Of a stretch of DNA of 64,000 nt, positions 1-64,000 are shown piece by piece. The stretch spans positions 1 through 64,000 of the forward strand of contig DASUWA010000054.1 in NCBI GenBank assembly GCA_036378675.1, in the 5' to 3' direction. Source of the stretch: Acidimicrobiales bacterium (GTDB taxonomy: Bacteria > Actinomycetota > Acidimicrobiia > Acidimicrobiales > Palsa-688). The notes below the pieces were generated by a model that ran no database searches, was not told where the DNA came from, and saw only the letters and a list, made by a program, of their open reading frames with translations. Positions within the stretch are counted from its first letter, which is position 1. Every line of letters begins with the position of its first letter. A program made the position numbers and the translations under genes.

Positions 1-133
1 CGTGTCGTCAAGTCGCACCGACATGCCACCTACCACCTACCACTTCACGTCCCGTCTGGTTTGACTCTCTCACGTCGGTTCGGCCGAGTAAAGGGCGAAA
101 GCTGGAATGCTCCCCTTTGTCAAAAATACGCCG

Positions 134-1111
134 TTATGTCCGGAAACGCGGCGGTCCGAGCGAACCAGCGAACTCCGTGATCAGTCGACCGAGTTCTTCG
201 CCTTTCTGCTCCTGCAGGAAATGCCCGGCTCCCTTGATCGTTACGTGCTTCTGACCACGGGCACCCCGAACTCGCTCCTGGAAGACGGACTCCCATCCCC
301 GCGTCGCGAAATCTCCGTCCGAAAACGCCGTAAGGAACGGCCGGCTCCACGTCTCCAACGCGGCCATCGTGGTGCGCCCGATCGCGGCTCCCGGATCGTT
401 CCGGGTGAGCGGGATCAGTGCGGTCAGCTGTCGCAGGCCGGCTTTGTAAGTCGGGTCGGGAAACGGCGCGTCGTAAGCAGCGAGCACATCAGCAGGGAGC
501 GGCCCCGCTACGGCGTCGACGAACATGCTCGGCCGGATCTCCGGAGCCCGCTGGTAGAAGAGCACGTAGTCGAGAAGCGCCTCCTCGACGAGCACGCGGC
601 TGTCGCCGACGCCATTCAGTGCCCAGGACAGCTTTCCGGCCAGCGCTGCATCACCCGTGTGCAGGATGGTGTTCGCCGCCACCACGCCGGCGAATCGATC
701 AGGCTCGCGAGCGAGCACGCTCAAACCGATCGGGCCACCCCAGTCCTGGACGACTACGACAGACTCTTGCAGGTCGAGCCCGGTCACGAAGCTGTGCATC
801 CAGTCGACGTGCCGCTGGAAGGTGTAGTCGGTCGCCTCGGTCAGCTTGTCCGATCTGCCGAATCCGATGTTGTCCGGGGCGATTGCCCGAAGTCCTGCGT
901 CGACGAGTGGGGCGATGACCTTGCGGTACAGATACGACCACGTCGGTTGCCCGTGCAGCAGGAGAACGACCCTCCCGTCGCGCGGGCCTTCGTCGACATA
1001 GTGCATCCTGACCGGCGCGACGCCGTCCGTTTCGACCTGGACGTAGTGCGGTTCGAACGGATATCCGGGAAGACCGGTGAAGCGGACGTCCGGGGTCCTC
1101 AACACGCCCAC
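134..1111 (-). CDS. haloalkane dehalogenase-like alpha/beta hydrolase
   Basis: 325 residues, the usual length for subfamily I haloalkane dehalogenases, which release halide from haloalkanes through an Asp ester intermediate. The oxyanion-hole motif HGQPTWSYLYRK lies near residues 53-64. The nucleophile elbow is VVQDWGG, with Asp123 followed by Trp124 (a halide-binding position); an Asp instead of Ser here separates this family from esterases and epoxide hydrolases. The C-terminal GAGHFLQE carries the catalytic His. The ATG is preceded by a purine-rich GGGGAGG about 8 nt upstream. It is the last minus-strand gene after the acyl-CoA ligase (25 bp gap) and may belong to the leuB operon. The family is seen in the sequence; the substrate is unknown, and many homologues act on unknown natural substrates. 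Confidence 0.85.
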   Translation of the reverse strand: MGVLRTPDVRFTGLPGYPFEPHYVQVETDGVAPVRMHYVDEGPRDGRVVLLLHGQPTWSYLYRKVIAPLVDAGLRAIAPDNIGFGRSDKLTEATDYTFQRHVDWMHSFVTGLDLQESVVVVQDWGGPIGLSVLAREPDRFAGVVAANTILHTGDAALAGKLSWALNGVGDSRVLVEEALLDYVLFYQRAPEIRPSMFVDAVAGPLPADVLAAYDAPFPDPTYKAGLRQLTALIPLTRNDPGAAIGRTTMAALETWSRPFLTAFSDGDFATRGWESVFQERVRGARGQKHVTIKGAGHFLQEQKGEELGRLITEFAGSLGPPRFRT

Positions 1112-1136
1112 GCTCGCCTCCCCACCAGGTCCGCGC

Positions 1137-2837
1137 TCAGGAGCCGACCAGCTCGTCCCGCAACTCGCGCTTGAGGATCTTGCCGGCCGGATTCCGGGGA
1201 AGCGGTCCCTCGTAGAACCAGATCTTTACAGGGACCTTGAATGCCGCGAGCTTGGACCCTACGAACTCCTGGAGCTCGGACTCGGTCGCCGAAGTCCCCG
1301 GACGAAGCTGAATGACCGCTGCGGGCTCCTCGCCAAGGGTCGGGTGCGAAACCCCGATGATCGCTGCCTCGCCTACCGACGGGTGCTCGTACAGAACGTC
1401 CTCGATCTCGACGCTGTAGATGTTCTCGCCGCCCCGGATCAACATGTCCTTCGCCCGGTCGACGATGTACACGAAGCCCTCGTCGTCGATGCGAGCGACA
1501 TCGCCCGTGTGGAGCCAACCGTCGGAGAACGTCTGCGCCGTCGCCTCCGGCTTGCCCCAATATCCCTTCACCACGTTCGGACCCTTGATGAAGAGCTCGC
1601 CTACCGCACCGGCGGGCAGGTCCCGTCCGTCCGGATCGACCACCTTGACCGTGACGACGGGGACTGGAGGGCCAACGCTGTCGGGCTTTTTCACGTAATC
1701 GTCGCCCGAGTTCATCGTCGACAACGACGACGTCTCGGTCAGCCCGTACCCGTTCGATGCGGGAACCGAGCCGAAGTGCTCCTGGATGCGCCGGACCAAT
1801 TCTGGTGGGGCGGGCGCACCGCCGTAACCAACGCTCTTGACGCTGGAAGTGTCGCGAGTCGGGAAATCGGGATGGTCGAGTACCTGCATCACCATGGTCG
1901 GAACGCCGCCGAAGGTCGTGATCTGCTCGCGCTCGATCAGCTCCAGAGCCCTGCCTGCATCCCAGCGGTACATGATGACGAGCTTCCCGCCGACGAGGGT
2001 GTTGGTGACCAGTATCGAGTGGCAGCCGGTCGCGTGGAAGAACGGGACGGAAAGCAGGTAGGCGTTCGGACCGCCATCGCCTGTCGGATCCTTTCCCGAC
2101 CTGAGCCCGCTGCGAACGTTGACGTAGATGAGGCTCATCGGGTTGGTGCAGATGTTGCGATGCGTCCCAAGGGCACCCTTCGGCCGTCCGGTCGTGCCGG
2201 ACGTGTAGAAGATGGTTGCGTCGTCGTCGGGATCGATCTCAACGGTGGGCAGATCAGCATCCGCCGGGACCTCGCCCAGGACGTCCTCCCACCGAAGCAT
2301 CCCGTCCGGGACGGGCCCGGCGGTCCGGGCAACGATCGAAGCACGCAAGTCCGGTAGTGAACCGGTGTGCGGAGCGATCCGCTCGGCCCGGTCATCATCG
2401 GCGATCAGCACCTTGGTCCCGGAGTCGGCGAGCCCGTACTCGAATTCTTCTCCGGTCCACCAGGCGTTGAGCGGCACGACGATCGCGCCGACCGCCGCCG
2501 CAGCCCAGAACGCGATCGACCACTCTGGATAGTTGCGCATGGCGATCGCGACCCGATCGCCCTTCGACACGCCGAACCGGTGCCTGAGGATGTTGGCGAG
2601 ATGAGCGCAGGCCCGGAAATGCTGCTCGAAGGAGAGCGCCTCGTCCTCGTAGACGAGGAACGTCTTGTCCCCGTGGCCGCGGCTCATGGTGAGTATGGCG
2701 CCGAGCGTGGGAGGGCAGTTCTTCCAGACCTTCGTCGGGATGCCTCGGATGTCGACGTGGTCGATCTCGAACATCTGTCCCGCAGCGGTCAACTGGGCGT
2801 CGGCGTCGGTCACCGACATCGAAGCGGTCTCGCTCAT
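1137..2837 (-). CDS. AMP-forming acyl-CoA synthetase (class I adenylating enzyme)
   Basis: 566 residues with the full ANL-superfamily architecture. The P-loop-like motif YTSGTTGRPKG lies in the N-terminal domain, YGLTETSS is A5, LHTGDVARIDDEGFVYIVDR is the A7/A8 hinge, and the C-terminal GKILKRELR supplies the adenylation-stage Lys. It should activate a carboxylic acid with ATP and transfer it to CoA. Sequence style resembles FadD3/FadD-type medium- or long-chain acyl-CoA ligases of actinobacteria, but substrate cannot be read from sequence. It overlaps the upstream hypothetical gene by 4 bp (ATGA), so the two are translationally coupled, downstream of cimA. The downstream haloalkane dehalogenase hints at a catabolic add-on to a biosynthetic operon. 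Confidence 0.9.
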   Translation of the reverse strand: MSETASMSVTDADAQLTAAGQMFEIDHVDIRGIPTKVWKNCPPTLGAILTMSRGHGDKTFLVYEDEALSFEQHFRACAHLANILRHRFGVSKGDRVAIAMRNYPEWSIAFWAAAAVGAIVVPLNAWWTGEEFEYGLADSGTKVLIADDDRAERIAPHTGSLPDLRASIVARTAGPVPDGMLRWEDVLGEVPADADLPTVEIDPDDDATIFYTSGTTGRPKGALGTHRNICTNPMSLIYVNVRSGLRSGKDPTGDGGPNAYLLSVPFFHATGCHSILVTNTLVGGKLVIMYRWDAGRALELIEREQITTFGGVPTMVMQVLDHPDFPTRDTSSVKSVGYGGAPAPPELVRRIQEHFGSVPASNGYGLTETSSLSTMNSGDDYVKKPDSVGPPVPVVTVKVVDPDGRDLPAGAVGELFIKGPNVVKGYWGKPEATAQTFSDGWLHTGDVARIDDEGFVYIVDRAKDMLIRGGENIYSVEIEDVLYEHPSVGEAAIIGVSHPTLGEEPAAVIQLRPGTSATESELQEFVGSKLAAFKVPVKIWFYEGPLPRNPAGKILKRELRDELVGS

Positions 2838-3343
2838 ACGATGAACATTTCCCGCCAGTTGCTCAACTTCTCTCTCGCCTGGGTCGGGGCCAGCTTGAGG
2901 GTTTGGAGACGCACGGCGTCGACGATTTCACGCTGGTCCCAGTAATGCTCCGCTGCACCGCGGAACATCGGCTTCCGCCATCCGATCAGGTCGTCGGGGG
3001 CGCCCCCGAGATAGCCCCACACCGTGTACGCCCACTCCATGTCGTAGATGACCGGTGCTCTGCCGAAGTGCGCCGCCCGCCGCGATCCGCAGGCGAAGCA
3101 CCCCGCGATCACGTCCTTGGCGTGCTCCCCCGCAGTGAGGATCAGTTTCGGTTCGAGCCGCCGGGCAAGCTTCAGCCCGTAACCGAGGTCCGGCCCGGTG
3201 GAGCCGAACCGTGGGCCTTCGGGCGGCGCCAGCGTGGTCTCCTCGGCCGGCCTGTCCTGGTACCACGGCACGGGTGGCGGCAGCAGGGCGGATGGGCGCA
3301 CCCGATCGGATGCCTGGACGGGAACGTGGGCGGGTTGGCTCAC
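2834..3343 (-). CDS. hypothetical protein between cimA and acyl-CoA ligase
   Basis: 169 residues, no family I recognise. The N-terminal 45 residues are Pro-rich and probably disordered. The rest is compact, with a GCFACGSRR segment (two Cys separated by two residues) and a Trp/Tyr-rich stretch around YDMEWAYTVWGYLGG. No signal peptide or membrane segment is evident. It is locked between cimA (4-bp overlap at its start) and the acyl-CoA ligase (4-bp overlap at its end), which is good evidence that it is real and made with them. A single CxxC is too little to claim metal binding. Function unknown. Confidence 0.7.
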   Translation of the reverse strand: MSQPAHVPVQASDRVRPSALLPPPVPWYQDRPAEETTLAPPEGPRFGSTGPDLGYGLKLARRLEPKLILTAGEHAKDVIAGCFACGSRRAAHFGRAPVIYDMEWAYTVWGYLGGAPDDLIGWRKPMFRGAAEHYWDQREIVDAVRLQTLKLAPTQAREKLSNWREMFIV

Positions 3344-5037
3344 GAAGGTTGATTCTGCTGGGCGTCCGCGCCGTGCAGCAACCCGAACACGATCGAGTCC
3401 TCGAGTGCGGCCCAGGAAGCCTCGATGACGTTCTCGGACACCCCGATGGTCGTCCAGGTCCTCTCGCCGTCGGTCGAGTCGATCAGCACTCGGGTGATCG
3501 CTGCCGTGCCCCGGCTGGTGTCCAGAACCCTGACCTTGAAGTCGGTCAGGTGCACGTGGGCGAGCTGCGGGAACACGGGACCGATCGCCTTTCGCAGCGC
3601 GGCGTCGAGAGCGTTGACCGGACCGTTGCCCTCAGCGGTTGCAATCACCCGGTCGTCGCCGACGACCACCTTCACCGTGGCTTCGGTGACGAACGTCTCG
3701 TCCTCGCGGAGCTCCGTGATCACCCGGTGGGACTCGAGGGTGAAGAACGACTGCTTCCAACCCGTCGCGGCCCTCATGAGAAGTTCGAGCGATCCGTCGG
3801 CCACCTCGAAGTGGTACCCCCGATGCTCGAGGTCCTTGAGCTGCTCGACGATGCCGGCGAGCAGATCGTCGTCGAGCGAGAGTCCGAGCTGCTCGGCTTT
3901 CAGAGCCACGGTCGATCGCCCGGCCATCTCGCTCACGACGAAGCGGGTCCCGTTGCCGACCGACTCCGGGTCCACATGTTCGTAGGCGTCGCGCTGCCGG
4001 GCGATGGCGCTGGTGTGGAGTCCGGCCTTGTGGGCGAACGCCGAGGGGCCTACGAACGGCTGATGCGGGTCGGGAGCGATGTTGACGACCTCGGCAATGT
4101 GGTGAGCGACCGAAGTGAGCCGGGGCAGCCGTTCGCGCCCGATGGTCTCCACTCCCATCTTCAGAGTGAGGTCGGGGACTGCCGCGGTGAGGTCGGCGTT
4201 GCCGGTGCGCTCCCCGTACCCGTTTATGCAGCCCTGCACCTGGGTCGCCCCCATCCGAACTGCCATGAGGGAGTTCGCGACCGCGCAGCCCGAGTCGTTG
4301 TGGAAGTGGCAGCCGATCGACGTCCCACCGTCGAGTGCGTTGCGCACCTCGCCAACGACCCGCTCGACATCGAAGGGGAGACTTCCCCCGTTGGTGTCGC
4401 AGAGCACGAGCACCTCGGCCCCGGCGCCGGCGGCGGCCTTGAGGACGTCGGTGCTGAATCCGGGGTTGGCGCGGTAGCCGTCGAAGAAGTGCTCCGCATC
4501 CAGGAAGACCCGCCGGCCCTGCGAGCGCAGGTAACCAATCGAATCCGCCACCATGTCGATCGCTTCGGTCAGGCTGGTCCGCAGCGTCTCGGTCACGTGC
4601 CACTCGGCCGACTTGGCGACCAGGCAGACGGCAGATGTCTGCGCGGCGAGAAGGTCGGCGAGTACCGGATCCGTGTCCGCCCGGCCCCCGGCCTTGCGGG
4701 TCGACCCGAATGCGACGAGTGTCGCCGTCTGCAGCTGCAGGTCGCCTGACGCTGCCCGGCGAAAGAACTCGGCGTCCTTCGGATTCGCCCCCGGCCAGCC
4801 CCCCTCGATGAACTGCACGCCGAGGTGGTCGAGTTGCTCGGCGACGCGCAGCTTGTCGTCGACGGTGAGGGACAGGCCTTCCTGCTGGCTCCCGTCCCGG
4901 AGAGTCGTGTCGTAGATATCCACTCTGCCGATCAGCCCGGACGGGGCCCCAACCCCATCCTCCTCCCGAGCGTGGGGCCCCACCCCCACGCCGGTCCGTG
5001 ATGCAGAAAGCTGGGTATGGCTGTGGTCACCCGACAT
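3340..5037 (-). CDS. cimA: (R)-citramalate synthase
   Basis: 565 residues in the DRE-TIM metallolyase family. VDIYDTTLRDGSQQEG opens the TIM barrel, HFHNDSGCAVANS carries metal-binding His residues, and a C-terminal LeuA-type allosteric domain follows (about residues 425-550). CimA condenses pyruvate and acetyl-CoA to citramalate, the entry to threonine-independent isoleucine synthesis. LeuB and IlvE, encoded immediately upstream, act later in that route. It overlaps ilvE by 11 bp. The first ~37 residues before the conserved barrel are odd: part of them (GVGVGPHAREEDGVGAP) is encoded by a GC-rich palindromic repeat also present upstream of rnhA. The true start could be further in, since several GTG codons lie in this segment. 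The related alternative, 2-isopropylmalate synthase, is less likely from the QQEG motif and the overall CimA-type sequence. Confidence 0.9.
   Translation of the reverse strand: MSGDHSHTQLSASRTGVGVGPHAREEDGVGAPSGLIGRVDIYDTTLRDGSQQEGLSLTVDDKLRVAEQLDHLGVQFIEGGWPGANPKDAEFFRRAASGDLQLQTATLVAFGSTRKAGGRADTDPVLADLLAAQTSAVCLVAKSAEWHVTETLRTSLTEAIDMVADSIGYLRSQGRRVFLDAEHFFDGYRANPGFSTDVLKAAAGAGAEVLVLCDTNGGSLPFDVERVVGEVRNALDGGTSIGCHFHNDSGCAVANSLMAVRMGATQVQGCINGYGERTGNADLTAAVPDLTLKMGVETIGRERLPRLTSVAHHIAEVVNIAPDPHQPFVGPSAFAHKAGLHTSAIARQRDAYEHVDPESVGNGTRFVVSEMAGRSTVALKAEQLGLSLDDDLLAGIVEQLKDLEHRGYHFEVADGSLELLMRAATGWKQSFFTLESHRVITELREDETFVTEATVKVVVGDDRVIATAEGNGPVNALDAALRKAIGPVFPQLAHVHLTDFKVRVLDTSRGTAAITRVLIDSTDGERTWTTIGVSENVIEASWAALEDSIVFGLLHGADAQQNQPS
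4939..5000. repeat. GC-rich palindromic repeat inside the cimA N-terminus
   Basis: About 60 bp of alternating C and G runs, with a palindrome GCGTGGGG / CCCCACGC and an adjacent GGGGCCCCAACCCC block. It closely matches the segment at about 44887-44948 between rnhA and aceE (same order of blocks and same TCCTCC spacer). Here it is translated in frame as part of CimA. Both copies were compared by eye. Confidence 0.75.
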
Positions 5038-5950
5038 GTTCGGCCCAGTCCTTGTAGCGGTCGACCTTGCCGCGCACTGCGGAGTGGAAGACGTCCTGGA
5101 TCTGGCGGGTCATCGGGCCGGGTTTGCCGTCGCCGACCTGACGGTCATCGACCGAAGCGATCGGCACGACCTCGGCTGCCGTCCCGGAGAGGAACGCCTC
5201 CTCCGCGACGTACAGATCCGAACGGAGGATGTTGCCGACTTCGACCTCGAAGCCCAGGTCCCGGGCGATGGTCATCACCGAGTTCTGGGTGATGCCCTCG
5301 AGCGCGCCTGCAGCGAGCGGCGGCGTGATGATCTTCCCGTGCCTGACGACGAAGATGTTCTCCCCGGTGCACTCGCTGACGTAGCCCTGGGGTGACAGAA
5401 GAATCGCCTCGTCGTAGCCGGCTTTCAGCGCCTCTACCTTGGCCATCGAAGAGTTGATGTACATGCCGGTCCCCTTCGCGGCGGGGGGAAGGGCGTTGGG
5501 CGCGTGGCGCTGCCAGGAGCTGATCTTCATGCGAACGCCGTTGGCAATGCCCTCGTCGCCGAGGTAGGCGCCCCACGGCCACACGGCGATCGAAACGTTC
5601 ACCGGGCAAGGAAGGGGATTCAGGCCCATCTCGCCGTAGCCGAGGTAGACGATCGGCCGGATGTAGCACTCGGTCAGGCCGTTGACCCTGACCGTCGTCT
5701 TGGTCGCCTCGATGATGTCCTCGGCGCTGAAGGGGACGTCGATCATGAAGATCTTCGCCGAGTTGAACAGCCTGACGATGTGGTCGGTGAGCCGGAACAC
5801 CGCCGGGCCGGACTCGGTGGGGTAGGCGCGAATGCCCTCGAACACGCCGCAGCCGTAGTGAAGGGTGTGGGTGAGGATATGGATACGGGCGTCGTCCCAA
5901 TCGACGAGCTCCCCGTCCATCCAGATCTTCTCGGTCTTGGTGATCGGCAT
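5027..5950 (-). CDS. ilvE: branched-chain amino acid aminotransferase
   Basis: 307 residues, class IV PLP-dependent aminotransferase. HTLHYGCGVFEGIRAY lies near the N-terminus, the PLP Lys is about residue 159 in PPAAKGTGMY, and the phosphate-binding SECTGENIF follows. It performs the final transamination of Leu, Ile and Val. I chose the internal ATG at 5950 rather than the longer frame up to 6061, because AAAGGG lies about 12 nt upstream, homology begins at PITKTEKIWMDG, and the longer start would overlap leuB by more than 100 bp. The gap to leuB is 4 bp and its end overlaps cimA, so leuB-ilvE-cimA is one operon. Confidence 0.95.
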   Translation of the reverse strand: MPITKTEKIWMDGELVDWDDARIHILTHTLHYGCGVFEGIRAYPTESGPAVFRLTDHIVRLFNSAKIFMIDVPFSAEDIIEATKTTVRVNGLTECYIRPIVYLGYGEMGLNPLPCPVNVSIAVWPWGAYLGDEGIANGVRMKISSWQRHAPNALPPAAKGTGMYINSSMAKVEALKAGYDEAILLSPQGYVSECTGENIFVVRHGKIITPPLAAGALEGITQNSVMTIARDLGFEVEVGNILRSDLYVAEEAFLSGTAAEVVPIASVDDRQVGDGKPGPMTRQIQDVFHSAVRGKVDRYKDWAEHVG

Positions 5951-5954
5951 CGAC

Positions 5955-6956
5955 TTACACCCTTTCTGCGATGGCGTCGCCCACCTGGGTGGTCGACAGT
6001 TCAGGTCCCGGTGCGAAGGCCGAGACCGCTTTGGTGATTCGGGAGGCGGCGTCGCCGGCACCCAGGAAGTCCAGCATCATGGCGGTGGATACGATTGCCG
6101 CGGTCGGGTTGGCCTTGCCCGTGCCGGCTATGTCCGGAGCGGAACCGTGGACGGGCTCGAACATCGAAGGTCCTGTGCGATCCGGATTCAGATTGCCCGA
6201 CGCAGCCCGGCCGATTCCGCCGGCAATCGCTCCACCCAGGTCGGTGAGGATGTCTCCGAACAGGTTGTCGGTGACGACCACGTCATAACGCTGCGGGCTC
6301 TCGACGAAGTAGATGCACGCCGCGTCGACATGGTTGTAGGCAGTGGTCACGTCCGGATATTCGAGCGCGACCTGATCGAAGGTACGTTGCCAGAGATCGC
6401 CGGAGAACGTGAGCACGTTGGTCTTGTGCACGAGAGTCAGGTGCCTCTTCTCGCGGGAGCGGGCCAGGTCGAACGCGTAGCGCACGCATCGTTCGACGCC
6501 TAACCGGGTGTTTACCGATCCCTGCGTGGCGACCTCGTACGGTGTTCCCCGGCGAAGAAAACCACCCTCCCCCGCGTACGTTCCCTCGGTGTTCTCCCTG
6601 ATGACCGAGAAGTTGATCGGCACACCCGCGCCGACACTTTTTTCCGAAACGAACGGCCGGAGGTTCACGTACAGATCCAGCTCGAAGCGCAACCGCAACA
6701 GCAAGCCCCGCTCGAGCACCCCAGGCGGTACCTCCGGCGTGCCGATCGCCCCGAGGAGGATTGCGTCGAAGCCCCGGAGCTCTTCCAGGACACTGTCGGG
6801 CAGGACGTCACCGGTTTCCAGGTACCGGCGGCCGCCAAGGTCGTACTCGGTTGTGTCGAGCTCGGCCCCCGCCGCCCGCGCGACCTTCAATCCCTCGGCG
6901 ATCACCTCGGTTCCGATCCCGTCTCCGGGAATCACGGCGATCTTGTAGGCGGTCAC
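5955..6956 (-). CDS. leuB: 3-isopropylmalate dehydrogenase
   Basis: 333 residues of the isocitrate/isopropylmalate dehydrogenase family. [16 protein letters not shown] is the N-terminal nucleotide/substrate motif, [13 protein letters not shown] the signature loop, and [16 protein letters not shown] the C-terminal cofactor region. It oxidatively decarboxylates 3-isopropylmalate for leucine and, in the citramalate route, 3-methylmalate for isoleucine; the presence of cimA in the operon makes a dual role likely. It is the first enzyme gene after a leader with an Ile/Val-rich peptide and a terminator hairpin, so the operon is probably controlled by attenuation. A tartrate or malate dehydrogenase of the same fold is the main alternative, but context favours LeuB. 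Confidence 0.92.
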
Positions 6957-7041
6957 TGGTCTGTCGGCTCCTGTTCGTTCTTGTTTCTGCCTGTATTTCT
7001 GGCGGTGATTGAGTTTTCTGACGGTGGTTGAGACACAAAAC

Positions 7042-7063
7042 GACCGTCCCCTCGGGGACGGTC
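7042..7063 (-). terminator. terminator hairpin in the leuB leader (candidate attenuator)
   Basis: Perfect 10-bp inverted repeat GACCGTCCCC / GGGGACGGTC with a 2-nt spacer, followed on the minus strand by GTTTTGTGTCT. It lies upstream of leuB, transcribed in the same direction, and greA is divergent, so it cannot be a gene-end terminator for either neighbour. Confidence 0.75.
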
Positions 7064-7069
7064 CACGAA

Positions 7070-7097
7070 GCGCATCGGCTTAGGTGTGCCGATGCGC
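7070..7097 (-). promoter_or_regulatory. second leader hairpin, possible pause structure
   Basis: Perfect 10-bp inverted repeat GCGCATCGGC / GCCGATGCGC with an 8-nt loop, transcribed just before the terminator hairpin. Its first base overlaps the stop codon of the leader peptide, so a ribosome at or near the Ile/Val codons would interfere with its folding. I could not identify the competing antiterminator pairing by eye. Confidence 0.6.
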
Positions 7098-7150
7098 TAC
7101 ACGATAATTACGATCTGTGCGGCGGGTGGGACGTTGCAAATGCGGTTCAC
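7097..7150 (-). CDS. leuB operon leader peptide, Ile/Val-rich
   Basis: A 17-codon frame starting with GTG: MNRICNVPPAAQIVIIV, then TAG. The last five codons are Ile-Val-Ile-Ile-Val (ATC GTA ATT ATC GTG), followed at once by two strong hairpins and then leuB-ilvE-cimA. This is the layout of ilv/leu attenuators, where starvation for a charged branched-chain tRNA stalls the ribosome on the control codons. Weak points: no clear Shine-Dalgarno, and a TTG 27 codons before the stop is an alternative start. Seen directly: peptide, hairpins, T-tract and position. Inferred: attenuation and which amino acids are sensed (Ile and Val; no Leu codon in the run). Confidence 0.65.
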   Translation of the reverse strand: MNRICNVPPAAQIVIIV

Positions 7151-7238
7151 GGTGTCACCAGTTTCGCTCAAAGGCGGTCTGAAATCAACCACGGGGCGGC
7201 CGGCGAGCAGCCCTGTGAGGTTCTGCAGCGAGCGCCAC

Positions 7239-7244
7239 TAGCCT
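7239..7244 (+). promoter_or_regulatory. -10 box TAGCCT of greA
   Basis: TAGCCT ends 8 nt before the greA ATG, so the transcript would start at or within a nucleotide or two of the start codon. No Shine-Dalgarno sequence is present. Confidence 0.5.
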
Positions 7245-7252
7245 GGTTCCGC

Positions 7253-7723
7253 ATGGCTGCCACGCATCTGACTCAGGACACCTACGACCGGCTTCAGGCC
7301 GAGCTCGAGGACCTGCGCACCCGCGGCCGCATAGAGATCGCCCGGGCGATCGAGGCGGCCCGTGCCCTCGGCGACCTTTCGGAGAACGGCGACTACCACG
7401 CCGCCAAGGACAGCCAGGGCAAGATGGAGGCTCGCGTCCGCCAGCTCGAGGCGATGCTGCGCGACGCGGAGATCGTGTCAGGCGAAGCAGGCGCCGAGGG
7501 CGAGGTCACCACCGGTGTGGTGGTGGCTTTGCGTTACGCCGGCGACGACGACGTCGAGCGCTACCTGATCGGTTCCATCGAGGAGCGCCGGGAGGGTGTG
7601 TCGGTTATCTCGCCGAACTCGCCGCTCGGTCAAGCGCTCATCGGCCGGCACCAAGGCGATCGGGTTTCCTACGAGGCTCCGAGCGGAGCGCAAGAGGTGG
7701 AGATCGTCGAAGTCGGTGCCTGA
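7253..7723 (+). CDS. greA: transcription elongation factor GreA
   Basis: 156 residues, close to the usual 158. An N-terminal coiled-coil hairpin carries LGDLSENGDYHAAKDSQG near residues 39-56 (the acidic-tip region that enters the RNA polymerase secondary channel), and a C-terminal FKBP-like domain carries SPNSPLGQALIG. GreA stimulates transcript cleavage by backtracked polymerase. I chose the ATG at 7253 because conserved sequence starts there; the frame upstream covers the divergent leader. Its last codons and stop form the first unit of a 15-bp tandem repeat that runs to the next gene. Confidence 0.93.
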   Translation: MAATHLTQDTYDRLQAELEDLRTRGRIEIARAIEAARALGDLSENGDYHAAKDSQGKMEARVRQLEAMLRDAEIVSGEAGAEGEVTTGVVVALRYAGDDDVERYLIGSIEERREGVSVISPNSPLGQALIGRHQGDRVSYEAPSGAQEVEIVEVGA

Positions 7724-7771
7724 GAGGTCGGTGCCCGATAGGTCGGTGCCCCATAGGTCGGTGCCACAGCT
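7712..7771. repeat. 15-bp tandem repeat, four units, between greA and the GH15-like gene
   Basis: Four consecutive units starting GTCGGTGCC (7712, 7727, 7742, 7757). The first contains the end of greA and its TGA; the fourth ends directly before the GTG of the next gene. The units differ at only a few positions in the last six bases, suggesting recent slippage expansion. Confidence 0.9.
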
Positions 7772-9628
7772 GTGATCACCGACCCGGCGCGGGTTCCTCT
7801 CAGCCGGCGCGGGTGGATCGGGAACGGCGCAGCGGGCGCGCTCGTATCCGCTGACGGGACGATCGACTGGTACTGCCCCGACGGAATCGCTTCCAAAGCC
7901 GCGCTGTGGCGCCTGCTCGACCCGGCCGGCGGGGCAGTGCGAGTCGGCCCCGAGCGGACTGGATCGAACGCCACCCGCACCCTGCCACCGGGCGAGCAGC
8001 GGTACCGCCAGTCGACGAACGTGCTCGAGACGATCCTGGAAGGGGCCGCTGGCCGTCGGGTATCGGTGCTGGACTTCCTGGACTGGCCGGGTCCGGGACT
8101 CGAAGTCACCTCCCGGGTGGTGCGAGTGGTGCGCGCGCTCTCTGGCCCCGTGGACGTAGAGGTGGAGGTCTTCCCGTCGGGCCGGTTCGGAGAGGCCGCA
8201 GAGGCCAGAGAGGTGGCCTCCGGCTCCGACGGGCTGGTCATGGACGGGCTCGCGGTGCGGGCGGGAGTGCCGCTGGAGCCGGCACCTGTGGGCCGTCGTA
8301 CCCCTCGTTGGCGGGCGGTGCGCCGCCTGGACGAAGGCGAAGGCTTGGTCCTGACCATCGAGCAGACCGGTGGTTCTTGGGGGTCGACCGGTCGAGCGGA
8401 GCCCCTCACCTTCGACTCGGCGATGAGGCTGGCCGAATCGACGGAGCTCGCCTGGCGTGGGTGGCTGGGGCTGCTCGCCTACGACGGCCCGTACCGGCAG
8501 CCGGTCGAACGCAGCCTTCTGGCAGTGCGCTCGCTCACCAGTGCCGGCGGGGCGCCTGCCGGCGCAGGCACCACCTCGCTCCCCCGCCGCGTCGGAAGCG
8601 AGCGGACCTCGGACGACCGCTGGGTCCGGTGGCGCGACGCCGCCGGGGCAGCCCGGACCTTCGCCTCAGTCGGGTTCGCCGAGGACGCCGAAGCTGCAGA
8701 GGCGTGGCTTCGCAGAGCAGTCGAGGAGGCGCCGCTTCCTTGGCCGGCCCGGCTGGATTCCGACGGCCAGCCTCCGCCGGACGTAAAGGTACTGGGGGTG
8801 GAGGGGTGGAGACGGTCCGGGCCGGTGGTTGTCGGGGTTCGAGAGGAGCTCCGGGATCTCGATTGCTACGGGGACGTGGTGGCGGCGATCGGGGCAAGCA
8901 GGACCGCTCCGGGCGGCGGGCGGGGTGAGCCCGGTCCGCTTACTGCCGCGTGGCCGCAGCTCGCCGCCGCCGGCGACTGGATCTCCGATCACTGGCCCGA
9001 GCGGGATTCGGGTGTCTGGACTACGCCTGGGCCGCCGGCAATGCTGGTGGCGTCGCGGGTCCAGGCCTGGTTCGCGCTGGACCGGCTCGTCCGTGTCGCC
9101 CGTGCAGCCGACCCGCTCGACTTGGCGGCGGTTCCCTGGCAGCAAGAGGCTCGCTCGATCGTGAGCTGGCTCGAAACCGACGGCTTGTCCTTCGACGGAG
9201 GCCTCCGACGGGACGGAAGCGCGGAGGCTGACGACGAACCTGATGCTGCGCTCCTCCGCATCGCGTGGCGCGGCCCCTGGCCGCCGTCGCACCCGATCGT
9301 GGCCAAGACCATCGACCGCGTTCTGGATCGACTCAGCACGTCCGGACTCGTCCACCGGTACTCCGAGAGGGTCGACGACGGCCAAGCCGGACCCGACAAC
9401 CCGGACCTGCTCGCATCGCTCTGGGCGGTCCGGGCGCTCGCCGCCGCCGAGCGCTGGGAGGAGGCGCACGAGCGGATGGAATCGATACTGAGCCTGGCGG
9501 GTGCTGCCGGGTTGTTGTCAGAAGCGGCCGAGCCGATCTCCGGCGAGCTGATGGGCAACATTCCGTTCGCGGCCGTACATCTGGCGCTGGTGGACGCCGC
9601 TGTCGCGCTGGCGAGCGGCCCGAACTGA
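7772..9628 (+). CDS. GH15-like (glucoamylase/trehalase-type) protein, divergent
   Basis: 618 residues, colinear with actinobacterial GH15 proteins, which have a trehalase-like N-terminal beta domain and an (alpha/alpha)6 barrel. GWIGNGAAGALVSADGTIDW matches the family start (WIGDxxxAALVxxDGSIDW). TTSLPRRVGSERTSDDRW followed by WRD (about residues 270-288) matches TTSLPE..GGxRNWDYRYCWLRD. The C-terminal LLSEAAEPISGELMGN (about 578-593) keeps the Glu of the general-base motif. Where the family has DxGIWExR, however, this protein reads DSGVWTTPG near residue 411, so the general-acid Glu appears replaced, and several barrel motifs are eroded. It may be weakly active, altered in specificity or non-catalytic. 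The GTG start follows the tandem repeat with no Shine-Dalgarno. Confidence 0.75.
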   Translation: MITDPARVPLSRRGWIGNGAAGALVSADGTIDWYCPDGIASKAALWRLLDPAGGAVRVGPERTGSNATRTLPPGEQRYRQSTNVLETILEGAAGRRVSVLDFLDWPGPGLEVTSRVVRVVRALSGPVDVEVEVFPSGRFGEAAEAREVASGSDGLVMDGLAVRAGVPLEPAPVGRRTPRWRAVRRLDEGEGLVLTIEQTGGSWGSTGRAEPLTFDSAMRLAESTELAWRGWLGLLAYDGPYRQPVERSLLAVRSLTSAGGAPAGAGTTSLPRRVGSERTSDDRWVRWRDAAGAARTFASVGFAEDAEAAEAWLRRAVEEAPLPWPARLDSDGQPPPDVKVLGVEGWRRSGPVVVGVREELRDLDCYGDVVAAIGASRTAPGGGRGEPGPLTAAWPQLAAAGDWISDHWPERDSGVWTTPGPPAMLVASRVQAWFALDRLVRVARAADPLDLAAVPWQQEARSIVSWLETDGLSFDGGLRRDGSAEADDEPDAALLRIAWRGPWPPSHPIVAKTIDRVLDRLSTSGLVHRYSERVDDGQAGPDNPDLLASLWAVRALAAAERWEEAHERMESILSLAGAAGLLSEAAEPISGELMGNIPFAAVHLALVDAAVALASGPN

Positions 9629-9701
9629 ATCAGCCGTTCACGTCCACCAGCGTTCACCCTCCACGCCGGGAATCCCAACAAGTGACGCACGTTGTCGGCG
9701 G

Positions 9702-9707
9702 TAGCGT
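9702..9707 (+). promoter_or_regulatory. -10 box TAGCGT of the exporter-tldDE operon
   Basis: TAGCGT ends 6 nt before the ATG at 9714 (spacer TCCGGC), predicting a leaderless transcript. The same TTCCGGC spacing recurs before the gamma-carbonic-anhydrase-like gene. Confidence 0.55.
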
Positions 9708-9713
9708 TCCGGC

Positions 9714-10787
9714 ATGGCTGCTTATCCCCCCGTGCGCGCCGTAGCCGATGGAGCCGACGGTGCGCCCGCCGATGCCCCCGCCATCATTGTCGAAGGCGTA
9801 AAGAAGTCCTTCGGAAACGTGCACGCGCTTCGCGGAATAGATCTCGCCGTCCCGAGAGGAACCGTGCTCGGCCTGCTCGGGCCAAACGGCGCCGGCAAGA
9901 CGACTGCAGTTCGAATACTCACGACGCTGCTCAAGCCCGACGAAGGTCGAGCGGTCATCGAGGGACTCGACGTCGTCGACGACGAGGAATCGGTAAGGGA
10001 GATCATCGGGCTGGCCGGTCAGTCGGCGGCAATTCAGGAAGAGTTGACCGGCAGGGAGAACCTGGAGATCTTCGGCCGGCTTCACCACCTCTCGAAACGG
10101 CAGGCGCGAATACGGGCGGAGGAGCTTCTCGAACGCTTCGACCTCGCCGACGCGGCAGACCGTCCGGCGAAGACCTACTCGGGAGGAATGCAGCGGCGCC
10201 TCGATCTGGCGTCGAGCCTTGTCGGAGATCCCCTGGTTCTCTTCCTGGACGAGCCAACCACCGGCCTGGACCCGAGGGGCCGGATCGGAATGTGGTCGGT
10301 GATCCGGGAACTAGTGTCCGCCGGCACAACATTGCTCCTGACAACCCAATACCTGGAAGAGGCTGACGAGCTTGCTGACGAGATCGTTGTCATCGACCAT
10401 GGACAGGTGATAGCCGCCGGTACCGCCGAGCAGCTGAAGGACAGGATCGGCGGGGACGTCATCGAATTCACCGTTCCGGACAGCACCCGGCGCGACGACG
10501 CAGTCCGGGCGGTTGTGGAGCTGTCGGAATCCGATCCGATCGTCGACGGGCAAACTGGCCTGGTCGCACTCCGCATAGGTCATCTCGGATCCGACGCGCT
10601 GATGCAAGCCGTGCGTTCGCTCGACGGTGCCGGCGTTTCGGTTCAAGGCCTGGCATTGCGACGCCCCTCTCTCGACGACGTTTTCCTCGCGCTCACGGGG
10701 CATGCGGCGGAGAGCGAAGACGAACCCGAGCCCAAACGAGGTCGCCGGCGGCGTGCGGCTGTCAGCAGCACGGAGGGCCGTTCGTGA
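9714..10787 (+). CDS. ABC-2 type exporter ATPase (DrrA-like)
   Basis: 357 residues. Walker A GLLGPNGAGKTT, signature YSGGMQRRLDLASSLVG, Walker B LVLFLDEPTTGLD, plus the C-terminal regulatory extension typical of the daunorubicin-resistance DrrA group. It energises export by the permease encoded next, whose GTG start overlaps its stop by 4 bp. The four-gene run with tldD and tldE suggests the exported substrate is linked to TldDE proteolysis. Drug export is the default annotation for this family, but nothing here identifies a drug. Confidence 0.92.
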   Translation: MAAYPPVRAVADGADGAPADAPAIIVEGVKKSFGNVHALRGIDLAVPRGTVLGLLGPNGAGKTTAVRILTTLLKPDEGRAVIEGLDVVDDEESVREIIGLAGQSAAIQEELTGRENLEIFGRLHHLSKRQARIRAEELLERFDLADAADRPAKTYSGGMQRRLDLASSLVGDPLVLFLDEPTTGLDPRGRIGMWSVIRELVSAGTTLLLTTQYLEEADELADEIVVIDHGQVIAAGTAEQLKDRIGGDVIEFTVPDSTRRDDAVRAVVELSESDPIVDGQTGLVALRIGHLGSDALMQAVRSLDGAGVSVQGLALRRPSLDDVFLALTGHAAESEDEPEPKRGRRRRAAVSSTEGRS

Positions 10788-11602
10788 CCGCGGCGACTAT
10801 CGCACCGCGAGTCCGGACGGCACCGCGAAGTGTCTCGTCGCGTTTGCGGCGCGCGGCCACCGACGCAGTCACGATGACTCACCGCAACCTGATCCTGTGG
10901 GTCCGGGTGCCGGCGTACATCGTCTTCACCGTCATCCAGCCACTGATGTTCATGCTCCTCTTCAGGTACGTGTTCGGCGGGGCGATCGGGGTGAAGGTCA
11001 AGGGTGGGTACGTGAACTACCTGGTTCCCGGCATCATCGGGCAGACCGCGACATTTACGTCCTTCGGGACGGCAATCGCACTCGCTCAAGAACTGAAGAA
11101 GGGCTCGATCGACCGTCTGCGCTCGATGCCCATCGCCCGATCGGCTGTTCTGGTGGGCAGGCTCAGTGCGGACATGATCCGGCTGGCCGTCACGATCAGC
11201 ATCCTTCTTGCAACCGGGTACGCCGTCGGCTTCCGTTTCGAGAACGGGCCGTGGGCCGCGCTGTTCATGGTGCTGTGGGGGCTCGCGTTCGGCCTCGTGG
11301 TCGTGTGCGTTTCGGCGTTCACCGGGCTCGCGATCAAGGACGAGGAGTCGGTGCAGGCGTTCGGCTTCATCTGGGTTTTCCCTCTGGTCTTCGTGAGTGC
11401 GGCGTTCGTCCCGCTGCAGAGCATGCCCGGTTGGATGCAGGCCTTCGCCAAGAATCAACCCGTCAGCATCCTCATCGAGGAGATGCGGTCGCTGGCCCTG
11501 GGCGGCCCGGTGGCTCTGCACGCGTGGGAAAGCGCGCTGTGGCTGGGAGGCCTGTTCATCCTGTTTGCTTCCCTGGCGGTGCGGGCGTACAGAAAGGCGT
11601 GA
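10784..11602 (+). CDS. ABC-2 type exporter permease (DrrB-like)
   Basis: 272 residues with six hydrophobic segments: about 40-62 (AYIVFTVIQPLMFMLLFRYV), 75-95, 125-145, 155-178, 185-200 and near the C-terminus (LWLGGLFILFASLAV). The NYLVPGIIGQT region and the ABC2-membrane layout match DrrB/ABC-2 permeases. It pairs with the ATPase upstream through a GTGA overlap, and its own stop overlaps the GTG of tldD by 4 bp. Substrate unknown. Confidence 0.9.
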   Translation: MTAATIAPRVRTAPRSVSSRLRRAATDAVTMTHRNLILWVRVPAYIVFTVIQPLMFMLLFRYVFGGAIGVKVKGGYVNYLVPGIIGQTATFTSFGTAIALAQELKKGSIDRLRSMPIARSAVLVGRLSADMIRLAVTISILLATGYAVGFRFENGPWAALFMVLWGLAFGLVVVCVSAFTGLAIKDEESVQAFGFIWVFPLVFVSAAFVPLQSMPGWMQAFAKNQPVSILIEEMRSLALGGPVALHAWESALWLGGLFILFASLAVRAYRKA

Positions 11603-13116
11603 CTTTGGCAAAGCGAAGTGTGGACCCGTCGTTCCGAGCGCTTCCTCTCGAGGGTCTCGCCGGCGCAGCGCTCGACGAAGCCAGGAAGTCCCGCGCATCG
11701 CACGCGGAGTTCAGGCTCGAGCGGATCAGGGCCGCCGACGTCCGCATTCGGGATCGAGAGCTCGAGGGAGCATCCGAATCCGAGTCGTCAGGGCTCTCTG
11801 TCCGTGTCCTCGTCGACGGGACGTGGGGATTCGCTTCGGCCAGCGGCCTGAGCGAGCAGTCAGCGCGACGGGCTGCCGGCGATGCAGTCGAGGTGGCGCG
11901 CGTGTCGGGTGCAATCAACCGTGAGAGAGTGGAGCTCGCCCCCGAGCCTGTGTACAGCGGAGAGGAGTGGGTCTCGTCGTTCGACGTCAACCCGTTCGAC
12001 GTCTCCCCGTCGGACCGGATCGAGCTGTTGAAGAGCTGGACGGACGCGCTGCTTTCCGGTCCGGGGGTCGATCACGCCGACTCGGCGGTGCTCGCGGTCC
12101 AGGAGGACAAGTTCTACGCCGACCTGTCCGGGACGGCCACGTTCCAGGAACGGGTCCGGGTGCACCCGACCGCGACCGCGGTGAGCATCGAATTCAACGG
12201 AGGCGGCTTCGAAACGATGCGAACTCTCGCGCCGCCCACCGGGCGCGGCTGGGAGTACCTGACCGGTGAAGGGTGGGACTGGGACCGGGAGCTGGCGGAG
12301 ATCCCCGAGCTGCTCGCCGAGAAGATGAAGGCGCCGGCGGTAGAAGCCGGCCGTTATGACGTGGTGATCGACCCGTCCAACCTGTGGTTGACCATCCACG
12401 AGTCGATCGGCCACGCGACGGAGCTCGATCGCGCTCTCGGGTACGAGGCGGCTTACGCCGGAACGTCGTTCGCGACCTTCGACAAGCTCGGCAACTTGCG
12501 ATACGGATCCCCTGTCATGCACGTCACCGGAGACCGCACCGTGGAGCACGGGTTGTCGACAATCGGGTACGACGACGAGGGTGTCGCCGCTCAGTCGTGG
12601 GACATCGTCCGCGACGGCGTTCTCGTGGGATATCAGCTGAACCGCGCCATGGCCGCGCGGCAGGGGCTCGGCAGATCCAACGGTTGCGCATTCGCGGACT
12701 CACCCGGAAACATCCCCCTGCAACGGATGGCGAACGTGTCGTTGCAGCCGGCAACCGGCGGTCCAACCACTTCGGAGCTGATCGGCGGTCTCGACGAAGG
12801 GATCTACATCCTGGGCGACAAGAGCTGGTCGATCGACATGCAGAGGTACAACTTCCAGTTCACCGGCCAGCGGTTCTTCCGCGTCCGCGGGGGCCGTCTC
12901 GCCGGGCAGCTCCGCGACGTCGCCTACCAGGGGATGACGACCGACTTCTGGGGATCGATGGAGGCGGTTGGGGGCGAGTCGACCTACGTCCTCGGCGGGG
13001 CCTTCAACTGCGGCAAGGGACAGCCCGGACAGGTTGCACCTGTCAGCCACGGATGCCCGTCGGCGCTGTTCCGGCAGGTTCGCATCCTGAACACAACCGA
13101 GGAGTCCGGCCGGTGA
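11599..13116 (+). CDS. tldD: TldD/PmbA family metalloprotease (TldD subunit)
   Basis: 505 residues from the GTG at 11599, which overlaps the permease stop by 4 bp and has AGAAAGG just upstream. The metal-binding motif HESIGHATELDR (HExxxH type) is present near residue 264, with GLGRSNGCAFADSP and a conserved C-terminal Cys/Gly-rich region. TldD with TldE forms a heterodimeric protease that, in Enterobacteria, unravels and cleaves peptides such as the microcin B17 leader and the antitoxin CcdA. TldD carries the active site. Coupling to an ABC exporter suggests processing of something exported, but no precursor-like small gene is visible nearby. Confidence 0.92.
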   Translation: MTLAKRSVDPSFRALPLEGLAGAALDEARKSRASHAEFRLERIRAADVRIRDRELEGASESESSGLSVRVLVDGTWGFASASGLSEQSARRAAGDAVEVARVSGAINRERVELAPEPVYSGEEWVSSFDVNPFDVSPSDRIELLKSWTDALLSGPGVDHADSAVLAVQEDKFYADLSGTATFQERVRVHPTATAVSIEFNGGGFETMRTLAPPTGRGWEYLTGEGWDWDRELAEIPELLAEKMKAPAVEAGRYDVVIDPSNLWLTIHESIGHATELDRALGYEAAYAGTSFATFDKLGNLRYGSPVMHVTGDRTVEHGLSTIGYDDEGVAAQSWDIVRDGVLVGYQLNRAMAARQGLGRSNGCAFADSPGNIPLQRMANVSLQPATGGPTTSELIGGLDEGIYILGDKSWSIDMQRYNFQFTGQRFFRVRGGRLAGQLRDVAYQGMTTDFWGSMEAVGGESTYVLGGAFNCGKGQPGQVAPVSHGCPSALFRQVRILNTTEESGR

Positions 13117-14507
13117 CCGTCAACGACGTGAAACCCCAGGACCTTGTCGAGCAGGCGCTCTCCATGTCCCGCGCCGACGGTTGCATCGTCATCGCAGACG
13201 AGATCACCAGCGCCAATCTGCGGTGGGCAAACAACACTTTGACGAGCAACGGAATATCCCGCGCCGGCGCGCTCACCGTCATCGCAATCGTCGAAGGCGC
13301 TACTGGCATCGTCGCGCAGGAAGGTGTCACGCTCGATTCCCTCGAAGACGTGGTCCGCGCGGCTGAGACCGCTGCATCGGGGAGCGGCAAGGCCGAGGAC
13401 CGCATGCCGCTTGCGGCTGCCGACACTGTTTTGAGCCCCGGCGACTGGGACGCGCCGCCTGCCGAGACGTCGATCGGAGTCTTCGCCGACACGGCCAAAG
13501 CTCTCGGTCACCAGTTCGGGCGGAGCGAGGCCGAAGGGGAGCTGCTGTTCGGCTTCGCCTCGCATGAGGTTCGCACCAGCTATCTGGCTTCCTCCACCGG
13601 CCTGCGCGCCCGCCACGATCAACCGACCGGGTATGTGGAGATGAACGCCAAGTCCAAGGACTTTGCCCGCTCGGCGTGGGCCGGAGTCCCGAGCGAGGAC
13701 TTCACCGACGTGGACATTCTCGCCATCTCCGCCGGCCTGTCACAGCGGCTCGATTGGGCCAAGCGACAGCTCGAGCTCCCTGCGGGCCGTTACGCGACGA
13801 TCCTTCCTCCCACCGCTGTAGCCGACCTGATGATCAGCATGTACTGGTCGCTCGGCGCCCGCGACGCCCACGACGGAAGGACGGTCTTCAGCCGGCCCGG
13901 CGGCGGCACGCGCGTCGGGGACCGCCTGAGCGACAAGCCGATCACGTTGCGCAGCGACCCGTCCGCGCCGTCGCTTATGTGCTCCCCGGTCGTGTTCGCG
14001 CACAGTTCGTCGGCCGCGCAGTCCGTGTTCGACAACGGACTCCCCATCCACCCGACCCGCTGGATCGCCGACGGGAACCTGCAGTCGCTGATCCAGACGA
14101 GGCACTCCGCCAGCCTGACCGGGCTTCCGGTGACGCCCTACGTCGACAACCTCATCATGGACGGCACCACCGACGGAGACGACCTGAGAGGTATGACAGA
14201 AGCTTCATCCGGCCGCACGCTGCTGCTCACATGCCTCTGGTACATCAGGACCGTCGACCCGCAAACCCTTCTCCTGACCGGACTGACGCGAGACGGCGTC
14301 TACCTGGTCGAAGACGGCGAGGTCGTCGGCGCGGTCAACAACTTCCGGTTCAACGAGAGCCCCGTCGACCTGCTGGCGCGGGTTTCGTCGGTCGGGCTCT
14401 CCGAACGCACCCTCCCCCGCGAGTGGTCGGACTACTTCACGCGCACCGCGATGCCGCCGCTTCTGGTGGAGGACTTCAACATGTCCTCGGTAAGCCAGGC
14501 CTCCTAA
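13113..14507 (+). CDS. tldE: TldE/PmbA protein, partner of TldD
   Basis: 464 residues from the GTG overlapping the tldD stop by 4 bp. It has the PmbA/TldE fold with DLVEQALSMSRADGC at the N-terminus and PYVDNLIMDGTTDGDD and NNFRFNESPVDLL near the C-terminus, and lacks the HExxxH motif of TldD, as expected for the non-catalytic subunit. It is needed for heterodimeric TldDE activity. It ends the operon; pepA, itself a peptidase, is convergent 12 bp away. Confidence 0.9.
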   Translation: MTVNDVKPQDLVEQALSMSRADGCIVIADEITSANLRWANNTLTSNGISRAGALTVIAIVEGATGIVAQEGVTLDSLEDVVRAAETAASGSGKAEDRMPLAAADTVLSPGDWDAPPAETSIGVFADTAKALGHQFGRSEAEGELLFGFASHEVRTSYLASSTGLRARHDQPTGYVEMNAKSKDFARSAWAGVPSEDFTDVDILAISAGLSQRLDWAKRQLELPAGRYATILPPTAVADLMISMYWSLGARDAHDGRTVFSRPGGGTRVGDRLSDKPITLRSDPSAPSLMCSPVVFAHSSSAAQSVFDNGLPIHPTRWIADGNLQSLIQTRHSASLTGLPVTPYVDNLIMDGTTDGDDLRGMTEASSGRTLLLTCLWYIRTVDPQTLLLTGLTRDGVYLVEDGEVVGAVNNFRFNESPVDLLARVSSVGLSERTLPREWSDYFTRTAMPPLLVEDFNMSSVSQAS

Positions 14508-14519
14508 CGGGCTGGCGTA

Positions 14520-15977
14520 CTAGCCAGACAGTCTTCTGGCCGATAGCCCGGACACGAGCTCGATGAGCGTCCTGGCGCCCCACCCGGTGCCGCCCTTGCG
14601 GGTCAGCGCGGTCTCGGACTCCGCCCAGGCCGGCGCCGCAATGTCCAGATGCGCCCACGGGCGTCCAGCGGTGAACTCCTTCAGGAACAGCCCGGCCATG
14701 ATCGTCGACGCGTCAGGCTTGGCGGTCACGTTTCGAAGGTCGGCGACTTCCGAATCGAGATCCTTGCGATAGGACGAAAACAGCGGCAGCTCCCAGCACG
14801 GCTCGCCGGCGGCTTCTCCCGCGGCGACGACCCGCCTGACCAGCTCGGCGTCCGTTCCCATGACTGCGCTGAGCGCGGTCCCCAGCGCCACCCGCTGGCC
14901 GCCGGTAAGGGTCGCGACGTCGATGACAGCATCGGGCTCCGACTCGACGGCAAGCGACAGGGCGTCGGCGAGAACCAACCGGCCCTCCGCGTCCGTGTTG
15001 AGCACCTCGATCGTCGTTCCGTTGCGCGCGGTCAGGACGTCGCCGGGGTGGATGGCCGTGCCGCTGGGCATGTTCTCGGTCGCCGCAACCCAGCCGTCGA
15101 CCTCGACGCGCACATCCAGTTCCGCAAGGGCGAGGGTCGCAGCGATGACCGCTGCAGCTCCGCCCATGTCGTCCTTCATCGTCATCATCGACTGAGCAGG
15201 CTTCAGAGAAAGACCGCCCGAGTCGAAGGTGATCCCCTTCCCGACAAGAGCGATTCGCGCGCGAGGGCGTGAGGAAGGGATGTGCCGAACCCTGATCAAC
15301 CGCGGAGGCTCGGACGCGCCGGCCGCGACACCCATCAGCGCTCCGAGCCTCTCGTCAGCGATCCGAGCTTCGTCCCACACCTCGACTTCCGCACCGACTT
15401 TCTCGGCGGCCTCAACCGTCAGCCGGGCGAGTTCCCTGGGGGTCAGGCTTCTCGGAGGCAGGTTCACCCAGTCCCTCGCCCGCGAAGTCGCTTCGACGCC
15501 GACTCTTCCGCGCTCCACCGCGGCGCGGATCCCGTTCCGGCCGACAAGGACCGCCCGCTCCAGCTTGACCGGCGCCTTCCCGTTCCTGCCGTTGCCGCTG
15601 CCATCGAACCGGTAGGCACCGAGGCCGATGCCCTCGACCACAGCCTGGGCGTGCTCGGGCCACGAAGCGGTCAGGGTGGTCGCCACCGTCTCGGCGTCCC
15701 CGGCGTTGCGGGCGAGTGCACCACCGGCGAGACGGACCGCGTTGGCGTCCACCGATTCGCGACAACCAACTCCGAGCGCGACAACCGTCGAGCCGTCGTC
15801 CGCAAGAAGCGCGATCGCCTGGCCCGGCTGCCCCTCGAAGCGGCGCTGCGCGAGAAACCCGCGGTCGATCTCGGCTCCTGCTTCCGGAGTAGTGGTGAGG
15901 TCCGAGAAGACCGGTACGCCGAGCACCGCGACACCGGCGGGGGCGCCCCGCTCGATTTCGAAATAGGGGATGTTCAT
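14520..15977 (-). CDS. pepA: leucyl aminopeptidase (M17)
   Basis: 485 residues from the ATG at 15977. The M17 signatures are complete: VGKGITFDSGGLSLKP with metal and catalytic Lys/Asp, DDMGGAAAV, and NTDAEGRLVLADAL. It releases N-terminal amino acids from peptides in the cytosol using two metal ions. I chose the ATG at 15977 because it overlaps the stop of the adenosyltransferase gene by 4 bp and begins the conserved N-terminal domain; a longer frame to 16061 would run deep into that gene. The longer N-terminal domain is divergent, as is usual for M17. Confidence 0.92.
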   Translation of the reverse strand: MNIPYFEIERGAPAGVAVLGVPVFSDLTTTPEAGAEIDRGFLAQRRFEGQPGQAIALLADDGSTVVALGVGCRESVDANAVRLAGGALARNAGDAETVATTLTASWPEHAQAVVEGIGLGAYRFDGSGNGRNGKAPVKLERAVLVGRNGIRAAVERGRVGVEATSRARDWVNLPPRSLTPRELARLTVEAAEKVGAEVEVWDEARIADERLGALMGVAAGASEPPRLIRVRHIPSSRPRARIALVGKGITFDSGGLSLKPAQSMMTMKDDMGGAAAVIAATLALAELDVRVEVDGWVAATENMPSGTAIHPGDVLTARNGTTIEVLNTDAEGRLVLADALSLAVESEPDAVIDVATLTGGQRVALGTALSAVMGTDAELVRRVVAAGEAAGEPCWELPLFSSYRKDLDSEVADLRNVTAKPDASTIMAGLFLKEFTAGRPWAHLDIAAPAWAESETALTRKGGTGWGARTLIELVSGLSARRLSG

Positions 15978-16543
15978 CGACCTGATGCCTTTCGAGATAG
16001 CCCTGTGGCCTTCCTGGACAGCACTGATTCCCCATGCTCCTGCCAGCGGGCCAGAGCCCAAACGAGGTCCGAGAGCCGGTTGAGGTAGCGAAGAACCAAC
16101 GACTCGGGTGGACAGGCCGCAAGCGACTCGCGCTCAGCCCGCCGGACCGTTGTGCGAGCGACATCGAGCGCTGCCGAGACCTGATCGTGTCCGGGTATGA
16201 CGAAGTCGTTGATCGGAGGAAAACGCTGAACCAACTCGTCGATCCTCTCCTCCAGCGCGCGCACCATCTCCTCGGTGACCAGCGAGACGCCAGGCTTCAG
16301 CTTTGAACGCTTCTCTGGCGCGGTCGCGACTTCCGCCATCAGAACGTAAAGGTCCTTCTCGAGGCCGACGAGGAGATCGTCGAGCTCGGAGCCTTTTTCC
16401 ACTTGGGAGCGGACCACCCCGAGAGCGGCCTGGGCCTCGTCGACTGCCCCGTTGGCGGCGATCACCGCTGAGTCCTTCGGCACCCGCCCCCCGTAGAGGA
16501 GGCCGGTCGTGCCGTCGTCGCCGGTGCGGGTGTAGATCCTCAT
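15974..16543 (-). CDS. cob(I)alamin adenosyltransferase, PduO type
   Basis: 189 residues. MRIYTRTGDDGTTGLLYG is the ATP-binding start of PduO-type enzymes; the VDEAQAALG and FVIPGHDQVSAALDVARTTVRRAER regions match the helical-bundle core that holds cobalamin and ATP. It makes adenosylcobalamin from cob(I)alamin. Cobalamin-dependent metH lies 0.6 kb away on the other strand, though that enzyme uses methylcobalamin, so the adenosyl form must serve another enzyme outside this window. It is coupled to pepA by a 4-bp overlap. A TAATCT hexamer ends 12 nt before the ATG. Confidence 0.92.
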   Translation of the reverse strand: MRIYTRTGDDGTTGLLYGGRVPKDSAVIAANGAVDEAQAALGVVRSQVEKGSELDDLLVGLEKDLYVLMAEVATAPEKRSKLKPGVSLVTEEMVRALEERIDELVQRFPPINDFVIPGHDQVSAALDVARTTVRRAERESLAACPPESLVLRYLNRLSDLVWALARWQEHGESVLSRKATGLSRKASGR

Positions 16544-16641
16544 GGTTCCCGGGCGAGATTAAGCGAACCGTGAAGGCAGCTCTCAACGGTCGGCAGCAAG
16601 ACGCCGATTAGTACCCAACGAGGGAAAGGAACTTCCGACCG

Positions 16642-17109
16642 ATGAGCACCAACACGGCACCTCCCGGATGGCACCCGGATCCGGCCGCCCCCCAGGTCCA
16701 GCTGCGATGGTGGGATGGCGCGCGCTGGACCGAGCACGTCCAGCCCCAAGCCCAGCAGGCGATGCCCCAGCCGGCTCAGAGCGTCGGCGCGGGGGGCTTC
16801 GACGCCGGCCAGGGATGGCAGGGCGGTGCTGCCTGGCAGCAAACACAGGGTTGGGGCTACGCGACGCCGTTTCAAGGGCCCGTTCAAAGTGCCACCTTCG
16901 CCCAGCAGAACAAGTTCTCGCTGATCACCGGAGCGATCGTCGCCGCCTACGTCGTCATCGCAATGACGACCAGGATCGTCTTCATCGGGATCCTCCCGGT
17001 CCTCATGTCCGTCCGGGCGGTCCGCCGGCGCGAGCCGCTCGGACCGGTCGCCGTCGGCGCGGCGATCCTAGCGGTGATCATCGCCTTCGCCGCCCTCGCC
17101 GGCAGATAG
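16642..17109 (+). CDS. DUF2510 domain membrane protein
   Basis: 155 residues. The N-terminal PPGWHPDPAAPQVQLRWWDG...WTEH is a DUF2510 module, a short Trp-rich motif common in actinobacterial membrane proteins. A Gln/Gly-rich linker (residues ~32-85) follows, then two hydrophobic segments (about 95-115, LITGAIVAAYVVIA, and about 133-153, AVGAAILAVIIAFAAL). The start is supported by GAAAGGAA about 10 nt upstream. Function unknown; not obviously linked to the flanking cobalamin genes. Confidence 0.85.
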   Translation: MSTNTAPPGWHPDPAAPQVQLRWWDGARWTEHVQPQAQQAMPQPAQSVGAGGFDAGQGWQGGAAWQQTQGWGYATPFQGPVQSATFAQQNKFSLITGAIVAAYVVIAMTTRIVFIGILPVLMSVRAVRRREPLGPVAVGAAILAVIIAFAALAGR

Positions 17110-17170
17110 GGAAGCTACACCAGCCCCAGGTCGACAAAAACCCGTTTCTGGGTCCGGATAGGCGCCCTTG

Positions 17171-17176
17171 TACCCT
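17171..17176 (+). promoter_or_regulatory. -10 box TACCCT of metH
   Basis: TACCCT ends 6 nt before the GTG at 17183, so transcription would begin at the start codon. This helps choose the GTG over the TTG at 17168, which would lie inside the promoter. Confidence 0.5.
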
Positions 17177-17182
17177 GTTGGG

Positions 17183-20707
<3,525 letters not shown>

Positions 20708-20717
20708 AATTCGGCGA

Positions 20718-21596
20718 TCAGGCCGGTGCCGCCGCGAGGCCGCGCCGGCGGAGCGCAAGCTGCTCGAGCCTCGAGAACACGAGCGCGTCCATGAGCAGGC
20801 CCACCGCGAGGATTGCAAGCATCACGGCGAGGACGTCCGCGGCGAGGCTCTGATCCTGGTACGCGCTCAGCAGCTGACCGAGCGAGGTCGTCCCTTTCGC
20901 GCTGACGATCAGCTCCCCGGCCATCAGTGAGCGCCAAGCGAATGCCCACGCCTGCCGGGCGCCCGAGAGGTAGCCCGGAAGAGCGGCGGGAAGAAGAACG
21001 TGGCGGTAGAGAGCGAAGCCCCTGGCTCCCAACACATCACCGGCCCTAACCAGGATTGGCGGGACCGAGTCGAGCGCCGAGACCGTCCCGATCACCACCG
21101 CGGGAATCGAGCCGGCGAGGGTCACGAACAGGATGGCCTGGGTTCTCACTCCGAAGAGCAAGATGGCGATCGGAACCCACGCAACCGACGGCATGCTCTG
21201 AAGCCCGGTGGCCAAGGGGACCACCGCCGCCCGGATCGTCCTGGCTCGCGTCACGAGGATCGCGACCACGGTTCCGAACAGGAGCGCGAGGGCGTAGTAC
21301 CCGGCGGCGCGCTGGAGCGTGGTCAGCAAACCGCTGGCCAGAGGGTGGCGGTCGTCCCAGACGTGGCTGAAAACGGTCCCCGGCCCCGGCAGCAGATAAG
21401 ACGGCTTCCATCCGCTCGATGCGAGCAGCTGCCAAATCGCAAGGCCCAGGAGCAACGCAGCCAGCTTCGGCCAGACGGTGCTCCACGCCTTTCGCCACAG
21501 GGGCGTGCGTCCGAATCCCGGAAGGTCGAGAGAGTCGAGGCCGAGGATCTGCTCGTCCAATCGCGAGTTCGAATCGACTGGCTCAACGGCTGCCAT
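20718..21596 (-). CDS. SsuC/TauC-type ABC importer permease
   Basis: 292 residues, BPD-transporter family with about six membrane segments. GYYALALLFGTVVAILV, the LQSMPSVAWVPIAILLFG EAA-loop region and SAYQDQSLAADVLAVMLAIL match aliphatic sulfonate, taurine and nitrate permeases. Its start overlaps the ATPase end by 14 bp; order binding protein, ATPase, permease in one operon. Substrate is not determinable; no sulfonate monooxygenase or nitrate reductase gene is adjacent. Confidence 0.9.
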   Translation of the reverse strand: MAAVEPVDSNSRLDEQILGLDSLDLPGFGRTPLWRKAWSTVWPKLAALLLGLAIWQLLASSGWKPSYLLPGPGTVFSHVWDDRHPLASGLLTTLQRAAGYYALALLFGTVVAILVTRARTIRAAVVPLATGLQSMPSVAWVPIAILLFGVRTQAILFVTLAGSIPAVVIGTVSALDSVPPILVRAGDVLGARGFALYRHVLLPAALPGYLSGARQAWAFAWRSLMAGELIVSAKGTTSLGQLLSAYQDQSLAADVLAVMLAILAVGLLMDALVFSRLEQLALRRRGLAAAPA

Positions 21597-22383
21597 GCCG
21601 GCCTACCTCCTCCCTGAGGCGGTCGGTTATCTCCGCTGCCCGCTCCGCTACCGGCCGCGATTCGATGCGCCGCGGCCGGGGAATGTCGATGTCGAACGTC
21701 GCCGCAACCCGGCCGGGACGGCTCGCGAGAAGCACCACACGGTCCGCCAGGCGCACTGCCTCGCGGACGTTGTGGGTGACGAAAACGATCGTGATCCCCG
21801 TCTCGCGCCAGACCCTTTCGATCTCCTCGTGCAGGACGTCTCTGGTCATCGCGTCGAGCGCGCCGAACGGCTCGTCCATCAGAAGGATGCTGCGTTCCTG
21901 CGCCAGAGCTCTTGCCAGGGCCACCCGCTGGCGCATGCCGCCGGAGAGCTCGTGAGGCCGCTTTTCGGCGAAGGAATCGAGCCGGACCAGCTCGAGCAAC
22001 TTGGCCGCAGCCGCTGTCCGCTCGTCCTTGCGAACTCCACGAAGGCGCAGGGCGAGCTCGACGTTGCGCGCAGCCGTCAACCACGGAAACAGCGCCGGCT
22101 CCTGGAACATCAGGCTCGCCTCGCCACCCGGCCGGTGAATCGTGCCGGCGCTCGGCTCGTCGAGACCGGCTATCAGGTTCAGCAGGGTCGTCTTGCCGCA
22201 ACCCGACGCGCCAACCAGGCACAAGAACTCCCCCGCGGCGACGTCGATGCTGACGCGGTCAAGCGCGGCAACAGAGCTCCCCGCCCGGCCGTACACCTTG
22301 GACACCGAGTCGAGCCTCACAGCGAGGGTCGTGCCGGCGCTTCCGCCTGTGCCGGCCGGGGCGGCCTGGGCTGCGAGGGTCAC
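21583..22383 (-). CDS. SsuB/TauB-type ABC importer ATPase
   Basis: 266 residues from a GTG overlapping the binding-protein stop by 4 bp. Walker A GASGCGKTT, Q-loop MFQEPALFPW, signature LSGGMRQRVALARAL, Walker B ILLMDEPFGALD and the H-loop FVTHNVREA are all intact. The C-terminal IESRPVAERAAEITDRLREEV is like SsuB/TauB. A longer frame upstream would run into the binding-protein gene and has no family similarity. Confidence 0.92.
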   Translation of the reverse strand: MTLAAQAAPAGTGGSAGTTLAVRLDSVSKVYGRAGSSVAALDRVSIDVAAGEFLCLVGASGCGKTTLLNLIAGLDEPSAGTIHRPGGEASLMFQEPALFPWLTAARNVELALRLRGVRKDERTAAAAKLLELVRLDSFAEKRPHELSGGMRQRVALARALAQERSILLMDEPFGALDAMTRDVLHEEIERVWRETGITIVFVTHNVREAVRLADRVVLLASRPGRVAATFDIDIPRPRRIESRPVAERAAEITDRLREEVGRHGSR

Positions 22384-23501
22384 AAACCGCGGACCTGCTG
22401 CTGGCCGGCCGCCTTCAACACGCTGTTGAGCGCGCCGAGGTTGTAGATGCCGGCGAGATCGGAAGGTTGCTTCAACAGACCGACCGCTACCCCGTGCTGG
22501 ATCTGGGTCTGCAGAGTCGAGGCAAGTGGGTCTGCGGTGAACTTGAGCCGGTTCCAGGCAGCGGCGAGGAGCGAGGAGGACAGCTGTTTTCCTCCTTGGA
22601 GGGAGCCGAGCTGCTGGTTGAACGCCGTTTGAGCCTGCGTCGGGTTGGCGCTCATGAAGGCCACGGTGTCGACCAGCCCTGTGAGGAACCGTCTGACCGT
22701 AGCGGGGTGCTGCTTGAGGAACGCGGTGCGCACCACAACGTTGGTCGTGGCCCACTCCCCTGCGGGCCACAAGGTCGCCTCGTCGACGAGCAGGTGACCT
22801 CCCGCGGCGATCATCTGGCTTTCGTAAGGCTCAGGAACCCAGGCTCCGTCTATCGAACCGCCCTTGAATTCGGTGACGATCGTGCCGTTGCCCGTTGAGG
22901 ACGGCTGGACGTCCACGTCGCCGCCTCCCGAAGTCGTGGTGGCGTACCCCTGCTGCTTCAGCCAGTACCGCAGTGCCACGTCCTGCGTGTTGGCTAACTG
23001 AGGAGAGGCGAGGGTCTTTCCCTTCAGCTGCGCCGGCGAGGTAATGGACGGCTTGGTCACCAGACCGGCGCCCCCGGACGCGGCGCCGGCGATGATCGTG
23101 ACCGCGCCGTTCGAGGAGCTGTATGCCGACAGGACCGAGCTGGGCCCTTCGAACGCGATATCGATCGAGCCGGACAGGAGCGCCTGGTTCTCGGCGGGTC
23201 CTGCACTGAAGGTCTGCGAGGCATCGAGCTTGTCGGAGCCGAGGTCTTTGGCGAAGATCCCCTGGGCGACGCCGACCAGAGCGGGGGCGTGGGTCAGATT
23301 CGGGTAATAGCCGAGACGGACCGTCACCGGGGCGGAGCTGCCAGATGAGGCTCCGCCCGAGGAGCCGCACGCGGAGGCTACGAGAGCGAGTGCGAGGCCG
23401 GCGCCGCCAGCTGCTAGAGCCATGCGTGTGACTCGACCGCCTGAACCACCGAAACCTATATTTCCGAGGTTTGCTCCTTTGTCGAGCGATTTAATCGGCA
23501 T
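22380..23501 (-). CDS. SsuA/TauA/NMT1-like solute-binding lipoprotein
   Basis: 373 residues. A basic N-terminus and hydrophobic segment end in the lipobox LVASACG (Cys about residue 45), so it should be lipid-anchored outside the membrane. The mature domain starts VTVRLGYYPNLTHAPALVG, typical of SsuA/NMT1 periplasmic-binding proteins for sulfonates, nitrate or pyrimidine precursors. LPIEWATTNVVV-like and PATVRRFLTGLVD segments fit the same fold. First gene of the importer operon. A TACAGT hexamer ends 8 nt upstream of the ATG. Ligand unknown. Confidence 0.88.
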   Translation of the reverse strand: MPIKSLDKGANLGNIGFGGSGGRVTRMALAAGGAGLALALVASACGSSGGASSGSSAPVTVRLGYYPNLTHAPALVGVAQGIFAKDLGSDKLDASQTFSAGPAENQALLSGSIDIAFEGPSSVLSAYSSSNGAVTIIAGAASGGAGLVTKPSITSPAQLKGKTLASPQLANTQDVALRYWLKQQGYATTTSGGGDVDVQPSSTGNGTIVTEFKGGSIDGAWVPEPYESQMIAAGGHLLVDEATLWPAGEWATTNVVVRTAFLKQHPATVRRFLTGLVDTVAFMSANPTQAQTAFNQQLGSLQGGKQLSSSLLAAAWNRLKFTADPLASTLQTQIQHGVAVGLLKQPSDLAGIYNLGALNSVLKAAGQQQVRGL

Positions 23502-23509
23502 TAGCCAAG

Positions 23510-23515
23510 ACTGTA
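23510..23515 (-). promoter_or_regulatory. -10 box TACAGT of the ABC importer operon
   Basis: TACAGT on the minus strand ends 8 nt before the ATG at 23501; near-leaderless arrangement. Confidence 0.45.
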
Positions 23516-23591
23516 GGGCTGTTCGGGCCCAAATGGCAACCGCCGGTGGGTTTTTGCTGTTCGGGTCGGTTTTGCGGCCGGCTACGCGGCT

Positions 23592-24317
23592 CTAGACCAG
23601 CCCGACGCTCGCCGCGCCGTCGACCATCAGGGTGGCGCCCGAGACGTATCCGGCTGGGTCGGAGCAGAGGAACGCCACGATCCGGCCGAAGTCGACGGGA
23701 TCTCCCATCTCATCGGTGGACCCACCCAGACTGAGCATCCTGTCGGTCGCGTGAGCGCCGGGGCAGATCACGTTCAAGGTGACCCCGCTTGGGAACAAGT
23801 CGAACGCCGCCGTCTTAGCCCAAGCCCACAGTCCGGTCCTCGCCAGGTTCGAGAGCGCGAGGGTCCGGCTGGGCTGCTTGATGTACCAGGAGGTGATGCA
23901 GCAGATACGGCCCCAGCCGCCCTCCTGGAGCGCCGGCACCGCCTCGCGCACCAGCCTCACGCTGGTGGTCAGGTTGGCGTTCACCGCTGCGTCGATCTGC
24001 TCGTCGGTGATCTCGAGCGCGCGACCAGGGGGTGGGCCGCCGGCGTTGGCGACGAGAATGTCCAGACCGCCGTACCGTTCGACCGTCTCAGATACCAACC
24101 GGCGAGGTGATTCCGGGTCGGTGACGTCAGCCGCTATCGCGTGAACCTCGCCACCCGCGCCCGCGATCTCGCCGGCGGTCTTCCGCAACGCCTCCTCTCC
24201 CCTGGCGCTGATTACCATTTTGGCGCCCTCGGCGGCGAGCGCTAGGGCCGCGCCTCGCCCGAGTCCCTTTGACGAGGCGGTGACCAGCGCGACTCGGCCC
24301 TGGATCCCGAGGTCCAT
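23592..24317 (-). CDS. SDR family protein with altered catalytic residues
   Basis: 241 residues, classical SDR fold: cofactor motif VTASSKGLGRGAAL (TGxxxGxG type), NAG at 91-93 and N114. The catalytic Ser143 is present (CCITSWYIKQ), but where Tyr-x3-Lys is expected (156 and 160) the sequence has Ser156 and Arg160 (LALSNLAR). Related FabG-like proteins with LALSN in this position form a known divergent group, so this is probably not a sequencing artefact, but ordinary SDR catalysis is in doubt. It shares one base with the M24 peptidase stop (TGATG) and ends the lpd operon. Confidence 0.85.
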   Translation of the reverse strand: MDLGIQGRVALVTASSKGLGRGAALALAAEGAKMVISARGEEALRKTAGEIAGAGGEVHAIAADVTDPESPRRLVSETVERYGGLDILVANAGGPPPGRALEITDEQIDAAVNANLTTSVRLVREAVPALQEGGWGRICCITSWYIKQPSRTLALSNLARTGLWAWAKTAAFDLFPSGVTLNVICPGAHATDRMLSLGGSTDEMGDPVDFGRIVAFLCSDPAGYVSGATLMVDGAASVGLV

Positions 24318-25471
24318 CAGTCGACGACAGCGAGGTCGTGGCTGACTGAGTTGAGGCTACGGGGGCCGCCGGCCGTGGCCACCACGATGTCCTCGATCCT
24401 CGCGCCGAAGCGCCTGTCGAGGTAGATGCCGGGTTCGACCGAAAACGCGTTGCCGGGGACCACGGGAAGCTGGTTCCCTGCGACGATGTACGGGTCCTCG
24501 TGCTCCTCGAGCCCGATTCCGTGGCCGGTCCGGTGAATGAAGGCCTCGCCGTAGCCGGCCGCGGCGATGATGTCCCTGGCCGCCGCGTCGACGCCTTCGC
24601 AAGTGGTGCCGACCGAAGCTGCTGCGACACCCGCCGCTTGCGCCTCCTGGAGGACGGCATACAGCTTGGTGAACTCCTTCGGGGGCTCCGCCGATCCGGT
24701 CCAGACCGTGCGAGTGATGTCGGAGCAGTACCCGTTCATGGTCCCGCCGAAGTCACACACGACGGCCTCTCCCGCCCGGATCGTCCTGGGGCCGGCGTTG
24801 TGATGCGGGCTGGCGGAGTTGGGTCCGCTCCCAACGATGGCGAAGTTGACCCGTTGGTGGCCCTCTGCGATCAACCTACGGCCGATGTCCTCGGAGACCT
24901 CCCTCTCGGTCCGGCCGACGAGCGGTATCTCACCCTCGAGCAGCTGGGCGGCAACCCGGTCAGCTGCGGCCGAGGCCTCTGCCAGCGCCTCGATCTCGGC
25001 TTCGTCTTTGACCGCACGTAACGGCCCGGTAACCGACGATGACCGCTGCCAGGTCGCCTCGGGGAGCGCCCGCTGAAGTGCCAGGAGGAAGGTCGCCCAA
25101 GTCCGGTCCGATATGGCCAGATGGCCGTTTCCGGACCCTACGAGCGAAGCCACGATGTCGATCGGGTCCTCTTCCTCCCGCCAGGGGCGGATGGCGAATG
25201 AGTCCGGGTCGGCGACGACTCTCGGCGCCTCGAGGCGTGGAACGACGAGGATGGCGTGATCCTTCGCCGGCACGACCAGCATGGTGAGCCGTTCCAGGGG
25301 CATAGCTTCGTAGCCGGTCAGCCACGGTAAGTCCGCACCCAGCGAGAGAAGGAGGGCGTCGAGCCCGGCCTCGTCCATGGCTTTGCGGACCTTGGCGAGA
25401 CGGGCGGCGTGGGCGGAGCGGGGGTTGGAAGCGCCGGCGGCGGGTGAGGCCGGCGAGGGAGGGTTCGTCAT
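24317..25471 (-). CDS. M24 family Xaa-Pro aminopeptidase-like metallopeptidase
   Basis: 384 residues from the ATG at 25471. The N-terminal creatinase-like domain (LDALLLSLGADLPWLTGYEAM) precedes the pita-bread domain, with metal ligands visible in VVCDFGGTMNGYCSDITRT, HRTGHGIGLEEHE and SVEPGIYLDRRFGARIEDIV. It should cleave Xaa-Pro dipeptides or N-terminal residues before proline. I prefer 25471 over the in-frame upstream start at 25516 because it leaves a 4-bp gap to the lipoate gene instead of a 41-bp overlap. Between lipoate genes and an SDR, its role there is unclear. Confidence 0.9.
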   Translation of the reverse strand: MTNPPSPASPAAGASNPRSAHAARLAKVRKAMDEAGLDALLLSLGADLPWLTGYEAMPLERLTMLVVPAKDHAILVVPRLEAPRVVADPDSFAIRPWREEEDPIDIVASLVGSGNGHLAISDRTWATFLLALQRALPEATWQRSSSVTGPLRAVKDEAEIEALAEASAAADRVAAQLLEGEIPLVGRTEREVSEDIGRRLIAEGHQRVNFAIVGSGPNSASPHHNAGPRTIRAGEAVVCDFGGTMNGYCSDITRTVWTGSAEPPKEFTKLYAVLQEAQAAGVAAASVGTTCEGVDAAARDIIAAAGYGEAFIHRTGHGIGLEEHEDPYIVAGNQLPVVPGNAFSVEPGIYLDRRFGARIEDIVVATAGGPRSLNSVSHDLAVVD

Positions 25472-25475
25472 CTGG

Positions 25476-27359
25476 TCATGCGGTCCTGGCGGGATCGTTG
25501 AAAGTTTTCCTTGCAATTTGAGGTCGTTTTTGGTGCTTTATTGCAAACAAATGGCCAGGGTCGCCAGTGACGTCGGCCTCAGCCGCAGCCGCCCCAGCCG
25601 CCGCTGGTGCCGCGACCCCCGCAGGCGCCCCAGCCCCCGCAGCCGCCCCAGCCGCCGCCTCGGCGGCCTGGCGAGCGTGGTAGCTGGACCTGGTCAGGGG
25701 GGAAGCCTCCACGTGCGGGATGCCCATCGCCTCACCGGCGAGCTTCAGGCGATCGAACTCCCCGGGCGTCCACCAGCGGGCGACCGGCAGGTGGTTGGAC
25801 GTGGGACGCAGGTACTGGCCGACGGTGACGATGTCGACGCCGACACCGTGCAGGTCTGCCAGGGTCGAGAGCACTTCGTCCTCGGTCTCCCCCATCCCGA
25901 CGATGAGCCCGGATTTGGTCGTCAGGCCGGCGTCTTTGGCCCGGGCCAGCACGGCGAGGCTGCGGGCGTAGGAAGCGGAGGGGCGAACCGCGCGCTGGAG
26001 GCGAGCGACGGTCTCGATGTTGTGGTTCAGGACGTCGGGACGCGCATCGAAGATGACGTCGAGAGAATCGGGATCGCCCTTGCAATCCGAGATCAGCAAC
26101 TCGATCGCGGTCGCGGGCGACCGCCGGCGGATGGCCTCGACAGTCGCGGCGAATCCCGACGCTCCACCGTCCGCGAGGTCGTCCCGCGCGACCGTGGTCA
26201 CCACGGCGTGGGACAACCTCAGCCGTTGTACTGCTTCAGCTACGTGTTCGGGTTCGGCGGGGTCGGGAGCGAGCGGCTTTCGCGTGTCGACAAGGCAGAA
26301 GCCGCACGCCCTTGTGCAGCGATCCCCGTTGATCATGAAGGTGGCCGTCCCGTCCGACCAGCATTCGTAGATGTTCGGGCAGCCGGCCTCCTCGCAGACC
26401 GTGACGAGAGACAGCTCCCGCATAGTGCGGCGAAGGTCCCGGTACTCCTGGCCCATTCGAGCCTTCACGCGAAGCCACTCGGGCTTGCGCGTTCCGACCG
26501 AAAGGCCGGCCGACGGCTCGACACCCGCTTCCCGAAGCCGGCGGTCCAGCATCCGCACGGGCTGCCCATGACCGGTGCGGTCCGAAGCCGGCGTTGGTGA
26601 GCCATCGCGAACCGGATCCCCCGGTCCCTCGCCTCGCGTGAATGGCGCGAGATCGTCATGTCGAAGCCGCCAGGCGACATCCTGGCGTTCGACCGCTTCG
26701 AACTCCCACAGTGATGCGAACTTCTCGACCACGGTGTCGACGACCTGATGCATCGGAACGTGGATCCCCTCGGCGGCCATCGAGGTGACCGGTTTGTCGG
26801 CGATTCCGCACGGGACGATGTACTGGAAATAGTCCATGTCCGGGGCGACGTTCAGGGCGAATCCGTGCATCGACCGGCCCCGCGAAACCCGGACCCCGAT
26901 CGCACAGATCTTCCGCGGCCTGTCGCCGTCGGGGTCGATCCAAACCCCGGGATAGCCCTCCAACCGGCCGGCGCCGGAAAGCCCCAGCTCGGTAAGGGAG
27001 TCGATGACCGCCTGCTCGATCCGGTGAACGTGGCAAGGCGACGAATTCGGTGCGGTCGGCACCTCGAAAACCGGGTAGCCAACCAACTGCCCGGGCCCGT
27101 GATAGGTCACGTCGCCGCCGCGGTCGCTCCGAACCAGCTCGGCTCCGATGGACTCGGGATCCACCAGCACGTGCTCCACCTTGGCCCTCACTCCGAGGGT
27201 GTAGACGTGAGGATGCTCGAGCAACAGGAGCCAGTCGTCGGCACCTGTCGACCACAACCCGTGCTGCAGCGCCAGCCCGTCTCGGTACCGGACTCTTCCG
27301 AGCCACCTGGCCCGCAGAACTTGCCGGGCCGGCCGGGAGCTCACGGCATCGCAGATCAC
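25476..27359 (-). CDS. fused octanoyltransferase (LipB) and lipoyl synthase (LipA)
   Basis: One uninterrupted 627-residue frame. Residues ~12-235 are LipB: GGDVTYHGPGQLVGYP (81-96), KICAIGVR with the conserved Lys150, HGFALNV, and PCGI with the catalytic Cys184. Residues ~285-570 are LipA: RKPEWLRVK, auxiliary-cluster Cys322, 327 and 333 (CEEAGCPNIYEC), then radical SAM CTRACGFC (Cys348, 352, 355). LipB moves octanoate from ACP to the E2/GcvH lysine and LipA inserts two sulfurs. Met270 (26552) could allow separate LipA translation. The C-terminus has an Ala-rich tail (about 573-605) of about 30 residues and a basic end. The GTG start overlaps the E2 stop by 4 bp, next to the E2 it would modify. 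Confidence 0.88.
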   Translation of the reverse strand: MICDAVSSRPARQVLRARWLGRVRYRDGLALQHGLWSTGADDWLLLLEHPHVYTLGVRAKVEHVLVDPESIGAELVRSDRGGDVTYHGPGQLVGYPVFEVPTAPNSSPCHVHRIEQAVIDSLTELGLSGAGRLEGYPGVWIDPDGDRPRKICAIGVRVSRGRSMHGFALNVAPDMDYFQYIVPCGIADKPVTSMAAEGIHVPMHQVVDTVVEKFASLWEFEAVERQDVAWRLRHDDLAPFTRGEGPGDPVRDGSPTPASDRTGHGQPVRMLDRRLREAGVEPSAGLSVGTRKPEWLRVKARMGQEYRDLRRTMRELSLVTVCEEAGCPNIYECWSDGTATFMINGDRCTRACGFCLVDTRKPLAPDPAEPEHVAEAVQRLRLSHAVVTTVARDDLADGGASGFAATVEAIRRRSPATAIELLISDCKGDPDSLDVIFDARPDVLNHNIETVARLQRAVRPSASYARSLAVLARAKDAGLTTKSGLIVGMGETEDEVLSTLADLHGVGVDIVTVGQYLRPTSNHLPVARWWTPGEFDRLKLAGEAMGIPHVEASPLTRSSYHARQAAEAAAGAAAGAGAPAGVAAPAAAGAAAAEADVTGDPGHLFAIKHQKRPQIARKTFNDPARTA

Positions 27360-28960
27360 AGCTCCGCGGACCAGTCCCGGGTCTCGACCACGTTCTTGAT
27401 CGCGCGGAGGAACGCCGCCGCGTACGCGCCGTCGAAGGCGCGGTGATCCCACGACATGACCAGGTTGCCGACCGGATGCACCGCGATCCCATCCGATCCG
27501 TCCGGCAACTCGATCGCCACAGGCTTCTTCTTGACACCATCAGTCGAGAGGATCGCCACCTGCGGCTGGTTGATCACAGGAACGGTGATGAAAGTCCCGA
27601 ACGGACCCGCATTGGTGATCGTGAACGTGCCGCCCGAGATGTCGTCCATGGTCAGCCGCTTGGCCCTCGCCTTGGAAGCGAGCGAGGAGATCTCGCGGGC
27701 GAGCACCCGCAGTCGTTTCTCGTCTGCGTTGTGGATCACCGGAACGAGGAGACCCTCGAAGTCCAGGTCGACCGCAATGCCGATGTTGACGTCGTGATGA
27801 ACGATCAGCGCGTCGTCGCCGACCGAGCTGTTCACGTTGGGGAACTGCTCGAGTGCGTCGACCACCGCCCGCGCCACGAACGGCAGGTAGGTGAGGCTGA
27901 ATCCTTCTGCCTCCTTGAACCGATCCTTTTCGGCGCGACGGACTTTCTCGACACCGGAATAGTCGACCTCGACGGCGACCATGGTGTGGGCCGACGTGTG
28001 CTTCGACCGGACCATGTGCTCGGCGGTCCGCCGGCGGATGTTGGTGAACGGAACAACCGAGTCGTGCTCACCGACGCTGACCTGAGCGGCCGGCGCACCC
28101 GGTGCGACCGGCGCAGCCGGTCCCGCTGGACCGGCCGAAGTCGAGGGAGCGGGCTGTGCCGCCCGCGCGGCGACCCCGGACGCCGGCGCGACCCGGGCCG
28201 CTGCACCCCCGTTGCGCTGGTCGATCAACGCGAGGACGTCGCTCCGGGTGATGCGCCCGCCCGGGCCGGTCCCCCGGATCTGGGCAGGATCGAGGTTGTG
28301 CTCGGCGACCAACTTCCTGACGACTGGCGAGAGCAGCTTCGAACCGCCGTCGTCCGCCAACTCGGCCGGAGCGGATGAAGCGGCAGAGGCAGTAGGAGCA
28401 GGAGCGGCAGCGGAGGCGGGAGCCGGCGCCTCGACCCTGGCCGCCGACGGCGCCGCCGGCGGCGCCTGCGGAGCGGGCGGCGTTTGCGGAGCGGGCGGAG
28501 CAGAGGAGACATATTCGGGCTCAGGGGCGACCGCCGACTCGGGTTCGGCCTGCCGCTCTGCGACCGGCTCGGTCTCCCGAGCGGCCGGCTGGACTTGGTC
28601 AACCGCCGCCGGCGCCGCCGAAGACCCGTTGTCACCGACATTGTCAGGGCTGGCATTGTCAGGGCTGGCATTGTCAGCGCCGGCCTCGGCCGGCTGCGAG
28701 CTGGTTGCGGGCGCCGGCTGGGCACCCTCCGGCGAAATGACCGCGAGCTTGGTTCCCACGTCCACGGTTTCGCCCTCGTCCACAAGTATCTCGGTGATCA
28801 CCCCGGCCGCCGGCGAGGGGACCTCCGAGTCGACCTTGTCGGTAGAGACCTCGAAGAGGACCTCGTCCTCCGCGACCGGGTCGCCGACCTTCTTCATCCA
28901 CTTGGTGATGGTGCCCTCGGTCACCGTCTCGCCCAGCTGGGGCATGGTTATGTCAGCCAA
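27356..28960 (-). CDS. sucB: 2-oxoacid dehydrogenase E2 (dihydrolipoamide acyltransferase)
   Basis: 534 residues. One lipoyl domain at the N-terminus with lipoyl Lys42 in FEVSTDKVDSEVPSP, a very long Ala/Pro-rich linker (about 90-210), a peripheral-subunit-binding domain (SPVVRKLVAEHNLDPAQIRG), a second flexible linker, and a catalytic core with the chloramphenicol-acetyltransferase-type His in SWDHRAFDGAYAA near the end. It passes acyl groups from E1 to CoA. In actinobacteria one E2 of this type can serve both pyruvate and 2-oxoglutarate dehydrogenase, so SucB versus AceF/DlaT is not resolved; AceE is encoded at 45 kb. It overlaps lpd by 8 bp and lipBA by 4 bp. Only one lipoyl domain is present. 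Confidence 0.9.
   Translation of the reverse strand: MADITMPQLGETVTEGTITKWMKKVGDPVAEDEVLFEVSTDKVDSEVPSPAAGVITEILVDEGETVDVGTKLAVISPEGAQPAPATSSQPAEAGADNASPDNASPDNVGDNGSSAAPAAVDQVQPAARETEPVAERQAEPESAVAPEPEYVSSAPPAPQTPPAPQAPPAAPSAARVEAPAPASAAAPAPTASAASSAPAELADDGGSKLLSPVVRKLVAEHNLDPAQIRGTGPGGRITRSDVLALIDQRNGGAAARVAPASGVAARAAQPAPSTSAGPAGPAAPVAPGAPAAQVSVGEHDSVVPFTNIRRRTAEHMVRSKHTSAHTMVAVEVDYSGVEKVRRAEKDRFKEAEGFSLTYLPFVARAVVDALEQFPNVNSSVGDDALIVHHDVNIGIAVDLDFEGLLVPVIHNADEKRLRVLAREISSLASKARAKRLTMDDISGGTFTITNAGPFGTFITVPVINQPQVAILSTDGVKKKPVAIELPDGSDGIAVHPVGNLVMSWDHRAFDGAYAAAFLRAIKNVVETRDWSAEL
28636..28680. repeat. 15-bp tandem repeat in the E2 linker
   Basis: Three near-identical units with the core CATTGTCAGGGCTGG, encoding repeated DNASP on the minus strand. 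A slippage-prone stretch of linker without structural constraint. Confidence 0.8.
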
Positions 28961-30359
28961 CGTGCAGACCTCTTCCGGTCAGGGCGAGAACCGTCTCACC
29001 GAACGTCTCGGAAAGCGTGGGATGGGGCTGTATGAAATGCGAAGCCTCCTGCGGGGTGGCTTCCCAGTTGACCGAGAGGTAAGCCTGGCCGAGTTGCTCG
29101 GTGACCCACGGACCGACCATGTGCACACCAAGTAACCGTCCCGCGGACCCGTCGGGACGCTTCTCGCAGATCACCTTTACCAATCCTTCGGGCTCGCCCA
29201 CGATCAAGGCTCGGCCGTTGCCGCCGTATGGATCCTTCTTCGTTACCACCTCGTAGCCCGCCTCCTTCGCGGCGTCCTCGGAGTATCCGGCGAATGCCAC
29301 TTCGGGGTGGCAGTAGATGCACCAGGGGACCTTGGTGTAGTCGACCGGCAGCACCGCGTCGCCGAGGATCTGGTCGATGATCACTACCGCCTCGGCGAAA
29401 CCAACGTGCGCCAGCGCCGGCGTATCGACAAGATCGCCCGCAGCGAACACGCCCGGCTCACCAGTCCGCATGTACTCGTCCACTTCGACGAAACCGCGCC
29501 TGTCAACCTTGACCGCGGTCCCCCGCAGCCCCAGATTGTCCGACAACGGACGGCGACCCACGGACAGCACGACTGTCTCCACTGTCACCGACTCGCCTTC
29601 GCCAAAGGTCACCGTCGTGGACGATCCATCCGAGTTCGGGGTGTGACCGGTCACCACCACGCCCGTCTTGACCTCGATGCCCCGCTTCTTGAAGGAGCGC
29701 AGGACGACGTCGGCAACGTCGCGGTCGCAGCCGGGAAGGATCTTCGGTAGAGCCTCGAGGATGGTGACTTGTGTCCCCAGGTCGGACAACATCGACGCGA
29801 ATTCGCAGCCAATCGCTCCTCCGCCGATGACCGCCGCAGATGCGGGAAGCCTTTCCAGGTCCAACACCTCGTCGGAGGTCATAACCAGGCTCCCGTCCAC
29901 ATCGAAGCCCGGGATCGACCGGGGAACCGACCCGGACGCGAGGATTATGTGGTCCCCGACCAGCTCGGTGCCGTCGTCGACCTTCACTAGGTGATCGGGC
30001 CCCAGCGTTCCGGTGCCTATGAACGTCGTCACCTTGCGCTTCTTCATCAAGCCCTGCAAGCCCCTCCAGAGCTGATCGACGACCTTCTGCTTTCGAGCCT
30101 GCGACTGCGCGAACTGGATAGCCGGAGCCTCGACCTCGATACCGAATTCCTTCGCCCCGGTCACGGTGCGGTAGACGGTCGCGGTCTCCAGGAATTCCTT
30201 GGCCGGGATGCATCCCCGGTGCAGGCACGTCCCGCCGACCTTCTCCTTCTCGACCACAGCAATGTTGAGCCCAGCGAGTCCCCCCCGAAGCGCGGCGGCG
30301 TAACCTGCCGGACCCCCGCCAATGATTACAACGTCGAATTTCTCGGCCGTCTGGACCAC
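28953..30359 (-). CDS. lpdA: dihydrolipoyl dehydrogenase
   Basis: About 469 residues. FAD motif VVIIGGGPAGYAAA, redox disulfide GGTCLHRGCIPAK (Cys45 and Cys50), NAD motif VIGGGAIGCEFAS, and interface His/Glu in HPHPTLSE-type HFIQPHPTLSETFGE near the C-terminus. It reoxidises dihydrolipoamide on the E2. Start is uncertain: I placed it at the GTG at 30359, preceded by GAGGA but very close; a TTG at 30380 and a longer frame beginning with TTG at 30437 also exist, the last abutting the riboswitch of the divergent thiG. First gene of the lpd-sucB-lipBA operon. Confidence 0.93.
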   Translation of the reverse strand: MVQTAEKFDVVIIGGGPAGYAAALRGGLAGLNIAVVEKEKVGGTCLHRGCIPAKEFLETATVYRTVTGAKEFGIEVEAPAIQFAQSQARKQKVVDQLWRGLQGLMKKRKVTTFIGTGTLGPDHLVKVDDGTELVGDHIILASGSVPRSIPGFDVDGSLVMTSDEVLDLERLPASAAVIGGGAIGCEFASMLSDLGTQVTILEALPKILPGCDRDVADVVLRSFKKRGIEVKTGVVVTGHTPNSDGSSTTVTFGEGESVTVETVVLSVGRRPLSDNLGLRGTAVKVDRRGFVEVDEYMRTGEPGVFAAGDLVDTPALAHVGFAEAVVIIDQILGDAVLPVDYTKVPWCIYCHPEVAFAGYSEDAAKEAGYEVVTKKDPYGGNGRALIVGEPEGLVKVICEKRPDGSAGRLLGVHMVGPWVTEQLGQAYLSVNWEATPQEASHFIQPHPTLSETFGETVLALTGRGLHVG

Positions 30360-30440
30360 CTCCTCGGGTGCGGTTTCCAATGTAGGCCGTGTGCTGCGCT
30401 CACCGGGGGGTACGATCAAGTCGGTAAAACCACACAACCT

Positions 30441-30545
30441 ACGCAGGGGAGCTCGGTAGTACTGGGCTGAGAGGCTGGCTGAAAGCTAGCGACCCTTACG
30501 TTTTCGACGTTGAAACCGGCCCGGTAACGCGGGCCAGGGAGCGCT
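30441..30545 (+). promoter_or_regulatory. TPP (THI-box) riboswitch upstream of thiG
   Basis: The conserved parts are in order: GGGGAGC, CTGAGAGG (pyrimidine-sensing CUGAGA), CGACCCTT (ACCCU), GAAACCGGCCCGG, GTAACGC and AGGGA. The last segment, AGGGAG, is also the likely Shine-Dalgarno of thiG, ending about 5 nt before its ATG, so TPP binding would most likely block translation initiation. No terminator hairpin with a T-tract follows. It fits the following thiazole genes. Confidence 0.92.
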
Positions 30546-30546
30546 G

Positions 30547-31374
30547 ATGGATACGAGACCCGACGAAATCACCCCCCCAATGGTCAGCAACGCGGACGAC
30601 CTCGTCAGCAACACGGACCACCTCGTCGTTGGAGGGCGCAGCTTCAAGTCCCGCCTCTTCATCGGCACGGGAAAGTTCCCCTCGAACGAGGCGCTTCGCC
30701 GGGCGATCGTCTCGAGCGGCACGGAGATCGTCACTGTCGCGCTGCGCCGCATCGACCCGACCGCCGACGAGGACATCCTTGACGCCGTCCCCGACGGAGT
30801 GCTGGTGCTAACCAACACCTCCGGAGCGGTCGACGCAGGGGAAGCGGTCCGCCTGGCTCGGCTCGCCCGCGCGGCAGGCCTCCCGGAGTGGATCAAGCTC
30901 GAAGTCACGCCCGACCCTCGGTACCTGCTGCCGGATCCCGTCGAGACCCTGAAGGCGGCCGAGCAGCTCTGCTCCGAAGGTTTCACCGTGCTTCCCTACT
31001 GCCCCGCAGACCCGATCCTGTGCAAACGCCTCGAAGAAGCCGGGTGCGCGACGGTCATGCCGCTCGGATCCTGGATCGGCTCTAACCAGGGCCTGCGGAC
31101 CAGGAACGCCATCGAGATCATCGTCGAGCAGGCGGTCGTTCCGGTGGTCGTCGACGCAGGCCTCGGGGCGCCCAGCCACGCCGCAGAAGCGATGGAGATC
31201 GGCGCCGACGCCGTGTTGGTCAACACTGCGATCGGAACGGCGGGCGACCCCGCGGCGATGGCTGTGGCGTTCAAACTCGCCGTGGAAGCGGGACGGATGG
31301 GCCGCTTGTCCGGACTCGCGGCGAGCCGGATGATGGCGGAGGCATCGTCGCCGCTCACCGGTTTTCTGTCGTGA
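30547..31374 (+). CDS. thiG: thiazole synthase
   Basis: 275 residues. [17 protein letters not shown] opens the barrel, the Schiff-base Lys lies in [13 protein letters not shown]'s preceding WIKLE, and [21 protein letters not shown] and VNTAIG are phosphate-binding parts. ThiG forms the thiazole phosphate from DXP, dehydroglycine and ThiS thiocarboxylate. The N-terminus is about 20 residues longer than usual, rich in Asp/Asn. The ATG follows directly on the TPP riboswitch. Its end overlaps thiH by 4 bp. ThiS and ThiE are encoded apart, at 48.4 kb. Confidence 0.95.
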
Positions 31375-32528
31375 CCGCGACTCCCGTCGTTCTCGAGACA
31401 AGACCTGAGCATCCGCCTGAGGGCACGGCTGCGGCAGAGGTCGTGAGCACGGACCTGCGGTACCTGCGGGACATCGCCGGGTCTGCGACGGCGGCAGACG
31501 TCGACCGGTCGTTATCTGCTTCGCACCCGAGTCTCGTCGATTTCGCAGTGCTGTTGTCGGCGCCGGCATCGGAACGTCTCGAAGCGTTGGCCCAGAAAGC
31601 GCACCGGATAACGAAAGCTCGCTTCGGCGCGACCGTTCGTCTTTTTTCCCCGTTGTACCTGTCGAACGAGTGCGTGTCGACCTGCACCTATTGCGGCTTC
31701 TCCGCCGAAAACGAAATCCACCGCCGCACCCTCACCCCCGACGAACTTCGGGCCGAGGCCGCCGAGCTGCACCGGCGGGGGTTCCGTCACTTGCTGCTCG
31801 TGTCGGGGGAGCATGCGCGGATCGTCAGCCGTGAGTACATCGAGGAGTGCGTGGCGGCCGTCGCCCAACACTTCGCCCAGGTGGACGTCGAGGTTCAGGT
31901 GTGGGACGCCGATACCTACCGCCGGTTCGGGGCCGCCGGCGCTGACGGGGTGATCGTCTACCAGGAGACGTACGACCCGGCCACGTACGCCTCGGTCCAT
32001 CTGAAGGGAAAAAAACGGAACTACGCGTGGCGCCTCGCCGCGCCGGACCGTGCGGCCGCCGCGGGAATCAGGAGGCTCGGGATCGGCGCGCTGCTGGGCC
32101 TGCACCCGGACTGGCGCTCGGACGCGATCGCTCTCGCGGCGCACGGCAGGGCGCTGATCAAGCGGTGGTGGCGGTGCGAGGTCCAGGTTGCCTTACCGAG
32201 GCTGCGGCCGGCGGCGGGGGGGTTCGAGCCCGTCGATCCGGTGAGCGACGCTGATCTGGTCCAGCTGCTCTGCGCAATGCGGATCGTGCTGCCCGACGTC
32301 GGCATAAGCCTGTCCACCCGTGAGCCGGCGGAGCTGCGTGACGCGCTGGTGCCGCTCGGGGTCACCGCCATGTCGGCGGGCTCCCACACGGAGCCCGGCG
32401 GCTACGCGGACGAGTCGGACGCCGAGCCGCAGTTCGAGATCTCCGATCGTCGTTCGCCGGCCGACGTGGCGGCAGCGTTGCGGGCGGCCGGCTACGACCC
32501 GGTCTGGAAGGATTGGCAGCGGGCATGA
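31371..32528 (+). CDS. thiH: 2-iminoacetate synthase (radical SAM)
   Basis: 385 residues from a GTG overlapping the thiG stop by 4 bp. The radical SAM motif is CVSTCTYC (Cys101, 105 and 108), followed by [18 protein letters not shown] and the [10 protein letters not shown] signature that separates ThiH from other radical SAM enzymes such as HydG (HydG shares it but has a C-terminal Cys extension, absent here). It cleaves tyrosine to dehydroglycine for the ThiG reaction, the anaerobic-type alternative to ThiO glycine oxidase. The gap to mftA is 33 bp. Confidence 0.94.
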
Positions 32529-32548
32529 GCCGGGCCGCGCCCTCTACG

Positions 32549-32554
32549 TAAAGT
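32549..32554 (+). promoter_or_regulatory. -10 box TAAAGT of the mycofactocin operon
   Basis: TAAAGT ends 7 nt before the mftA ATG, giving a possible leaderless start separate from the TPP-controlled transcript. AAGAG in the spacer could alternatively act as a weak Shine-Dalgarno for a thiGH-mft read-through message. Confidence 0.45.
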
Positions 32555-32561
32555 AAGAGCC

Positions 32562-32693
32562 ATGGCCGAATACCCAGAGACATCTCTCGCCGAGGAGTCC
32601 GCCGATACCCGCGAGTCACCTGAGGACGACCTCATATCAGAGGACATCCTCGTCGAGGAGATCTCGATCGACGGAATGTGCGGCGTCTATTGA
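32562..32693 (+). CDS. mftA: mycofactocin precursor peptide
   Basis: 43 residues: an acidic leader (eleven Glu/Asp in the first 29) and the diagnostic C-terminal core EEISIDGMCGVY. MftC oxidatively decarboxylates the terminal Tyr and cross-links it to the penultimate Val; the Val-Tyr part becomes the redox cofactor mycofactocin. It is too short to be found by length-based gene calling. It is the first gene of the cluster, and its stop codon overlaps the probable start of mftB. Confidence 0.95.
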   Translation: MAEYPETSLAEESADTRESPEDDLISEDILVEEISIDGMCGVY

Positions 32694-32959
32694 CAGACGT
32701 GTTCGACACCGGGGGGCGATACGGGTTGGACCCGAACGTCGCGGTCCGACCCGAGCCGTTTGGTGCCCTTGCGTATCACTATGGAAGCAGGCGGCTCACC
32801 TTCCTGCGTTCCCGTTTGCTGGCCGACCTGGTTCGCGATCTTGATCAGCACGAGTCCGTGGACGCAGCGCTCGAGTCTGTTGTCCCCGTGAGTGAGCGCG
32901 ATTCGTACAAGAAGGCGCTGGCATCGCTCGCGGAGTCGAGGTTCATCCGTGCGTGTTGA
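32690..32959 (+). CDS. mftB: mycofactocin RRE-type chaperone
   Basis: 89 residues from the TTG overlapping the mftA stop by 4 bp. It matches MftB, with the hallmark YGLDPNVAVRPEPFGALAYH near the N-terminus and a C-terminal LASLAESRFI. MftB is a small RiPP-recognition-element protein that binds the MftA leader and presents it to MftC. A GTG at 32699 (86 residues) is an equally possible start, beginning nearer the conserved part. Its end overlaps mftC by 11 bp. Confidence 0.9.
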   Translation: MTDVFDTGGRYGLDPNVAVRPEPFGALAYHYGSRRLTFLRSRLLADLVRDLDQHESVDAALESVVPVSERDSYKKALASLAESRFIRAC

Positions 32960-34076
32960 CGCCGCGAGAAAGCCGCGCCTCGCCGACCAGCTGAAGCGCG
33001 GACTGGACGCGCCCATCTGCTTGACCTGGGAGATCACCTACGGGTGCAACCTTGCCTGCATCCACTGCCTTTCTTCGTCGGGGCGGCGAGACCCGCGGGA
33101 GCTCTCGACCGGCGAGGCGAAGGCCGTCATCGATGAGCTGCACGATTTGCAGGTGTTCTACGTGAATATCGGCGGCGGCGAACCGACGATCAGATCCGAC
33201 TTCTACGAGCTGGTCGAATACGCGGTGTCGCGCGGTGTCGGCGTCAAGTTCTCCACCAACGGTTCGACTCTCAACACGGACAAGGCGAAGAGACTGGCAG
33301 GAACGGATTACGTCGACGTCCAGATATCGATAGACGGCGCCGACGAGGCGACCAACGACGCGGTGCGCGGACGCGGGAGCTACGCATCGGCGCGGCGCGC
33401 GATGGACGCGTTGGCAGAAGCCGGTTTCGGGGCTTTCAAGATCAGCGTGGTGGTGACGCGGCACAACGTGCGTCAACTCGATGAGTTCGAGAACCTGGCG
33501 GACTCGTACGGCGCGCAACTCCGTCTGACCAGGCTTCGGCCCTCGGGGCGCGGTGCCGACTCGTGGGGGGAGTTGCACCCGACCGCGGAGCAGCAGGTGG
33601 CTCTTTACCGCTGGTTGTTGTCACGTCCGGGAGTGCTGACCGGCGACTCGTTCTTCCACCTGTCCGCGCTCGGCGAGCCTCTGCCGGGTTTGAACCTTTG
33701 CGGTGCGGGACGCGTCGTCTGCCTGATCGACCCCGTCGGAGACGTGTACGCATGCCCGTTCGTGCTCCATCCAGAGTTCAAGGCGGGGAGCGTCCGTGAG
33801 CACGGCGGCTTTTCGGCGGTTTGGCGGACGTCACAGCTGTTCCTGTCATTGCGTGAACCCGGGTCGGCCGGCGCCTGCACGTCGTGCGGCTCTTACGACG
33901 CATGCCAGGGAGGGTGCATGGCCGCGAAGTTCTTCACGGGTCTTCCGCTGGACGGCCCAGATCCAGAGTGCGTCATGGGGCACGGCGAAGCTCTCCTCCA
34001 GCGCGTGCCAGCCGGCAGCGTTCCCTCGCCGGGCGCGGGACATTCGGTCCCGGTCACCCTGCGTGCCCGGAGGTGA
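32949..34076 (+). CDS. mftC: mycofactocin radical SAM maturase
   Basis: 375 residues from the GTG at 32949, which has TCGAGG about 7 nt upstream. Radical SAM motif CNLACIHC (Cys33, 37, 40), the GGEPTIRSD loop, then a C-terminal SPASM region with CGAGRVVCLIDPVGDVYACPF and CTSCGSYDACQGGC for auxiliary iron-sulfur clusters. MftC performs both the decarboxylation and C-C bond formation on MftA. Frame upstream of 32949 belongs to mftB in another register. Confidence 0.94.
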   Translation: MRVDAARKPRLADQLKRGLDAPICLTWEITYGCNLACIHCLSSSGRRDPRELSTGEAKAVIDELHDLQVFYVNIGGGEPTIRSDFYELVEYAVSRGVGVKFSTNGSTLNTDKAKRLAGTDYVDVQISIDGADEATNDAVRGRGSYASARRAMDALAEAGFGAFKISVVVTRHNVRQLDEFENLADSYGAQLRLTRLRPSGRGADSWGELHPTAEQQVALYRWLLSRPGVLTGDSFFHLSALGEPLPGLNLCGAGRVVCLIDPVGDVYACPFVLHPEFKAGSVREHGGFSAVWRTSQLFLSLREPGSAGACTSCGSYDACQGGCMAAKFFTGLPLDGPDPECVMGHGEALLQRVPAGSVPSPGAGHSVPVTLRARR

Positions 34077-34080
34077 CTTA

Positions 34081-34770
34081 GTGGGCCTTGGTTCGCTCGC
34101 GTGGCCCGAGGTGGCCGACCGGGCGCGTTGGAGTGTTGTCGCAGTACCTCTGGGCTCGACCGAGCAGCACGGCCCCCATCTTCCGCTCTCCACCGACACC
34201 GACATCGCTGTTGCTCTGTGTGCACGGTTGGAGGCAGAGGTACCCGAGGTCCTGGCGGCTCCGCCGATTTGTTACGGATCGAGCGGCGAGCACCGCGGCT
34301 TCGCCGGGACGTTGTCGATAGGCCAGCACGCGCTGGAAGCGATGCTGGTGGAGTTGTGCCGTTCGGCAGACGAGTTTTCGGGCGTGATGATCGTGTCGAC
34401 ACATGGCGGGAACCGGGAGACGGTCGAGCGATCGGTGGCGCTGCTCCGGTCGGAGAGGCGAAAGGTGGCGGCGTGGTTCCCCCGTGGCGGCGATCCCTGC
34501 GATTCCCACGCGGGGCGGGTGGAAACGTCTGTGCAGCTCGCTTTGCGACCCGAGCGAGTCCGGCGCGATCGCCTTGCAACGGGCGACACCCGGCCGCTTC
34601 CTGACTTGATGCCCGTGCTGCGCCAAGGCGGCGTGCTGGCGGTCTCCGCATCGGGGACCCTCGGCGACCCCGTCGGATCGACATCCGAGATCGGACAGCA
34701 GATGTTGCAGAGATGGACCGACGACCTCGTCGAAGCGGTCCGACGCGAGTGGGAGCCGGCGCTGCGGTGA
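34081..34770 (+). CDS. mftE: mycofactocin peptidase (creatininase family)
   Basis: 229 residues from the GTG four bases after mftC, with GGAGG upstream. Creatininase-family metal ligands are visible: VPLGSTEQHGPHLPLSTDTD, the YGSSGEHRGFAGTLS loop, STHGGNRETV and DSHAGRVETS. MftE cuts the modified C-terminal dipeptide (AHDP) from MftA. Normally mftD lies between mftC and mftE; here the intergenic space is 4 bp, so mftD is absent from its usual place. Its end overlaps the following SDR gene by 4 bp. Confidence 0.92.
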   Translation: MGLGSLAWPEVADRARWSVVAVPLGSTEQHGPHLPLSTDTDIAVALCARLEAEVPEVLAAPPICYGSSGEHRGFAGTLSIGQHALEAMLVELCRSADEFSGVMIVSTHGGNRETVERSVALLRSERRKVAAWFPRGGDPCDSHAGRVETSVQLALRPERVRRDRLATGDTRPLPDLMPVLRQGGVLAVSASGTLGDPVGSTSEIGQQMLQRWTDDLVEAVRREWEPALR

Positions 34771-35567
34771 CCGACGAGCATCGCGTCGCGCTCATAACCG
34801 GCGGGGCACGCGGCATTGGCGCGGCGACCGCTGCGCGCCTTGCTTCAGAAGGCTGGAAGCTCGTGTTGTTCGACCGGTGCGCGGACGATCCGACACTGTC
34901 GTACCCGCTGGCCAACCTTGCCGACCTGGACAAAACAGTGTCCGACTGCGGCGGGCCCGACGTCGCGGTGCCTGTCGTCGGCGACGTGAGGGATCAGGAG
35001 GCTCTGGACTCTGCGGTCGGCATCGCCCAGGAACGGTTCGGCGGCCTGGACGCGGCATTGGCGGTTGCCGGTTGCATCGGCGGAGGGGTGGAAGCTTGGA
35101 AGACGCCCGACCGGCTCTGGTCGACTCTTCTCGCGGTGAACCTCGAAGGAGCGTGGCGCCTGTCGAAGGCGGCGGTGCCGGCAATGCTCGAACGGCCTGA
35201 GCCGCGGCAAGGCAGGTTCGTCGCGGTGACGTCGGCCAGCGGAACGGTCGGTATCTACATGCTCGCCGCGTACAGCGCCGCCAAGCACGGCGTGGTCGGC
35301 CTGGTGCGGAGCCTCGCCGCGGAGCTCGGTCCGCACGGCGTGACCGCTAACGCGGTGGCTCCGGGATCGACCTCGACCGCGATGCTCGAGGCCAGCGCCG
35401 GCCTTTACGGCCTCGAAGACCCCCGACGCTTCGCTGAGCAGCATCTGCTGCCCCGCCTGCTGACCCCCGACGAACCAGCGGCGCTGATCGCCTGGCTGTG
35501 CGGACCCGACAGCGGTGGAATAACTGGCGCGGTTCTTCCGGTGGACGCCGGCATGACCGCCCGTTGA
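34767..35567 (+). CDS. mycofactocin-coupled SDR family oxidoreductase
   Basis: 266 residues from the GTG overlapping the mftE stop. Cofactor motif ITGGARGIGAATAARL, catalytic Ser in SASGTVG, and Tyr/Lys in YSAAKHGVVG. An insertion after the second strand (CADDPTLSYPLANLADLDKT) is the feature known from mycofactocin-associated SDRs, which bury NAD(H) and need mycofactocin as the external electron carrier. Its place inside the cluster supports this. The alcohol or other substrate is unknown. Confidence 0.88.
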   Translation: MTDEHRVALITGGARGIGAATAARLASEGWKLVLFDRCADDPTLSYPLANLADLDKTVSDCGGPDVAVPVVGDVRDQEALDSAVGIAQERFGGLDAALAVAGCIGGGVEAWKTPDRLWSTLLAVNLEGAWRLSKAAVPAMLERPEPRQGRFVAVTSASGTVGIYMLAAYSAAKHGVVGLVRSLAAELGPHGVTANAVAPGSTSTAMLEASAGLYGLEDPRRFAEQHLLPRLLTPDEPAALIAWLCGPDSGGITGAVLPVDAGMTAR

Positions 35568-35583
35568 CCGTCACGACGCTCCG

Positions 35584-37008
35584 TTGAACCGCGATGAATT
35601 GCCCCTACCTGAGGGGTTCCGGCTTGCAATGGACCCCGACGTTCGCCGACCCTCTTGGAACGTCGTGGTTGGCGGTGCGCCAGTACGTGTGCTGCGCCTT
35701 GGAGATGCCGGCGCCCGCCTGATCGACCGTTGGGATGGGGGCACGACGGTCGGTAGAGGTTTGGCCGCCGGCCGGTTCGCCCGCCGCCTCGTGGACGCCG
35801 GCATCGCGCATCCGAGGCCCCCGGCAAGCCCCTTGCCAGACGTCGCCTTCGTTATTCCGGTACGGGATCACGAAGCCGGGTTGCGGGCGACACTTGCCTC
35901 GCTCGCTTTCACCAGTTCCTTCGCGGGTCGTCCGGGCGGCCCGAACGTCGTGGTCGTCGACGATGGCTCGGCTGCCCCCGCAGGTCACCGGAATCCTCTG
36001 CCGTCGGACGTCAAGGTCCTCCGAGAGGAACTTCCCCGCGGTCCCGCGGCGGCGCGGAACTTGGGATGGCACGCCGCGGAATCTGAGATCGTCGTCTTCC
36101 TCGACGCCGAGTGCGTGCCGAAGGGCGATTGGCTAGCAGTACTCCTCCCCCATTTCGCCGACCCCGCGGTGGCGGCGGTCGCCCCGCGAATCGTGAGCGC
36201 GGTCCGCGACAGCGACGCGCTACACGTGTACGAGAACTTGCGCTCGTCGCTCGATCTCGGGGAAAGAGAAGCTCCGGTCCGTCCCGGCAGCCGGGTCCCG
36301 TACGTCCCGACGGCTTGCCTAGCTGTTCGTCGAGAAGCGCTCCAACAGATCGGCGGTTTCGACGAGACGCTCAGATTCGGTGAGGACGTCGACCTGGTCT
36401 GGAGGCTGAACGATGCCGGGTGGTCGGTGCGGTACGAGCCCCGCGCATCGGTCAACCACCCGCCCCGGCCGAACCTTTCGGAGTGGCTTCGCCAGCGATT
36501 CGACTACGGCAGGTCAGCCGCACCTCTCGCCCGTCGCCACGGCAGTGACGTGGCGCCTCTCGCGGTTTCCCCGTGGAGCATCGGGGTCTGGGCGCTCGTC
36601 GCCGGAGGGTACCCGGCCGGAGGCGCAGCACTGGCCGCGGCGACCGCGGGGGTTCTCGCGAGACGTGCCCGAGGAGACAAGGAAACGGCCATCGAACTCG
36701 CCCGCCTTGCGGTTCGCGGCAACCTGCTCGCCGGAGCCCAGTTGGCTGAGGCGATTCGGCGGGCGTGGCTGCTCCCCTCTCTCGCCGCAATGGCACTCCT
36801 CCCTGCAGGTCGACCCCGCCGGCGCGCTGCGGCTGTTGTCGGGGCGGCCTTCGCAACCCCTCTCGTCGAGTGGGTTTCGCTCCGCCCGCCCGTCGATGCA
36901 GTTCGGTGGATGGCTCTCCGTGATGCCGACGATCTCGCCTACCAGACGGGTGTCTGGTTCGGAGCGGTGAGTTCGCGGAGCCTCAAAACACTCCTACCCC
37001 GCCTCTAG
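35584..37008 (+). CDS. mftF: mycofactocin glycosyltransferase
   Basis: 474 residues. A PqqD-like N-terminal segment (LPEGFRLAMDPDVRR...ARLIDRWDGG) precedes a GT2 domain with VAFVIPVRDHEAGLRATLAS, VVVVDDGSA and the FLDAECVP metal motif, followed by RFGEDVDLVWRLNDAGW. The C-terminal third has several hydrophobic segments (for example SPWSIGVWALVAGGYPAGGA). MftF adds a beta-1,4-glucan tail to the mature cofactor. The start is either the TTG at 35584 or an ATG at 35629; family homology before the ATG favours the TTG. Last gene of the cluster. Confidence 0.92.
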   Translation: MNRDELPLPEGFRLAMDPDVRRPSWNVVVGGAPVRVLRLGDAGARLIDRWDGGTTVGRGLAAGRFARRLVDAGIAHPRPPASPLPDVAFVIPVRDHEAGLRATLASLAFTSSFAGRPGGPNVVVVDDGSAAPAGHRNPLPSDVKVLREELPRGPAAARNLGWHAAESEIVVFLDAECVPKGDWLAVLLPHFADPAVAAVAPRIVSAVRDSDALHVYENLRSSLDLGEREAPVRPGSRVPYVPTACLAVRREALQQIGGFDETLRFGEDVDLVWRLNDAGWSVRYEPRASVNHPPRPNLSEWLRQRFDYGRSAAPLARRHGSDVAPLAVSPWSIGVWALVAGGYPAGGAALAAATAGVLARRARGDKETAIELARLAVRGNLLAGAQLAEAIRRAWLLPSLAAMALLPAGRPRRRAAAVVGAAFATPLVEWVSLRPPVDAVRWMALRDADDLAYQTGVWFGAVSSRSLKTLLPRL

Positions 37009-37032
37009 AAAGCTGCGTAGTCAAGCGGCGCC

Positions 37033-38403
37033 TTACGCCGCCGCCGTCTCCAGCTCGGCGAGTCCGGACTCGAGATACTCGAGAAGTCGTTGGAGGTGTG
37101 GAACGGTGCGCCGGCAACCGGTCAGGCCGAAGTCCATGTTCCCGTTGTAGCTGGTGACCGTGATGTTGAGCGCCTGGCCGTCCATTGGGATGGAGAGCGG
37201 GTAAACCCCTTCCAGTTTCGCCCGGTTCCAGTAGAGCGGCTGGGTTGGGCCGGGAACGTTGGATATGACCAGGTTGTACGCCGGCGCCGCCAATCGCCGT
37301 ATTCCGGGGATGGTGCTCATGACCATCGGCATCAGCGTTACCGCGCTCGTGAGCATCACCTGTGTCTGGGTCATCTGGCGGAGGGACTGCTTGCCCTGTT
37401 CCATCGAGTCGTGAATGGCGTTCAGCCTCTTCCCCGGGTCGGTCACGTCGGTGGCCAGGTTGGCGAGGATCGCCCCGACAGCGTTTCCGCCTATGTCCGT
37501 AGCCTCCCGCCGAAGGGAGACGGGCGTCATTGCGATCAGCGGCGCCTCCGGCAGAGCGCCGAGAGAGTCGAGGTAGGTGCGGAGTGCCGACGCGCACATG
37601 GCCAGCACGACATCGTTGAGAGTCGCTCCGCTCGCCTTGGCGACCGCCTTGATCCGGGGCAGAGGCCACGACTGAGCGGCGTAGCGGCGAGCCCCGGTGA
37701 TCGGGGTGTTCAGGATCGTTTTGGGGGCCATGGACGGCAGGTACGAACTCTGGTCCATGAGCGTCTTCACCGCTGACCGAACCGCCATTGGTCCCAGCCC
37801 GGCGATCTCTCCGACAGTTCTCAAAGCGGATCGGGGCAGCTCCATGACTCCATGACCACCGGACGGCGTTGGCGACTCGCGCTGCTCGGGCTGGTATGTC
37901 CATGGCGAAGGGACATCCTCCCGGTCGCCATCAGTGCTGAGCGACGCTTCCAGCAATCGCAGCGCTGACACCCCGTCGACCAACGAGTGATGGATCTTCG
38001 TGTAGACCGCGAAGCGGCGCCCCTGCAGGCCTTCGATGACGTGCGCTTCCCACAGTGGCCGGCGCCTGTCGAGAGGGGAGCCGTGCAGTCGGGAGGTCAG
38101 AGCCAGAAGCTCCCGCACCCTGCCCGGGCGCGGCAGAGCGGAGTGGCGTACATGATGCTCCATGTCCACGTCGGGATCGTTCTGCCAGCTCCACGCTCCC
38201 AGACTGGTCATCGGGCGGTAAGGCCGCCGTCTGAACATCGGAGAGACCTCCGAGTCGGCCAGCACCTTGTCGTAGAGCGTCTGAACCCATTCCTGGTCGG
38301 CTCCGGGCGGCAGCTCGAAGAGCTGCAATCCCCCAACGTGCATCGGCTGCTCGCGGCGCTCCGCCAGCAGGAACACTGCGTCGGTGATTGGCATTGGTGC
38401 CAT
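37033..38403 (-). CDS. wax ester synthase/diacylglycerol acyltransferase
   Basis: 456 residues of the WS/DGAT family. The start PITDAVFLLAERREQPMHVGG is typical, the active site is HHSLVDG (138-144), and PLYWNRAKLEGVYPLS and GQALNITVTSYNG lie in the C-terminal domain. It esterifies fatty acyl-CoA to a fatty alcohol or diacylglycerol for neutral lipid storage. It is convergent with mftF (24 bp apart) and separated from the NCS1 permease by 23 bp. Preference for wax ester or triacylglycerol cannot be read from sequence. Confidence 0.9.
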   Translation of the reverse strand: MAPMPITDAVFLLAERREQPMHVGGLQLFELPPGADQEWVQTLYDKVLADSEVSPMFRRRPYRPMTSLGAWSWQNDPDVDMEHHVRHSALPRPGRVRELLALTSRLHGSPLDRRRPLWEAHVIEGLQGRRFAVYTKIHHSLVDGVSALRLLEASLSTDGDREDVPSPWTYQPEQRESPTPSGGHGVMELPRSALRTVGEIAGLGPMAVRSAVKTLMDQSSYLPSMAPKTILNTPITGARRYAAQSWPLPRIKAVAKASGATLNDVVLAMCASALRTYLDSLGALPEAPLIAMTPVSLRREATDIGGNAVGAILANLATDVTDPGKRLNAIHDSMEQGKQSLRQMTQTQVMLTSAVTLMPMVMSTIPGIRRLAAPAYNLVISNVPGPTQPLYWNRAKLEGVYPLSIPMDGQALNITVTSYNGNMDFGLTGCRRTVPHLQRLLEYLESGLAELETAAA

Positions 38404-38426
38404 GTGGCGACCTCTTCCCTAACAGT

Positions 38427-39893
38427 TCAACCTGTCAGCAGCCGATCCTGGGCGTCTGCTTCCCGCCGAACGGTACCCGCGGCGAGAGCGAAGTACACGA
38501 TTCCTCCGACCGCGACTCCCGTGAACACGCTGAAATCGGCTCCGCCTCCGCCGAAGAGGTTGGCGAAAGGTCCGACGTAGAACGCCTGGTTGAAGGCCAG
38601 CACGGACGCGGCGGTGCCTGCCCCCTGGGCGATGATCGCCGGCCAGTGGACTCCGCCGCTTCGCCAGTAGATGCTCGCGCGATCGGTGCGTTGAAGCTCC
38701 AACGGCGCATACCGCCGGCGCCGAAGGATCCAGTCGACGAGGAAGATCGCCATCCACGGTGCGATCCACGCGATGACCGCTGCGACGAAGTCGTTCAGCA
38801 ACTTGCTGAAGCCCGCCGAGAACACCGCGTACGTGGTGATGCCCCCTCCGATGAACGTGTCGACCAGTACGGCGTTCCATCGCTTCAGCGGCAGTCCCAG
38901 CGCCTGCAGCGTGACGCCCGAGGAGTAGAGGTCCATGCTGTTGATGGCGAACAGCTGGATTATCGCCACGACGAAGAACGGGACTAGGAACCAGCTGCTG
39001 AACGCGTGCGGGAAACTGTTGAACGGGTTCTTGCTGTCGATCTGCACATAGGTCGCGACCGCCGCGCCAAGGAGCATGAGCAGGGTCTGAGGAATGGCGG
39101 CCCCGGCGAATATCCATCCGATGATCGAGCTCCGTCTGGCGGTCGGCGCCAGGTAACGGGAAAAGTCGTTTCCGGACTCGACCCAGCCGAGACCGGTCAG
39201 AGCGATCACGAACGCGAGGCCGCCCATAACCGTCTGCCAGCTCGCGCCGTGGTGGATGCTCCCCGGGTTTGCCTTGCCGACCGTGAGGATCGCCAGGATT
39301 ACGTAAAGCGCGACGAACGGAATCGCCATGACCCGCAGCACCTTCAAGACCGTCGCGTACCCGAGGAACGGAAGCACCGTCTGCAGGCAGGCGGCGATGA
39401 CGATGAACAGGATCTTCAGCGGTGTGCCGGGGTGATACCCCGCCTTGACGGCGAGTGCCATGGCACCGAACACCACGAGGATGAGCCCTTCGGCTTCGAA
39501 TCCGACCTGGGTCAACCAGTTGAACAAGGCGATCAACCTCGAGCCGTTTGGACCGAACGGCGCTCGGTTGATCATGAAGGTGGTGGTTCCGGCCTGAGGC
39601 GACTGCAGGCTGCATATCCCGAGCAGCAGGTACGAGAGGTTGCCAACAAGAATCAGCAGGACGGCCTGCGGGAAGGTGAATCCGAATGTCATCAGCACCG
39701 CGCCGTAGACGAGGTACTCGAACTGAACGCTCGCACCCAGCCACATTCCGAACAGGTCCCTGGGCGTCGCCCACCGGTCCGCCAGAGGTATGAAATCGAT
39801 CCCGCGGTGCTCGACCTTGAAGGCCTCGTCCTCCCGGCCGTACTCGTCGACGAAGTCGCCTGATGGCGTGACGCTGGTGCCCGCTGCGGTCAC
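38427..39893 (-). CDS. NCS1 family nucleobase/cation permease
   Basis: 488 residues from the GTG overlapping the purB stop by 4 bp, with about twelve membrane helices. NCS1 features include WATPRDLFGMWLGASVQF in the first helix, INRAPFGPNGSRLIALFNWL, GLGWVESGNDFSRYLAP and NSMDLYSSGVTLQALG. Transporters of this family import cytosine, hypoxanthine/xanthine, allantoin or hydantoin with a cation. Coupling to purB suggests a purine-related substrate, which is inference only. Confidence 0.88.
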   Translation of the reverse strand: MTAAGTSVTPSGDFVDEYGREDEAFKVEHRGIDFIPLADRWATPRDLFGMWLGASVQFEYLVYGAVLMTFGFTFPQAVLLILVGNLSYLLLGICSLQSPQAGTTTFMINRAPFGPNGSRLIALFNWLTQVGFEAEGLILVVFGAMALAVKAGYHPGTPLKILFIVIAACLQTVLPFLGYATVLKVLRVMAIPFVALYVILAILTVGKANPGSIHHGASWQTVMGGLAFVIALTGLGWVESGNDFSRYLAPTARRSSIIGWIFAGAAIPQTLLMLLGAAVATYVQIDSKNPFNSFPHAFSSWFLVPFFVVAIIQLFAINSMDLYSSGVTLQALGLPLKRWNAVLVDTFIGGGITTYAVFSAGFSKLLNDFVAAVIAWIAPWMAIFLVDWILRRRRYAPLELQRTDRASIYWRSGGVHWPAIIAQGAGTAASVLAFNQAFYVGPFANLFGGGGADFSVFTGVAVGGIVYFALAAGTVRREADAQDRLLTG

Positions 39894-41272
39894 TCGTCCT
39901 CGACTCTCGCGGTCATTCCCCGACCCAACCCGACGAGGTCGGAGGCGAGGCCGGTGTAGCCGGCGGGGGTGAGCTCGAGGAGACGTTTTTCGGCCTCGGG
40001 CGGCAACCCGAGATTCGCGATGAACGCCCTCACGTCCTCCGCCGTCACGTGGACGCCGCGGGTCAATGCCTTGAGCTGTTCGTAAGGCTCCGGCAACCCG
40101 TACCTGCGCATCACCGTCTGGATCGGCTCGGCCAGGACCTCCCACTGCTGATCGAGCTGGGTCGCCATCACGTCGGGTGCCGGCGAAACGCGAGACATCC
40201 CCCGACGAGCCGTTCGCACCGCCAACCCCGAGTGGGCCACGGCAATTCCCATGTTGCGGATCGCCGACGAATCCGACAGGTCTCGCTGCATCCGCGATAC
40301 CGCGAGCTTCGACGCGAGGTGATCGAGCAGAGCGGAAGACACGCCCGCGTTCGCTTCGGCGTTTTCGAAGTCGATCGGGTTCACCTTGTGCGGCATCGTC
40401 GACGAGCCCACCTCGCCGGCGACCGGCCGCTGCTGCAGATACCCGCGGCTGATGTACTCCCACACGTCCCTGCAGAAATCGATCAGTATCGAGTTGAAGC
40501 GAGAGATCCCCTGGAATACCTGCGCGAGTGTGTCGTGCGGCTCGATCTGGGTGGTGAGGGGGTTCCAGGCCAGCCCGAAACTCTCGACGAAAGCCCGCGA
40601 CACGCCGATCCAATCCAGATCCGGGTACGCAACCTGGTCGGCGGCGTACGTACCGACCGCCCCGTTGAACTTTCCGAGCAACTCGGTGGAGCGAATTGTC
40701 TCCAGCTGCCGGTCCCACCGGTAAGCGAAGACTGCCAGTTCCTTTCCAAGGGTCGTCGGCGAGGCCGGCTGACCGTGGGTGTGGCTCGGCATCGGCAGGC
40801 TTGCGGTCGTTTCCGCTGCGGTCCAAACGTCGTCGACCAATTCCTCCGCGTCGGGCAGCCAGGCGGTCTCGAGGCCGTGGCGGAGCATCAGAGCGTGGGC
40901 AAGGTTGTTGATGTCCTCAGAGGTGCATCCGAAGTGGACGAACTCGGCTTCGGGTCCGAACCCGATGCCGGCCAACCGCTCCTTCAGGTAGTACTCGACC
41001 GCCTTGACGTCGTGATTGATCCGGCGTTCGATCTCCTTGATCCGGCTTACGTCTGCCGGCCGAAAATCCACGACCCACTGGCGAATTGTCTCGGACTGGT
41101 CGGGCGCGACCGGCGGAAGCTCGGGTATGCCCGGTTCGGCGGCGAGGGTCAGGAACCACTCCACTTCGACAGCGAACCGTTGCCGGAAGAGCGCCTCTTC
41201 CGAGAACGACTTGGCGTAGGCCTCGACCTGTTGTGCGTAGCGTCCGTCTAGTGGCGACAGCGCGCCGGTCAT
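39890..41272 (-). CDS. purB: adenylosuccinate lyase
   Basis: 460 residues from the ATG at 41272. The fumarase/aspartase signature GEVGSSTMPHKVNPIDFEN is intact, with LSPLDGRYAQQV, HFGCTSEDINN and SHTHGQPASPTTLGKE. The sequence is of the longer type represented by E. coli PurB (about 456 residues), not the shorter Gram-positive type. It acts twice in purine synthesis (SAICAR and adenylosuccinate cleavage). A longer frame reaching 41707 overlaps the aldo/keto reductase gene and has no family similarity before TGALSPLDGRY. Confidence 0.95.
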   Translation of the reverse strand: MTGALSPLDGRYAQQVEAYAKSFSEEALFRQRFAVEVEWFLTLAAEPGIPELPPVAPDQSETIRQWVVDFRPADVSRIKEIERRINHDVKAVEYYLKERLAGIGFGPEAEFVHFGCTSEDINNLAHALMLRHGLETAWLPDAEELVDDVWTAAETTASLPMPSHTHGQPASPTTLGKELAVFAYRWDRQLETIRSTELLGKFNGAVGTYAADQVAYPDLDWIGVSRAFVESFGLAWNPLTTQIEPHDTLAQVFQGISRFNSILIDFCRDVWEYISRGYLQQRPVAGEVGSSTMPHKVNPIDFENAEANAGVSSALLDHLASKLAVSRMQRDLSDSSAIRNMGIAVAHSGLAVRTARRGMSRVSPAPDVMATQLDQQWEVLAEPIQTVMRRYGLPEPYEQLKALTRGVHVTAEDVRAFIANLGLPPEAEKRLLELTPAGYTGLASDLVGLGRGMTARVEDE

Positions 41273-41292
41273 CAATTCCGGGTCCGTCGGCG

Positions 41293-42258
41293 TCAGACCG
41301 GCAACCTGGCGCGGATAAGGCCGGGAACGGCGGGCAACCCTGAGATCGGGTTGTACCGGTTGCTCGCCGAGCCGATCATGTCGGCTTCCTCGTCGGTCAA
41401 CTCCAGATCGGCCGCTGCAACGTTCGACTCGAGTTGGGCGACGCTGGCTGCCCCAGGGATCGCTACGACCTTCGGTTGGCGGATAAGCCACGCGAGCGAT
41501 ACCTGGGAAGGGGTCGCACCGTGCGATTCGGCAACGGTGCGAAGCGTGTCGATGAGCTCCCCGGCTCGATCGAGGTTCGCCGGCAGGAAGGGGGGGCGCA
41601 TGGCCCGGACGCCCGTTGGACGATGCTCGCGGTCGTACCGTCCCGACAAAAGTCCTTGGGCGAGCGGGCTGTAAGCGATGATCAACCGGTCGTTGGCCTG
41701 GGCCCACGGCACTAGCTGCTGCTCGGGACGCCGGTCCGCCAGGCTGTACTGAACCTGGTTGGAGAGAACTGGACCACCCAGTGCCTTCTCAGCCGCCTGC
41801 CAGCGATCAAGCGAGTAGTTGCTGACCCCGACGTGGGTGATGAGCCCTTCCCGCTGGAGCTTTGCAAGCGCCTGGAAAAGCGGGCCGGAAGGGAACACCG
41901 GGTTCGGCCAGTGCGCCTGGTAGAGGTCGATGTGGTCGACTCCCAGTCGGTTTGCGCTTCCCCTGGCACGCCGGCTGACAACCGGATCGAACGGGAACAC
42001 CGGCATGATCTTGGATGCGATGAAGGCCTGGTCCCTCCGGCCTTTTATCGCTTTCGCGACGGCTCGCTCGGATCTCCCGAAGCCGTAGATTTCGGCGGTG
42101 TCGATCAGGTTGATCCCCAGGTCGAGCGCACGCTCGGTGATCCGGAGCGCCTCGTTCTGCTCGAAGTCCTTGCCGTATCCCCATTCGGGTGAACCGAACT
42201 GCCATGTCCCAAGGCCGATGACGGACAGACGCACGCCGCTCACCTGTGTGTAACGCAT
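41293..42258 (-). CDS. aldo/keto reductase
   Basis: 321 residues, single-domain (beta/alpha)8 AKR. Catalytic residues are seen in LIDTAEIYGFGRSERAV (Asp and Tyr), the Lys in RRDQAFIASKI and His in LYQAHWPN. NADPH-binding VVAIPGAASVAQLESN lies near the C-terminus. Substrate not determinable. It sits 20 bp upstream of purB on the same strand. A TACCGT box ends 6 nt before its ATG. Confidence 0.9.
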   Translation of the reverse strand: MRYTQVSGVRLSVIGLGTWQFGSPEWGYGKDFEQNEALRITERALDLGINLIDTAEIYGFGRSERAVAKAIKGRRDQAFIASKIMPVFPFDPVVSRRARGSANRLGVDHIDLYQAHWPNPVFPSGPLFQALAKLQREGLITHVGVSNYSLDRWQAAEKALGGPVLSNQVQYSLADRRPEQQLVPWAQANDRLIIAYSPLAQGLLSGRYDREHRPTGVRAMRPPFLPANLDRAGELIDTLRTVAESHGATPSQVSLAWLIRQPKVVAIPGAASVAQLESNVAAADLELTDEEADMIGSASNRYNPISGLPAVPGLIRARLPV

Positions 42259-42264
42259 GGCATG

Positions 42265-42270
42265 ACGGTA
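42265..42270 (-). promoter_or_regulatory. -10 box TACCGT of the aldo/keto reductase gene
   Basis: On the minus strand TACCGT ends 6 nt before the ATG at 42258 (spacer CATGCC); leaderless arrangement. Confidence 0.5.
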
Positions 42271-42340
42271 TCCGAGCGCGTGGAGGACCTGCGAGTGGGT
42301 GGTACTGGACTCGGGTCCTGGGGCAGATAAGCATTAGCCG

Positions 42341-44359
42341 ATGAGCCGCCCCGGTGAGCTGTACGACCAGGACCGCGAGGAGTCGGTCCCGGTCTCCTCA
42401 CCTCCGGCCAGGGCTGCGCCCGGGCAGCTCTATGACCAGGACCTGGCCGACGAACCGAGTAGACGCCCCGTCCGAGCGGAACCCTGGAGGCGTCACGCAG
42501 AACTTCGACAGCGTGAACGGGAGATAGAGCTCCGCCGCCAGGAGCGGCTCGAACAGGAGCGCGACGCGCGAAGACAGCGCGCGAGAGAGGCTCAGCGGAC
42601 CCCCGCTCCCCCGGCCCCGCTCCGGATCAGCTCCCGGCCGGCCCTTCAGTACGACAGCGCGGCAGGAACCGCGTACCCCAGGGCCGGCATGAGGGTCCCC
42701 GTCGTGCCGGCGAGGCCCAAGCGGGCGCGACCGAGCGATCGTGAGGGAAGCTCCCTCGGCGGCGCGACCACGGTGCTGGCGTTCGGCACTCTGACCTCGC
42801 GGATCACCGGCTTCGTCCGAGTCCTCACGGTTGGCTACGTGCTGGGAGTCGGCACGCTGTCCGACGCGTACAACTACGCCAACGGCATCCCCGCGATCGC
42901 CTACGACCTGCTGCTCGGTGGGATCCTCTCCGCGACCCTCATCCCGGTGTTCGTCGAGCAATTCTCCAAGCGCGATGAAGCCGAGGCGCAGAGGGCGATC
43001 TCCGCTGTCCTGACCGCAATATCGGTCGTCCTGGCGGCCATCAGCGCCGTGTTGTGGCTGCTCGCGCCGTGGGTGATCCGCTTCTATCTCATCCTCAACC
43101 CTGCGAGCACCGGTCCGGCCGAGAAAGCTCTCGCTACGCGGCTACTTCACCTCTTCGCGCCGCAGGTCTTCTTCCTGGGCACGATTGTCGTCACCACCGC
43201 GTTGTTGAACACCCGGCGGCGCTTCGGTGTGGCGGCCGTGTCGCCAGTCCTGAACAACCTGATCGCTATCGCCGCTTTGCTTGCGACGAAATTCGTCGCT
43301 GAATCCGTGCTCAGCAACAAGGGTGGATCCCCGACTTCGGTGCTGATGCGGTTCTCGCACGACGAGCGCGCCGTGCTGATTCTCGGCGCCGGAACAAGCG
43401 CCGGCTTTCTCGCCCAGGCGCTTGTACAGCTGGTCTCGGTGAGGCGGTCGGGCTACCGGCTGCGGCCGGTCTGGGAGCCCGGTCACCCGGCCGTGCGCAG
43501 GGTCGCCCGGCTCTCGACCTGGCTATTGGGCGTTGTCGTCGCCAATCAGGTTTCGCTGGCGTTGGTTCTGGTGCTCGCCGGCAAAACCAATGGCGGCGTT
43601 ACCGCTTACCAATTCTCCTACCAGTTCTTCCAACTGCCGTACGCGCTGGTTGCCGTCTCGGTCGCGTCTGCGATCATGCCCGACCTAGCGGAGCGCTGGA
43701 CCGCTGGTGACAGGCAGGGGCTGGAACGCCGGTTCGTGACCGGGCTTCGTTTAACTCTCGCGCTGCTTATACCCGCCGGCTTGCTTTACGCGGTGATCGC
43801 ACAACCTTTCATCGATCTGGCGGTCCACCACGGCCGGGTCACCGGGTCCGGCGCGCATTTGGTCAGCTCGAGCCTTGCCCTGTTCGCGCTCGGACTTCCC
43901 GGATTCAGCGCCTTCTTCCTGCTCATGAGGGTCTATCAAGCGATGCAGGACGCGAGAACGATGTTCTGGATCTACTCGGTCGAGAACGTTCTCACCGTGA
44001 TCCTCGCCGTCGCTTTGGAACCCGCAATCGGGGTACCCGGCCTCGCGCTGGCGTGGGTCGCCCCGTATACGGTGGCCTCGATCATCGCGGCGGTAGAGCT
44101 TCGTTCGCGGATCGGCCGGCTCGGAGGAGTACATACGGTGCGAGCATTGGTTCGGGTGCTACTGGCGAGCGCCATTACGGCCGGTCTGGCGGTGCTCGTC
44201 GGGCTGCCGTTCAGGTCGCACTCCGGAGACGCAGCGCTCGTCGGGCGGCTCATCGTGCAGCTCGGTGTGGCCGGCGTCGCGTACGCCGTGTTGGCGAGGC
44301 TGCTCGGGATCAAGGAGCTCAACCGACTGCGCAGCCTGATGTCGCGAAGCCTCAGGTGA
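42341..44359 (+). CDS. murJ: lipid II flippase MurJ with long disordered N-terminus
   Basis: 672 residues. The MurJ/MviN core starts near 140 with GGATTVLAFGTLTSRITGFVR and has about 14 membrane helices, including ATLIPVFVEQFSKRDEAEAQ, SYQFFQLPYALVAVSVASAI and the MRVYQAMQDARTMFW loop. It flips lipid II for peptidoglycan synthesis. The first ~135 residues are charged and disordered and contain a short duplicated motif, PGELYDQD (5-12) and PGQLYDQD (27-34), then an Arg/Glu-rich stretch likely to form a helix. Such tails in actinobacterial MurJ proteins may serve cytoplasmic partners; here the role is unknown. Its last 8 bases overlap convergent rnhA. Confidence 0.92.
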   Translation: MSRPGELYDQDREESVPVSSPPARAAPGQLYDQDLADEPSRRPVRAEPWRRHAELRQREREIELRRQERLEQERDARRQRAREAQRTPAPPAPLRISSRPALQYDSAAGTAYPRAGMRVPVVPARPKRARPSDREGSSLGGATTVLAFGTLTSRITGFVRVLTVGYVLGVGTLSDAYNYANGIPAIAYDLLLGGILSATLIPVFVEQFSKRDEAEAQRAISAVLTAISVVLAAISAVLWLLAPWVIRFYLILNPASTGPAEKALATRLLHLFAPQVFFLGTIVVTTALLNTRRRFGVAAVSPVLNNLIAIAALLATKFVAESVLSNKGGSPTSVLMRFSHDERAVLILGAGTSAGFLAQALVQLVSVRRSGYRLRPVWEPGHPAVRRVARLSTWLLGVVVANQVSLALVLVLAGKTNGGVTAYQFSYQFFQLPYALVAVSVASAIMPDLAERWTAGDRQGLERRFVTGLRLTLALLIPAGLLYAVIAQPFIDLAVHHGRVTGSGAHLVSSSLALFALGLPGFSAFFLLMRVYQAMQDARTMFWIYSVENVLTVILAVALEPAIGVPGLALAWVAPYTVASIIAAVELRSRIGRLGGVHTVRALVRVLLASAITAGLAVLVGLPFRSHSGDAALVGRLIVQLGVAGVAYAVLARLLGIKELNRLRSLMSRSLR

Positions 44360-44867
44360 ACTCCTGACGAGCCAACTCGACCTCGGGTCCCGGGGGCTTG
44401 GGGGTTCCATCGCCCTGGCGCCCGCTTTGGGTCAGGGCAGCTTCCACCGCTAGGCGGTCGACCAGGTCGTTATAGGGATCGCCGCCGTGACCCTTGACCC
44501 AGCGGAACGCCAACCGCTCCATATCCCCTCGGTACTCGTCGATCAGCGGCTCCCACAGATCGCGGTTGGCCACCGGCTTCTTCTGGCTGTTCAGCCACCC
44601 CCGGGCGAGCCACCCCCGCCACCAGCCGTCGCGAAAGCAGTTCACCACGTACGTCGAGTCGCTCACGATTTGCAGCCGCCCCTCGAGGAACGTGACAGCC
44701 TCGAGAACCGCCTGGACCTCCATCCGCTGGTTCGTCGTCCGGGCTGCCGCGCCGGACCGGTACGGACCCTCCGGGACCGCCCATGCCCAGCCACCGGGCC
44801 CCGGATTCCCTGAGCACGCCCCGTCGGTGTACACGAGTGTCCGGTCTTGTCCGCTTGGGGAGGCCAT
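44352..44867 (-). CDS. rnhA: ribonuclease HI
   Basis: 171 residues. Catalytic acidic residues sit in VYTDGACSGNPGPGGWAW (Asp15), NQRMEVQAVLEAV (Glu), IVSDSTYVVN (Asp) and the C-terminal VKGHGGDPYNDLVDRLA (His/Asp). It cleaves RNA in RNA-DNA hybrids. Lengthwise normal, with a ~20-residue C-terminal extension. The promoter region carries three copies of a GTTTAGTGTCAC element within a palindromic repeat array. Confidence 0.95.
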   Translation of the reverse strand: MASPSGQDRTLVYTDGACSGNPGPGGWAWAVPEGPYRSGAAARTTNQRMEVQAVLEAVTFLEGRLQIVSDSTYVVNCFRDGWWRGWLARGWLNSQKKPVANRDLWEPLIDEYRGDMERLAFRWVKGHGGDPYNDLVDRLAVEAALTQSGRQGDGTPKPPGPEVELARQEFT

Positions 44868-44870
44868 CCT

Positions 44871-45005
44871 GTGACACTAAACCCGGGCGGGGCCCCAACC
44901 CCGCCCTCCTCCGAAGCGTGGGGACCCCAACCCCACGCCCGGCCGTGACACTAAACCCGGGCGGGACCCCAACCCCGCCCGGCGGTGACACTAAACGTGG
45001 GCGGC
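44871..45005. repeat. array of palindromic GC-rich repeats with GTGACACTAAAC elements
   Basis: GTGACACTAAAC occurs at 44871, 44945 and 44985, each followed by a GC-rich block. On the minus strand the blocks are hairpins with a GTTGGGG core, for example GGGCGGG / CCCGCCC and GCGTGGGG / CCCCACGC. A close relative of the 44887-44948 part lies inside cimA at 4939-5000. Each GTGACACTAAAC contains TAGTGT on the minus strand, which in the first unit sits at -10 spacing from the rnhA ATG. Confidence 0.8.
44874..44879 (-). promoter_or_regulatory. -10 box TAGTGT of rnhA
   Basis: TAGTGT on the minus strand ends 6 nt before the ATG at 44867. It is the gene-proximal copy of an element repeated three times in the intergenic array. 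Confidence 0.5.
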
Positions 45006-45054
45006 GTCCTACCGCTGTGCACGCTCTCGGCCGGATCGGCGCGACGATGGTGCC

Positions 45055-47763
45055 GTGATTTTCGACGGATTCTCGCACCAGCTTCCAGACATCGACCCCG
45101 AGGAGACGGCGGAGTGGGTCGACTCGTTCGACGCGGTCCTGGACTCCCGTGGAAAGACCCGCGCGAGGTTCCTGCTCATGAAGCTGCTCGAGCGCGCTCG
45201 TGAACAGCAGGTCGGTTTTCCCGCCACTGTCTCCTCGCCGTACGTGAACACGATTCCCTCGGATCTCGAGCCATGGTTCCCCGGCGACGACTACATCGAG
45301 CGGCGGATCAGGGCCTACATCCGGTGGAACGCGGCGATCATGGTCGTGCGGGCGAACCACGCCGCCGAAGGCATCGGCGGCCACCTGGCAACTTACGCCT
45401 CCTCGGCCAGCCTCTACGAGGTCGGTTTCAACCACTTCTTCAAAGGCAAGGCCAACGGCCAGCCCGGCGACCAGGTGTTCTTCCAGGGCCACGCCGCACC
45501 GGGCATCTACGCCCGGGCATTCTTAGAAGGGCGACTCAACGAGGAGCAGCTGAAGTTCTTCCGGTTGGAGCTGCAGGGTGAGCACGCCGGCGCCGGCGGG
45601 CTGTCGTCATATCCGCATCCGCGCCTCATGCCCGAGTTCTGGGAATTCCCCACAGTTTCTATGGGCCTCGGACCGTTGAACGCTGTGTACCAGGCGCACT
45701 TCAATCGCTATCTCCAGAACCGGCGAATCGCCGACACCTCGGGGAGCCGGGTCTGGTGCTTCGTCGGCGACGGCGAATGCGATGAACCCGAGACCCTCGG
45801 GGCGCTTTCACTTGCCGGGCGCGAGCAACTCGACAACCTGATCTTTGTCGTGAACTGCAACCTGCAGCGCCTCGACGGCCCCGTGCGCGGCAACGGCAAG
45901 ATCATCCAGGAGCTCGAGGCTACATTCCGGGGCGCCGGCTGGAACGTCATCAAGGTGGTCTGGGGAACCAAGTGGGACGAGCTTCTCGCTCGCGATGTCG
46001 ACGGCGTGCTTCTCAACAAGATGAACACCACCGTCGACGGCGAATTCCAGAAGTACGCGACGGAGGACGGTGCCTACATCCGGGAGCACTTCTTCGGGCC
46101 GGACCCGAGGCTCAGGGCGCTCGTCGACCACCTTTCGGACGACGACCTTCGGAACCTTCCGCGCGGCGGTCACGACTACCGGAAGCTGTACGCCGCGTAC
46201 AAGTCCGCGACCGAGACGACCGGCCAGCCGACCGTGATCCTCGCCAAGACGATCAAGGGTTGGACTCTCGGTCCCGAGATCGAGGCGCGTAACTCCACCC
46301 ACCAGATCAAGAAGATGAACGCTGCGCAGCTGAAGCTCCTGCGCGATCGTCTGTACCTCGAAGAGGAGATCCCCGACAGCGCGCTGGAACGCGGCGAACC
46401 CCCGTTCTTCCTTCCGTCGCCCGACTCGGTCGAGTACCAGTACATGGTGGAGCGCCGGCAGGCGCTGAACGGATCGCTTCCGCACCGTGTCGTTCGGGCC
46501 AAGCCCCTCCCGCAGCCCGCGGATAAGGCGCTCGCCGAGTTCGATCAGGGCTCGGGCAAACGCTCCGTTTCGACGACCATGGCGTTCGCTGTCATGCTGC
46601 GAAACCTGTTGCGCGACAAGGGCATCGGGCAGCGGATAGTGCCGATCATTCCCGACGAGGCCCGGACGTTCGGGCTCGACGCGTTGTTCAAGGAAGTCAA
46701 GATCTACGCGCCGTTCGGTCAGATGTACGACCCGGTGGACTCGAAGCTGATGCTGTCCTATGTCGAGGCACGCGACGGGCAGATCCTCGAGGAGGGGATA
46801 AGCGAAGCGGGCGGGATGGGGGACTTCACCGCGGCAGGCACGTCGTACGCGACGTGGGGACAACCGATGATCCCGTTCTTCATCTTCTATTCCATGTTCG
46901 GGTTCCAGCGGGTTGGTGATCTCATCTGGGCCTTCGGTGATATGCGTGGTCGCGGATTCCTTCTCGGTGCGACCGCCGGGCGCACGACGCTTCTGGGCGA
47001 AGGGCTGCAGCACGACGACGGGCAGTCGCTCCTACTGGCGAGCGCGCTGCCCAACCTTCAAGCCTACGACCCAGCTTTCGCCTACGAGGTGGCGGCGATC
47101 GTCAACGACGGAATCCGGCGCATGTACGGCCCGGAACCGGAGGACATCTTCTACTACCTGACTCTCTACAACGAGAACTACAAGATGCCGGCGAAACCGG
47201 ACGGGGTGGACGAGGGCATCCTGCGGGGCCTGTACAGGTATGCGACGGCGCCGAAGGGTCCGAAGCGGAAGGCGACGATCCTTTTCTCCGGGACGGCGTC
47301 CCAGGCAGCGTTGGAGGCGCAGCAGCTCCTTGCCGACCACTACGACGTCGCAGCCGAGCTCTGGTCGGCAACCAGCTACAAGGCGTTACGAGAGGACGCC
47401 CTTTCGGTCGAACGCTGGAACCGTCTGCACCCCAGCTTGCAGCCGCGGACGCCGTACGTGACGGAGGCGCTGGAGACGGCCAGCGGACCGGTTGTCGCGG
47501 TCACGGATTTCATGAAGGCAGTGCCCGACCAAGTGGCCCGGTGGGTTCCCGGACATTTCATCCCCCTCGGGACCGACGGATACGGCCTGTCGGACACCCG
47601 CGAAGCGCTGCGCCGCCACTTCGAGACTGACGCCGCCCACGTGGTGGTCGCTGTGCTCGACGGGCTTCTTGCCACCGGCGAGGGCAAGGCCAAGGATGTC
47701 GAGGACGCGATAGCTCGCTTCGAGATCGACGCTGAAGCACCCGATCCCCGGCTGGCCAACTGA
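45055..47763 (+). CDS. aceE: pyruvate dehydrogenase E1 component (homodimeric)
   Basis: 902 residues, the AceE form that combines alpha and beta regions in one chain. The thiamin diphosphate motif [20 protein letters not shown] lies near residues 237-256 with the closing NCNLQRLDG; other AceE landmarks are [29 protein letters not shown] and [17 protein letters not shown]. It decarboxylates pyruvate and acylates E2 lipoyl groups; the E2 and Lpd of this window are likely partners although 15 kb away. GTG start; no Shine-Dalgarno, and only a weak GACGAT 6 nt upstream. Confidence 0.96.
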
Positions 47764-47813
47764 CCCGTCGTTCCAAGGGTTCAGCGCTTCGACCACTTCC
47801 CGGCAGGCCCGGA

Positions 47814-47819
47814 TAGCCT
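47814..47819 (+). promoter_or_regulatory. -10 box TAGCCT of the HhH-GPD-thiS-thiE operon
   Basis: TAGCCT ends 7 nt before the ATG at 47827; leaderless arrangement. Confidence 0.5.
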
Positions 47820-47826
47820 TCCGATC

Positions 47827-48414
47827 ATGAAGGCAGACCTTCACCTGAGCCAGGACCCCGATGCCGACCGGGTTCTGTCCGATGATCCCCTTGCGTTGTT
47901 GATCGGCATGGTTCTCGACCAGCAGGTCCCGTTGGAGCGGGCGTTCAGCTCTCCGCGCGACCTGAAGCAGCGTCTGGGCGGGCGGCTCGACGTGCACGAG
48001 ATCGCAGGCATGGATCCCGATGAGCTGGCGAAGGCGTTCGCGGAGCGGCCGGCGTTGCATCGTTTTCCGGTTGCCAACGCGAAGCGGGTCCAAGACCTCG
48101 CAAGAATCGTCGTCGACGAGTACGGCGGCGACGCCGAAGCCGTCTGGAGCACCGCGAAGAATGGTCAGGAACTTTTCCAGCGGGTTAGGGCTCTGCCCGG
48201 CTTCGGTGAGCACAAGGCGAGGATCTTTGTCGGCCTGCTCGGCAAGCAGCTCGGGGTCCGCCCGGAGGGTTGGCGGGAGGCTGCGGGTTCCTTCGGTAAC
48301 GACGGAACCTACCTGTCGGTCGCCGACATCGTCGACGCCGACTCGCTGTCCAAGGTCCGCAGCTACAAGCAACAGCTCAAGCGCGCGGCCAAGGCGGCTG
48401 CATCCGGTAGCTAG
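47827..48414 (+). CDS. HhH-GPD-type base-excision DNA repair protein
   Basis: 195 residues. A DNA-glycosylase-like helical protein of the HhH-GPD superfamily: DDPLALLIGMVLDQQVPLERAF at the N-terminus and the helix-hairpin-helix VRALPGFGEHKARIFVGLLG near 123-142. The catalytic Lys/Asp positions are not clear by eye, and there is no iron-sulfur Cys cluster. It belongs to an actinobacterial group annotated only by superfamily. It sits 3 bp before thiS, so it shares an mRNA with thiamin genes, without obvious functional reason. Confidence 0.8.
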   Translation: MKADLHLSQDPDADRVLSDDPLALLIGMVLDQQVPLERAFSSPRDLKQRLGGRLDVHEIAGMDPDELAKAFAERPALHRFPVANAKRVQDLARIVVDEYGGDAEAVWSTAKNGQELFQRVRALPGFGEHKARIFVGLLGKQLGVRPEGWREAAGSFGNDGTYLSVADIVDADSLSKVRSYKQQLKRAAKAAASGS

Positions 48415-48417
48415 GCG

Positions 48418-48618
48418 GTGGAGATCTTCGCCAACGGGGATGCGGTCACCCTCGCCGACGGGGCCACGATCACCGATCTCCTCGAGTCGCTCGGGCTCGG
48501 GGCCAAGTGGGTCGTGGCCGAGTTGAACGGAGAGGCGGTGGACCGTGCCGCCATGCCCGCCGCGGTTTTGACAGAGGGCGACAAGGTGGAGCTGGTGCGA
48601 GCCGTTGCCGGTGGTTGA
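48418..48618 (+). CDS. thiS: sulfur carrier protein ThiS
   Basis: 66 residues, ubiquitin-like beta-grasp protein beginning EIFANGDAVTLADGATITDL and ending in the required Gly-Gly (RAVAGG). Its C-terminus is thiocarboxylated and donates sulfur to ThiG. GTG start, 3 bp after the preceding gene. Its end overlaps thiE. Confidence 0.93.
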   Translation: MEIFANGDAVTLADGATITDLLESLGLGAKWVVAELNGEAVDRAAMPAAVLTEGDKVELVRAVAGG

Positions 48619-49288
48619 AGAAGCCGGCGATGAAAACGTGCTCGCCGATCGCCGTCTCTATCTCTGCACGCCCGACCGTGCGGACCTAGCCGAATTTCTA
48701 ACCGCGTGCATCACCGGAGGCGTCGATGTAGTTCAGCTTCGCGAGAAGCAGCTTGATGCGCGCCCGCTTCTTGCCAGGGCGATGCTCGCCCGTGAGGTAT
48801 GTCTAGAGCTGGGTGTCCCTTTCATCCTCAACGACCGGCCCGATCTCGCTCTCGCCTCCGAAGCAGCTGGAGTGCACGTCGGCCAAGACGACGCTCCACC
48901 CCGCATAGCTCGGCGGATCCTCGGGAGACATGCGATCGTCGGACTGTCAACCCACGCCCCTGCAGAGTGGGACGCGGCCACCACCGGGCCCGTCGCGGAT
49001 GCCGATGTCGACTACTTGTCCGCGGGGCCCGTCAGCCCTACTCCGACCAAGCCGGGACGCCCGGGAACCGGTCTCGCCTACCTCGAATACGTCGCAGCAA
49101 GCGAGGACGGCGGTCCCAAAAGTCTCCCGTGGTTCGTTACCGGCGGGGTGACGCCCGAGACCGTTCCCGACATGGCGGCCGCGGGCGCACGTCGATTCGT
49201 TGTCGTTCGGTACCTGACCGAATCAGAGGATCCGGAGCGATCCGCCGGCCAGCTGCGGGAGGTCATCGACCGGTCGGCAGGCTGGTAG
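48605..49288 (+). CDS. thiE: thiamine-phosphate synthase
   Basis: 227 residues from the TTG at 48605 or 225 from the GTG at 48611. TIM-barrel motifs of ThiE: VQLREKQLDARPLL, FILNDRPDLALASEAAGVHVGQDD, GLSTHAP, YLSAGPVSPTPTKPGRPG and WFVTGGVTPETVPDMAAAGARRFVVVR. It couples the pyrimidine pyrophosphate with thiazole phosphate. Overlap with thiS implies coupled translation. No TPP riboswitch precedes this locus, unlike thiGH at 30.5 kb. Confidence 0.94.
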   Translation: MPVVEEAGDENVLADRRLYLCTPDRADLAEFLTACITGGVDVVQLREKQLDARPLLARAMLAREVCLELGVPFILNDRPDLALASEAAGVHVGQDDAPPRIARRILGRHAIVGLSTHAPAEWDAATTGPVADADVDYLSAGPVSPTPTKPGRPGTGLAYLEYVAASEDGGPKSLPWFVTGGVTPETVPDMAAAGARRFVVVRYLTESEDPERSAGQLREVIDRSAGW

Positions 49289-49310
49289 GCGCCTACTCCG
49301 AACAGCGCCG

Positions 49311-50126
49311 CTACAGGTGCTGCCGGTCAAGCCAGCCGATCAGGATCGCGACGGCGCGCGGATCGTGCCGGAGGCGGTGCGCGGCTCCGGAAAGGACGCG
49401 CAGCTCGACCTCACCGCCCGCCGCGTCGGCCAGCGCTCTGGCGTCCAGGACAGGCACGACTTCGTCGTTGGCCCCATGAACCAAAAGTATCGGCCGCGGT
49501 GGGACCTTGCCTATAAGGCTCAACGGCCGCACCTCCCGCAACTCTCGCGCCCATTCCTCGAGGTCCGGGGGGAAGTTCGGATCCCTGATCACTCCCACCG
49601 CCCGCGCCTGGGCTACGAACCGCCGGGCATCTGCCGCACGCTCGCCGAACTCCGCGGGAGCAGCGAACGCGGCAACGCCCCTCACCCTCGGATCCTCGCC
49701 GGCAGCACAGACCGCCAGCGCGCCCCCGGCGGCGAAGCCACACAGCCAAACAGCGTCGACGGACGGGGCGCCGATCAGAACGTCGACTGCGGCGTTCAAG
49801 TCGCTCAACCACCCGCCGAGGGAAAAGTTCCCCGAGGACTGCGCGGTCCCCCGGAAGTTGAAGGTGAGGACCACCCAACCGGTGTCCGCGGCCAGACGGT
49901 CGGCCAGTTCCTGGTACCCGCGGCTGGTCATCGTGGCGTCGTTCAACTCGACAGGGAAGCCGTGGCACAGGACGAGACCGTGGCGGTTCCGGCCGGCTGC
50001 CGAGGGGGCCGGCCTGGCCAGGTAGGCGGAAAGTGTGACGTCGTCGCCGGGAACCACGATCGAAAACGGCCCACCGCCTTCCGGCAGTGAGCCACGCGGT
50101 TCGGCAACACTCATTGGGACGTTCAT
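49311..50126 (-). CDS. alpha/beta hydrolase-fold protein lacking the nucleophile Ser
   Basis: 271 residues with a complete alpha/beta-hydrolase layout: oxyanion region LVLCHGFPVELN, the strand-5 elbow, acidic position in VHGANDEVVPV and His in SGAAHRLRHDP. The elbow reads G-F-A-A-G (130-134), with Ala132 where the family has the nucleophilic Ser (codon GCC). The rest of the fold is well kept, so this is either a non-catalytic member or one with an unusual nucleophile. Convergent with thiE, 22 bp apart. Confidence 0.85.
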   Translation of the reverse strand: MNVPMSVAEPRGSLPEGGGPFSIVVPGDDVTLSAYLARPAPSAAGRNRHGLVLCHGFPVELNDATMTSRGYQELADRLAADTGWVVLTFNFRGTAQSSGNFSLGGWLSDLNAAVDVLIGAPSVDAVWLCGFAAGGALAVCAAGEDPRVRGVAAFAAPAEFGERAADARRFVAQARAVGVIRDPNFPPDLEEWARELREVRPLSLIGKVPPRPILLVHGANDEVVPVLDARALADAAGGEVELRVLSGAAHRLRHDPRAVAILIGWLDRQHL

Positions 50127-50142
50127 CTAGGCCACTCTCGCG

Positions 50143-50172
50143 CAGGGAGGCCGCGCTGAGGCGGCCTCCCTG
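50143..50172. terminator. 12-bp GC-rich hairpin upstream of the hydrolase-fold gene
   Basis: CAGGGAGGCCGC / GCGGCCTCCCTG with a 6-nt loop. No T-tract on either side. It may end a minus-strand transcript from the structured region beyond it, or sit in the leader of the gene ending at 49311. Confidence 0.5.
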
Positions 50173-50444
50173 GTCGAACTTGTTCTGGATAGCAGGGTCA
50201 TCCGTTGACTGCCGGCTGGGACCAGATTCCGACCGGATCTACCCCGGGTAGCTGGCTTGGATTCACCAGGTGGTCCAGGCGCCGCCTAGCGGCCAGACAC
50301 CTCCGAGGTCCCAAAAAGTTGACTGCTCAGCTGGACCACCTCCTTTCCTCGGTGAGGATGATCCTAGCGGCCGGGTGGCGGCTGCCGTTGGCAATAAAGC
50401 GATCACCTCTCGCTCACCAACGTCGGACGCCCGCCCGCACGGGG
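50173..50444. other. structured intergenic stretch, possible non-coding RNA
   Basis: No convincing gene in this stretch. An 11-bp inverted repeat AGGTGGTCCAG (50268-50278) / CTGGACCACCT (50331-50341) encloses smaller hairpins, including CACCTCC / GAGGTC and GCCGC / GCGGC. The distal part reads CTGGACCACCTCCTTTCC on the plus strand, close to the 3' end of 16S rRNA; on the minus strand this is a very strong Shine-Dalgarno, AAAGGAGGTG, without a good start codon after it. Nothing else resembling rRNA, tRNA, RNase P, SRP or tmRNA is present. Confidence 0.4.
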
Positions 50445-50450
50445 TACCGT
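50445..50450 (+). promoter_or_regulatory. -10 box TACCGT of the gamma-carbonic-anhydrase-like gene
   Basis: TACCGT ends 6 nt before the GTG at 50457 with spacer TCCGGC; leaderless arrangement. It supports the GTG start over upstream codons. Confidence 0.55.
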
Positions 50451-50456
50451 TCCGGC

Positions 50457-50975
50457 GTGCCCATTTACGCCATCGGCGAACGAGTTCCATCCATCCACCC
50501 CGACGCGTACATCCACCCGGAGGCGACCGTCATCGGCGACGTCAGGATCGGAGCCAACAGCAGCGTATGGCCGAGCGCGGTTCTGAGAGGCGACTACGGC
50601 GCGGTGATCATCGGGGAGTCGTCGAACATCCAGGACGGCGCGGTCGTCCATGCGACCGATCAACTGGATACACACATCGGGTCCTGGGTCGTTGTCGGGC
50701 ATCTCGCGCACGTCGAGGGATCCACCATCGAGGACGCCGCGCTGATCGGCGTCGGATCGATCGTGCTTCACCGGGCCGTCGTCGGAAGAGGCGCGACGGT
50801 AGGTGCCGGCGCGGTCGTCACCAACGACATGAACGTTCCGCCTTCCGCGCTCGCCGTCGGCGTCCCCGCACAAATCAAACCGGACCGTTCTCGTGCCGAC
50901 GTGATCGAGCTGATGGCCAAGGTCTACGTCGACAATGCGGCCCGCTACAAGAAGGGCTTGCGCCTGATCGAGTGA
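50457..50975 (+). CDS. gamma-carbonic anhydrase-like hexapeptide-repeat protein
   Basis: 172 residues, left-handed beta-helix with isoleucine-patch hexapeptides (IHPEATVIGDVRIGANSSVW) and the conserved RGDYGAVIIGESSNIQDGAVVH start of the active site. Gamma-carbonic anhydrases bind Zn/Fe with three His: one at VVH and two in a GHxAxxHG loop. Here the loop is GHLAHVEG, with Glu at the usual third His and a His two places earlier, so carbonic anhydrase activity is uncertain. Related proteins act as acyltransferase-like or accessory proteins. GTG chosen by homology start (PIYAIGERVP) and the promoter 6 nt upstream. Confidence 0.85.
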   Translation: MPIYAIGERVPSIHPDAYIHPEATVIGDVRIGANSSVWPSAVLRGDYGAVIIGESSNIQDGAVVHATDQLDTHIGSWVVVGHLAHVEGSTIEDAALIGVGSIVLHRAVVGRGATVGAGAVVTNDMNVPPSALAVGVPAQIKPDRSRADVIELMAKVYVDNAARYKKGLRLIE

Positions 50976-51003
50976 AGTCTTTTTCCGGAAAAAAGGACTC
51001 CGT

Positions 51004-52119
51004 TCAGATTCCTATGCGCTGGGCGAGGAGCTCCCGGTGGTAGGTGGGGTCGCCGAAAAGCAGCTCTGAGCTCTTGGCCCGCTTGAAATACAGATGGGCG
51101 GGGTGCTCCCACGTGAATCCGATGCCTCCGTGAATCTGGATGTTCTCGGCGGTGGCGTGGAAATAGGCCTCGGAGCAGTAGGACTTGGCGAGCGAGGCCA
51201 CGACCGGCAGTTCGTCGTTGTCTTCGGCGGCGGCCCAGCCGGCGTAATAGGCGGCGGACTTGGCGGACTCGACCTCGAGAAGCATGTCGGCGCACTTGTG
51301 CTTGATCGCCTGGAAGCTGCCGATCGGCCGACCGAACTGGACGCGCACCTTGGCGTACTCGACGGCCATGTCGAGCACCTTCTGCGCCCCGCCCACCTGC
51401 TCAGCCGCGAGAGCGACCGCCGCCAGATCGAGCATCTTGGATATTGCTGCCCAGCCCTGGCCGTCCGTGCCGATCAGACGGGCCGGGGTGGAGTCGAAGG
51501 TCAACTTGGCCTGCTTGCGGGTCTGGTCCATGGTCGACAGCGGGGTCGAAGTGAATCCCGAGGCGCCCTTGTCAACGGCGAAGACCGAAACGCCCGCCGG
51601 CGTGCGAGCTGCGACCAGGATCAGGTCGGCCGTATGACCGTCGAGGACGTAAAGCTTCTCGCCTGTCAGGGTCCAACTGTCGCCCGACTTCTTCGCCTCG
51701 AGGGTGACTCCCTCCTCGTCCCAACGGCCCGAGGCCTCTGCGAGCGCGACCGTCGCGATCGTCGACCCGCCGGCGATACCCGGTAGGTAGTCCTTCTTGG
51801 CGGCGTCATCACCGGACGCCATCAGGAGGTTGGCTGCGAGCGCGACGCTGGCGAAATAGGGGGCGCAGAGCAGCGAGCGGCCCATCTCCTCCAGTACCAC
51901 GATCAGCTCGACATAGCTGAAGCCGGAGCCACCGAACTCCTCGGGGATGATCAGGCCCTCAAGGCCGAGCTGCTCGGCCATCTGCGACCACACCGCCGGG
52001 TCGTAGCCCTCGGTGGTCTCCATGAGCCGGCGTACCTCTGATTCGGGCGACTTGTCGTCCAGGAAGCGGCGGACCGCCTTTCGAAGCTCCTCCTGCTCCT
52101 CACTGAAAGCGAAATTCAC
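51004..52119 (-). CDS. acyl-CoA dehydrogenase
   Basis: 371 residues. FAD-dependent acyl-CoA dehydrogenase fold: helical N-terminus FAFSEEQEELRKAVRRFL, a middle beta domain (IATVALAEASGRWDEEGVTL; SWTLTGEKLYVLDGHTADL), and C-terminal helices with AENIQIHGGIGFTWEHPAHLYFKRA. It makes the alpha-beta double bond in an acyl-CoA. It resembles FadE proteins of actinobacterial sterol or fatty-acid catabolism; substrate is unknown. GAGGGGGA about 8-14 nt upstream is a good Shine-Dalgarno. Confidence 0.92.
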   Translation of the reverse strand: MNFAFSEEQEELRKAVRRFLDDKSPESEVRRLMETTEGYDPAVWSQMAEQLGLEGLIIPEEFGGSGFSYVELIVVLEEMGRSLLCAPYFASVALAANLLMASGDDAAKKDYLPGIAGGSTIATVALAEASGRWDEEGVTLEAKKSGDSWTLTGEKLYVLDGHTADLILVAARTPAGVSVFAVDKGASGFTSTPLSTMDQTRKQAKLTFDSTPARLIGTDGQGWAAISKMLDLAAVALAAEQVGGAQKVLDMAVEYAKVRVQFGRPIGSFQAIKHKCADMLLEVESAKSAAYYAGWAAAEDNDELPVVASLAKSYCSEAYFHATAENIQIHGGIGFTWEHPAHLYFKRAKSSELLFGDPTYHRELLAQRIGI

Positions 52120-52167
52120 GCAAGTCCCCCTCGGGCACGTCGGTCGTCTCCCGATATTTCTAGCCCA

Positions 52168-52173
52168 TAGGCT
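52168..52173 (+). promoter_or_regulatory. -10 box TAGGCT of the metallo-hydrolase gene
   Basis: TAGGCT ends 7 nt before the GTG at 52181; leaderless arrangement. Confidence 0.5.
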
Positions 52174-52180
52174 GGCCAGC

Positions 52181-52783
52181 GTGCATTACGAGGACAACCA
52201 GGTCGAAGTGCACCGGCTGGTCGTCGGACCGATCGACAACAACGTTTTCGTAGTCCGCTGCAAGCAAACCGGCGACGCGGTCCTTCTCGACGCGGCAAAC
52301 GAGCACGAGAAGCTTCTGGACCTGTGCCAGAGGTTGGACGTCCAGAAGGTGCTCGAGACCCACGGCCACTGGGACCACATCCAGGCGGTGCCGGCGGTCC
52401 GTGACGCCGGCTACGAGGTCGGCGTCACCGCAGCCGACGCGTCGATGCTGCCGAGCTACGACTTCGTTCTCGAAGACGGGTCGGTGATCGAGGTCGGGCG
52501 CCTCCGGCTGCACACGATCGCCACACCGGGGCATACCCCGGGGTCGATGTGTTTTCGCCTGGAGGGTTCGCCGGTGCTGTTCAGCGGCGACACCCTTTTT
52601 CCCGGAGGGCCGGGAGCGACCGGGTTTCCGGGCGGGGACTTCCCGAGCATCATCCGGTCGATCGAGGACCGCCTCTTCACGACGCTGCCGGCGGAGACGA
52701 TCGTGATGCCGGGGCACGGCGCCGACACCACGATCGGCGAGGAACGGCCGCACCTTCAGGAGTGGATCGATCGGGGCTGGTAG
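52181..52783 (+). CDS. metallo-beta-lactamase-fold hydrolase (glyoxalase II-like)
   Basis: 200 residues from the GTG at 52181. Metal motif THGHWDHIQAVPAV (HxHxDH), His in ATPGHTPGSMCF, Asp in LFSGDTLFPGG and C-terminal MPGHGADTTIGEE. The layout matches small hydroxyacylglutathione-hydrolase-like enzymes of actinobacteria, which probably act on other thioesters since glutathione is absent from most of them. The next gene starts directly after its stop codon. Confidence 0.9.
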   Translation: MHYEDNQVEVHRLVVGPIDNNVFVVRCKQTGDAVLLDAANEHEKLLDLCQRLDVQKVLETHGHWDHIQAVPAVRDAGYEVGVTAADASMLPSYDFVLEDGSVIEVGRLRLHTIATPGHTPGSMCFRLEGSPVLFSGDTLFPGGPGATGFPGGDFPSIIRSIEDRLFTTLPAETIVMPGHGADTTIGEERPHLQEWIDRGW

Positions 52784-53302
52784 TTGCTCGAAACAGTCGA
52801 CGAGTTGCGCCAGCTTCAAGAACTTCTCGACCGGAGCGCGGCGGGTGCGGGGCCCCATCTGAGGGACATCATCACCGACGAGCGCAGGCTGAGCGCGGAG
52901 CAACTGTGCGAGCGGCTCCAAGGGATGGTGCTGCTGGTGCTTGCGACGGTGACCGCCGACGGGCGTCCCCTGTGCGGTCCGGTCGACGGCTACTTCCTCC
53001 ACGGGTCGTTCTGGTTCAGCTCAGGGCGCGACTCGGTGCGCATGCGGCACCTGCGTTCCCGCCCAGCGGTGAGCGCGACCCACCTCCCGGGCGAGCATCT
53101 CGCGGTGACGGTGCACGGGCGGGCGGAACTATTCGAGTTCGGCGGCAAGCGCGGCAGCAAGCAGGGTGCGGAGATGCGGCAGGCGATGCTGGACCACTAC
53201 TTGCCGTTGCAGGGTCCCGAGTTCGAGGAGTGGATCGACGAGCTCGACGGCGTGGGTGCCCGCATCCACGCGGAACGAATGTTCACGTTTCATATGGAGT
53301 GA
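52784..53302 (+). CDS. pyridoxamine 5'-phosphate oxidase-family protein
   Basis: 172 residues. Split-barrel flavin-binding fold: VLLVLATVTADGRPLCGPVDGYFLHGSFWFSS, RMRHLRSRPAVSATHLPGE and VTVHGRAELFE. Family members bind FMN, F420 or heme. Here the cofactor is unknown. The apparent start is the TTG immediately after the preceding stop; the first 30 residues before the conserved barrel are helical and may be partly untranslated. Operon with the metallo-hydrolase. Confidence 0.85.
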   Translation: MLETVDELRQLQELLDRSAAGAGPHLRDIITDERRLSAEQLCERLQGMVLLVLATVTADGRPLCGPVDGYFLHGSFWFSSGRDSVRMRHLRSRPAVSATHLPGEHLAVTVHGRAELFEFGGKRGSKQGAEMRQAMLDHYLPLQGPEFEEWIDELDGVGARIHAERMFTFHME

Positions 53303-53326
53303 ACGGCCGGCGTGGCCTCGCCCAGG

Positions 53327-55462
53327 CTACGACCCGGTCAGCGGGTGGCGGGGCGCGTCGACCAGCTCGAGGTCGTCCGGCAGCCCGTCGACCGAAACCT
53401 GGTCGCCCTCGACTTCGACGGTGACCCGCGCGCCGGCGAGCGGGATCCGACCGACGCGGAGGCGACCGATCTGCTCGGGCACGGCCGGGTGCAGCCACAC
53501 CTTTCCGCGCGGAACCCATGGGTCGAGCCTCAACAATGTGCGCAGCATCAGCAGGGGTGATGCGGCAGCCCACGCCTGAGGCGACGAGGACGTCGGGTAC
53601 GAGACAACCAACGGCAATTCCATGCGATCGAGCCCGCTGAACAGCTCCGGCAGACGGCCTCCCTGGGCGACCGCGGCGTCGATCATCGACATGATCACCC
53701 GGTGCGCCTCCTTCACGTGGCCGTATCGCATCAGGCCAGCGGCGATGATGGCGTTGTCGTGGGGCCAGACGGATCCACAGTGGTAGCTGATCGGGTTGTA
53801 GCCGCACATCGAGGCCCCTAACGTGCGCACCCCCCACCCGCTGAAGAGGTCGGGTCCGACCAGCTTGCGCGCAACGATGTCGGCTTTTTCGGCATCGAGA
53901 ATACCGGTCCAAAGGCAGTGACCAATGTTCGACGCGAGCGCGTCGATCTGCTTCTTGTCGCGGTCAAGACCCATGGCCAGCCAGCCCTTGTCCTCGATCC
54001 AGAAGTCCCGGTTGAACGCCGCCTTGAGCTCGGCGGCCCGGGACCTCAACTCGGTTGCCAGCGCGCTGTCGCCCTGCTCGGCCGCGAAGAAAGCCCGGGC
54101 GAGATACGCGCCGTAGGTGTAGCCCTGAACCTCCGCCAATGCGATCGGCGGGTCGGCGAGCCGCCCGTCGGCGAACTGGATCGCGTCGTGGGAGTCCTTC
54201 CAGCCCTGGTTCCTGAGCCCGCGGTCGGATGTTCGCTGGTACTCGATGTAACCGTCACCGTCGCGGTCACCGAACTTCTGCATCCATTCGATCGCTCGGT
54301 CGGCGTGAGGCAACAACTCGTCCACCGCCTCGCGGGCGAGCCCCCACCGACGCAGCTCCCCGAGGAGCATGACGAAAAGGGGCGTCGCGTCGGCGGTTCC
54401 GTAGTAGATCGTTCCACCGCCGAGGGAGAGCGACGACGCCTCGCCGAATCGCATCTCATGAAGGATCCGCCCAGGTTCCTCCTCGTTACCGGGGCGAACG
54501 TCGGTGCCCTGAAAGCGGGCGAGGGTTTGAAGGGTGCCGAGGGCCAGCTCGGGATCCACGAGAAGCGCCATCCAGGCGGTGATCAGCGAGTCCCGGCCGA
54601 AAAGGGTCATGAACCAGGGGGCGCCAGCGGCCACCACCGTTCTCTCCGGGAACTCTGGGTCGAAGATTCGGAGGGCTCCGAGGTCCTCGGCCCCCCGGTT
54701 CAATACGGTGCGCAACCCGTCGTGTTCCGTGTCGACGACCGGGACGCTCCTGCGCCACGCCGCCATGCGTTCCGCGGGCTTCGCCCGGCCGATCGGCTGA
54801 CCACAGAGCCAGCGGGGCTCGATCTCGTCCAGGTCGATCCCGCAGGAGAACTGCTGGCAGAGATTCCAGGACCCGCGGGAGGGGATGATGATCTCCCACC
54901 TGGCGGCGGTGCCGTCGAGGGCGGCAGGCTCGGAGAAGGAGATCCGCAGCGAACGGCGACGTGACCCGTTCTTGTGCTGGAAGGCGATCTCGCCGTCTAC
55001 GTGGTCGGGCGCCAGGTCTCCCTGACCCGTTGCTCGTCCTTCCTTGACGGCGAAGAGGTCGACGAAGTCCGCCCCGTAGGTGAGCTCGACCGCGCAGTAC
55101 GCAGGCTCCTCGCCGAAGTTCCGGATGATCAGGTCCTCCCGCATCCCGCGCCCCACGTAGCGCCGGCGCTCGATCATCAGGTTGGAGTCCGCTCTGCCCG
55201 GCTTGGGATGGGTGCGGGCGACGAACGTCGCCGAGTAGGGGTCGGGCGTCGACCTCGCCAGCGATTCCGGTACCTCGCCGTTGATCCGGAGGGACCAGCG
55301 GGACAAAAACCGGGTGTCGCGGAAGAAGAACCCGTGAGCCACATCCGGGTGCATCTCGCCGCCGGGGGAGCAGATCACGAAGGCCGAACCCTCAACGAGG
55401 GTCACACGGTCACCGGGTCCGCCGAGCGACACGCTTACCTGCGATGTCCAGGGATCGGCCAT
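53327..55462 (-). CDS. amylo-alpha-1,6-glucosidase / glycogen-debranching-like enzyme
   Basis: 711 residues. N-terminal GDE-type beta domain (FVICSPGGEMHPDVAHGFFFRDTRFLS), then an (alpha/alpha)6 barrel: VAAGAPWFMTLFGRDSLITAW, RFGEASSLSLGGGTIYYGTADATPLF, WMQKFGDRDGDGYIEYQ, GLRNQGWKDSHDAI and ISYHCGSVWPHDNAIIAAGL. This group is annotated as amylo-alpha-1,6-glucosidase or MGH1-type GH63/GH15-related glycosidase; the acidic residues in RDSLIT and WKDS are retained. It probably trims branched glucans or glucosyl-containing solutes. TAGCGT ends 9 nt before the ATG. Confidence 0.87.
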   Translation of the reverse strand: MADPWTSQVSVSLGGPGDRVTLVEGSAFVICSPGGEMHPDVAHGFFFRDTRFLSRWSLRINGEVPESLARSTPDPYSATFVARTHPKPGRADSNLMIERRRYVGRGMREDLIIRNFGEEPAYCAVELTYGADFVDLFAVKEGRATGQGDLAPDHVDGEIAFQHKNGSRRRSLRISFSEPAALDGTAARWEIIIPSRGSWNLCQQFSCGIDLDEIEPRWLCGQPIGRAKPAERMAAWRRSVPVVDTEHDGLRTVLNRGAEDLGALRIFDPEFPERTVVAAGAPWFMTLFGRDSLITAWMALLVDPELALGTLQTLARFQGTDVRPGNEEEPGRILHEMRFGEASSLSLGGGTIYYGTADATPLFVMLLGELRRWGLAREAVDELLPHADRAIEWMQKFGDRDGDGYIEYQRTSDRGLRNQGWKDSHDAIQFADGRLADPPIALAEVQGYTYGAYLARAFFAAEQGDSALATELRSRAAELKAAFNRDFWIEDKGWLAMGLDRDKKQIDALASNIGHCLWTGILDAEKADIVARKLVGPDLFSGWGVRTLGASMCGYNPISYHCGSVWPHDNAIIAAGLMRYGHVKEAHRVIMSMIDAAVAQGGRLPELFSGLDRMELPLVVSYPTSSSPQAWAAASPLLMLRTLLRLDPWVPRGKVWLHPAVPEQIGRLRVGRIPLAGARVTVEVEGDQVSVDGLPDDLELVDAPRHPLTGS

Positions 55463-55471
55463 CGCAACGGC

Positions 55472-55477
55472 ACGCTA
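55472..55477 (-). promoter_or_regulatory. -10 box TAGCGT of the debranching-type enzyme gene
   Basis: On the minus strand TAGCGT ends 9 nt before the ATG at 55462; near-leaderless arrangement, weaker because of the longer spacer. Confidence 0.4.
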
Positions 55478-55564
55478 GTTGCCCCTGAGTTGCGTGCCGC
55501 GCGCCTTCCACAATGGCGAAGCCGGCAACGGTCGGCATATTTTTCCCTATCGCCGTAGTGGTAA

Positions 55565-55570
55565 TAGACT
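55565..55570 (+). promoter_or_regulatory. -10 box TAGACT of the sufCSU operon
   Basis: TAGACT ends 6 nt before the GTG of sufC; leaderless arrangement. Its presence shows sufC heads its own transcript here. Confidence 0.55.
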
Positions 55571-55576
55571 TGGGGT

Positions 55577-56320
55577 GTGGCCCCCCCGCTTTTCGAGGTG
55601 CAGGACCTTCACGTGTCCGTCGACGGTAACGAGATACTGCGCGGCGTCGACCTGGTGATCGACCGCGGCGAGATCCACGCGTTGATGGGCCCGAATGGTT
55701 CGGGCAAATCCACCCTGGCCAACTCACTGCTCGGGAACCCCACGTACCAGGTGACCAGGGGAAAGGTGCTCTTCAAAGGGGAAGACGTCACCGACTGGCC
55801 GAGCGACGTTCGCGGCAAGGCCGGCATGTTCCTCGCGTTCCAGTACCCCGAGGAGATCCCCGGAGTCCCTGTCGCGCAGTTCCTGCGCCAGGCGCTGTCG
55901 GCCCGCCGGGGCGCCGACCTGTCCGTGCTCGAGCTCCGAGTTTCGATCATGGAGTGGATGAAGCGGCTCGGCATGGACCCGTCCTTTGGAGACCGCTACC
56001 TCAACGAGGGCTTCTCCGGCGGGGAGAAGAAGCGAAACGAAATCCTTCAGATGGCGATCCTCGAGCCCGACCTGGCGGTGCTCGACGAGACCGACTCCGG
56101 TCTGGACATCGACGCGTTGGGGGTCGTGGCAAGGGGCGTGACCTCGGTGCGTGAAGCCCGGCCAGAGCTAGGGGTTCTGCTTGTCACGCACTACCAGCGG
56201 ATCCTCGACCAGCTGCGCCCGGACGTGGTTCACCTTTTGATCAACGGGCGCATCGTCGAGAGCGGAGGTGCCGACCTGGCGGTCCGTCTCGAGGAGGAGG
56301 GATACGAAGCATGGCGCTAG
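55577..56320 (+). CDS. sufC: Fe-S cluster assembly ATPase SufC
   Basis: 247 residues. ABC-type ATPase with Walker A GPNGSGKST, SufC-specific MFLAFQYPEEIPGV, signature FSGGEKKRNEILQMA, Walker B LAVLDETDSGLDIDAL and LLVTHYQRILD. SufC drives the SufBCD scaffold. In most actinobacteria sufC follows sufB and sufD; here it heads the operon and the upstream gene is a divergent glycosidase. Its end overlaps sufS by 10 bp. Confidence 0.95.
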   Translation: MAPPLFEVQDLHVSVDGNEILRGVDLVIDRGEIHALMGPNGSGKSTLANSLLGNPTYQVTRGKVLFKGEDVTDWPSDVRGKAGMFLAFQYPEEIPGVPVAQFLRQALSARRGADLSVLELRVSIMEWMKRLGMDPSFGDRYLNEGFSGGEKKRNEILQMAILEPDLAVLDETDSGLDIDALGVVARGVTSVREARPELGVLLVTHYQRILDQLRPDVVHLLINGRIVESGGADLAVRLEEEGYEAWR

Positions 56321-57537
56321 ACGTTGAGCGGATCAAGAAGGACTTCCCGATCCTCGACCGCCAGATCCACGGAAGACGCCTCGTCTATCTCGACTCCGCG
56401 TCGTCGTCGCAGAAGCCGACTTCGGTGATCGAGGCGATGTCGCGCTACTACGAGACGACCCACGCCAACGTCCATCGCGGCGTTTACACGATCGCCGAAG
56501 AGGCCACCCGGCTGTTCGAATCGGCCCGCTCATCCGTCGCCAGGTTCATCGGTGCTCGCTCCGCAAACGAGGTGGTTTTCACCAAGAACATCACCGAGGG
56601 AATCAACCTCGTAGCGCAGTCCTGGGGCCGGGCGAACCTGAAGCAGGGAGACGTGGTCGTCCTCACCGAGATGGAGCACCACGCCAACCTGGTGCCATGG
56701 CTGATCCTCAAAGAGCAGCTCGGCATCGAGCTTCGCTACCTCCCGCTCACCGACGAGGGCGTACTTGATCTGAGCGACCTGGAGGGGACCCTCGCGGGCG
56801 CAAGGCTGCTCGGGGTGAGCGCGATGTCGAACGTGCTCGGAACGATCAACCCGATCCGTGATCTCGCCGACGCCGCGCACGCAGCCGGCGCGCTGATCCT
56901 CGTCGACGGCGCGCAGCAGGCGCCTCACCTGGTCACTGACGTGAAGGCGATGGACGTCGACTTCTTCGGTCTCACCGGGCACAAGATGCTCGGCCCGACC
57001 GGGATAGGCGCCATCTGGGCGCGGGCTGAGCACCTCGAGTCGATGCCGCCGTTCCTCGGCGGGGGAGAGATGATCCGCGACGTTCGCCTCGACGGTTTCA
57101 CATCCAACGACGTCCCGTGGAAGTTCGAGGCCGGAACCCCGCCGATCGCGGAAGCGGTCGGTCTCGCGGTTGCGATCGATTACCTGAACGCGCTCGGCAT
57201 GGAGTCCGTGCGAGATCACGAGCGTTCGCTGACTTCGTACGCTCTGTCGGCGTTGAAGGAACGCCATCCGGGGCTTGATATCTACGGCCCTCCCGACGCC
57301 GACCGGCGCGGCGGGGTCATCTCGTTCAATTACAACGACGTCCATCCTCACGACCTGTCCCAGGTCCTCGACGAAGCCGGCGTGTGTGTACGGGCGGGAC
57401 ATCACTGCGCCAAGCCGCTCATGAGGAAACTGGGCGTGGGTGCGACTGCGCGGGCGTCGTTTTCCGTGTACAACGACGAGGCGGACGTGGACGAACTGGT
57501 CGAAGCATTGAGCACCGCCGACCGCCTGTTCGGTTGA
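56311..57537 (+). CDS. sufS: cysteine desulfurase SufS
   Basis: 408 residues. PLP-dependent class V fold: YLDSASSSQKP, HANVHRGVYTIAEEAT, PLP Lys in DFFGLTGHKMLGPTGIGAIW, and the persulfide Cys in VCVRAGHHCAKPLM. It mobilises sulfur from cysteine for cluster assembly, passing it to SufU encoded next. Good length agreement with SufS/type II desulfurases. Confidence 0.95.
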   Translation: MALDVERIKKDFPILDRQIHGRRLVYLDSASSSQKPTSVIEAMSRYYETTHANVHRGVYTIAEEATRLFESARSSVARFIGARSANEVVFTKNITEGINLVAQSWGRANLKQGDVVVLTEMEHHANLVPWLILKEQLGIELRYLPLTDEGVLDLSDLEGTLAGARLLGVSAMSNVLGTINPIRDLADAAHAAGALILVDGAQQAPHLVTDVKAMDVDFFGLTGHKMLGPTGIGAIWARAEHLESMPPFLGGGEMIRDVRLDGFTSNDVPWKFEAGTPPIAEAVGLAVAIDYLNALGMESVRDHERSLTSYALSALKERHPGLDIYGPPDADRRGGVISFNYNDVHPHDLSQVLDEAGVCVRAGHHCAKPLMRKLGVGATARASFSVYNDEADVDELVEALSTADRLFG

Positions 57538-57599
57538 TCCGTGCGGTAGAAGTGTGACGTCGCGCTACGTCCCGATGAAGAGCCAGGAGCACACCAACC

Positions 57600-58121
57600 A
57601 TGTCCGGTCTTGAAGACCTTTACAGAGAGATCATCCTCGACCACTACCGGAACCCCCGGAACCGTGGCGAGCTCCCCGCGCCGCCGGCGCACGTCGAGAC
57701 CGGCTTCAATCCGCTGTGCGGTGACGAGATAACCCTTTACCTCGAGATCGACGGCGACCAGCTCGCTGACATCAGGCTCACCGGCCAGGGATGTTCCATC
57801 AGCCAATCGTCGGCGTCGATGATGTCGACAGCGGTCAAGGGAAAGAACCTCGCCGAGGCCCGCGCGATCATCCGGAAGTTCAAGGCGATGATGTCGATCC
57901 ACGAGCTGCGACTCGACGGCGAAGGCGCAGACGAAGGAGAGACCGCTGCGCAAACTGGACCTGGACAGGATGGGACAGGCAGCGCAGAACCCGAGGTGTC
58001 GCTCGGGGATCTCGAGGCGTTGCAGGGCGTGGTGAAGTTCCCGGTGCGGATCAAGTGCGCCACCTTGTCGTGGAACACCCTGACGCAGGCGCTCGACCAA
58101 CTGACGCCGGCGAACGGCTAG
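57600..58121 (+). CDS. sufU: zinc-dependent sulfurtransferase SufU
   Basis: 173 residues. The SufU zinc ligands are visible: Cys-x-Asp in NPLCGDEITLYL, Cys in GQGCSISQSSASMM, and Cys in IKCATLSWNTL near the C-terminus. It accepts the persulfide from SufS. SCAGGAGC lies about 10 nt upstream of the ATG. An acidic, Gly-rich insertion (about 105-140, DGEGADEGETAAQTGPGQDG) precedes the final helix, longer than in Bacillus SufU. Confidence 0.93.
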   Translation: MSGLEDLYREIILDHYRNPRNRGELPAPPAHVETGFNPLCGDEITLYLEIDGDQLADIRLTGQGCSISQSSASMMSTAVKGKNLAEARAIIRKFKAMMSIHELRLDGEGADEGETAAQTGPGQDGTGSAEPEVSLGDLEALQGVVKFPVRIKCATLSWNTLTQALDQLTPANG

Positions 58122-58149
58122 CCCCCCTCAGTTATTCACTTATTCGGGT

Positions 58150-58632
58150 TCACTCGCCCCGCCGGCTCGCGGGCCCTCGCTCGCGTTCCGTCGCGACCGC
58201 TTCGAAGGCCGAGCGAAGCGCGTCGATCCACTCCTTTTCGTTCTCGCCCACCAGGCGCACGCACCAGGCGAGCGCGTCGCTGCGGCTGCGGGCGACACCC
58301 GCGTTTATGAGCGTGTCGAGCACCTGTCGCTCTTGCATGCGCAGCCTGGTCATCACCGGTACCGAGTAGGTGGTAAACGTGACCACCAGGTCGCCGGCCC
58401 TCGCACCCCAGGAGACCTTGGTTTCGAAATGCTTCTCGGCGTCCACAGCGATCGTCATGCGCTCGTCCCGGGTCGCCTCCCGGAAGAGGCGCAGGGACTT
58501 GAGGTCGGCGTGCTCCGGACCCAAATCGACGATCACCAGGATCTCGTCCTGATCGAAAGCCACGTCGAGTCCCTTGGCTCCCCAATGGGCGGGAATCCTG
58601 GAAGCGAACCACTCCTCACAATGCGCGTGCAC
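58150..58632 (-). CDS. hypothetical cytoplasmic protein
   Basis: 160 residues, GTG start. No family that I recognise. The N-terminal two-thirds looks like a small alpha/beta domain (LDVAFDQDEILVIVDLGPEH; DLVVTFTTYSVPVMTRLRMQ). The C-terminal third, VLDTLINAGVARSRSDALAWCVRLVGENEKEWIDAL-like, resembles the ribbon-helix-helix type segment seen in many actinobacterial proteins, so DNA or partner binding is conceivable. An alternative frame covering nearly the same bases is Arg-rich and not protein-like. Convergent with sufU. Confidence 0.6.
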   Translation of the reverse strand: MHAHCEEWFASRIPAHWGAKGLDVAFDQDEILVIVDLGPEHADLKSLRLFREATRDERMTIAVDAEKHFETKVSWGARAGDLVVTFTTYSVPVMTRLRMQERQVLDTLINAGVARSRSDALAWCVRLVGENEKEWIDALRSAFEAVATERERGPASRRGE

Positions 58633-58660
58633 CGGGGAATCGTTGCACGTCGAGAGCCTC

Positions 58661-60262
58661 TCAGCCGTAGAAGCCTGCGCAACCCCCGGAGGACCCGAGC
58701 CTCTGCAAACCGTTGAGATCTCCGGGCTGGTAGGTCCCGTAACCCTGGTCGACCGGGTTCATCACCTCGCCGGCGTTGACGTGAGCGAGACCGACGGCGT
58801 GGCCGAGCTCATGAAGAAGAACAGGCTGCTCTCCCGAGAGGCCGCCACCGCCGCGCAAAGTGCTGAGCACCTGCACCTGCGCAGCGACTATCTCGGGGGC
58901 GTAGGGAGCCGAGTTGTAATAGCTGTAGGTGGTGAGCCCGATGGTGTCGCCGCCGCTCAGTGCGGGCACCCAGCTGATGACGACCTTCGAGCTGGCGGGG
59001 ACCGACGACGCGCTCGAGTAGGTGCCGTCGTTCACGAACGACAGGCCGGTCGCCTGGCTCACCTGGGCGATGTCGTTGCTGACGTCGCTCTGCCATCCCG
59101 CCGGAGCGCCGGGGTAGACGACTGCGTAGTGCACCGATTCGCACGGGTTCCACCGGGCCGCTTGTCCGGCGGAGTTGGTTACTTCGAACGCGAAGTTGTT
59201 GTCGGCGGGGATGGCCGCGGCGACCGGTCCGGACGAGAACGAAGCGTCGCCGAACGGGAGGATCAGACCGTTGGCCGCGACGACCCAGTAACCGCCTCCG
59301 TCTCCTGTGCCGACGATCGCGATCGCCGGGCTTCCGCCCGTCTTGCCTACCGCCGAGCCGAGGAACGGCGCGTCGCCGAACGGGAAGACCCCACCGTCCT
59401 GGGCGAGCAGCCAGTATCCGCCACCGTCGTGCGTCCTGGCCATGCTGACCATGGGAGCGTTGAGACGGATGGCACCGGTGGAGCCGTGGAAACCTGCTGC
59501 GCCGAAGTTGAAGACGCCACCGTCCTTCGCGACCAGCCAGTAACCGTTTCCTGCCGGGGTGCTCGCCATACCGACGACCGGCTGGTTGAGCCGCATCCAA
59601 CCGGTGGATCCGTAGAACGGCGCGTCGCCGAAGGTGAAGATTCCGCCATCGCCGGCAACGAAGTCGTAGCCGTGGCCGTCGCTCGTCGAAATCATTTGGA
59701 GTGCCGGCGCGTTCAACCGGATGGAACCGGTCGAGCCGTAGAAGGCGGCGTCACCAAATGTGAACACTCCACCGTCCCGGCCGAGCAACCAGTAGCCGAG
59801 ACCGCTCGGGGTTGGCGCGATGCCGATGATCGGGGCATTCAGTGCAGCACCGGCCAGGTCTCCGAGCCAGGTGGCGTCGCCTGCCGTCGTAACCGCACCG
59901 TTGCTCCAGGCCATCCAGAAACCCTTGCCGTCCTGGGTGGGTGCGGCAGCGACGACCGAGCCGCCGGCGGTTGACGCGGAATTCCCGACATGGGCACCCG
60001 GGCCGACCGGCGCAGCATCGTCGTTGGCCACCTGAGCGGTCGGCTTCGAGCCGGACGCGCCCTTGGCCAGCGCGCGGCGTCCAGCACGATTCGCCGCCCC
60101 AGCCAGATGGGACTGGTTCGCGAGGTGCGCCGCGGAGGTCGCGCTCGACGACACGGCCGCGGCGGTGAGAATCGACGTTCCCGAAACGAGCAGTGCGCTC
60201 GTTGCCACCGCAGTCGCCGCAAGGCCGCGCGCGTTCAGAGACCGATGCCGATGCTTCGCCAT
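58661..60262 (-). CDS. secreted matrixin-like zinc metalloprotease with propeller-type repeats
   Basis: 533 residues. A basic start and hydrophobic segment (LAATAVATSALLVSGTSILTAAA) form a signal peptide. Residues ~115-365 hold about six repeats of ~47 residues with the pattern GG(Y/F)W....DGGVF.FGDA.F.GS, expected to fold as beta-blades. The C-terminal domain carries HELGHAVGLAH (HExxHxxGxxH) followed by the Met-turn VMNP, the metzincin active site. It should be exported and cleave protein substrates; the repeats may bind cell wall or sugar. GAGGAA lies just before the ATG. Confidence 0.88.
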   Translation of the reverse strand: MAKHRHRSLNARGLAATAVATSALLVSGTSILTAAAVSSSATSAAHLANQSHLAGAANRAGRRALAKGASGSKPTAQVANDDAAPVGPGAHVGNSASTAGGSVVAAAPTQDGKGFWMAWSNGAVTTAGDATWLGDLAGAALNAPIIGIAPTPSGLGYWLLGRDGGVFTFGDAAFYGSTGSIRLNAPALQMISTSDGHGYDFVAGDGGIFTFGDAPFYGSTGWMRLNQPVVGMASTPAGNGYWLVAKDGGVFNFGAAGFHGSTGAIRLNAPMVSMARTHDGGGYWLLAQDGGVFPFGDAPFLGSAVGKTGGSPAIAIVGTGDGGGYWVVAANGLILPFGDASFSSGPVAAAIPADNNFAFEVTNSAGQAARWNPCESVHYAVVYPGAPAGWQSDVSNDIAQVSQATGLSFVNDGTYSSASSVPASSKVVISWVPALSGGDTIGLTTYSYYNSAPYAPEIVAAQVQVLSTLRGGGGLSGEQPVLLHELGHAVGLAHVNAGEVMNPVDQGYGTYQPGDLNGLQRLGSSGGCAGFYG

Positions 60263-60380
60263 TTCCTCGCCCTACTCCGTTGAACTGACCGGAACTTGGT
60301 CGGCCCCCCGGGGAGGACGCTTGAGTAATACGCGCGGCAATCCGCGAAAACAGGAAAGCCCCCTGGTGCAAACCGCCCGG

Positions 60381-60386
60381 TATGGT
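60381..60386 (+). promoter_or_regulatory. -10 box TATGGT of the flavoprotein gene
   Basis: TATGGT ends 8 nt before the ATG at 60395; near-leaderless arrangement. Confidence 0.45.
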
Positions 60387-60394
60387 TTTCCGCC

Positions 60395-61585
60395 ATGCCA
60401 AGGGCCGTCGTCGTGGGCGCCTCGCTCGCCGGCCTCCGTGCCGCCGAGGGGCTGCGCAGAGGGGGACACGACGGCCCCTTGACGATCGTCGGCGCGGAGC
60501 GTCACCGCCCGTACGACCGCCCTCCGCTCTCCAAGCAGGTACTAACGGGAAAGGTCGAGCCGGAAGCCACAGCTCTGCACGAGGCCGGCGAGCTCGAGGC
60601 GGAGTGGGTGCTCGGAACCGAGGCAACCAACCTCGACACGGACAAAAGGGTCATCCTGCTCGCTGGGGGCGAGGAACTTCCTTATGACCAGCTCGTCATC
60701 GCTACTGGCGCTCGCCCGCGAATGCTCCGTGGTTTCGAGCCCGGCCCGGGTGTGCACTACCTGAGGACCATCGACGATGCGATCCGGCTCCGGGACGAGT
60801 TGTCCGAGGCGTCGAGCCTCGCGGTGATCGGCGCAGGCTTCATCGGGCTCGAGGTTGCGGCCAGCGCCTCGCAACGAGGTCTCGACGTGACCGTCCTCGA
60901 GGCGTTGCCCATCCCGCTCGACCGGGCGATCGGCGAAACGATGGGATCCCAGCTCGCCGACCTGCACCGGCGGCGAGGCATCGACCTGCGAACCGACGTG
61001 ATCGTCGAGGGCCGGGTCGGGAACGGGAGGATCGAGGGTTTGCGCCTTTCCGGCGGCGAGATTGTGCCGGCGGACGCCGTCGTGGTCGGGATCGGGGTAG
61101 CGCCCGAGACGTCATGGCTCGAGGACTCGAACGTGGACCTGAACGACGGCGTCCTCTGCGACGAACGCCTCCGTGTCCTCTCGGGCGGGCGTCCCCTGCC
61201 GGGGGTGGTGGCGGCCGGAGACGTTGCCCGATGGCCGCATCCGGGCTGGTCGCGCCTGGCCCGCGTCGAGCATTGGACCAACGCGGTCGAACAAGGCGAG
61301 GCGGCGGCCAGGACCCTGCTCGAGGGCGGGGCGGCGCCGGCGTTCGCCCCGGTTCCCTACTTCTGGTCAGACCAGTTCGGGCTCAAGATCCAGTTCGTCG
61401 GCGAGACGGTTCCGGGGGACGAGGTTGCCCTCATCGAAGGCAGCTTCGAAGAGGAGCGCTTTCTGGTCGCCTACGGAAGAGCAGGCCGCCTCGTGGCGGC
61501 GCTGGGAATTCGCCGGCCCGCCCGGGTCATGGCGATGCAAAGGCTTATCGGCGAGCGGGCGCCGTTTCCTCCAGAGCCGGGCTAG
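60395..61585 (+). CDS. FAD-dependent ferredoxin/rubredoxin reductase-type oxidoreductase
   Basis: 396 residues. FAD motif VVVGASLAGLRAAEGLRRGG, GAERHRPYDRPPLSKQVL, NAD motif LAVIGAGFIGLEVAASASQRG, and VVAAGDVARWPHP before the reductase C-terminal domain (VPYFWSDQFGLKIQFVGE). This is the ferredoxin-reductase group that passes electrons from NAD(P)H to a ferredoxin for P450 or dioxygenase systems. No such partner gene is adjacent. Confidence 0.92.
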   Translation: MPRAVVVGASLAGLRAAEGLRRGGHDGPLTIVGAERHRPYDRPPLSKQVLTGKVEPEATALHEAGELEAEWVLGTEATNLDTDKRVILLAGGEELPYDQLVIATGARPRMLRGFEPGPGVHYLRTIDDAIRLRDELSEASSLAVIGAGFIGLEVAASASQRGLDVTVLEALPIPLDRAIGETMGSQLADLHRRRGIDLRTDVIVEGRVGNGRIEGLRLSGGEIVPADAVVVGIGVAPETSWLEDSNVDLNDGVLCDERLRVLSGGRPLPGVVAAGDVARWPHPGWSRLARVEHWTNAVEQGEAAARTLLEGGAAPAFAPVPYFWSDQFGLKIQFVGETVPGDEVALIEGSFEEERFLVAYGRAGRLVAALGIRRPARVMAMQRLIGERAPFPPEPG

Positions 61586-61644
61586 AAGCGGCTACACCCC
61601 GTCGATCTCGCGACGGCCCTCATGGCGTTCTGGCTCGCGGGCTG

Positions 61645-61716
61645 GTGGGGCTAGTGGCGCTCGTGGGGCTCGTGGCGCTCGTCGGGCTCGTGGCGCTTGC
61701 CGGCCTCGTCTCGGTG
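61645..61716. repeat. 18-bp tandem repeat between the flavoprotein and DUF3039 genes
   Basis: Four units of GTGGGGCTCGTGGCGCTC type (61645, 61663, 61681, and a degenerate fourth at 61699), each made of two similar 9-bp halves. The 143-bp gap 61586-61728 contains little else. On the plus strand it could read Val-Gly-Leu-Val-Ala-Leu, but no start or family supports a gene. Confidence 0.85.
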
Positions 61717-61728
61717 GGTATGGCTCGC

Positions 61729-62004
61729 CTAGCTCGCCGGGACCTTCCAGCCCATCGCCTCGGCGATCTCCTTGCAGGTCGGGCACAGGGGGTAGCGCTT
61801 CGGGTCTCGAGAGGGAACCCAGATCTTCCCGCACAGGGCCTTCACCGCGGTGCCGTTGACCAGGCCTTCGACGACCGAAGGTCCCGCCGAGACGAAATCG
61901 CCCTCGTCCGGCTTGAACCCCTCGAGGACGATGTGGGCCATCCGTTCGTGATCGCCGTCCAGCGCCGGATCCTGGCGCACCGGTGAAACGGTGACGTCGC
62001 TCAT
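61729..62004 (-). CDS. DUF3039 domain protein
   Basis: 91 residues from the ATG at 62004. It matches the small actinobacterial DUF3039 family: HERMAHIV, GTAVKALCGKIWVPSRDP and PLCPTCKEI near the C-terminus, giving Cys-x23-Cys-x2-Cys that may bind a metal. Function unknown. TACGCT ends 8 nt before this ATG, arguing against the upstream start at 62028. Confidence 0.85.
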   Translation of the reverse strand: MSDVTVSPVRQDPALDGDHERMAHIVLEGFKPDEGDFVSAGPSVVEGLVNGTAVKALCGKIWVPSRDPKRYPLCPTCKEIAEAMGWKVPAS

Positions 62005-62012
62005 GGGGTTCA

Positions 62013-62018
62013 AGCGTA
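62013..62018 (-). promoter_or_regulatory. -10 box TACGCT of the DUF3039 gene
   Basis: TACGCT on the minus strand ends 8 nt before the ATG at 62004. Confidence 0.45.
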
Positions 62019-62082
62019 CCGAGGCCACCCAGGATCGGGTACAACAAGTGGGTCAACAACCTGGTTCCCCAAGGAGTCACCG

Positions 62083-63294
62083 ATGCCCGAAGCCGTGATC
62101 GTCGCAACCGCCCGCAGCCCGATTGGGCGCGCGTTCAAGGGATCCCTGGTCAGCCTCCGACCCGACGACATGGCTGCGCAGATCGTGAAAGCGGTCCTCG
62201 ACAAGGTGCCGCAGTTGAACCCCGTTGACGTCGAGGATCTTCTACTAGGAAACGCGCAACCCGCCGGCGAGGCCGGTTACAACATGGCGCGCGTCGTCGC
62301 GCTTCTGGCCGGGCTGCAAACCGTGCCGGGAACAACCGTCAACAGGTACTGCTCGTCTTCGCTCCAAACGATCCGCATGGCAGCGCACGCGATCCGGGCG
62401 GGAGAGGGTGATGTTTTCATCTCCGCGGGAGTCGAGGCGGTTAGTCGATTTGGTCAGGGCATGTCGGATGGCCATCCCGATACGCACAATCCGTTGTTCC
62501 GCGACGCTGAGGAGAGAAGCGCGAGTCGCTCGCTAGGTGGCGGAGGAACTTGGAAGCCGGGTGACGGCTTACCTGATATCTACATCGCGATGGGACAGAC
62601 AGCGGAGAACGTTCGCGAACAGGAAGGCGTTACCAGACGCGAAATGGACGAGTTCGCGACGCTGTCGCAGAACCGAGCAGTTGCTTCGCAAGAGAACGGC
62701 TTCTTCGAGCGGGAGATCAGTGCGCTTACGTTGGCCGACGGAACCGAAGTAACCAAGGACGACGGGCCTCGCGCCGGCACGACTGTTGAGAAACTCGCGG
62801 AACTGAAACCGGCTTTCCGTCCCGACGGCGAAGTGACTGCAGGAAACAGCTGCCCTTTGAATGACGGAGCAGCAGCTGTTGTCGTCATGAGCGACGCGAA
62901 AGCCCGAGCGCTTGGTATCACACCTCTCGCGCGCGTCGTTGCTTCAGGTGTCACTGCGCTCGATCCTGAGATCATGGGCCTCGGTCCCGTCGACGCATGC
63001 CGGCAAACCCTGAAACGCGCGGGGATGACCGTCGACGACGTGGATCTCGTTGAGATCAACGAAGCGTTCGCCGCGCAGGTCGTGCCATCGGCGCGACAGC
63101 TCAATATCGATTGGGACAAGTTGAACGTTCACGGAGGCGCGATCGCGTTGGGGCATCCGTTCGGGATGACCGGCGCGAGGATCATGTCGACGCTGATCAA
63201 CGGGCTTCAAACCGCGGACAAATCCATCGGTCTCGAGTCGATGTGCGTCGGCGGAGGGCAGGGTATGGCGATGATCGTCGAACGCCTTAGCTGA
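62083..63294 (+). CDS. acetyl-CoA C-acyltransferase (thiolase)
   Basis: 403 residues. Nucleophile Cys in VNRYCSSSLQTIRMA, His in EINEAFAAQ and GGAIALGHPFGMTGAR, and the second Cys in SMCVGGGQGMA. It carries out thiolytic cleavage of 3-ketoacyl-CoA or the reverse condensation; FadA-type beta-oxidation is most likely. A clear AAGGAG lies 8 nt before the ATG. Its stop codon lies inside a 22-bp direct duplication. Confidence 0.94.
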   Translation: MPEAVIVATARSPIGRAFKGSLVSLRPDDMAAQIVKAVLDKVPQLNPVDVEDLLLGNAQPAGEAGYNMARVVALLAGLQTVPGTTVNRYCSSSLQTIRMAAHAIRAGEGDVFISAGVEAVSRFGQGMSDGHPDTHNPLFRDAEERSASRSLGGGGTWKPGDGLPDIYIAMGQTAENVREQEGVTRREMDEFATLSQNRAVASQENGFFEREISALTLADGTEVTKDDGPRAGTTVEKLAELKPAFRPDGEVTAGNSCPLNDGAAAVVVMSDAKARALGITPLARVVASGVTALDPEIMGLGPVDACRQTLKRAGMTVDDVDLVEINEAFAAQVVPSARQLNIDWDKLNVHGGAIALGHPFGMTGARIMSTLINGLQTADKSIGLESMCVGGGQGMAMIVERLS

Positions 63295-63321
63295 ACAAGT
63301 CGAACGTCTTAGCTGAACGAG
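63278..63321. repeat. 22-bp direct duplication at the thiolase stop codon
   Basis: TCGAACGCCTTAGCTGAACA is followed by a near-identical copy starting at 63300, differing at two positions. The first copy contains the last codons and TGA of the thiolase. Confidence 0.85.
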
Positions 63322-63398
63322 AGGTAACGGAATCGGGGGCTGCGCACCCCGATTGGCTTGATCCGTGAACATGGGATCACCTAAGGTGAGATCCCGTT

Positions 63399-64000
63399 GT
63401 GACTACGTGCACGTGGAATTTCCGTCGGCACGCGCGTCGGGTCTTGGTTGCGACCTCAATGGTTGCGGCTTCGACCTCGGGTCTCGTGGCTTCTCATGCG
63501 TCGGCGGATCAGGTGACGGACCTCAAGGCCAAGGCCGCTGCGCTTGCGTCCCGAATCAACGCGCTTGGACTTCAGCAGGACGCTCTCGCGGAGCAGTACG
63601 ACGCCGCGCAGCTTCGTGCCGATGCCATACAGCAGCAGGTGGCCCACGCCGCCCAGCAGGTAGCAGCTGCGGAGGCCAGCGCCAACAAAGCGAGGGACGC
63701 GCTCAAGCAGGACGCTGTGCTCGCCTACGTACATGGAGGCAACAGCCCCCTCGCTTCCGGCCGAAGCGCTATGTCGACGGCGAACGAGAGCCTGCTGCGG
63801 GCTGAGTACGTCAACAGCCTCGCCGCCAACCAGCACGACGCGATCGACCAGTTCCGCCTAGCCGCCCTGCAAGAGCAGGCTGCGAAGGCTCAGCTCCAGC
63901 AGGAGCAGGCGGCCGCGCAGGCCCAGCTGGTCCAGGTCAACCAGGACCGGCAGGCAGCCGCATCGCTGGCCGCCCAGCTGCAGGCAACCGAGAGCCAGGT
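63399..64000 (+). CDS. secreted coiled-coil protein, N-terminal part of a probable NlpC/P60 peptidoglycan hydrolase (cut by window end)
   Basis: 200 codons visible from the GTG at 63399; the frame is open to the window edge. The start MTTCTWNFRRHARR and hydrophobic VLVATSMVAASTSGLVASHASA form a signal peptide with an ASA cleavage site. A long heptad-rich, Ala/Gln-rich coiled coil follows (DLKAKAAALASRINALGLQQ onwards) with LAYVHGGNSP in the middle. This arrangement is typical of actinobacterial RipA/CwlO-type endopeptidases, whose NlpC/P60 domain would lie beyond the window. AAGGTGAG lies 11 nt upstream of the GTG. Confidence 0.8.
   Translation, partial: MTTCTWNFRRHARRVLVATSMVAASTSGLVASHASADQVTDLKAKAAALASRINALGLQQDALAEQYDAAQLRADAIQQQVAHAAQQVAAAEASANKARDALKQDAVLAYVHGGNSPLASGRSAMSTANESLLRAEYVNSLAANQHDAIDQFRLAALQEQAAKAQLQQEQAAAQAQLVQVNQDRQAAASLAAQLQATESQ

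Follow-up and report, generated by a model that had tools for sequence, protein, structure and literature searches.

The element analysed here lies on the minus strand between greA and leuB of an Acidimicrobiales bacterium (assembly GCA_036378675.1, contig DASUWA010000054.1), within a window of 64,000 nucleotides that comprises the whole stretch of DNA analysed. Its features and the surrounding genes are as follows:

7183..7188, minus strand: putative -35 box, TTGATT, read from the sequence (TTGAC(G) in most relatives)
7160..7165, minus strand: putative -10 box, GAAACT, the end of the hexamer lying 9 nt from the leader start codon
7097..7150, minus strand: leader open reading frame of 17 codons, MNRICNVPPAAQIVIIV followed by the stop, from sequence and comparison
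7103..7114, minus strand: control codons -5 to -2, ATC GTA ATT ATC (Ile Val Ile Ile), from the codon statistics of leuB leaders
7069..7098, minus strand: hairpin 1, a perfect 11-bp stem with an 8-nt loop, whose foot is the A of the TAG stop
7064..7068, minus strand: 5-nt linker from hairpin 1 to the terminator (mostly 2-5 nt in relatives)
7042..7063, minus strand: intrinsic terminator, a conserved 9-bp stem with a 4-nt loop, GACCGTCCC...GGGACGGTC
7032..7041, minus strand: T-rich terminator tail, GTTTTGTGTC, read from the sequence
5955..6956, minus strand: leuB, 3-isopropylmalate dehydrogenase, the first controlled gene (NF002898 equivalog, 506 bits against a cut-off of 393)
5027..5950, minus strand: ilvE, branched-chain amino acid transaminase (NF005146 and TIGR01122, over cut-off)
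3340..5037, minus strand: cimA, citramalate synthase (TIGR00977, 660 bits against a cut-off of 450)
7253..7723, plus strand: greA, the divergent neighbour, from the list of open reading frames

The names of leuB, ilvE and cimA follow from NCBIfam equivalogs that score over their cut-offs. LeuB, IlvE and CimA work in the citramalate route to isoleucine, and IlvE acts for valine too; the link to this route drawn by the first-pass annotation is supported. Because greA is divergent and the terminator faces leuB, this terminator cannot close an operon lying further upstream. The leader begins with GTG (7150-7148), runs for 17 sense codons and ends at TAG (7099-7097), directly preceded by ATC GTA ATT ATC GTG (7114-7100). 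The 17-residue leader with an Ile-Val-Ile-Ile-Val end before leuB-ilvE-cimA is thus present as first described, except that the five branched-chain codons, said to end one codon short of the stop, in fact reach it. The tandem hairpins are likewise there, but their stems, described as two perfect 10-bp helices, are of 11 and 9 bp.

The window carries a putative promoter, TTGATT-17-GAAACT, and the corresponding pattern TTGAC-17-NANACT is kept 5' of the leader among relatives. The attenuator reading of the first-pass annotation supposes that transcription starts upstream of 7042, and this is where the conserved putative -35 and -10 boxes stand. Where the -35/-10 match of a leader is strong, the start codon mostly lies 6-10 nt past the -10 hexamer, and the RNA is therefore expected to start with that codon or slightly ahead of it; the leader mRNA is accordingly predicted to be leaderless or nearly so. 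Sequence comparison finds both the leader reading frame and its start codon kept among relatives, and the leader is predicted to be translated.

Conservation was assessed by reading directly the regions upstream of 30 leuB orthologues from the same taxonomic order, chosen by synteny and terminator and not by codons. The layout between greA and leuB is kept in 26 of the 30, and both the peptide and the hairpins persist in relatives, the comparison for which the first-pass annotation had called; beyond their last five residues, the leader peptides of these orthologues have little in common. A covariance model built from the 26 leuB leaders finds matches (E≤0.01) in 234 of the 395 Acidimicrobiia genomes sampled, many of which have two, and the remaining ~40% have no match at that threshold. 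Among the latter are several reduced genomes from a single genus (family f20, genus g42), which may have lost branched-chain attenuation or may only fall below the score of this model. Directly downstream of the 176 instances examined stand LeuB (130), IlvB (23) or CimA (23), and no other gene. Within a phylum sample of 396 genomes, ilvB (8) or cimA (2) follow outside the class among the 12 matches read. Two weak phylum matches, L291 before an isocitrate-lyase-like gene and L296 at a small open reading frame before a pheA-like gene, were set aside as probable chance. The former (genome G445, contig C2, about 100355) has stop-foot tandem hairpins with a short reading frame ending ...SALRRSVSAS-stop, and could represent a leader of a different kind or a chance resemblance. 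Two similar leaders from other actinobacterial orders, SLVIIG... in Actinomadura viridilutea (L224, 3930-4035) and AATITD-stop in Allobranchiibius (L238, 3860-3975), lie 3' of leuB and probably before cimA.

Searches against Rfam 15 returned no match at gathering score anywhere in the window and none at the ilvB, cimA and leuA loci tested, and the leader itself met only sub-threshold matches to unrelated small RNAs and cis-regulatory elements. One of these, to Atu_C8 (E 0.004), was taken as a coincidence of tandem hairpins.

The codons at the end of the leader match the operon that follows. Counting backward from the stop, with -1 as the last sense codon, Ile, Leu or Val occupy 83, 83, 78 and 92% of positions -5 to -2 in leuB leaders (n=117), against 17% at -6 and 13% at -1, with the proviso that the covariance model was trained on leuB leaders, so that codon statistics of later finds are partly dependent, whereas the seed set and the leuA set are independent. 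Leu makes up just 0-3% at the control positions of these 117 leaders. In cimA leaders (n=23), Ile stands at 78, 100, 100 and 91% of positions -5 to -2, with no Val or Leu, while ilvB leaders (n=20) have Ile, Leu or Val in 100% of these positions, with GTA at -4 in 20/20 and Leu in 65% at -5. The leuA leaders, which were found by geometry and not with the covariance model, carry Leu in 24/24, 24/24, 23/24 and 14/24 cases at -2, -3, -4 and -5, respectively. Each operon type thus has a run of codons for its matching amino acids (Ile/Val, Ile, Leu/Val/Ile or Leu), and the early suggestion that the leuB leader senses Ile and Val, not Leu, holds. No such leader was found at ilvD in six genomes, and some leaders are poor, with only two or three Ile/Val codons (for example, ...VASIP in L022). 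Codon choice is also distinctive: GTA accounts for 50-79% of Val codons in leaders versus 8% in eight genes of the window, and ATT for 46% of Ile codons in leuB leaders versus 7% in the same eight genes. This preference for rare codons at control positions agrees with the theory of selective tRNA charging (PMC1183508).

Two further leaders were seen in the same genome. Its ilvBNC leader (L061, contig C62, 8151-8240, minus strand) reads MSTALVLVLIT-stop, with Leu, Val and Ile codons, the terminator GACCTCCC..GGGAGGTC and the same architecture, and its leuA leader (L315, 1300-1420; contig C5, about 65960-66080) is Leu-only and ends LLLLM-stop. Across the leuA loci (L314-L403), hairpin 1 is highly conserved, GGCGAGCACC..GGTGCTCGCC, and the 3' arm of the leuA leader terminator looks like a ribosome-binding site.

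The arrangement also exceeds what chance would produce. The stop-anchored stem of the 117 leuB leaders scores 26.7, compared with 7.1 after shuffling, and the native stem exceeds all 30 shuffles in 110 of them, with similar margins in the other leader types; significance was taken from this shuffle test and per-position covariation was set aside, the stems having been picked per sequence. The first-pass annotation's judgement that chance hardly explains the codon run is upheld. In addition, a scan blind to codons, requiring a stop codon, a stem starting at the stop and a close terminator, was run over 1.23 Mb, about 30% of the same genome, with the ilvB locus deliberately included; the leuA site turned up in a stretch of general contig sequence as well. 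Strong matches occurred only at the leuB, ilvB and leuA sites, the remaining matches being weak and having no codon run, and shuffled sequence gave 0.

These observations bear on two explanations in which charged tRNA plays no part. T-tailed tandem hairpins are also found at gene ends generally, and the element might be read as an ordinary tandem terminator next to a chance run of hydrophobic codons. Yet the site is flanked by divergent genes, with nothing upstream requiring termination, is kept across families with operon-specific codons and, in the part of the genome scanned by geometry, recurs only at branched-chain amino acid operons; conservation rules this explanation out, and we give it practically no credence. 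Alternatively, the conserved C-terminus, of the form V-x-V/I-I-P/T/V, could be sensed in the exit tunnel as an arrest peptide, a reading to which the leaders finishing in Ile-Pro-stop, a slow-termination context, lend some weight. However, the residue before the stop varies freely, and the identity of the run switches by operon (I only, L only, V/I), exactly as sensing of charged tRNA predicts, which makes nascent-peptide arrest very improbable.

The position of hairpin 1 relative to the ribosome is constrained. With the first P-site nucleotide counted as +1 and codon -2 placed in the A site, hairpin 1 has its foot at +12 in 101 and at +11 in 35 of 160 leaders (136/160 together). In bacteria, 11 nt of mRNA beyond the first P-site nucleotide fit into the ribosomal channel, and stem-loops 11-12 nt from the P site impede binding of tRNA to the A site (PMC7282821). 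A ribosome waiting at codons -5 to -2 would therefore leave hairpin 1 intact, whereas one step past codon -2 would begin to unwind it, which fits the sharp edge of the control window between -2 and -1. Among phylum-wide ilvB leaders, placing the last branched-chain codon in the A site puts the foot at +11 (7) or +12 (14) in 21 of the 23 leaders placed, where feet from +7 to +21 were allowed, a branched-chain run was required and 12 further leaders were not placed. The distance holds although the stop codon lies up to 34 nt away, and it is unchanged in mycobacteria-like and Streptomyces-like ilvB leaders, whose reading frames continue into the hairpin. Thus, the conserved quantity is the distance from control codon to hairpin and not that from stop codon to hairpin.

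On the strength of sequence comparison, then, the leader, its codon specificity, hairpins, geometry and conservation are established. The element is real, looks functional and behaves like a ribosome-mediated transcription attenuator by every testable feature. The attenuator reading that the first-pass annotation had given for 7042-7150 is borne out by the conserved leader, codons, hairpins and terminator, and we consider it very probable that the element senses charged tRNA-Ile and tRNA-Val and controls leuB-ilvE-cimA by ribosome-mediated attenuation of transcription.

In the mechanism that we infer for its action in vivo, RNA polymerase would start a short mRNA at the leader start codon or a little ahead of it, followed by a ribosome translating the 17-codon leader. 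When Ile or Val is scarce, the ribosome would wait at codons -5 to -2, and hairpin 1, its foot at the mRNA entrance, would stay folded beside the terminator, allowing read-through into leuB. When Ile and Val are plentiful, the ribosome would instead reach codon -1 and the stop and unwind hairpin 1, whereupon the terminator would fold and transcription would end. For the last step of the ON state, we propose a steric effect, because no conserved pairing that sequesters the terminator turned up. The 5' base of the terminator stem would have to sit inside the RNA exit channel, where a 10-bp helix backed by the ribosome and only 2-5 nt away would leave no room to complete the terminator base. That a ribosome-braced hairpin 1 excludes the terminator in this manner is put forward tentatively, with confidence somewhat short of even. 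The fuller version, with no base-paired antiterminator at all, in which the hairpin at +11/+12 both brakes tRNA entry at the last control codon and sterically blocks the terminator, is possible but a little more doubtful; frameshifting stem-loops at that distance provide a precedent for such a brake (PMC7282821). One consequence counts against the steric proposal, namely that if hairpin 1 alone served as antiterminator, untranslated RNA should read through, unlike in E. coli trp.

The main rival to the steric step is a weak or type-specific competing pairing, as would occur in a classical overlapping attenuator, where one arm of the terminator has hairpin 1, the 3' arm of that hairpin or the codon region as its partner in the ON state, on the model of E. 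coli trp or of the displacement model of C. glutamicum ilvBNC, for which the published scheme has an antiterminator overlapping the terminator. The leaders studied here have no base common to hairpin 1 and the terminator, which are separated by a gap of mostly 2-5 nt. Partition-function folding with the 5' arm of hairpin 1 masked does pair the terminator 5' arm with the 3' side of hairpin 1 slightly above shuffles in leuB leaders (0.48-0.52 versus 0.37-0.39), and a U opposite G, forming a U-G wobble, is retained in the terminator 5' arm of 22/26 leuB seeds, but the same folding gives no enrichment in ilvB or cimA leaders. Nor did a duplex search of both terminator arms against three upstream regions (the leader, the 5' arm with loop and the 3' arm with linker) yield anything better than shuffled sequence, and when hairpin 1 is extended outward into the terminator arm, native leaders do not exceed swapped controls. 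Three computational tests therefore reveal no conserved antiterminator of the trp type sharing a terminator arm, apart from the weak signal confined to leuB; the antiterminator pairing that was not obvious by eye in the first-pass annotation is not found by computation either, and we regard an overlapping attenuator as rather unlikely. Still less probable is a protector logic in which a ribosome stalled on the leader masks the 5' arm of hairpin 1, so that the freed 3' arm disturbs the terminator, hairpin 1 being the protector of the OFF state. The 1:2 hairpin of E. coli trp acts likewise, and folding predicts that untranslated leader RNA forms the tandem hairpins. Against this, hairpin 1 at +11/+12 lies just outside a ribosome at codon -2 and further off for -3 to -5, codon -1, where invasion would occur, is no control position (13% I/L/V), and the freed 3' arm has no conserved partner.

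We note that the terminator stem is frozen per operon type (CCGTCC at leuB, CCTCCC at ilvB, GCCGCCC or CCCTCCGC at cimA); judged by its sequence, it is more conserved than a terminator needs.

The ribosome-mediated attenuator proposed here would extend the attenuation proven for actinobacterial ilvB to a class-wide set of up to four operons (leuA, ilvBNC, leuB-ilvE-cimA and cimA), in which one architecture is re-coded for exactly the amino acids that each operon makes, a natural experiment on codon specificity. The +11/+12 spacing of control codon and hairpin raises the testable question of whether a ribosome and an adjacent hairpin can block intrinsic termination without competing pairs; if true, the +12 rule would hold across the phylum as a principle by which actinobacterial branched-chain attenuators are built. 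Candidate leaders at actinobacterial ilvB and leuA were put forward in 2005, with leuB and cimA not reported there (PMC1262725), and a search of the open-access literature, outside which most subscription papers fall, found no report of such an attenuator at leuB or cimA. The attenuators of leuB and cimA, called undescribed in the first-pass annotation, are new as far as that literature shows, but the principle is known at actinobacterial ilvB.

The nearest proven relatives are the attenuators of M. tuberculosis ilvB1 and C. glutamicum ilvBNC. The M. tuberculosis ilvB1NC attenuator shares branched-chain control codons (there LVVI), an intrinsic terminator and an ON state assigned to a stall before a hairpin, and changing LVVI to AAAA abolishes induction (PMC13236596). 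It differs in that its target is ilvB rather than leuB-ilvE-cimA, that only Ile and Val are read here, and that it is not leaderless, its leader of 166 nt being described as unusually long (PMC13236596). The +11/+12 hairpin distance is common to mycobacteria-like ilvB leaders, but their reading frame enters hairpin 1 and ends within it or past it; in the window, by contrast, hairpin 1 has its foot in the stop codon. The C. glutamicum ilvBNC leader, or ilvB-II motif, is likewise a short branched-chain leader peptide with a GUA control codon and a terminator (PMC11857589, PMC10272879), in which Val-to-Ala changes abolish Val-dependent control and RNA synthesis begins one nt from the start codon of the leader (PMC11857589), next to which the leader in the window is predicted to be leaderless or nearly so. 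That motif is restricted to its genus and to ilvB, and it is explained by a three-hairpin model with overlapping terminator and antiterminator, an overlap not found here. The candidate actinobacterial ilvB leaders similarly place short branched-chain-rich reading frames by terminators, and a Leu-run reading frame stands at leuA (PMC1262725). However, the LEU element was described as a pseudoknot of Leu codons and the leuA ribosome site with no attenuator terminator (PMC1262725), in contrast to the stop-foot hairpin and terminator of Acidimicrobiia leuA. As in the trp and his attenuators of E. coli (PMC1183508), control codons lie shortly before the stop and the position of the ribosome at the stop would set the fold; there, the 2:3 and 3:4 hairpins share segment 3, whereas hairpin 1 and the terminator of the present element stand side by side with no segment in common.

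Follow-up and report, generated by a model that had tools for sequence, protein, structure and literature searches.

A probably translated, pseudoknotted small RNA of Acidimicrobiales related to the actinobacterial Ms_IGR-5 RNA

Introduction

What is encoded by a spacer of about 300 bp that carries, on one of its strands, a near copy of the 3' end of 16S rRNA? The question is raised by a locus in an Acidimicrobiales genome (assembly of 4.1 Mb in 75 contigs), which lies in the 64,000-nucleotide stretch of DNA analysed here and referred to as the window. A preliminary description had delimited the region as 50143-50444, had seen no convincing gene in it, and had pointed to a 12-bp hairpin, an 11-bp long-range stem and an anti-Shine-Dalgarno motif; as possible roles it had listed a small RNA with an effect on translation, a riboregulator, and a leader containing a short peptide.

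A conserved RNA gene on the minus strand

The spacer separates an alpha/beta hydrolase gene on the minus strand (49311-50126; Pfam Hydrolase_4/Abhydrolase_1) from a plus-strand gene for a hexapeptide-repeat protein, which begins at 50457 and which we take to be gamma-carbonic-anhydrase-like. Between the two, a conserved stand-alone RNA of about 210 nt was located on the minus strand (50143-50353), based on matches to the Rfam model RF02471 (50353-50187) and to R1 (50354-50210), a covariance model made from 31 Acidimicrobiales sequences. The ends of the RNA are inferred, the 5' end from a conserved AC start and the 3' end from a hairpin. The borders given earlier were nearly right; the conserved RNA starts near 50353, and the remainder up to 50444 consists of promoter and divergent spacer. 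A -10-like box, TAGGAT, can be read on the minus strand at 50361-50366, 7 nt 5' of the inferred RNA start, and TA...T is found at -10-box spacing, at either of two adjacent positions, in 48 of 77 homologues. A consensus scanner returned no sigma-70 site in the promoter region of the RNA.

At the other end, the 12-bp hairpin is present as described (minus strand, 50143-50172, with arms 50143-50154 and 50161-50172). It is GC-rich and terminator-like, and a T tract is absent in the window. In 59 of 76 homologues, a stem with no fewer than nine pairs follows downstream, accompanied in 17 of those 59 by at least five T in the next 12 nt. As the hairpin of the window lacks a T tract and the hydrolase gene starts on the same strand 16 nt past it, co-transcription of the RNA and the hydrolase is possible in the window. 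A same-strand hydrolase downstream of the RNA is found in Acidimicrobiales (a cluster of 30 ORFs). Outside this order, the first called downstream gene lies on the opposite strand in 30 of the 43 loci that have one called, a hand count on heuristic gene calls by third-position GC. From this comparison, the RNA is a stand-alone, single-copy gene of the minus strand with changing neighbours. ARAGORN reported neither tRNA nor tmRNA in the 64-kb window, which speaks against a tmRNA with its tRNA-like domain and tag ORF, and no Rfam family scored above its curated threshold there.

Relationship to Ms_IGR-5

A BLAST search with the region matched 44 of 61 genomes at E <= 0.001, the genome of the window counted, and the best stretch was about 50209-50355. 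At a loose threshold, the Rfam search aligned the full length of RF02471 (Ms_IGR-5; model positions 1-184) to the minus strand at 50353-50187 with 34.0 bits and an E-value of 3.4e-6, yet this score stays under the curated gathering cut-off of 45 bits. The relationship is supported by intermediates: a genome of the same order (G140) reaches 45.9 bits with RF02471, above the cut-off, and R1 recovers, at E-values of 7.8e-13 to 5.2e-11, three loci (L061-L063) that score 161-176 bits with RF02471. A search of the class with RF02471 gave matches in 32 of 100 genomes at E <= 0.1, one of them above the cut-off, and a search of the phylum gave matches in 38 of 149 genomes at E <= 0.01, 14 above it. With R1, the RNA was found in 112 of 197 genomes of the class, one copy each, and in 93 of 298 genomes of the phylum, again as a single copy save for one genome with two, for which 7% contamination is estimated. 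R1 had no match in the other 85 genomes of the class and 205 of the phylum, strict filters losing weak matches; hence the RNA appears to be dispensable, or escapes detection, in many genomes. No relative was found in plasmid or phage records.

By its sequence, the window RNA is a divergent relative of the Ms_IGR-5 small RNA, whose family extends across Actinomycetota. The small RNA considered earlier is supported by the phylum-wide homologues, the relationship to Ms_IGR-5 and the promoter-like box of its own, and the lack of conservation beyond the immediate strain, which had been named as the finding that would speak against it, is decisively contradicted.

The Ms_IGR-5 family itself is already known. 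Ribosome-protected reads cover the MS_IGR-5 homologues of M. abscessus and M. smegmatis, and the parts of that report consulted describe such RNAs as lacking clear translation evidence (PMC4974804). According to excerpts of further reports, an MS_IGR-5-type small RNA forms a transcription unit in S. avermitilis (PMC8780764), Ms_IGR-5 of S. lividans is backed by RNA-seq (PMC8079986), and ncMSMEG15794c of M. smegmatis under cold stress overlaps IGR-5 (PMC10454040). A term search of the main text of an article on peptides coded by bacterial small RNAs (PMC5521070) gave no mention of IGR-5. In the literature searched, which did not include the original M. smegmatis report or supplements, no ORF, 16S pairing or pseudoknot is described for Ms_IGR-5, and these features, discussed below, are apparently undescribed there; for the ORF and the 16S pairing, in which the window RNA differs from the published accounts of Ms_IGR-5, this refers to the portions of those accounts that were available.

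Predicted pairing with the 16S rRNA tail

Close to its 5' end, the RNA contains an extended Shine-Dalgarno sequence, SD1 (GGAAAGGAGGTGGTCCAG, minus strand, 50331-50348), which is complementary to the 3' tail of 16S rRNA. The number of contiguous standard pairs that it forms with the tail is 16-18 in 81 of 82 homologues and 12 in the remaining one. The substitutions in its 15-nt core, GAAAGGAGGTGATCC, are of eight kinds only: five positions show A to G, two show C to T and one shows A to T. Seven of the eight keep the pairing through G-U wobble. Such wobble-preserving changes are the mark of selection for pairing with an invariant partner, and the comparison indicates that SD1 is selected to pair with the 16S tail. 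The loci were found partly with a motif that allows three substitutions of any kind, which bounds their divergence and not the type of change. The predicted energy of the SD1:16S duplex is -32.2 kcal/mol in the window and -32.3 to -26.6 kcal/mol in the 82 homologues, and among 42,652 24-mers sampled from both strands of the window, SD1 is the strongest predicted site of pairing with the 16S tail. The next strongest sites, at 30364-30373 and 10093-10096, both on the minus strand, have predicted energies of -28.0 to -29.8 kcal/mol. In a nested fold, which is blind to pseudoknots, SD1 has a mean unpaired probability of 0.33 and is thus mostly paired.

The 16S-tail-like motif on the plus strand, CTGGACCACCTCCTTTCC, is present at 50331-50348 as reported earlier, and it is the complement of the 5' segment of the minus-strand RNA. 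Its locus is the only place in the 4.1-Mb assembly within two mismatches of CTGGATCACCTCCTTTC; no true 16S tail was found in this assembly, and an exact copy of the real tail, GGCTGGATCACCTCCTTTCT, was found in 10 of 40 genomes from the order. The reading as an anti-Shine-Dalgarno sequence on the plus strand could not be upheld, as the conserved ORF, the promoter box and the structure all lie on the minus strand. A 16S-like regulator transcribed from the plus strand, where no conserved feature was seen, was rejected as well.

A short open reading frame

SD1 is followed directly by a short ORF on the minus strand (50286-50330), which runs from CTG to TAG over 14 sense codons and reads MSSQLFGTSEVSGR; an equivalent ORF is present in all sets of homologues. 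Its codons in the window are CTG AGC AGT CAA CTT TTT GGG ACC TCG GAG GTG TCT GGC CGC TAG. The ORF contains a second Shine-Dalgarno sequence, SD2 (GGAGGTG, 50298-50304, minus strand), with 8 nt between its GGAGG and the last sense codon. The ORF is of a size that length cut-offs conceal.

In a first set of 82 loci, the stop codon falls exactly at GAG GTG x x x STOP in all 82 (53 TAG, 21 TGA, 8 TAA). This set comprises L001-L086 less L040 and L041, which duplicate L001 and L030, the partial and unlocated L057, and L083, which the locator misplaced although the model does match its genome; it holds near-identical relatives, for which reason distinct combinations are given where relevant. Between SD1 and SD2, the frame of the ORF contains four stops in the first set, all of them 5' of the start codon, and the other two frames contain 74 and 64. 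A scan of named genomes by the SD1-start region alone yielded 29 further distinct sequences, which are all open to the same stop (14 TAG, 8 TGA, 7 TAA). Of 105 further sequences found by the model, four lack an exact GAGGTG, and 96 of the remaining 101 have the stop at the standard place, five not. The nine exceptions are L161, which has GAGGCG, and eight low-scoring, deep-branching homologues (L261, L262, L264-L269), which keep start and stop and have SD2 in a different frame or lack GAG GTG.

All sequences pass with the landmark widened post hoc to GAGG[TC][GA] or [TC]AGGTGG and with near-cognate start codons, also admitted post hoc. Pooling 244 sequences and reducing them by identity of their first 75 nt, one with an N there being skipped, left 209 distinct homologues, and every one of them has an ORF of 10-17 codons. 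Its start lies 5-13 nt past GGAGG and its stop 15 nt (201 sequences) or 14 nt (8 sequences) past the GAGG landmark of SD2. The stop is TAG in 143, TGA in 43 and TAA in 23 cases; if the second and third stop columns were independent, 29.4 TGG would be expected, and none was observed. With shuffled spacers, such an ORF survives in 25% of cases. The starts are CTG (65), TTG (64), ATG (45), ATC (15), GTG (12), ATT (5), ATA (2) and ACG (1), so near-cognate codons make up 88 of the 209, in a pool in which Acidimicrobiales are over-represented. With ATG, GTG and TTG alone, 121 sequences pass, and with CTG added, 186.

The 209 sequences encode 192 distinct peptides. Serine is found at codon 2 in 97 of the 209 sequences, where AGY as well as TCN codons spell it. 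In nearly all sequences, the codon preceding GAG is one for Leu, Ser, Arg, Pro, Cys or Val; a synonymous change of GAG GTG was never seen. The comparison shows the start, the open frame and the stop to be kept while the peptide varies. With an ORF in all homologues, the comparative evidence for translation is strong, and it suggests that an RNA family known as "non-coding" is probably translated, which makes it a candidate for a coding or dual-function small RNA.

Fold of the RNA

The comparison supports a fold through three helices, H0, H2 and H3, and a pseudoknot between the loop of H3 and the ORF. H0 joins CCGA at 50349-50352 to TCGG at 50303-50306 (all coordinates in this section refer to the minus strand), the latter formed by the codon before SD2 plus one G. 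The two strands covary: all four pairs are formed in 76 of the 82 homologues, and 15 of 18 distinct combinations are fully paired, compared to a mean of 3.3 and a maximum of 9 after shuffling. In the structure line of RF02471 the first 13 positions are unpaired, and hence H0 is absent from the Rfam model. The 5' strand of H2, GGTGTCTGGCCGC (50289-50301), ends at the last sense codon and pairs, with compensatory changes, with GTG at 50264-50266, opposite the last codon CGC, and with GCCAGCTACC at 50247-50256. In other orders, GGACCACC constitutes the 3' strand of H2. When duplexes were swapped between loci, the own pairing of H2 was better than the mean swapped one at 17 of 19 loci of the class and 17 of 24 other loci, but at only 16 of 34 Acidimicrobiales loci, where the helix hardly varies.

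The pairs of hairpin H3 (50212-50236) covary, and its loop GGTCCCA (50217-50223) forms the 3' strand of the pseudoknot, covarying with TGGGACC in the ORF (50307-50313). A run of at least five pairs between the loop and GGGACC of the ORF was found in 174 of 199 sequences, with 29 two-sided changes compared to 6.8 after shuffling. All three flanking pairs are formed in 121 of the 199, the shuffled mean being 53 and the maximum 68; in these column counts, 178 sequences had the required core and the rest were scored as misses. Over the whole structure, 295 two-sided changes were counted in a further 96 sequences (94 of them distinct) that had been fitted to R1, compared to 66 in shuffled and at most 59 in slid alignments. 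The alignments A4-A6 were fitted to the structure of the model, which biases them in its favour, while H0 was counted in the 82 loci without such fitting.

The 11-bp long-range stem reported earlier is present and perfect, between 50331-50341 and 50268-50278. Its partner segment, CTGGACCACCT (50268-50278), resembles the 16S tail, is able to pair with SD1 and is mostly kept in 33 Acidimicrobiales sequences. As the main structure, this stem was rejected: it is kept in Acidimicrobiales, and two-sided changes are absent. H1, a pairing of GGTCC of SD1 with GGACC, was also discarded as a supported helix; it can form in most sequences, and every change in it is one-sided, so it is possibly a mere alternative to the pseudoknot.

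Comparison of the loci places one strand of H0, of H2 and of the pseudoknot within the ORF, which ends where the 5' strand of H2 ends. The codons inside the helices appear to follow the pairing and not the amino acid.

Proposed mechanism and alternative explanations

We propose, at about even odds, that the locus encodes a translated, pseudoknotted small RNA, which would dock on the 30S tail and be refolded by the translating ribosome. The folded RNA would present SD1 to free 30S subunits, its exposure being favoured while the loop of H3 engages GGACC. A ribosome would then start translating the ORF, in many cases from CTG or another near-cognate codon, and in doing so would unzip H0, H2 and the pseudoknot. 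At the stop codon, the 8 nt from GGAGG of SD2 to the codon in the P site correspond to the spacing of an initiation complex, and hence the terminating ribosome, located over SD2, would be held and H2 kept open. Upon its release the RNA would refold, so that it may alternate between a closed fold and a form opened by the ribosome, which would act as the 'ligand'. The opened form may free the C-rich 3' strand of H2 to pair with mRNAs, or it may alter the stability or decay of the RNA. The least certain step is that the RNA would act in trans and thereby read out the capacity for initiation. The broader proposal, a ribosome-operated switch that reports initiation-competent ribosomes, regulates in trans and, together with the CC2171-type RNAs discussed below, belongs to a class of micro-ORF RNAs docking on the 16S tail in two phyla, is made tentatively and with some doubt.

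The combination of a very strong SD1 with SD2 at an initiation-like spacing to the last codon could also be read as a decoy, in which an abundant RNA takes 30S subunits or initiation factors out of circulation by titrating or parking them and the ORF and SD2 serve to hold the ribosome. The frequent near-cognate starts would fit this as well. 6S RNA, a structured small RNA that binds RNA polymerase as a mimic of its natural nucleic-acid partner and titrates the enzyme, offers a parallel; the likeness, that of a structured RNA to the partner of a large machine, is one of analogy, their sequences having been compared through the Rfam scan alone. However, a decoy requires a high copy number, and a pure decoy needs neither a covarying pseudoknot nor an exact stop. 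We consider it unlikely; the covarying pseudoknot fits better with a switch opened by the ribosome than with a bare decoy. That the RNA is a plain mRNA for a functional micropeptide of about 14 residues is somewhat less probable still. The universally kept ORF, the serine at codon 2 with its two codon types and the ribosome footprints on homologues, as far as seen in the parts of PMC4974804 consulted, speak for it; however, nearly every sequence has a peptide of its own, the final three codons, like the one before GAG, track the RNA helices and not amino-acid identity, GAG GTG is free of synonymous changes, and in eight sequences the ORF passes over SD2 in another frame. A fixed stop with a variable peptide fits better with a ribosome-opened switch than with a peptide product.

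Two other roles appear improbable. A leader or attenuator of the downstream gene would agree with the same-strand hydrolase in the order of the window, but a conserved same-strand downstream gene is confined to Acidimicrobiales, and the RNA is conserved also where the gene called next is mostly encoded on the opposite strand. Of the leader with a short peptide suggested earlier, the short ORF, translated by the comparative evidence, stands, while the leader role lacks support outside the order. A similarly small chance is given to a base-pairing small RNA that targets the Shine-Dalgarno sequences of mRNAs with 16S-like segments (CTGGACCACC and the 3' strand of H2), the ORF being incidental. 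C-rich segments complementary to Shine-Dalgarno sequences do lie downstream of the ORF; yet an ORF present in 209 of 209 homologues is not incidental, and conservation of the window's 16S-like segment as such does not extend beyond Acidimicrobiales. A chance resemblance or a decayed 16S fragment, which might be suggested by 17 nt that differ from the 16S tail at a single position, is refuted by the phylum-wide conservation, the covariation and the ORF, and its probability is negligible.

Together, the conserved micro-ORF, the exceptional length of the Shine-Dalgarno match and the covarying pseudoknot, which shares bases with the ORF, link directly to the ribosome an RNA of phylum-wide occurrence that has been filed as a non-coding small RNA. 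Sensing of translation capacity in mycobacteria and streptomycetes would be a testable role, and the RNA may be a natural model in which to study near-cognate starts and Shine-Dalgarno pairing by terminating ribosomes.

Related systems

Exceptionally long pairing of a Shine-Dalgarno sequence with 16S rRNA, as in SD1, has been described in the consulted parts of a report on Bacteroidota rpsU, where it serves regulation by sensing the state of the 30S tail (PMC9976891). There the extended Shine-Dalgarno sequence precedes the gene for ribosomal protein bS21 and drives its synthesis, whereas SD1 of the window precedes a 14-codon ORF in a stand-alone RNA and is not of the rpsU type.

A closer resemblance in layout is seen with CC2171, a small RNA of Caulobacter (RF01867), which starts with GAAAGGAGGTGATCCA and, like the window RNA, has a start codon within 6-7 nt of GGAGG. 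Five alphaproteobacterial loci found by the CC2171 consensus, two of which pass the CC2171 cut-off, share the same kind of Shine-Dalgarno sequence, ORFs of 24-26 codons beginning with VSHC, and a GC hairpin. The ORFs follow directly after GAAAGGAGGTGATC(C) and end with TAG, TAA, TGA, TAA and TAA. As they stand directly behind a Shine-Dalgarno sequence and differ in their stops, CC2171 also looks translated. These loci lie on alphaproteobacterial replicons at 1493-1673 (L270), near 1501 (L271-L273) and at 1491-1664 (L274). The window RNA scores 21.6 bits with RF01867, compared to a cut-off of 75 bits, and the CC2171-type ORFs are longer and encode a different peptide; the likeness seen is one of Shine-Dalgarno sequence and ORF layout. 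If the broader proposal is true, micro-ORF RNAs that dock on the 16S tail would form a class with members in two phyla, the alphaproteobacterial CC2171-type RNAs and the actinobacterial ones. Elsewhere, the genome of the window has one more CC2171-like match, a very weak one (L088, C5:122691-122839; 17.6 bits, E 0.28).

In three Azospirillum loci (L275, L276 and L277, near 1501-1700), the same extended Shine-Dalgarno sequence precedes ORFs of 57-59 codons, which begin with MSHGA and have a signal-peptide-like start. At L276 and L277 the next gene is annotated as carbonic anhydrase, and the window RNA also has a neighbour presumed to be carbonic-anhydrase-like; the shared neighbour is probably a coincidence.
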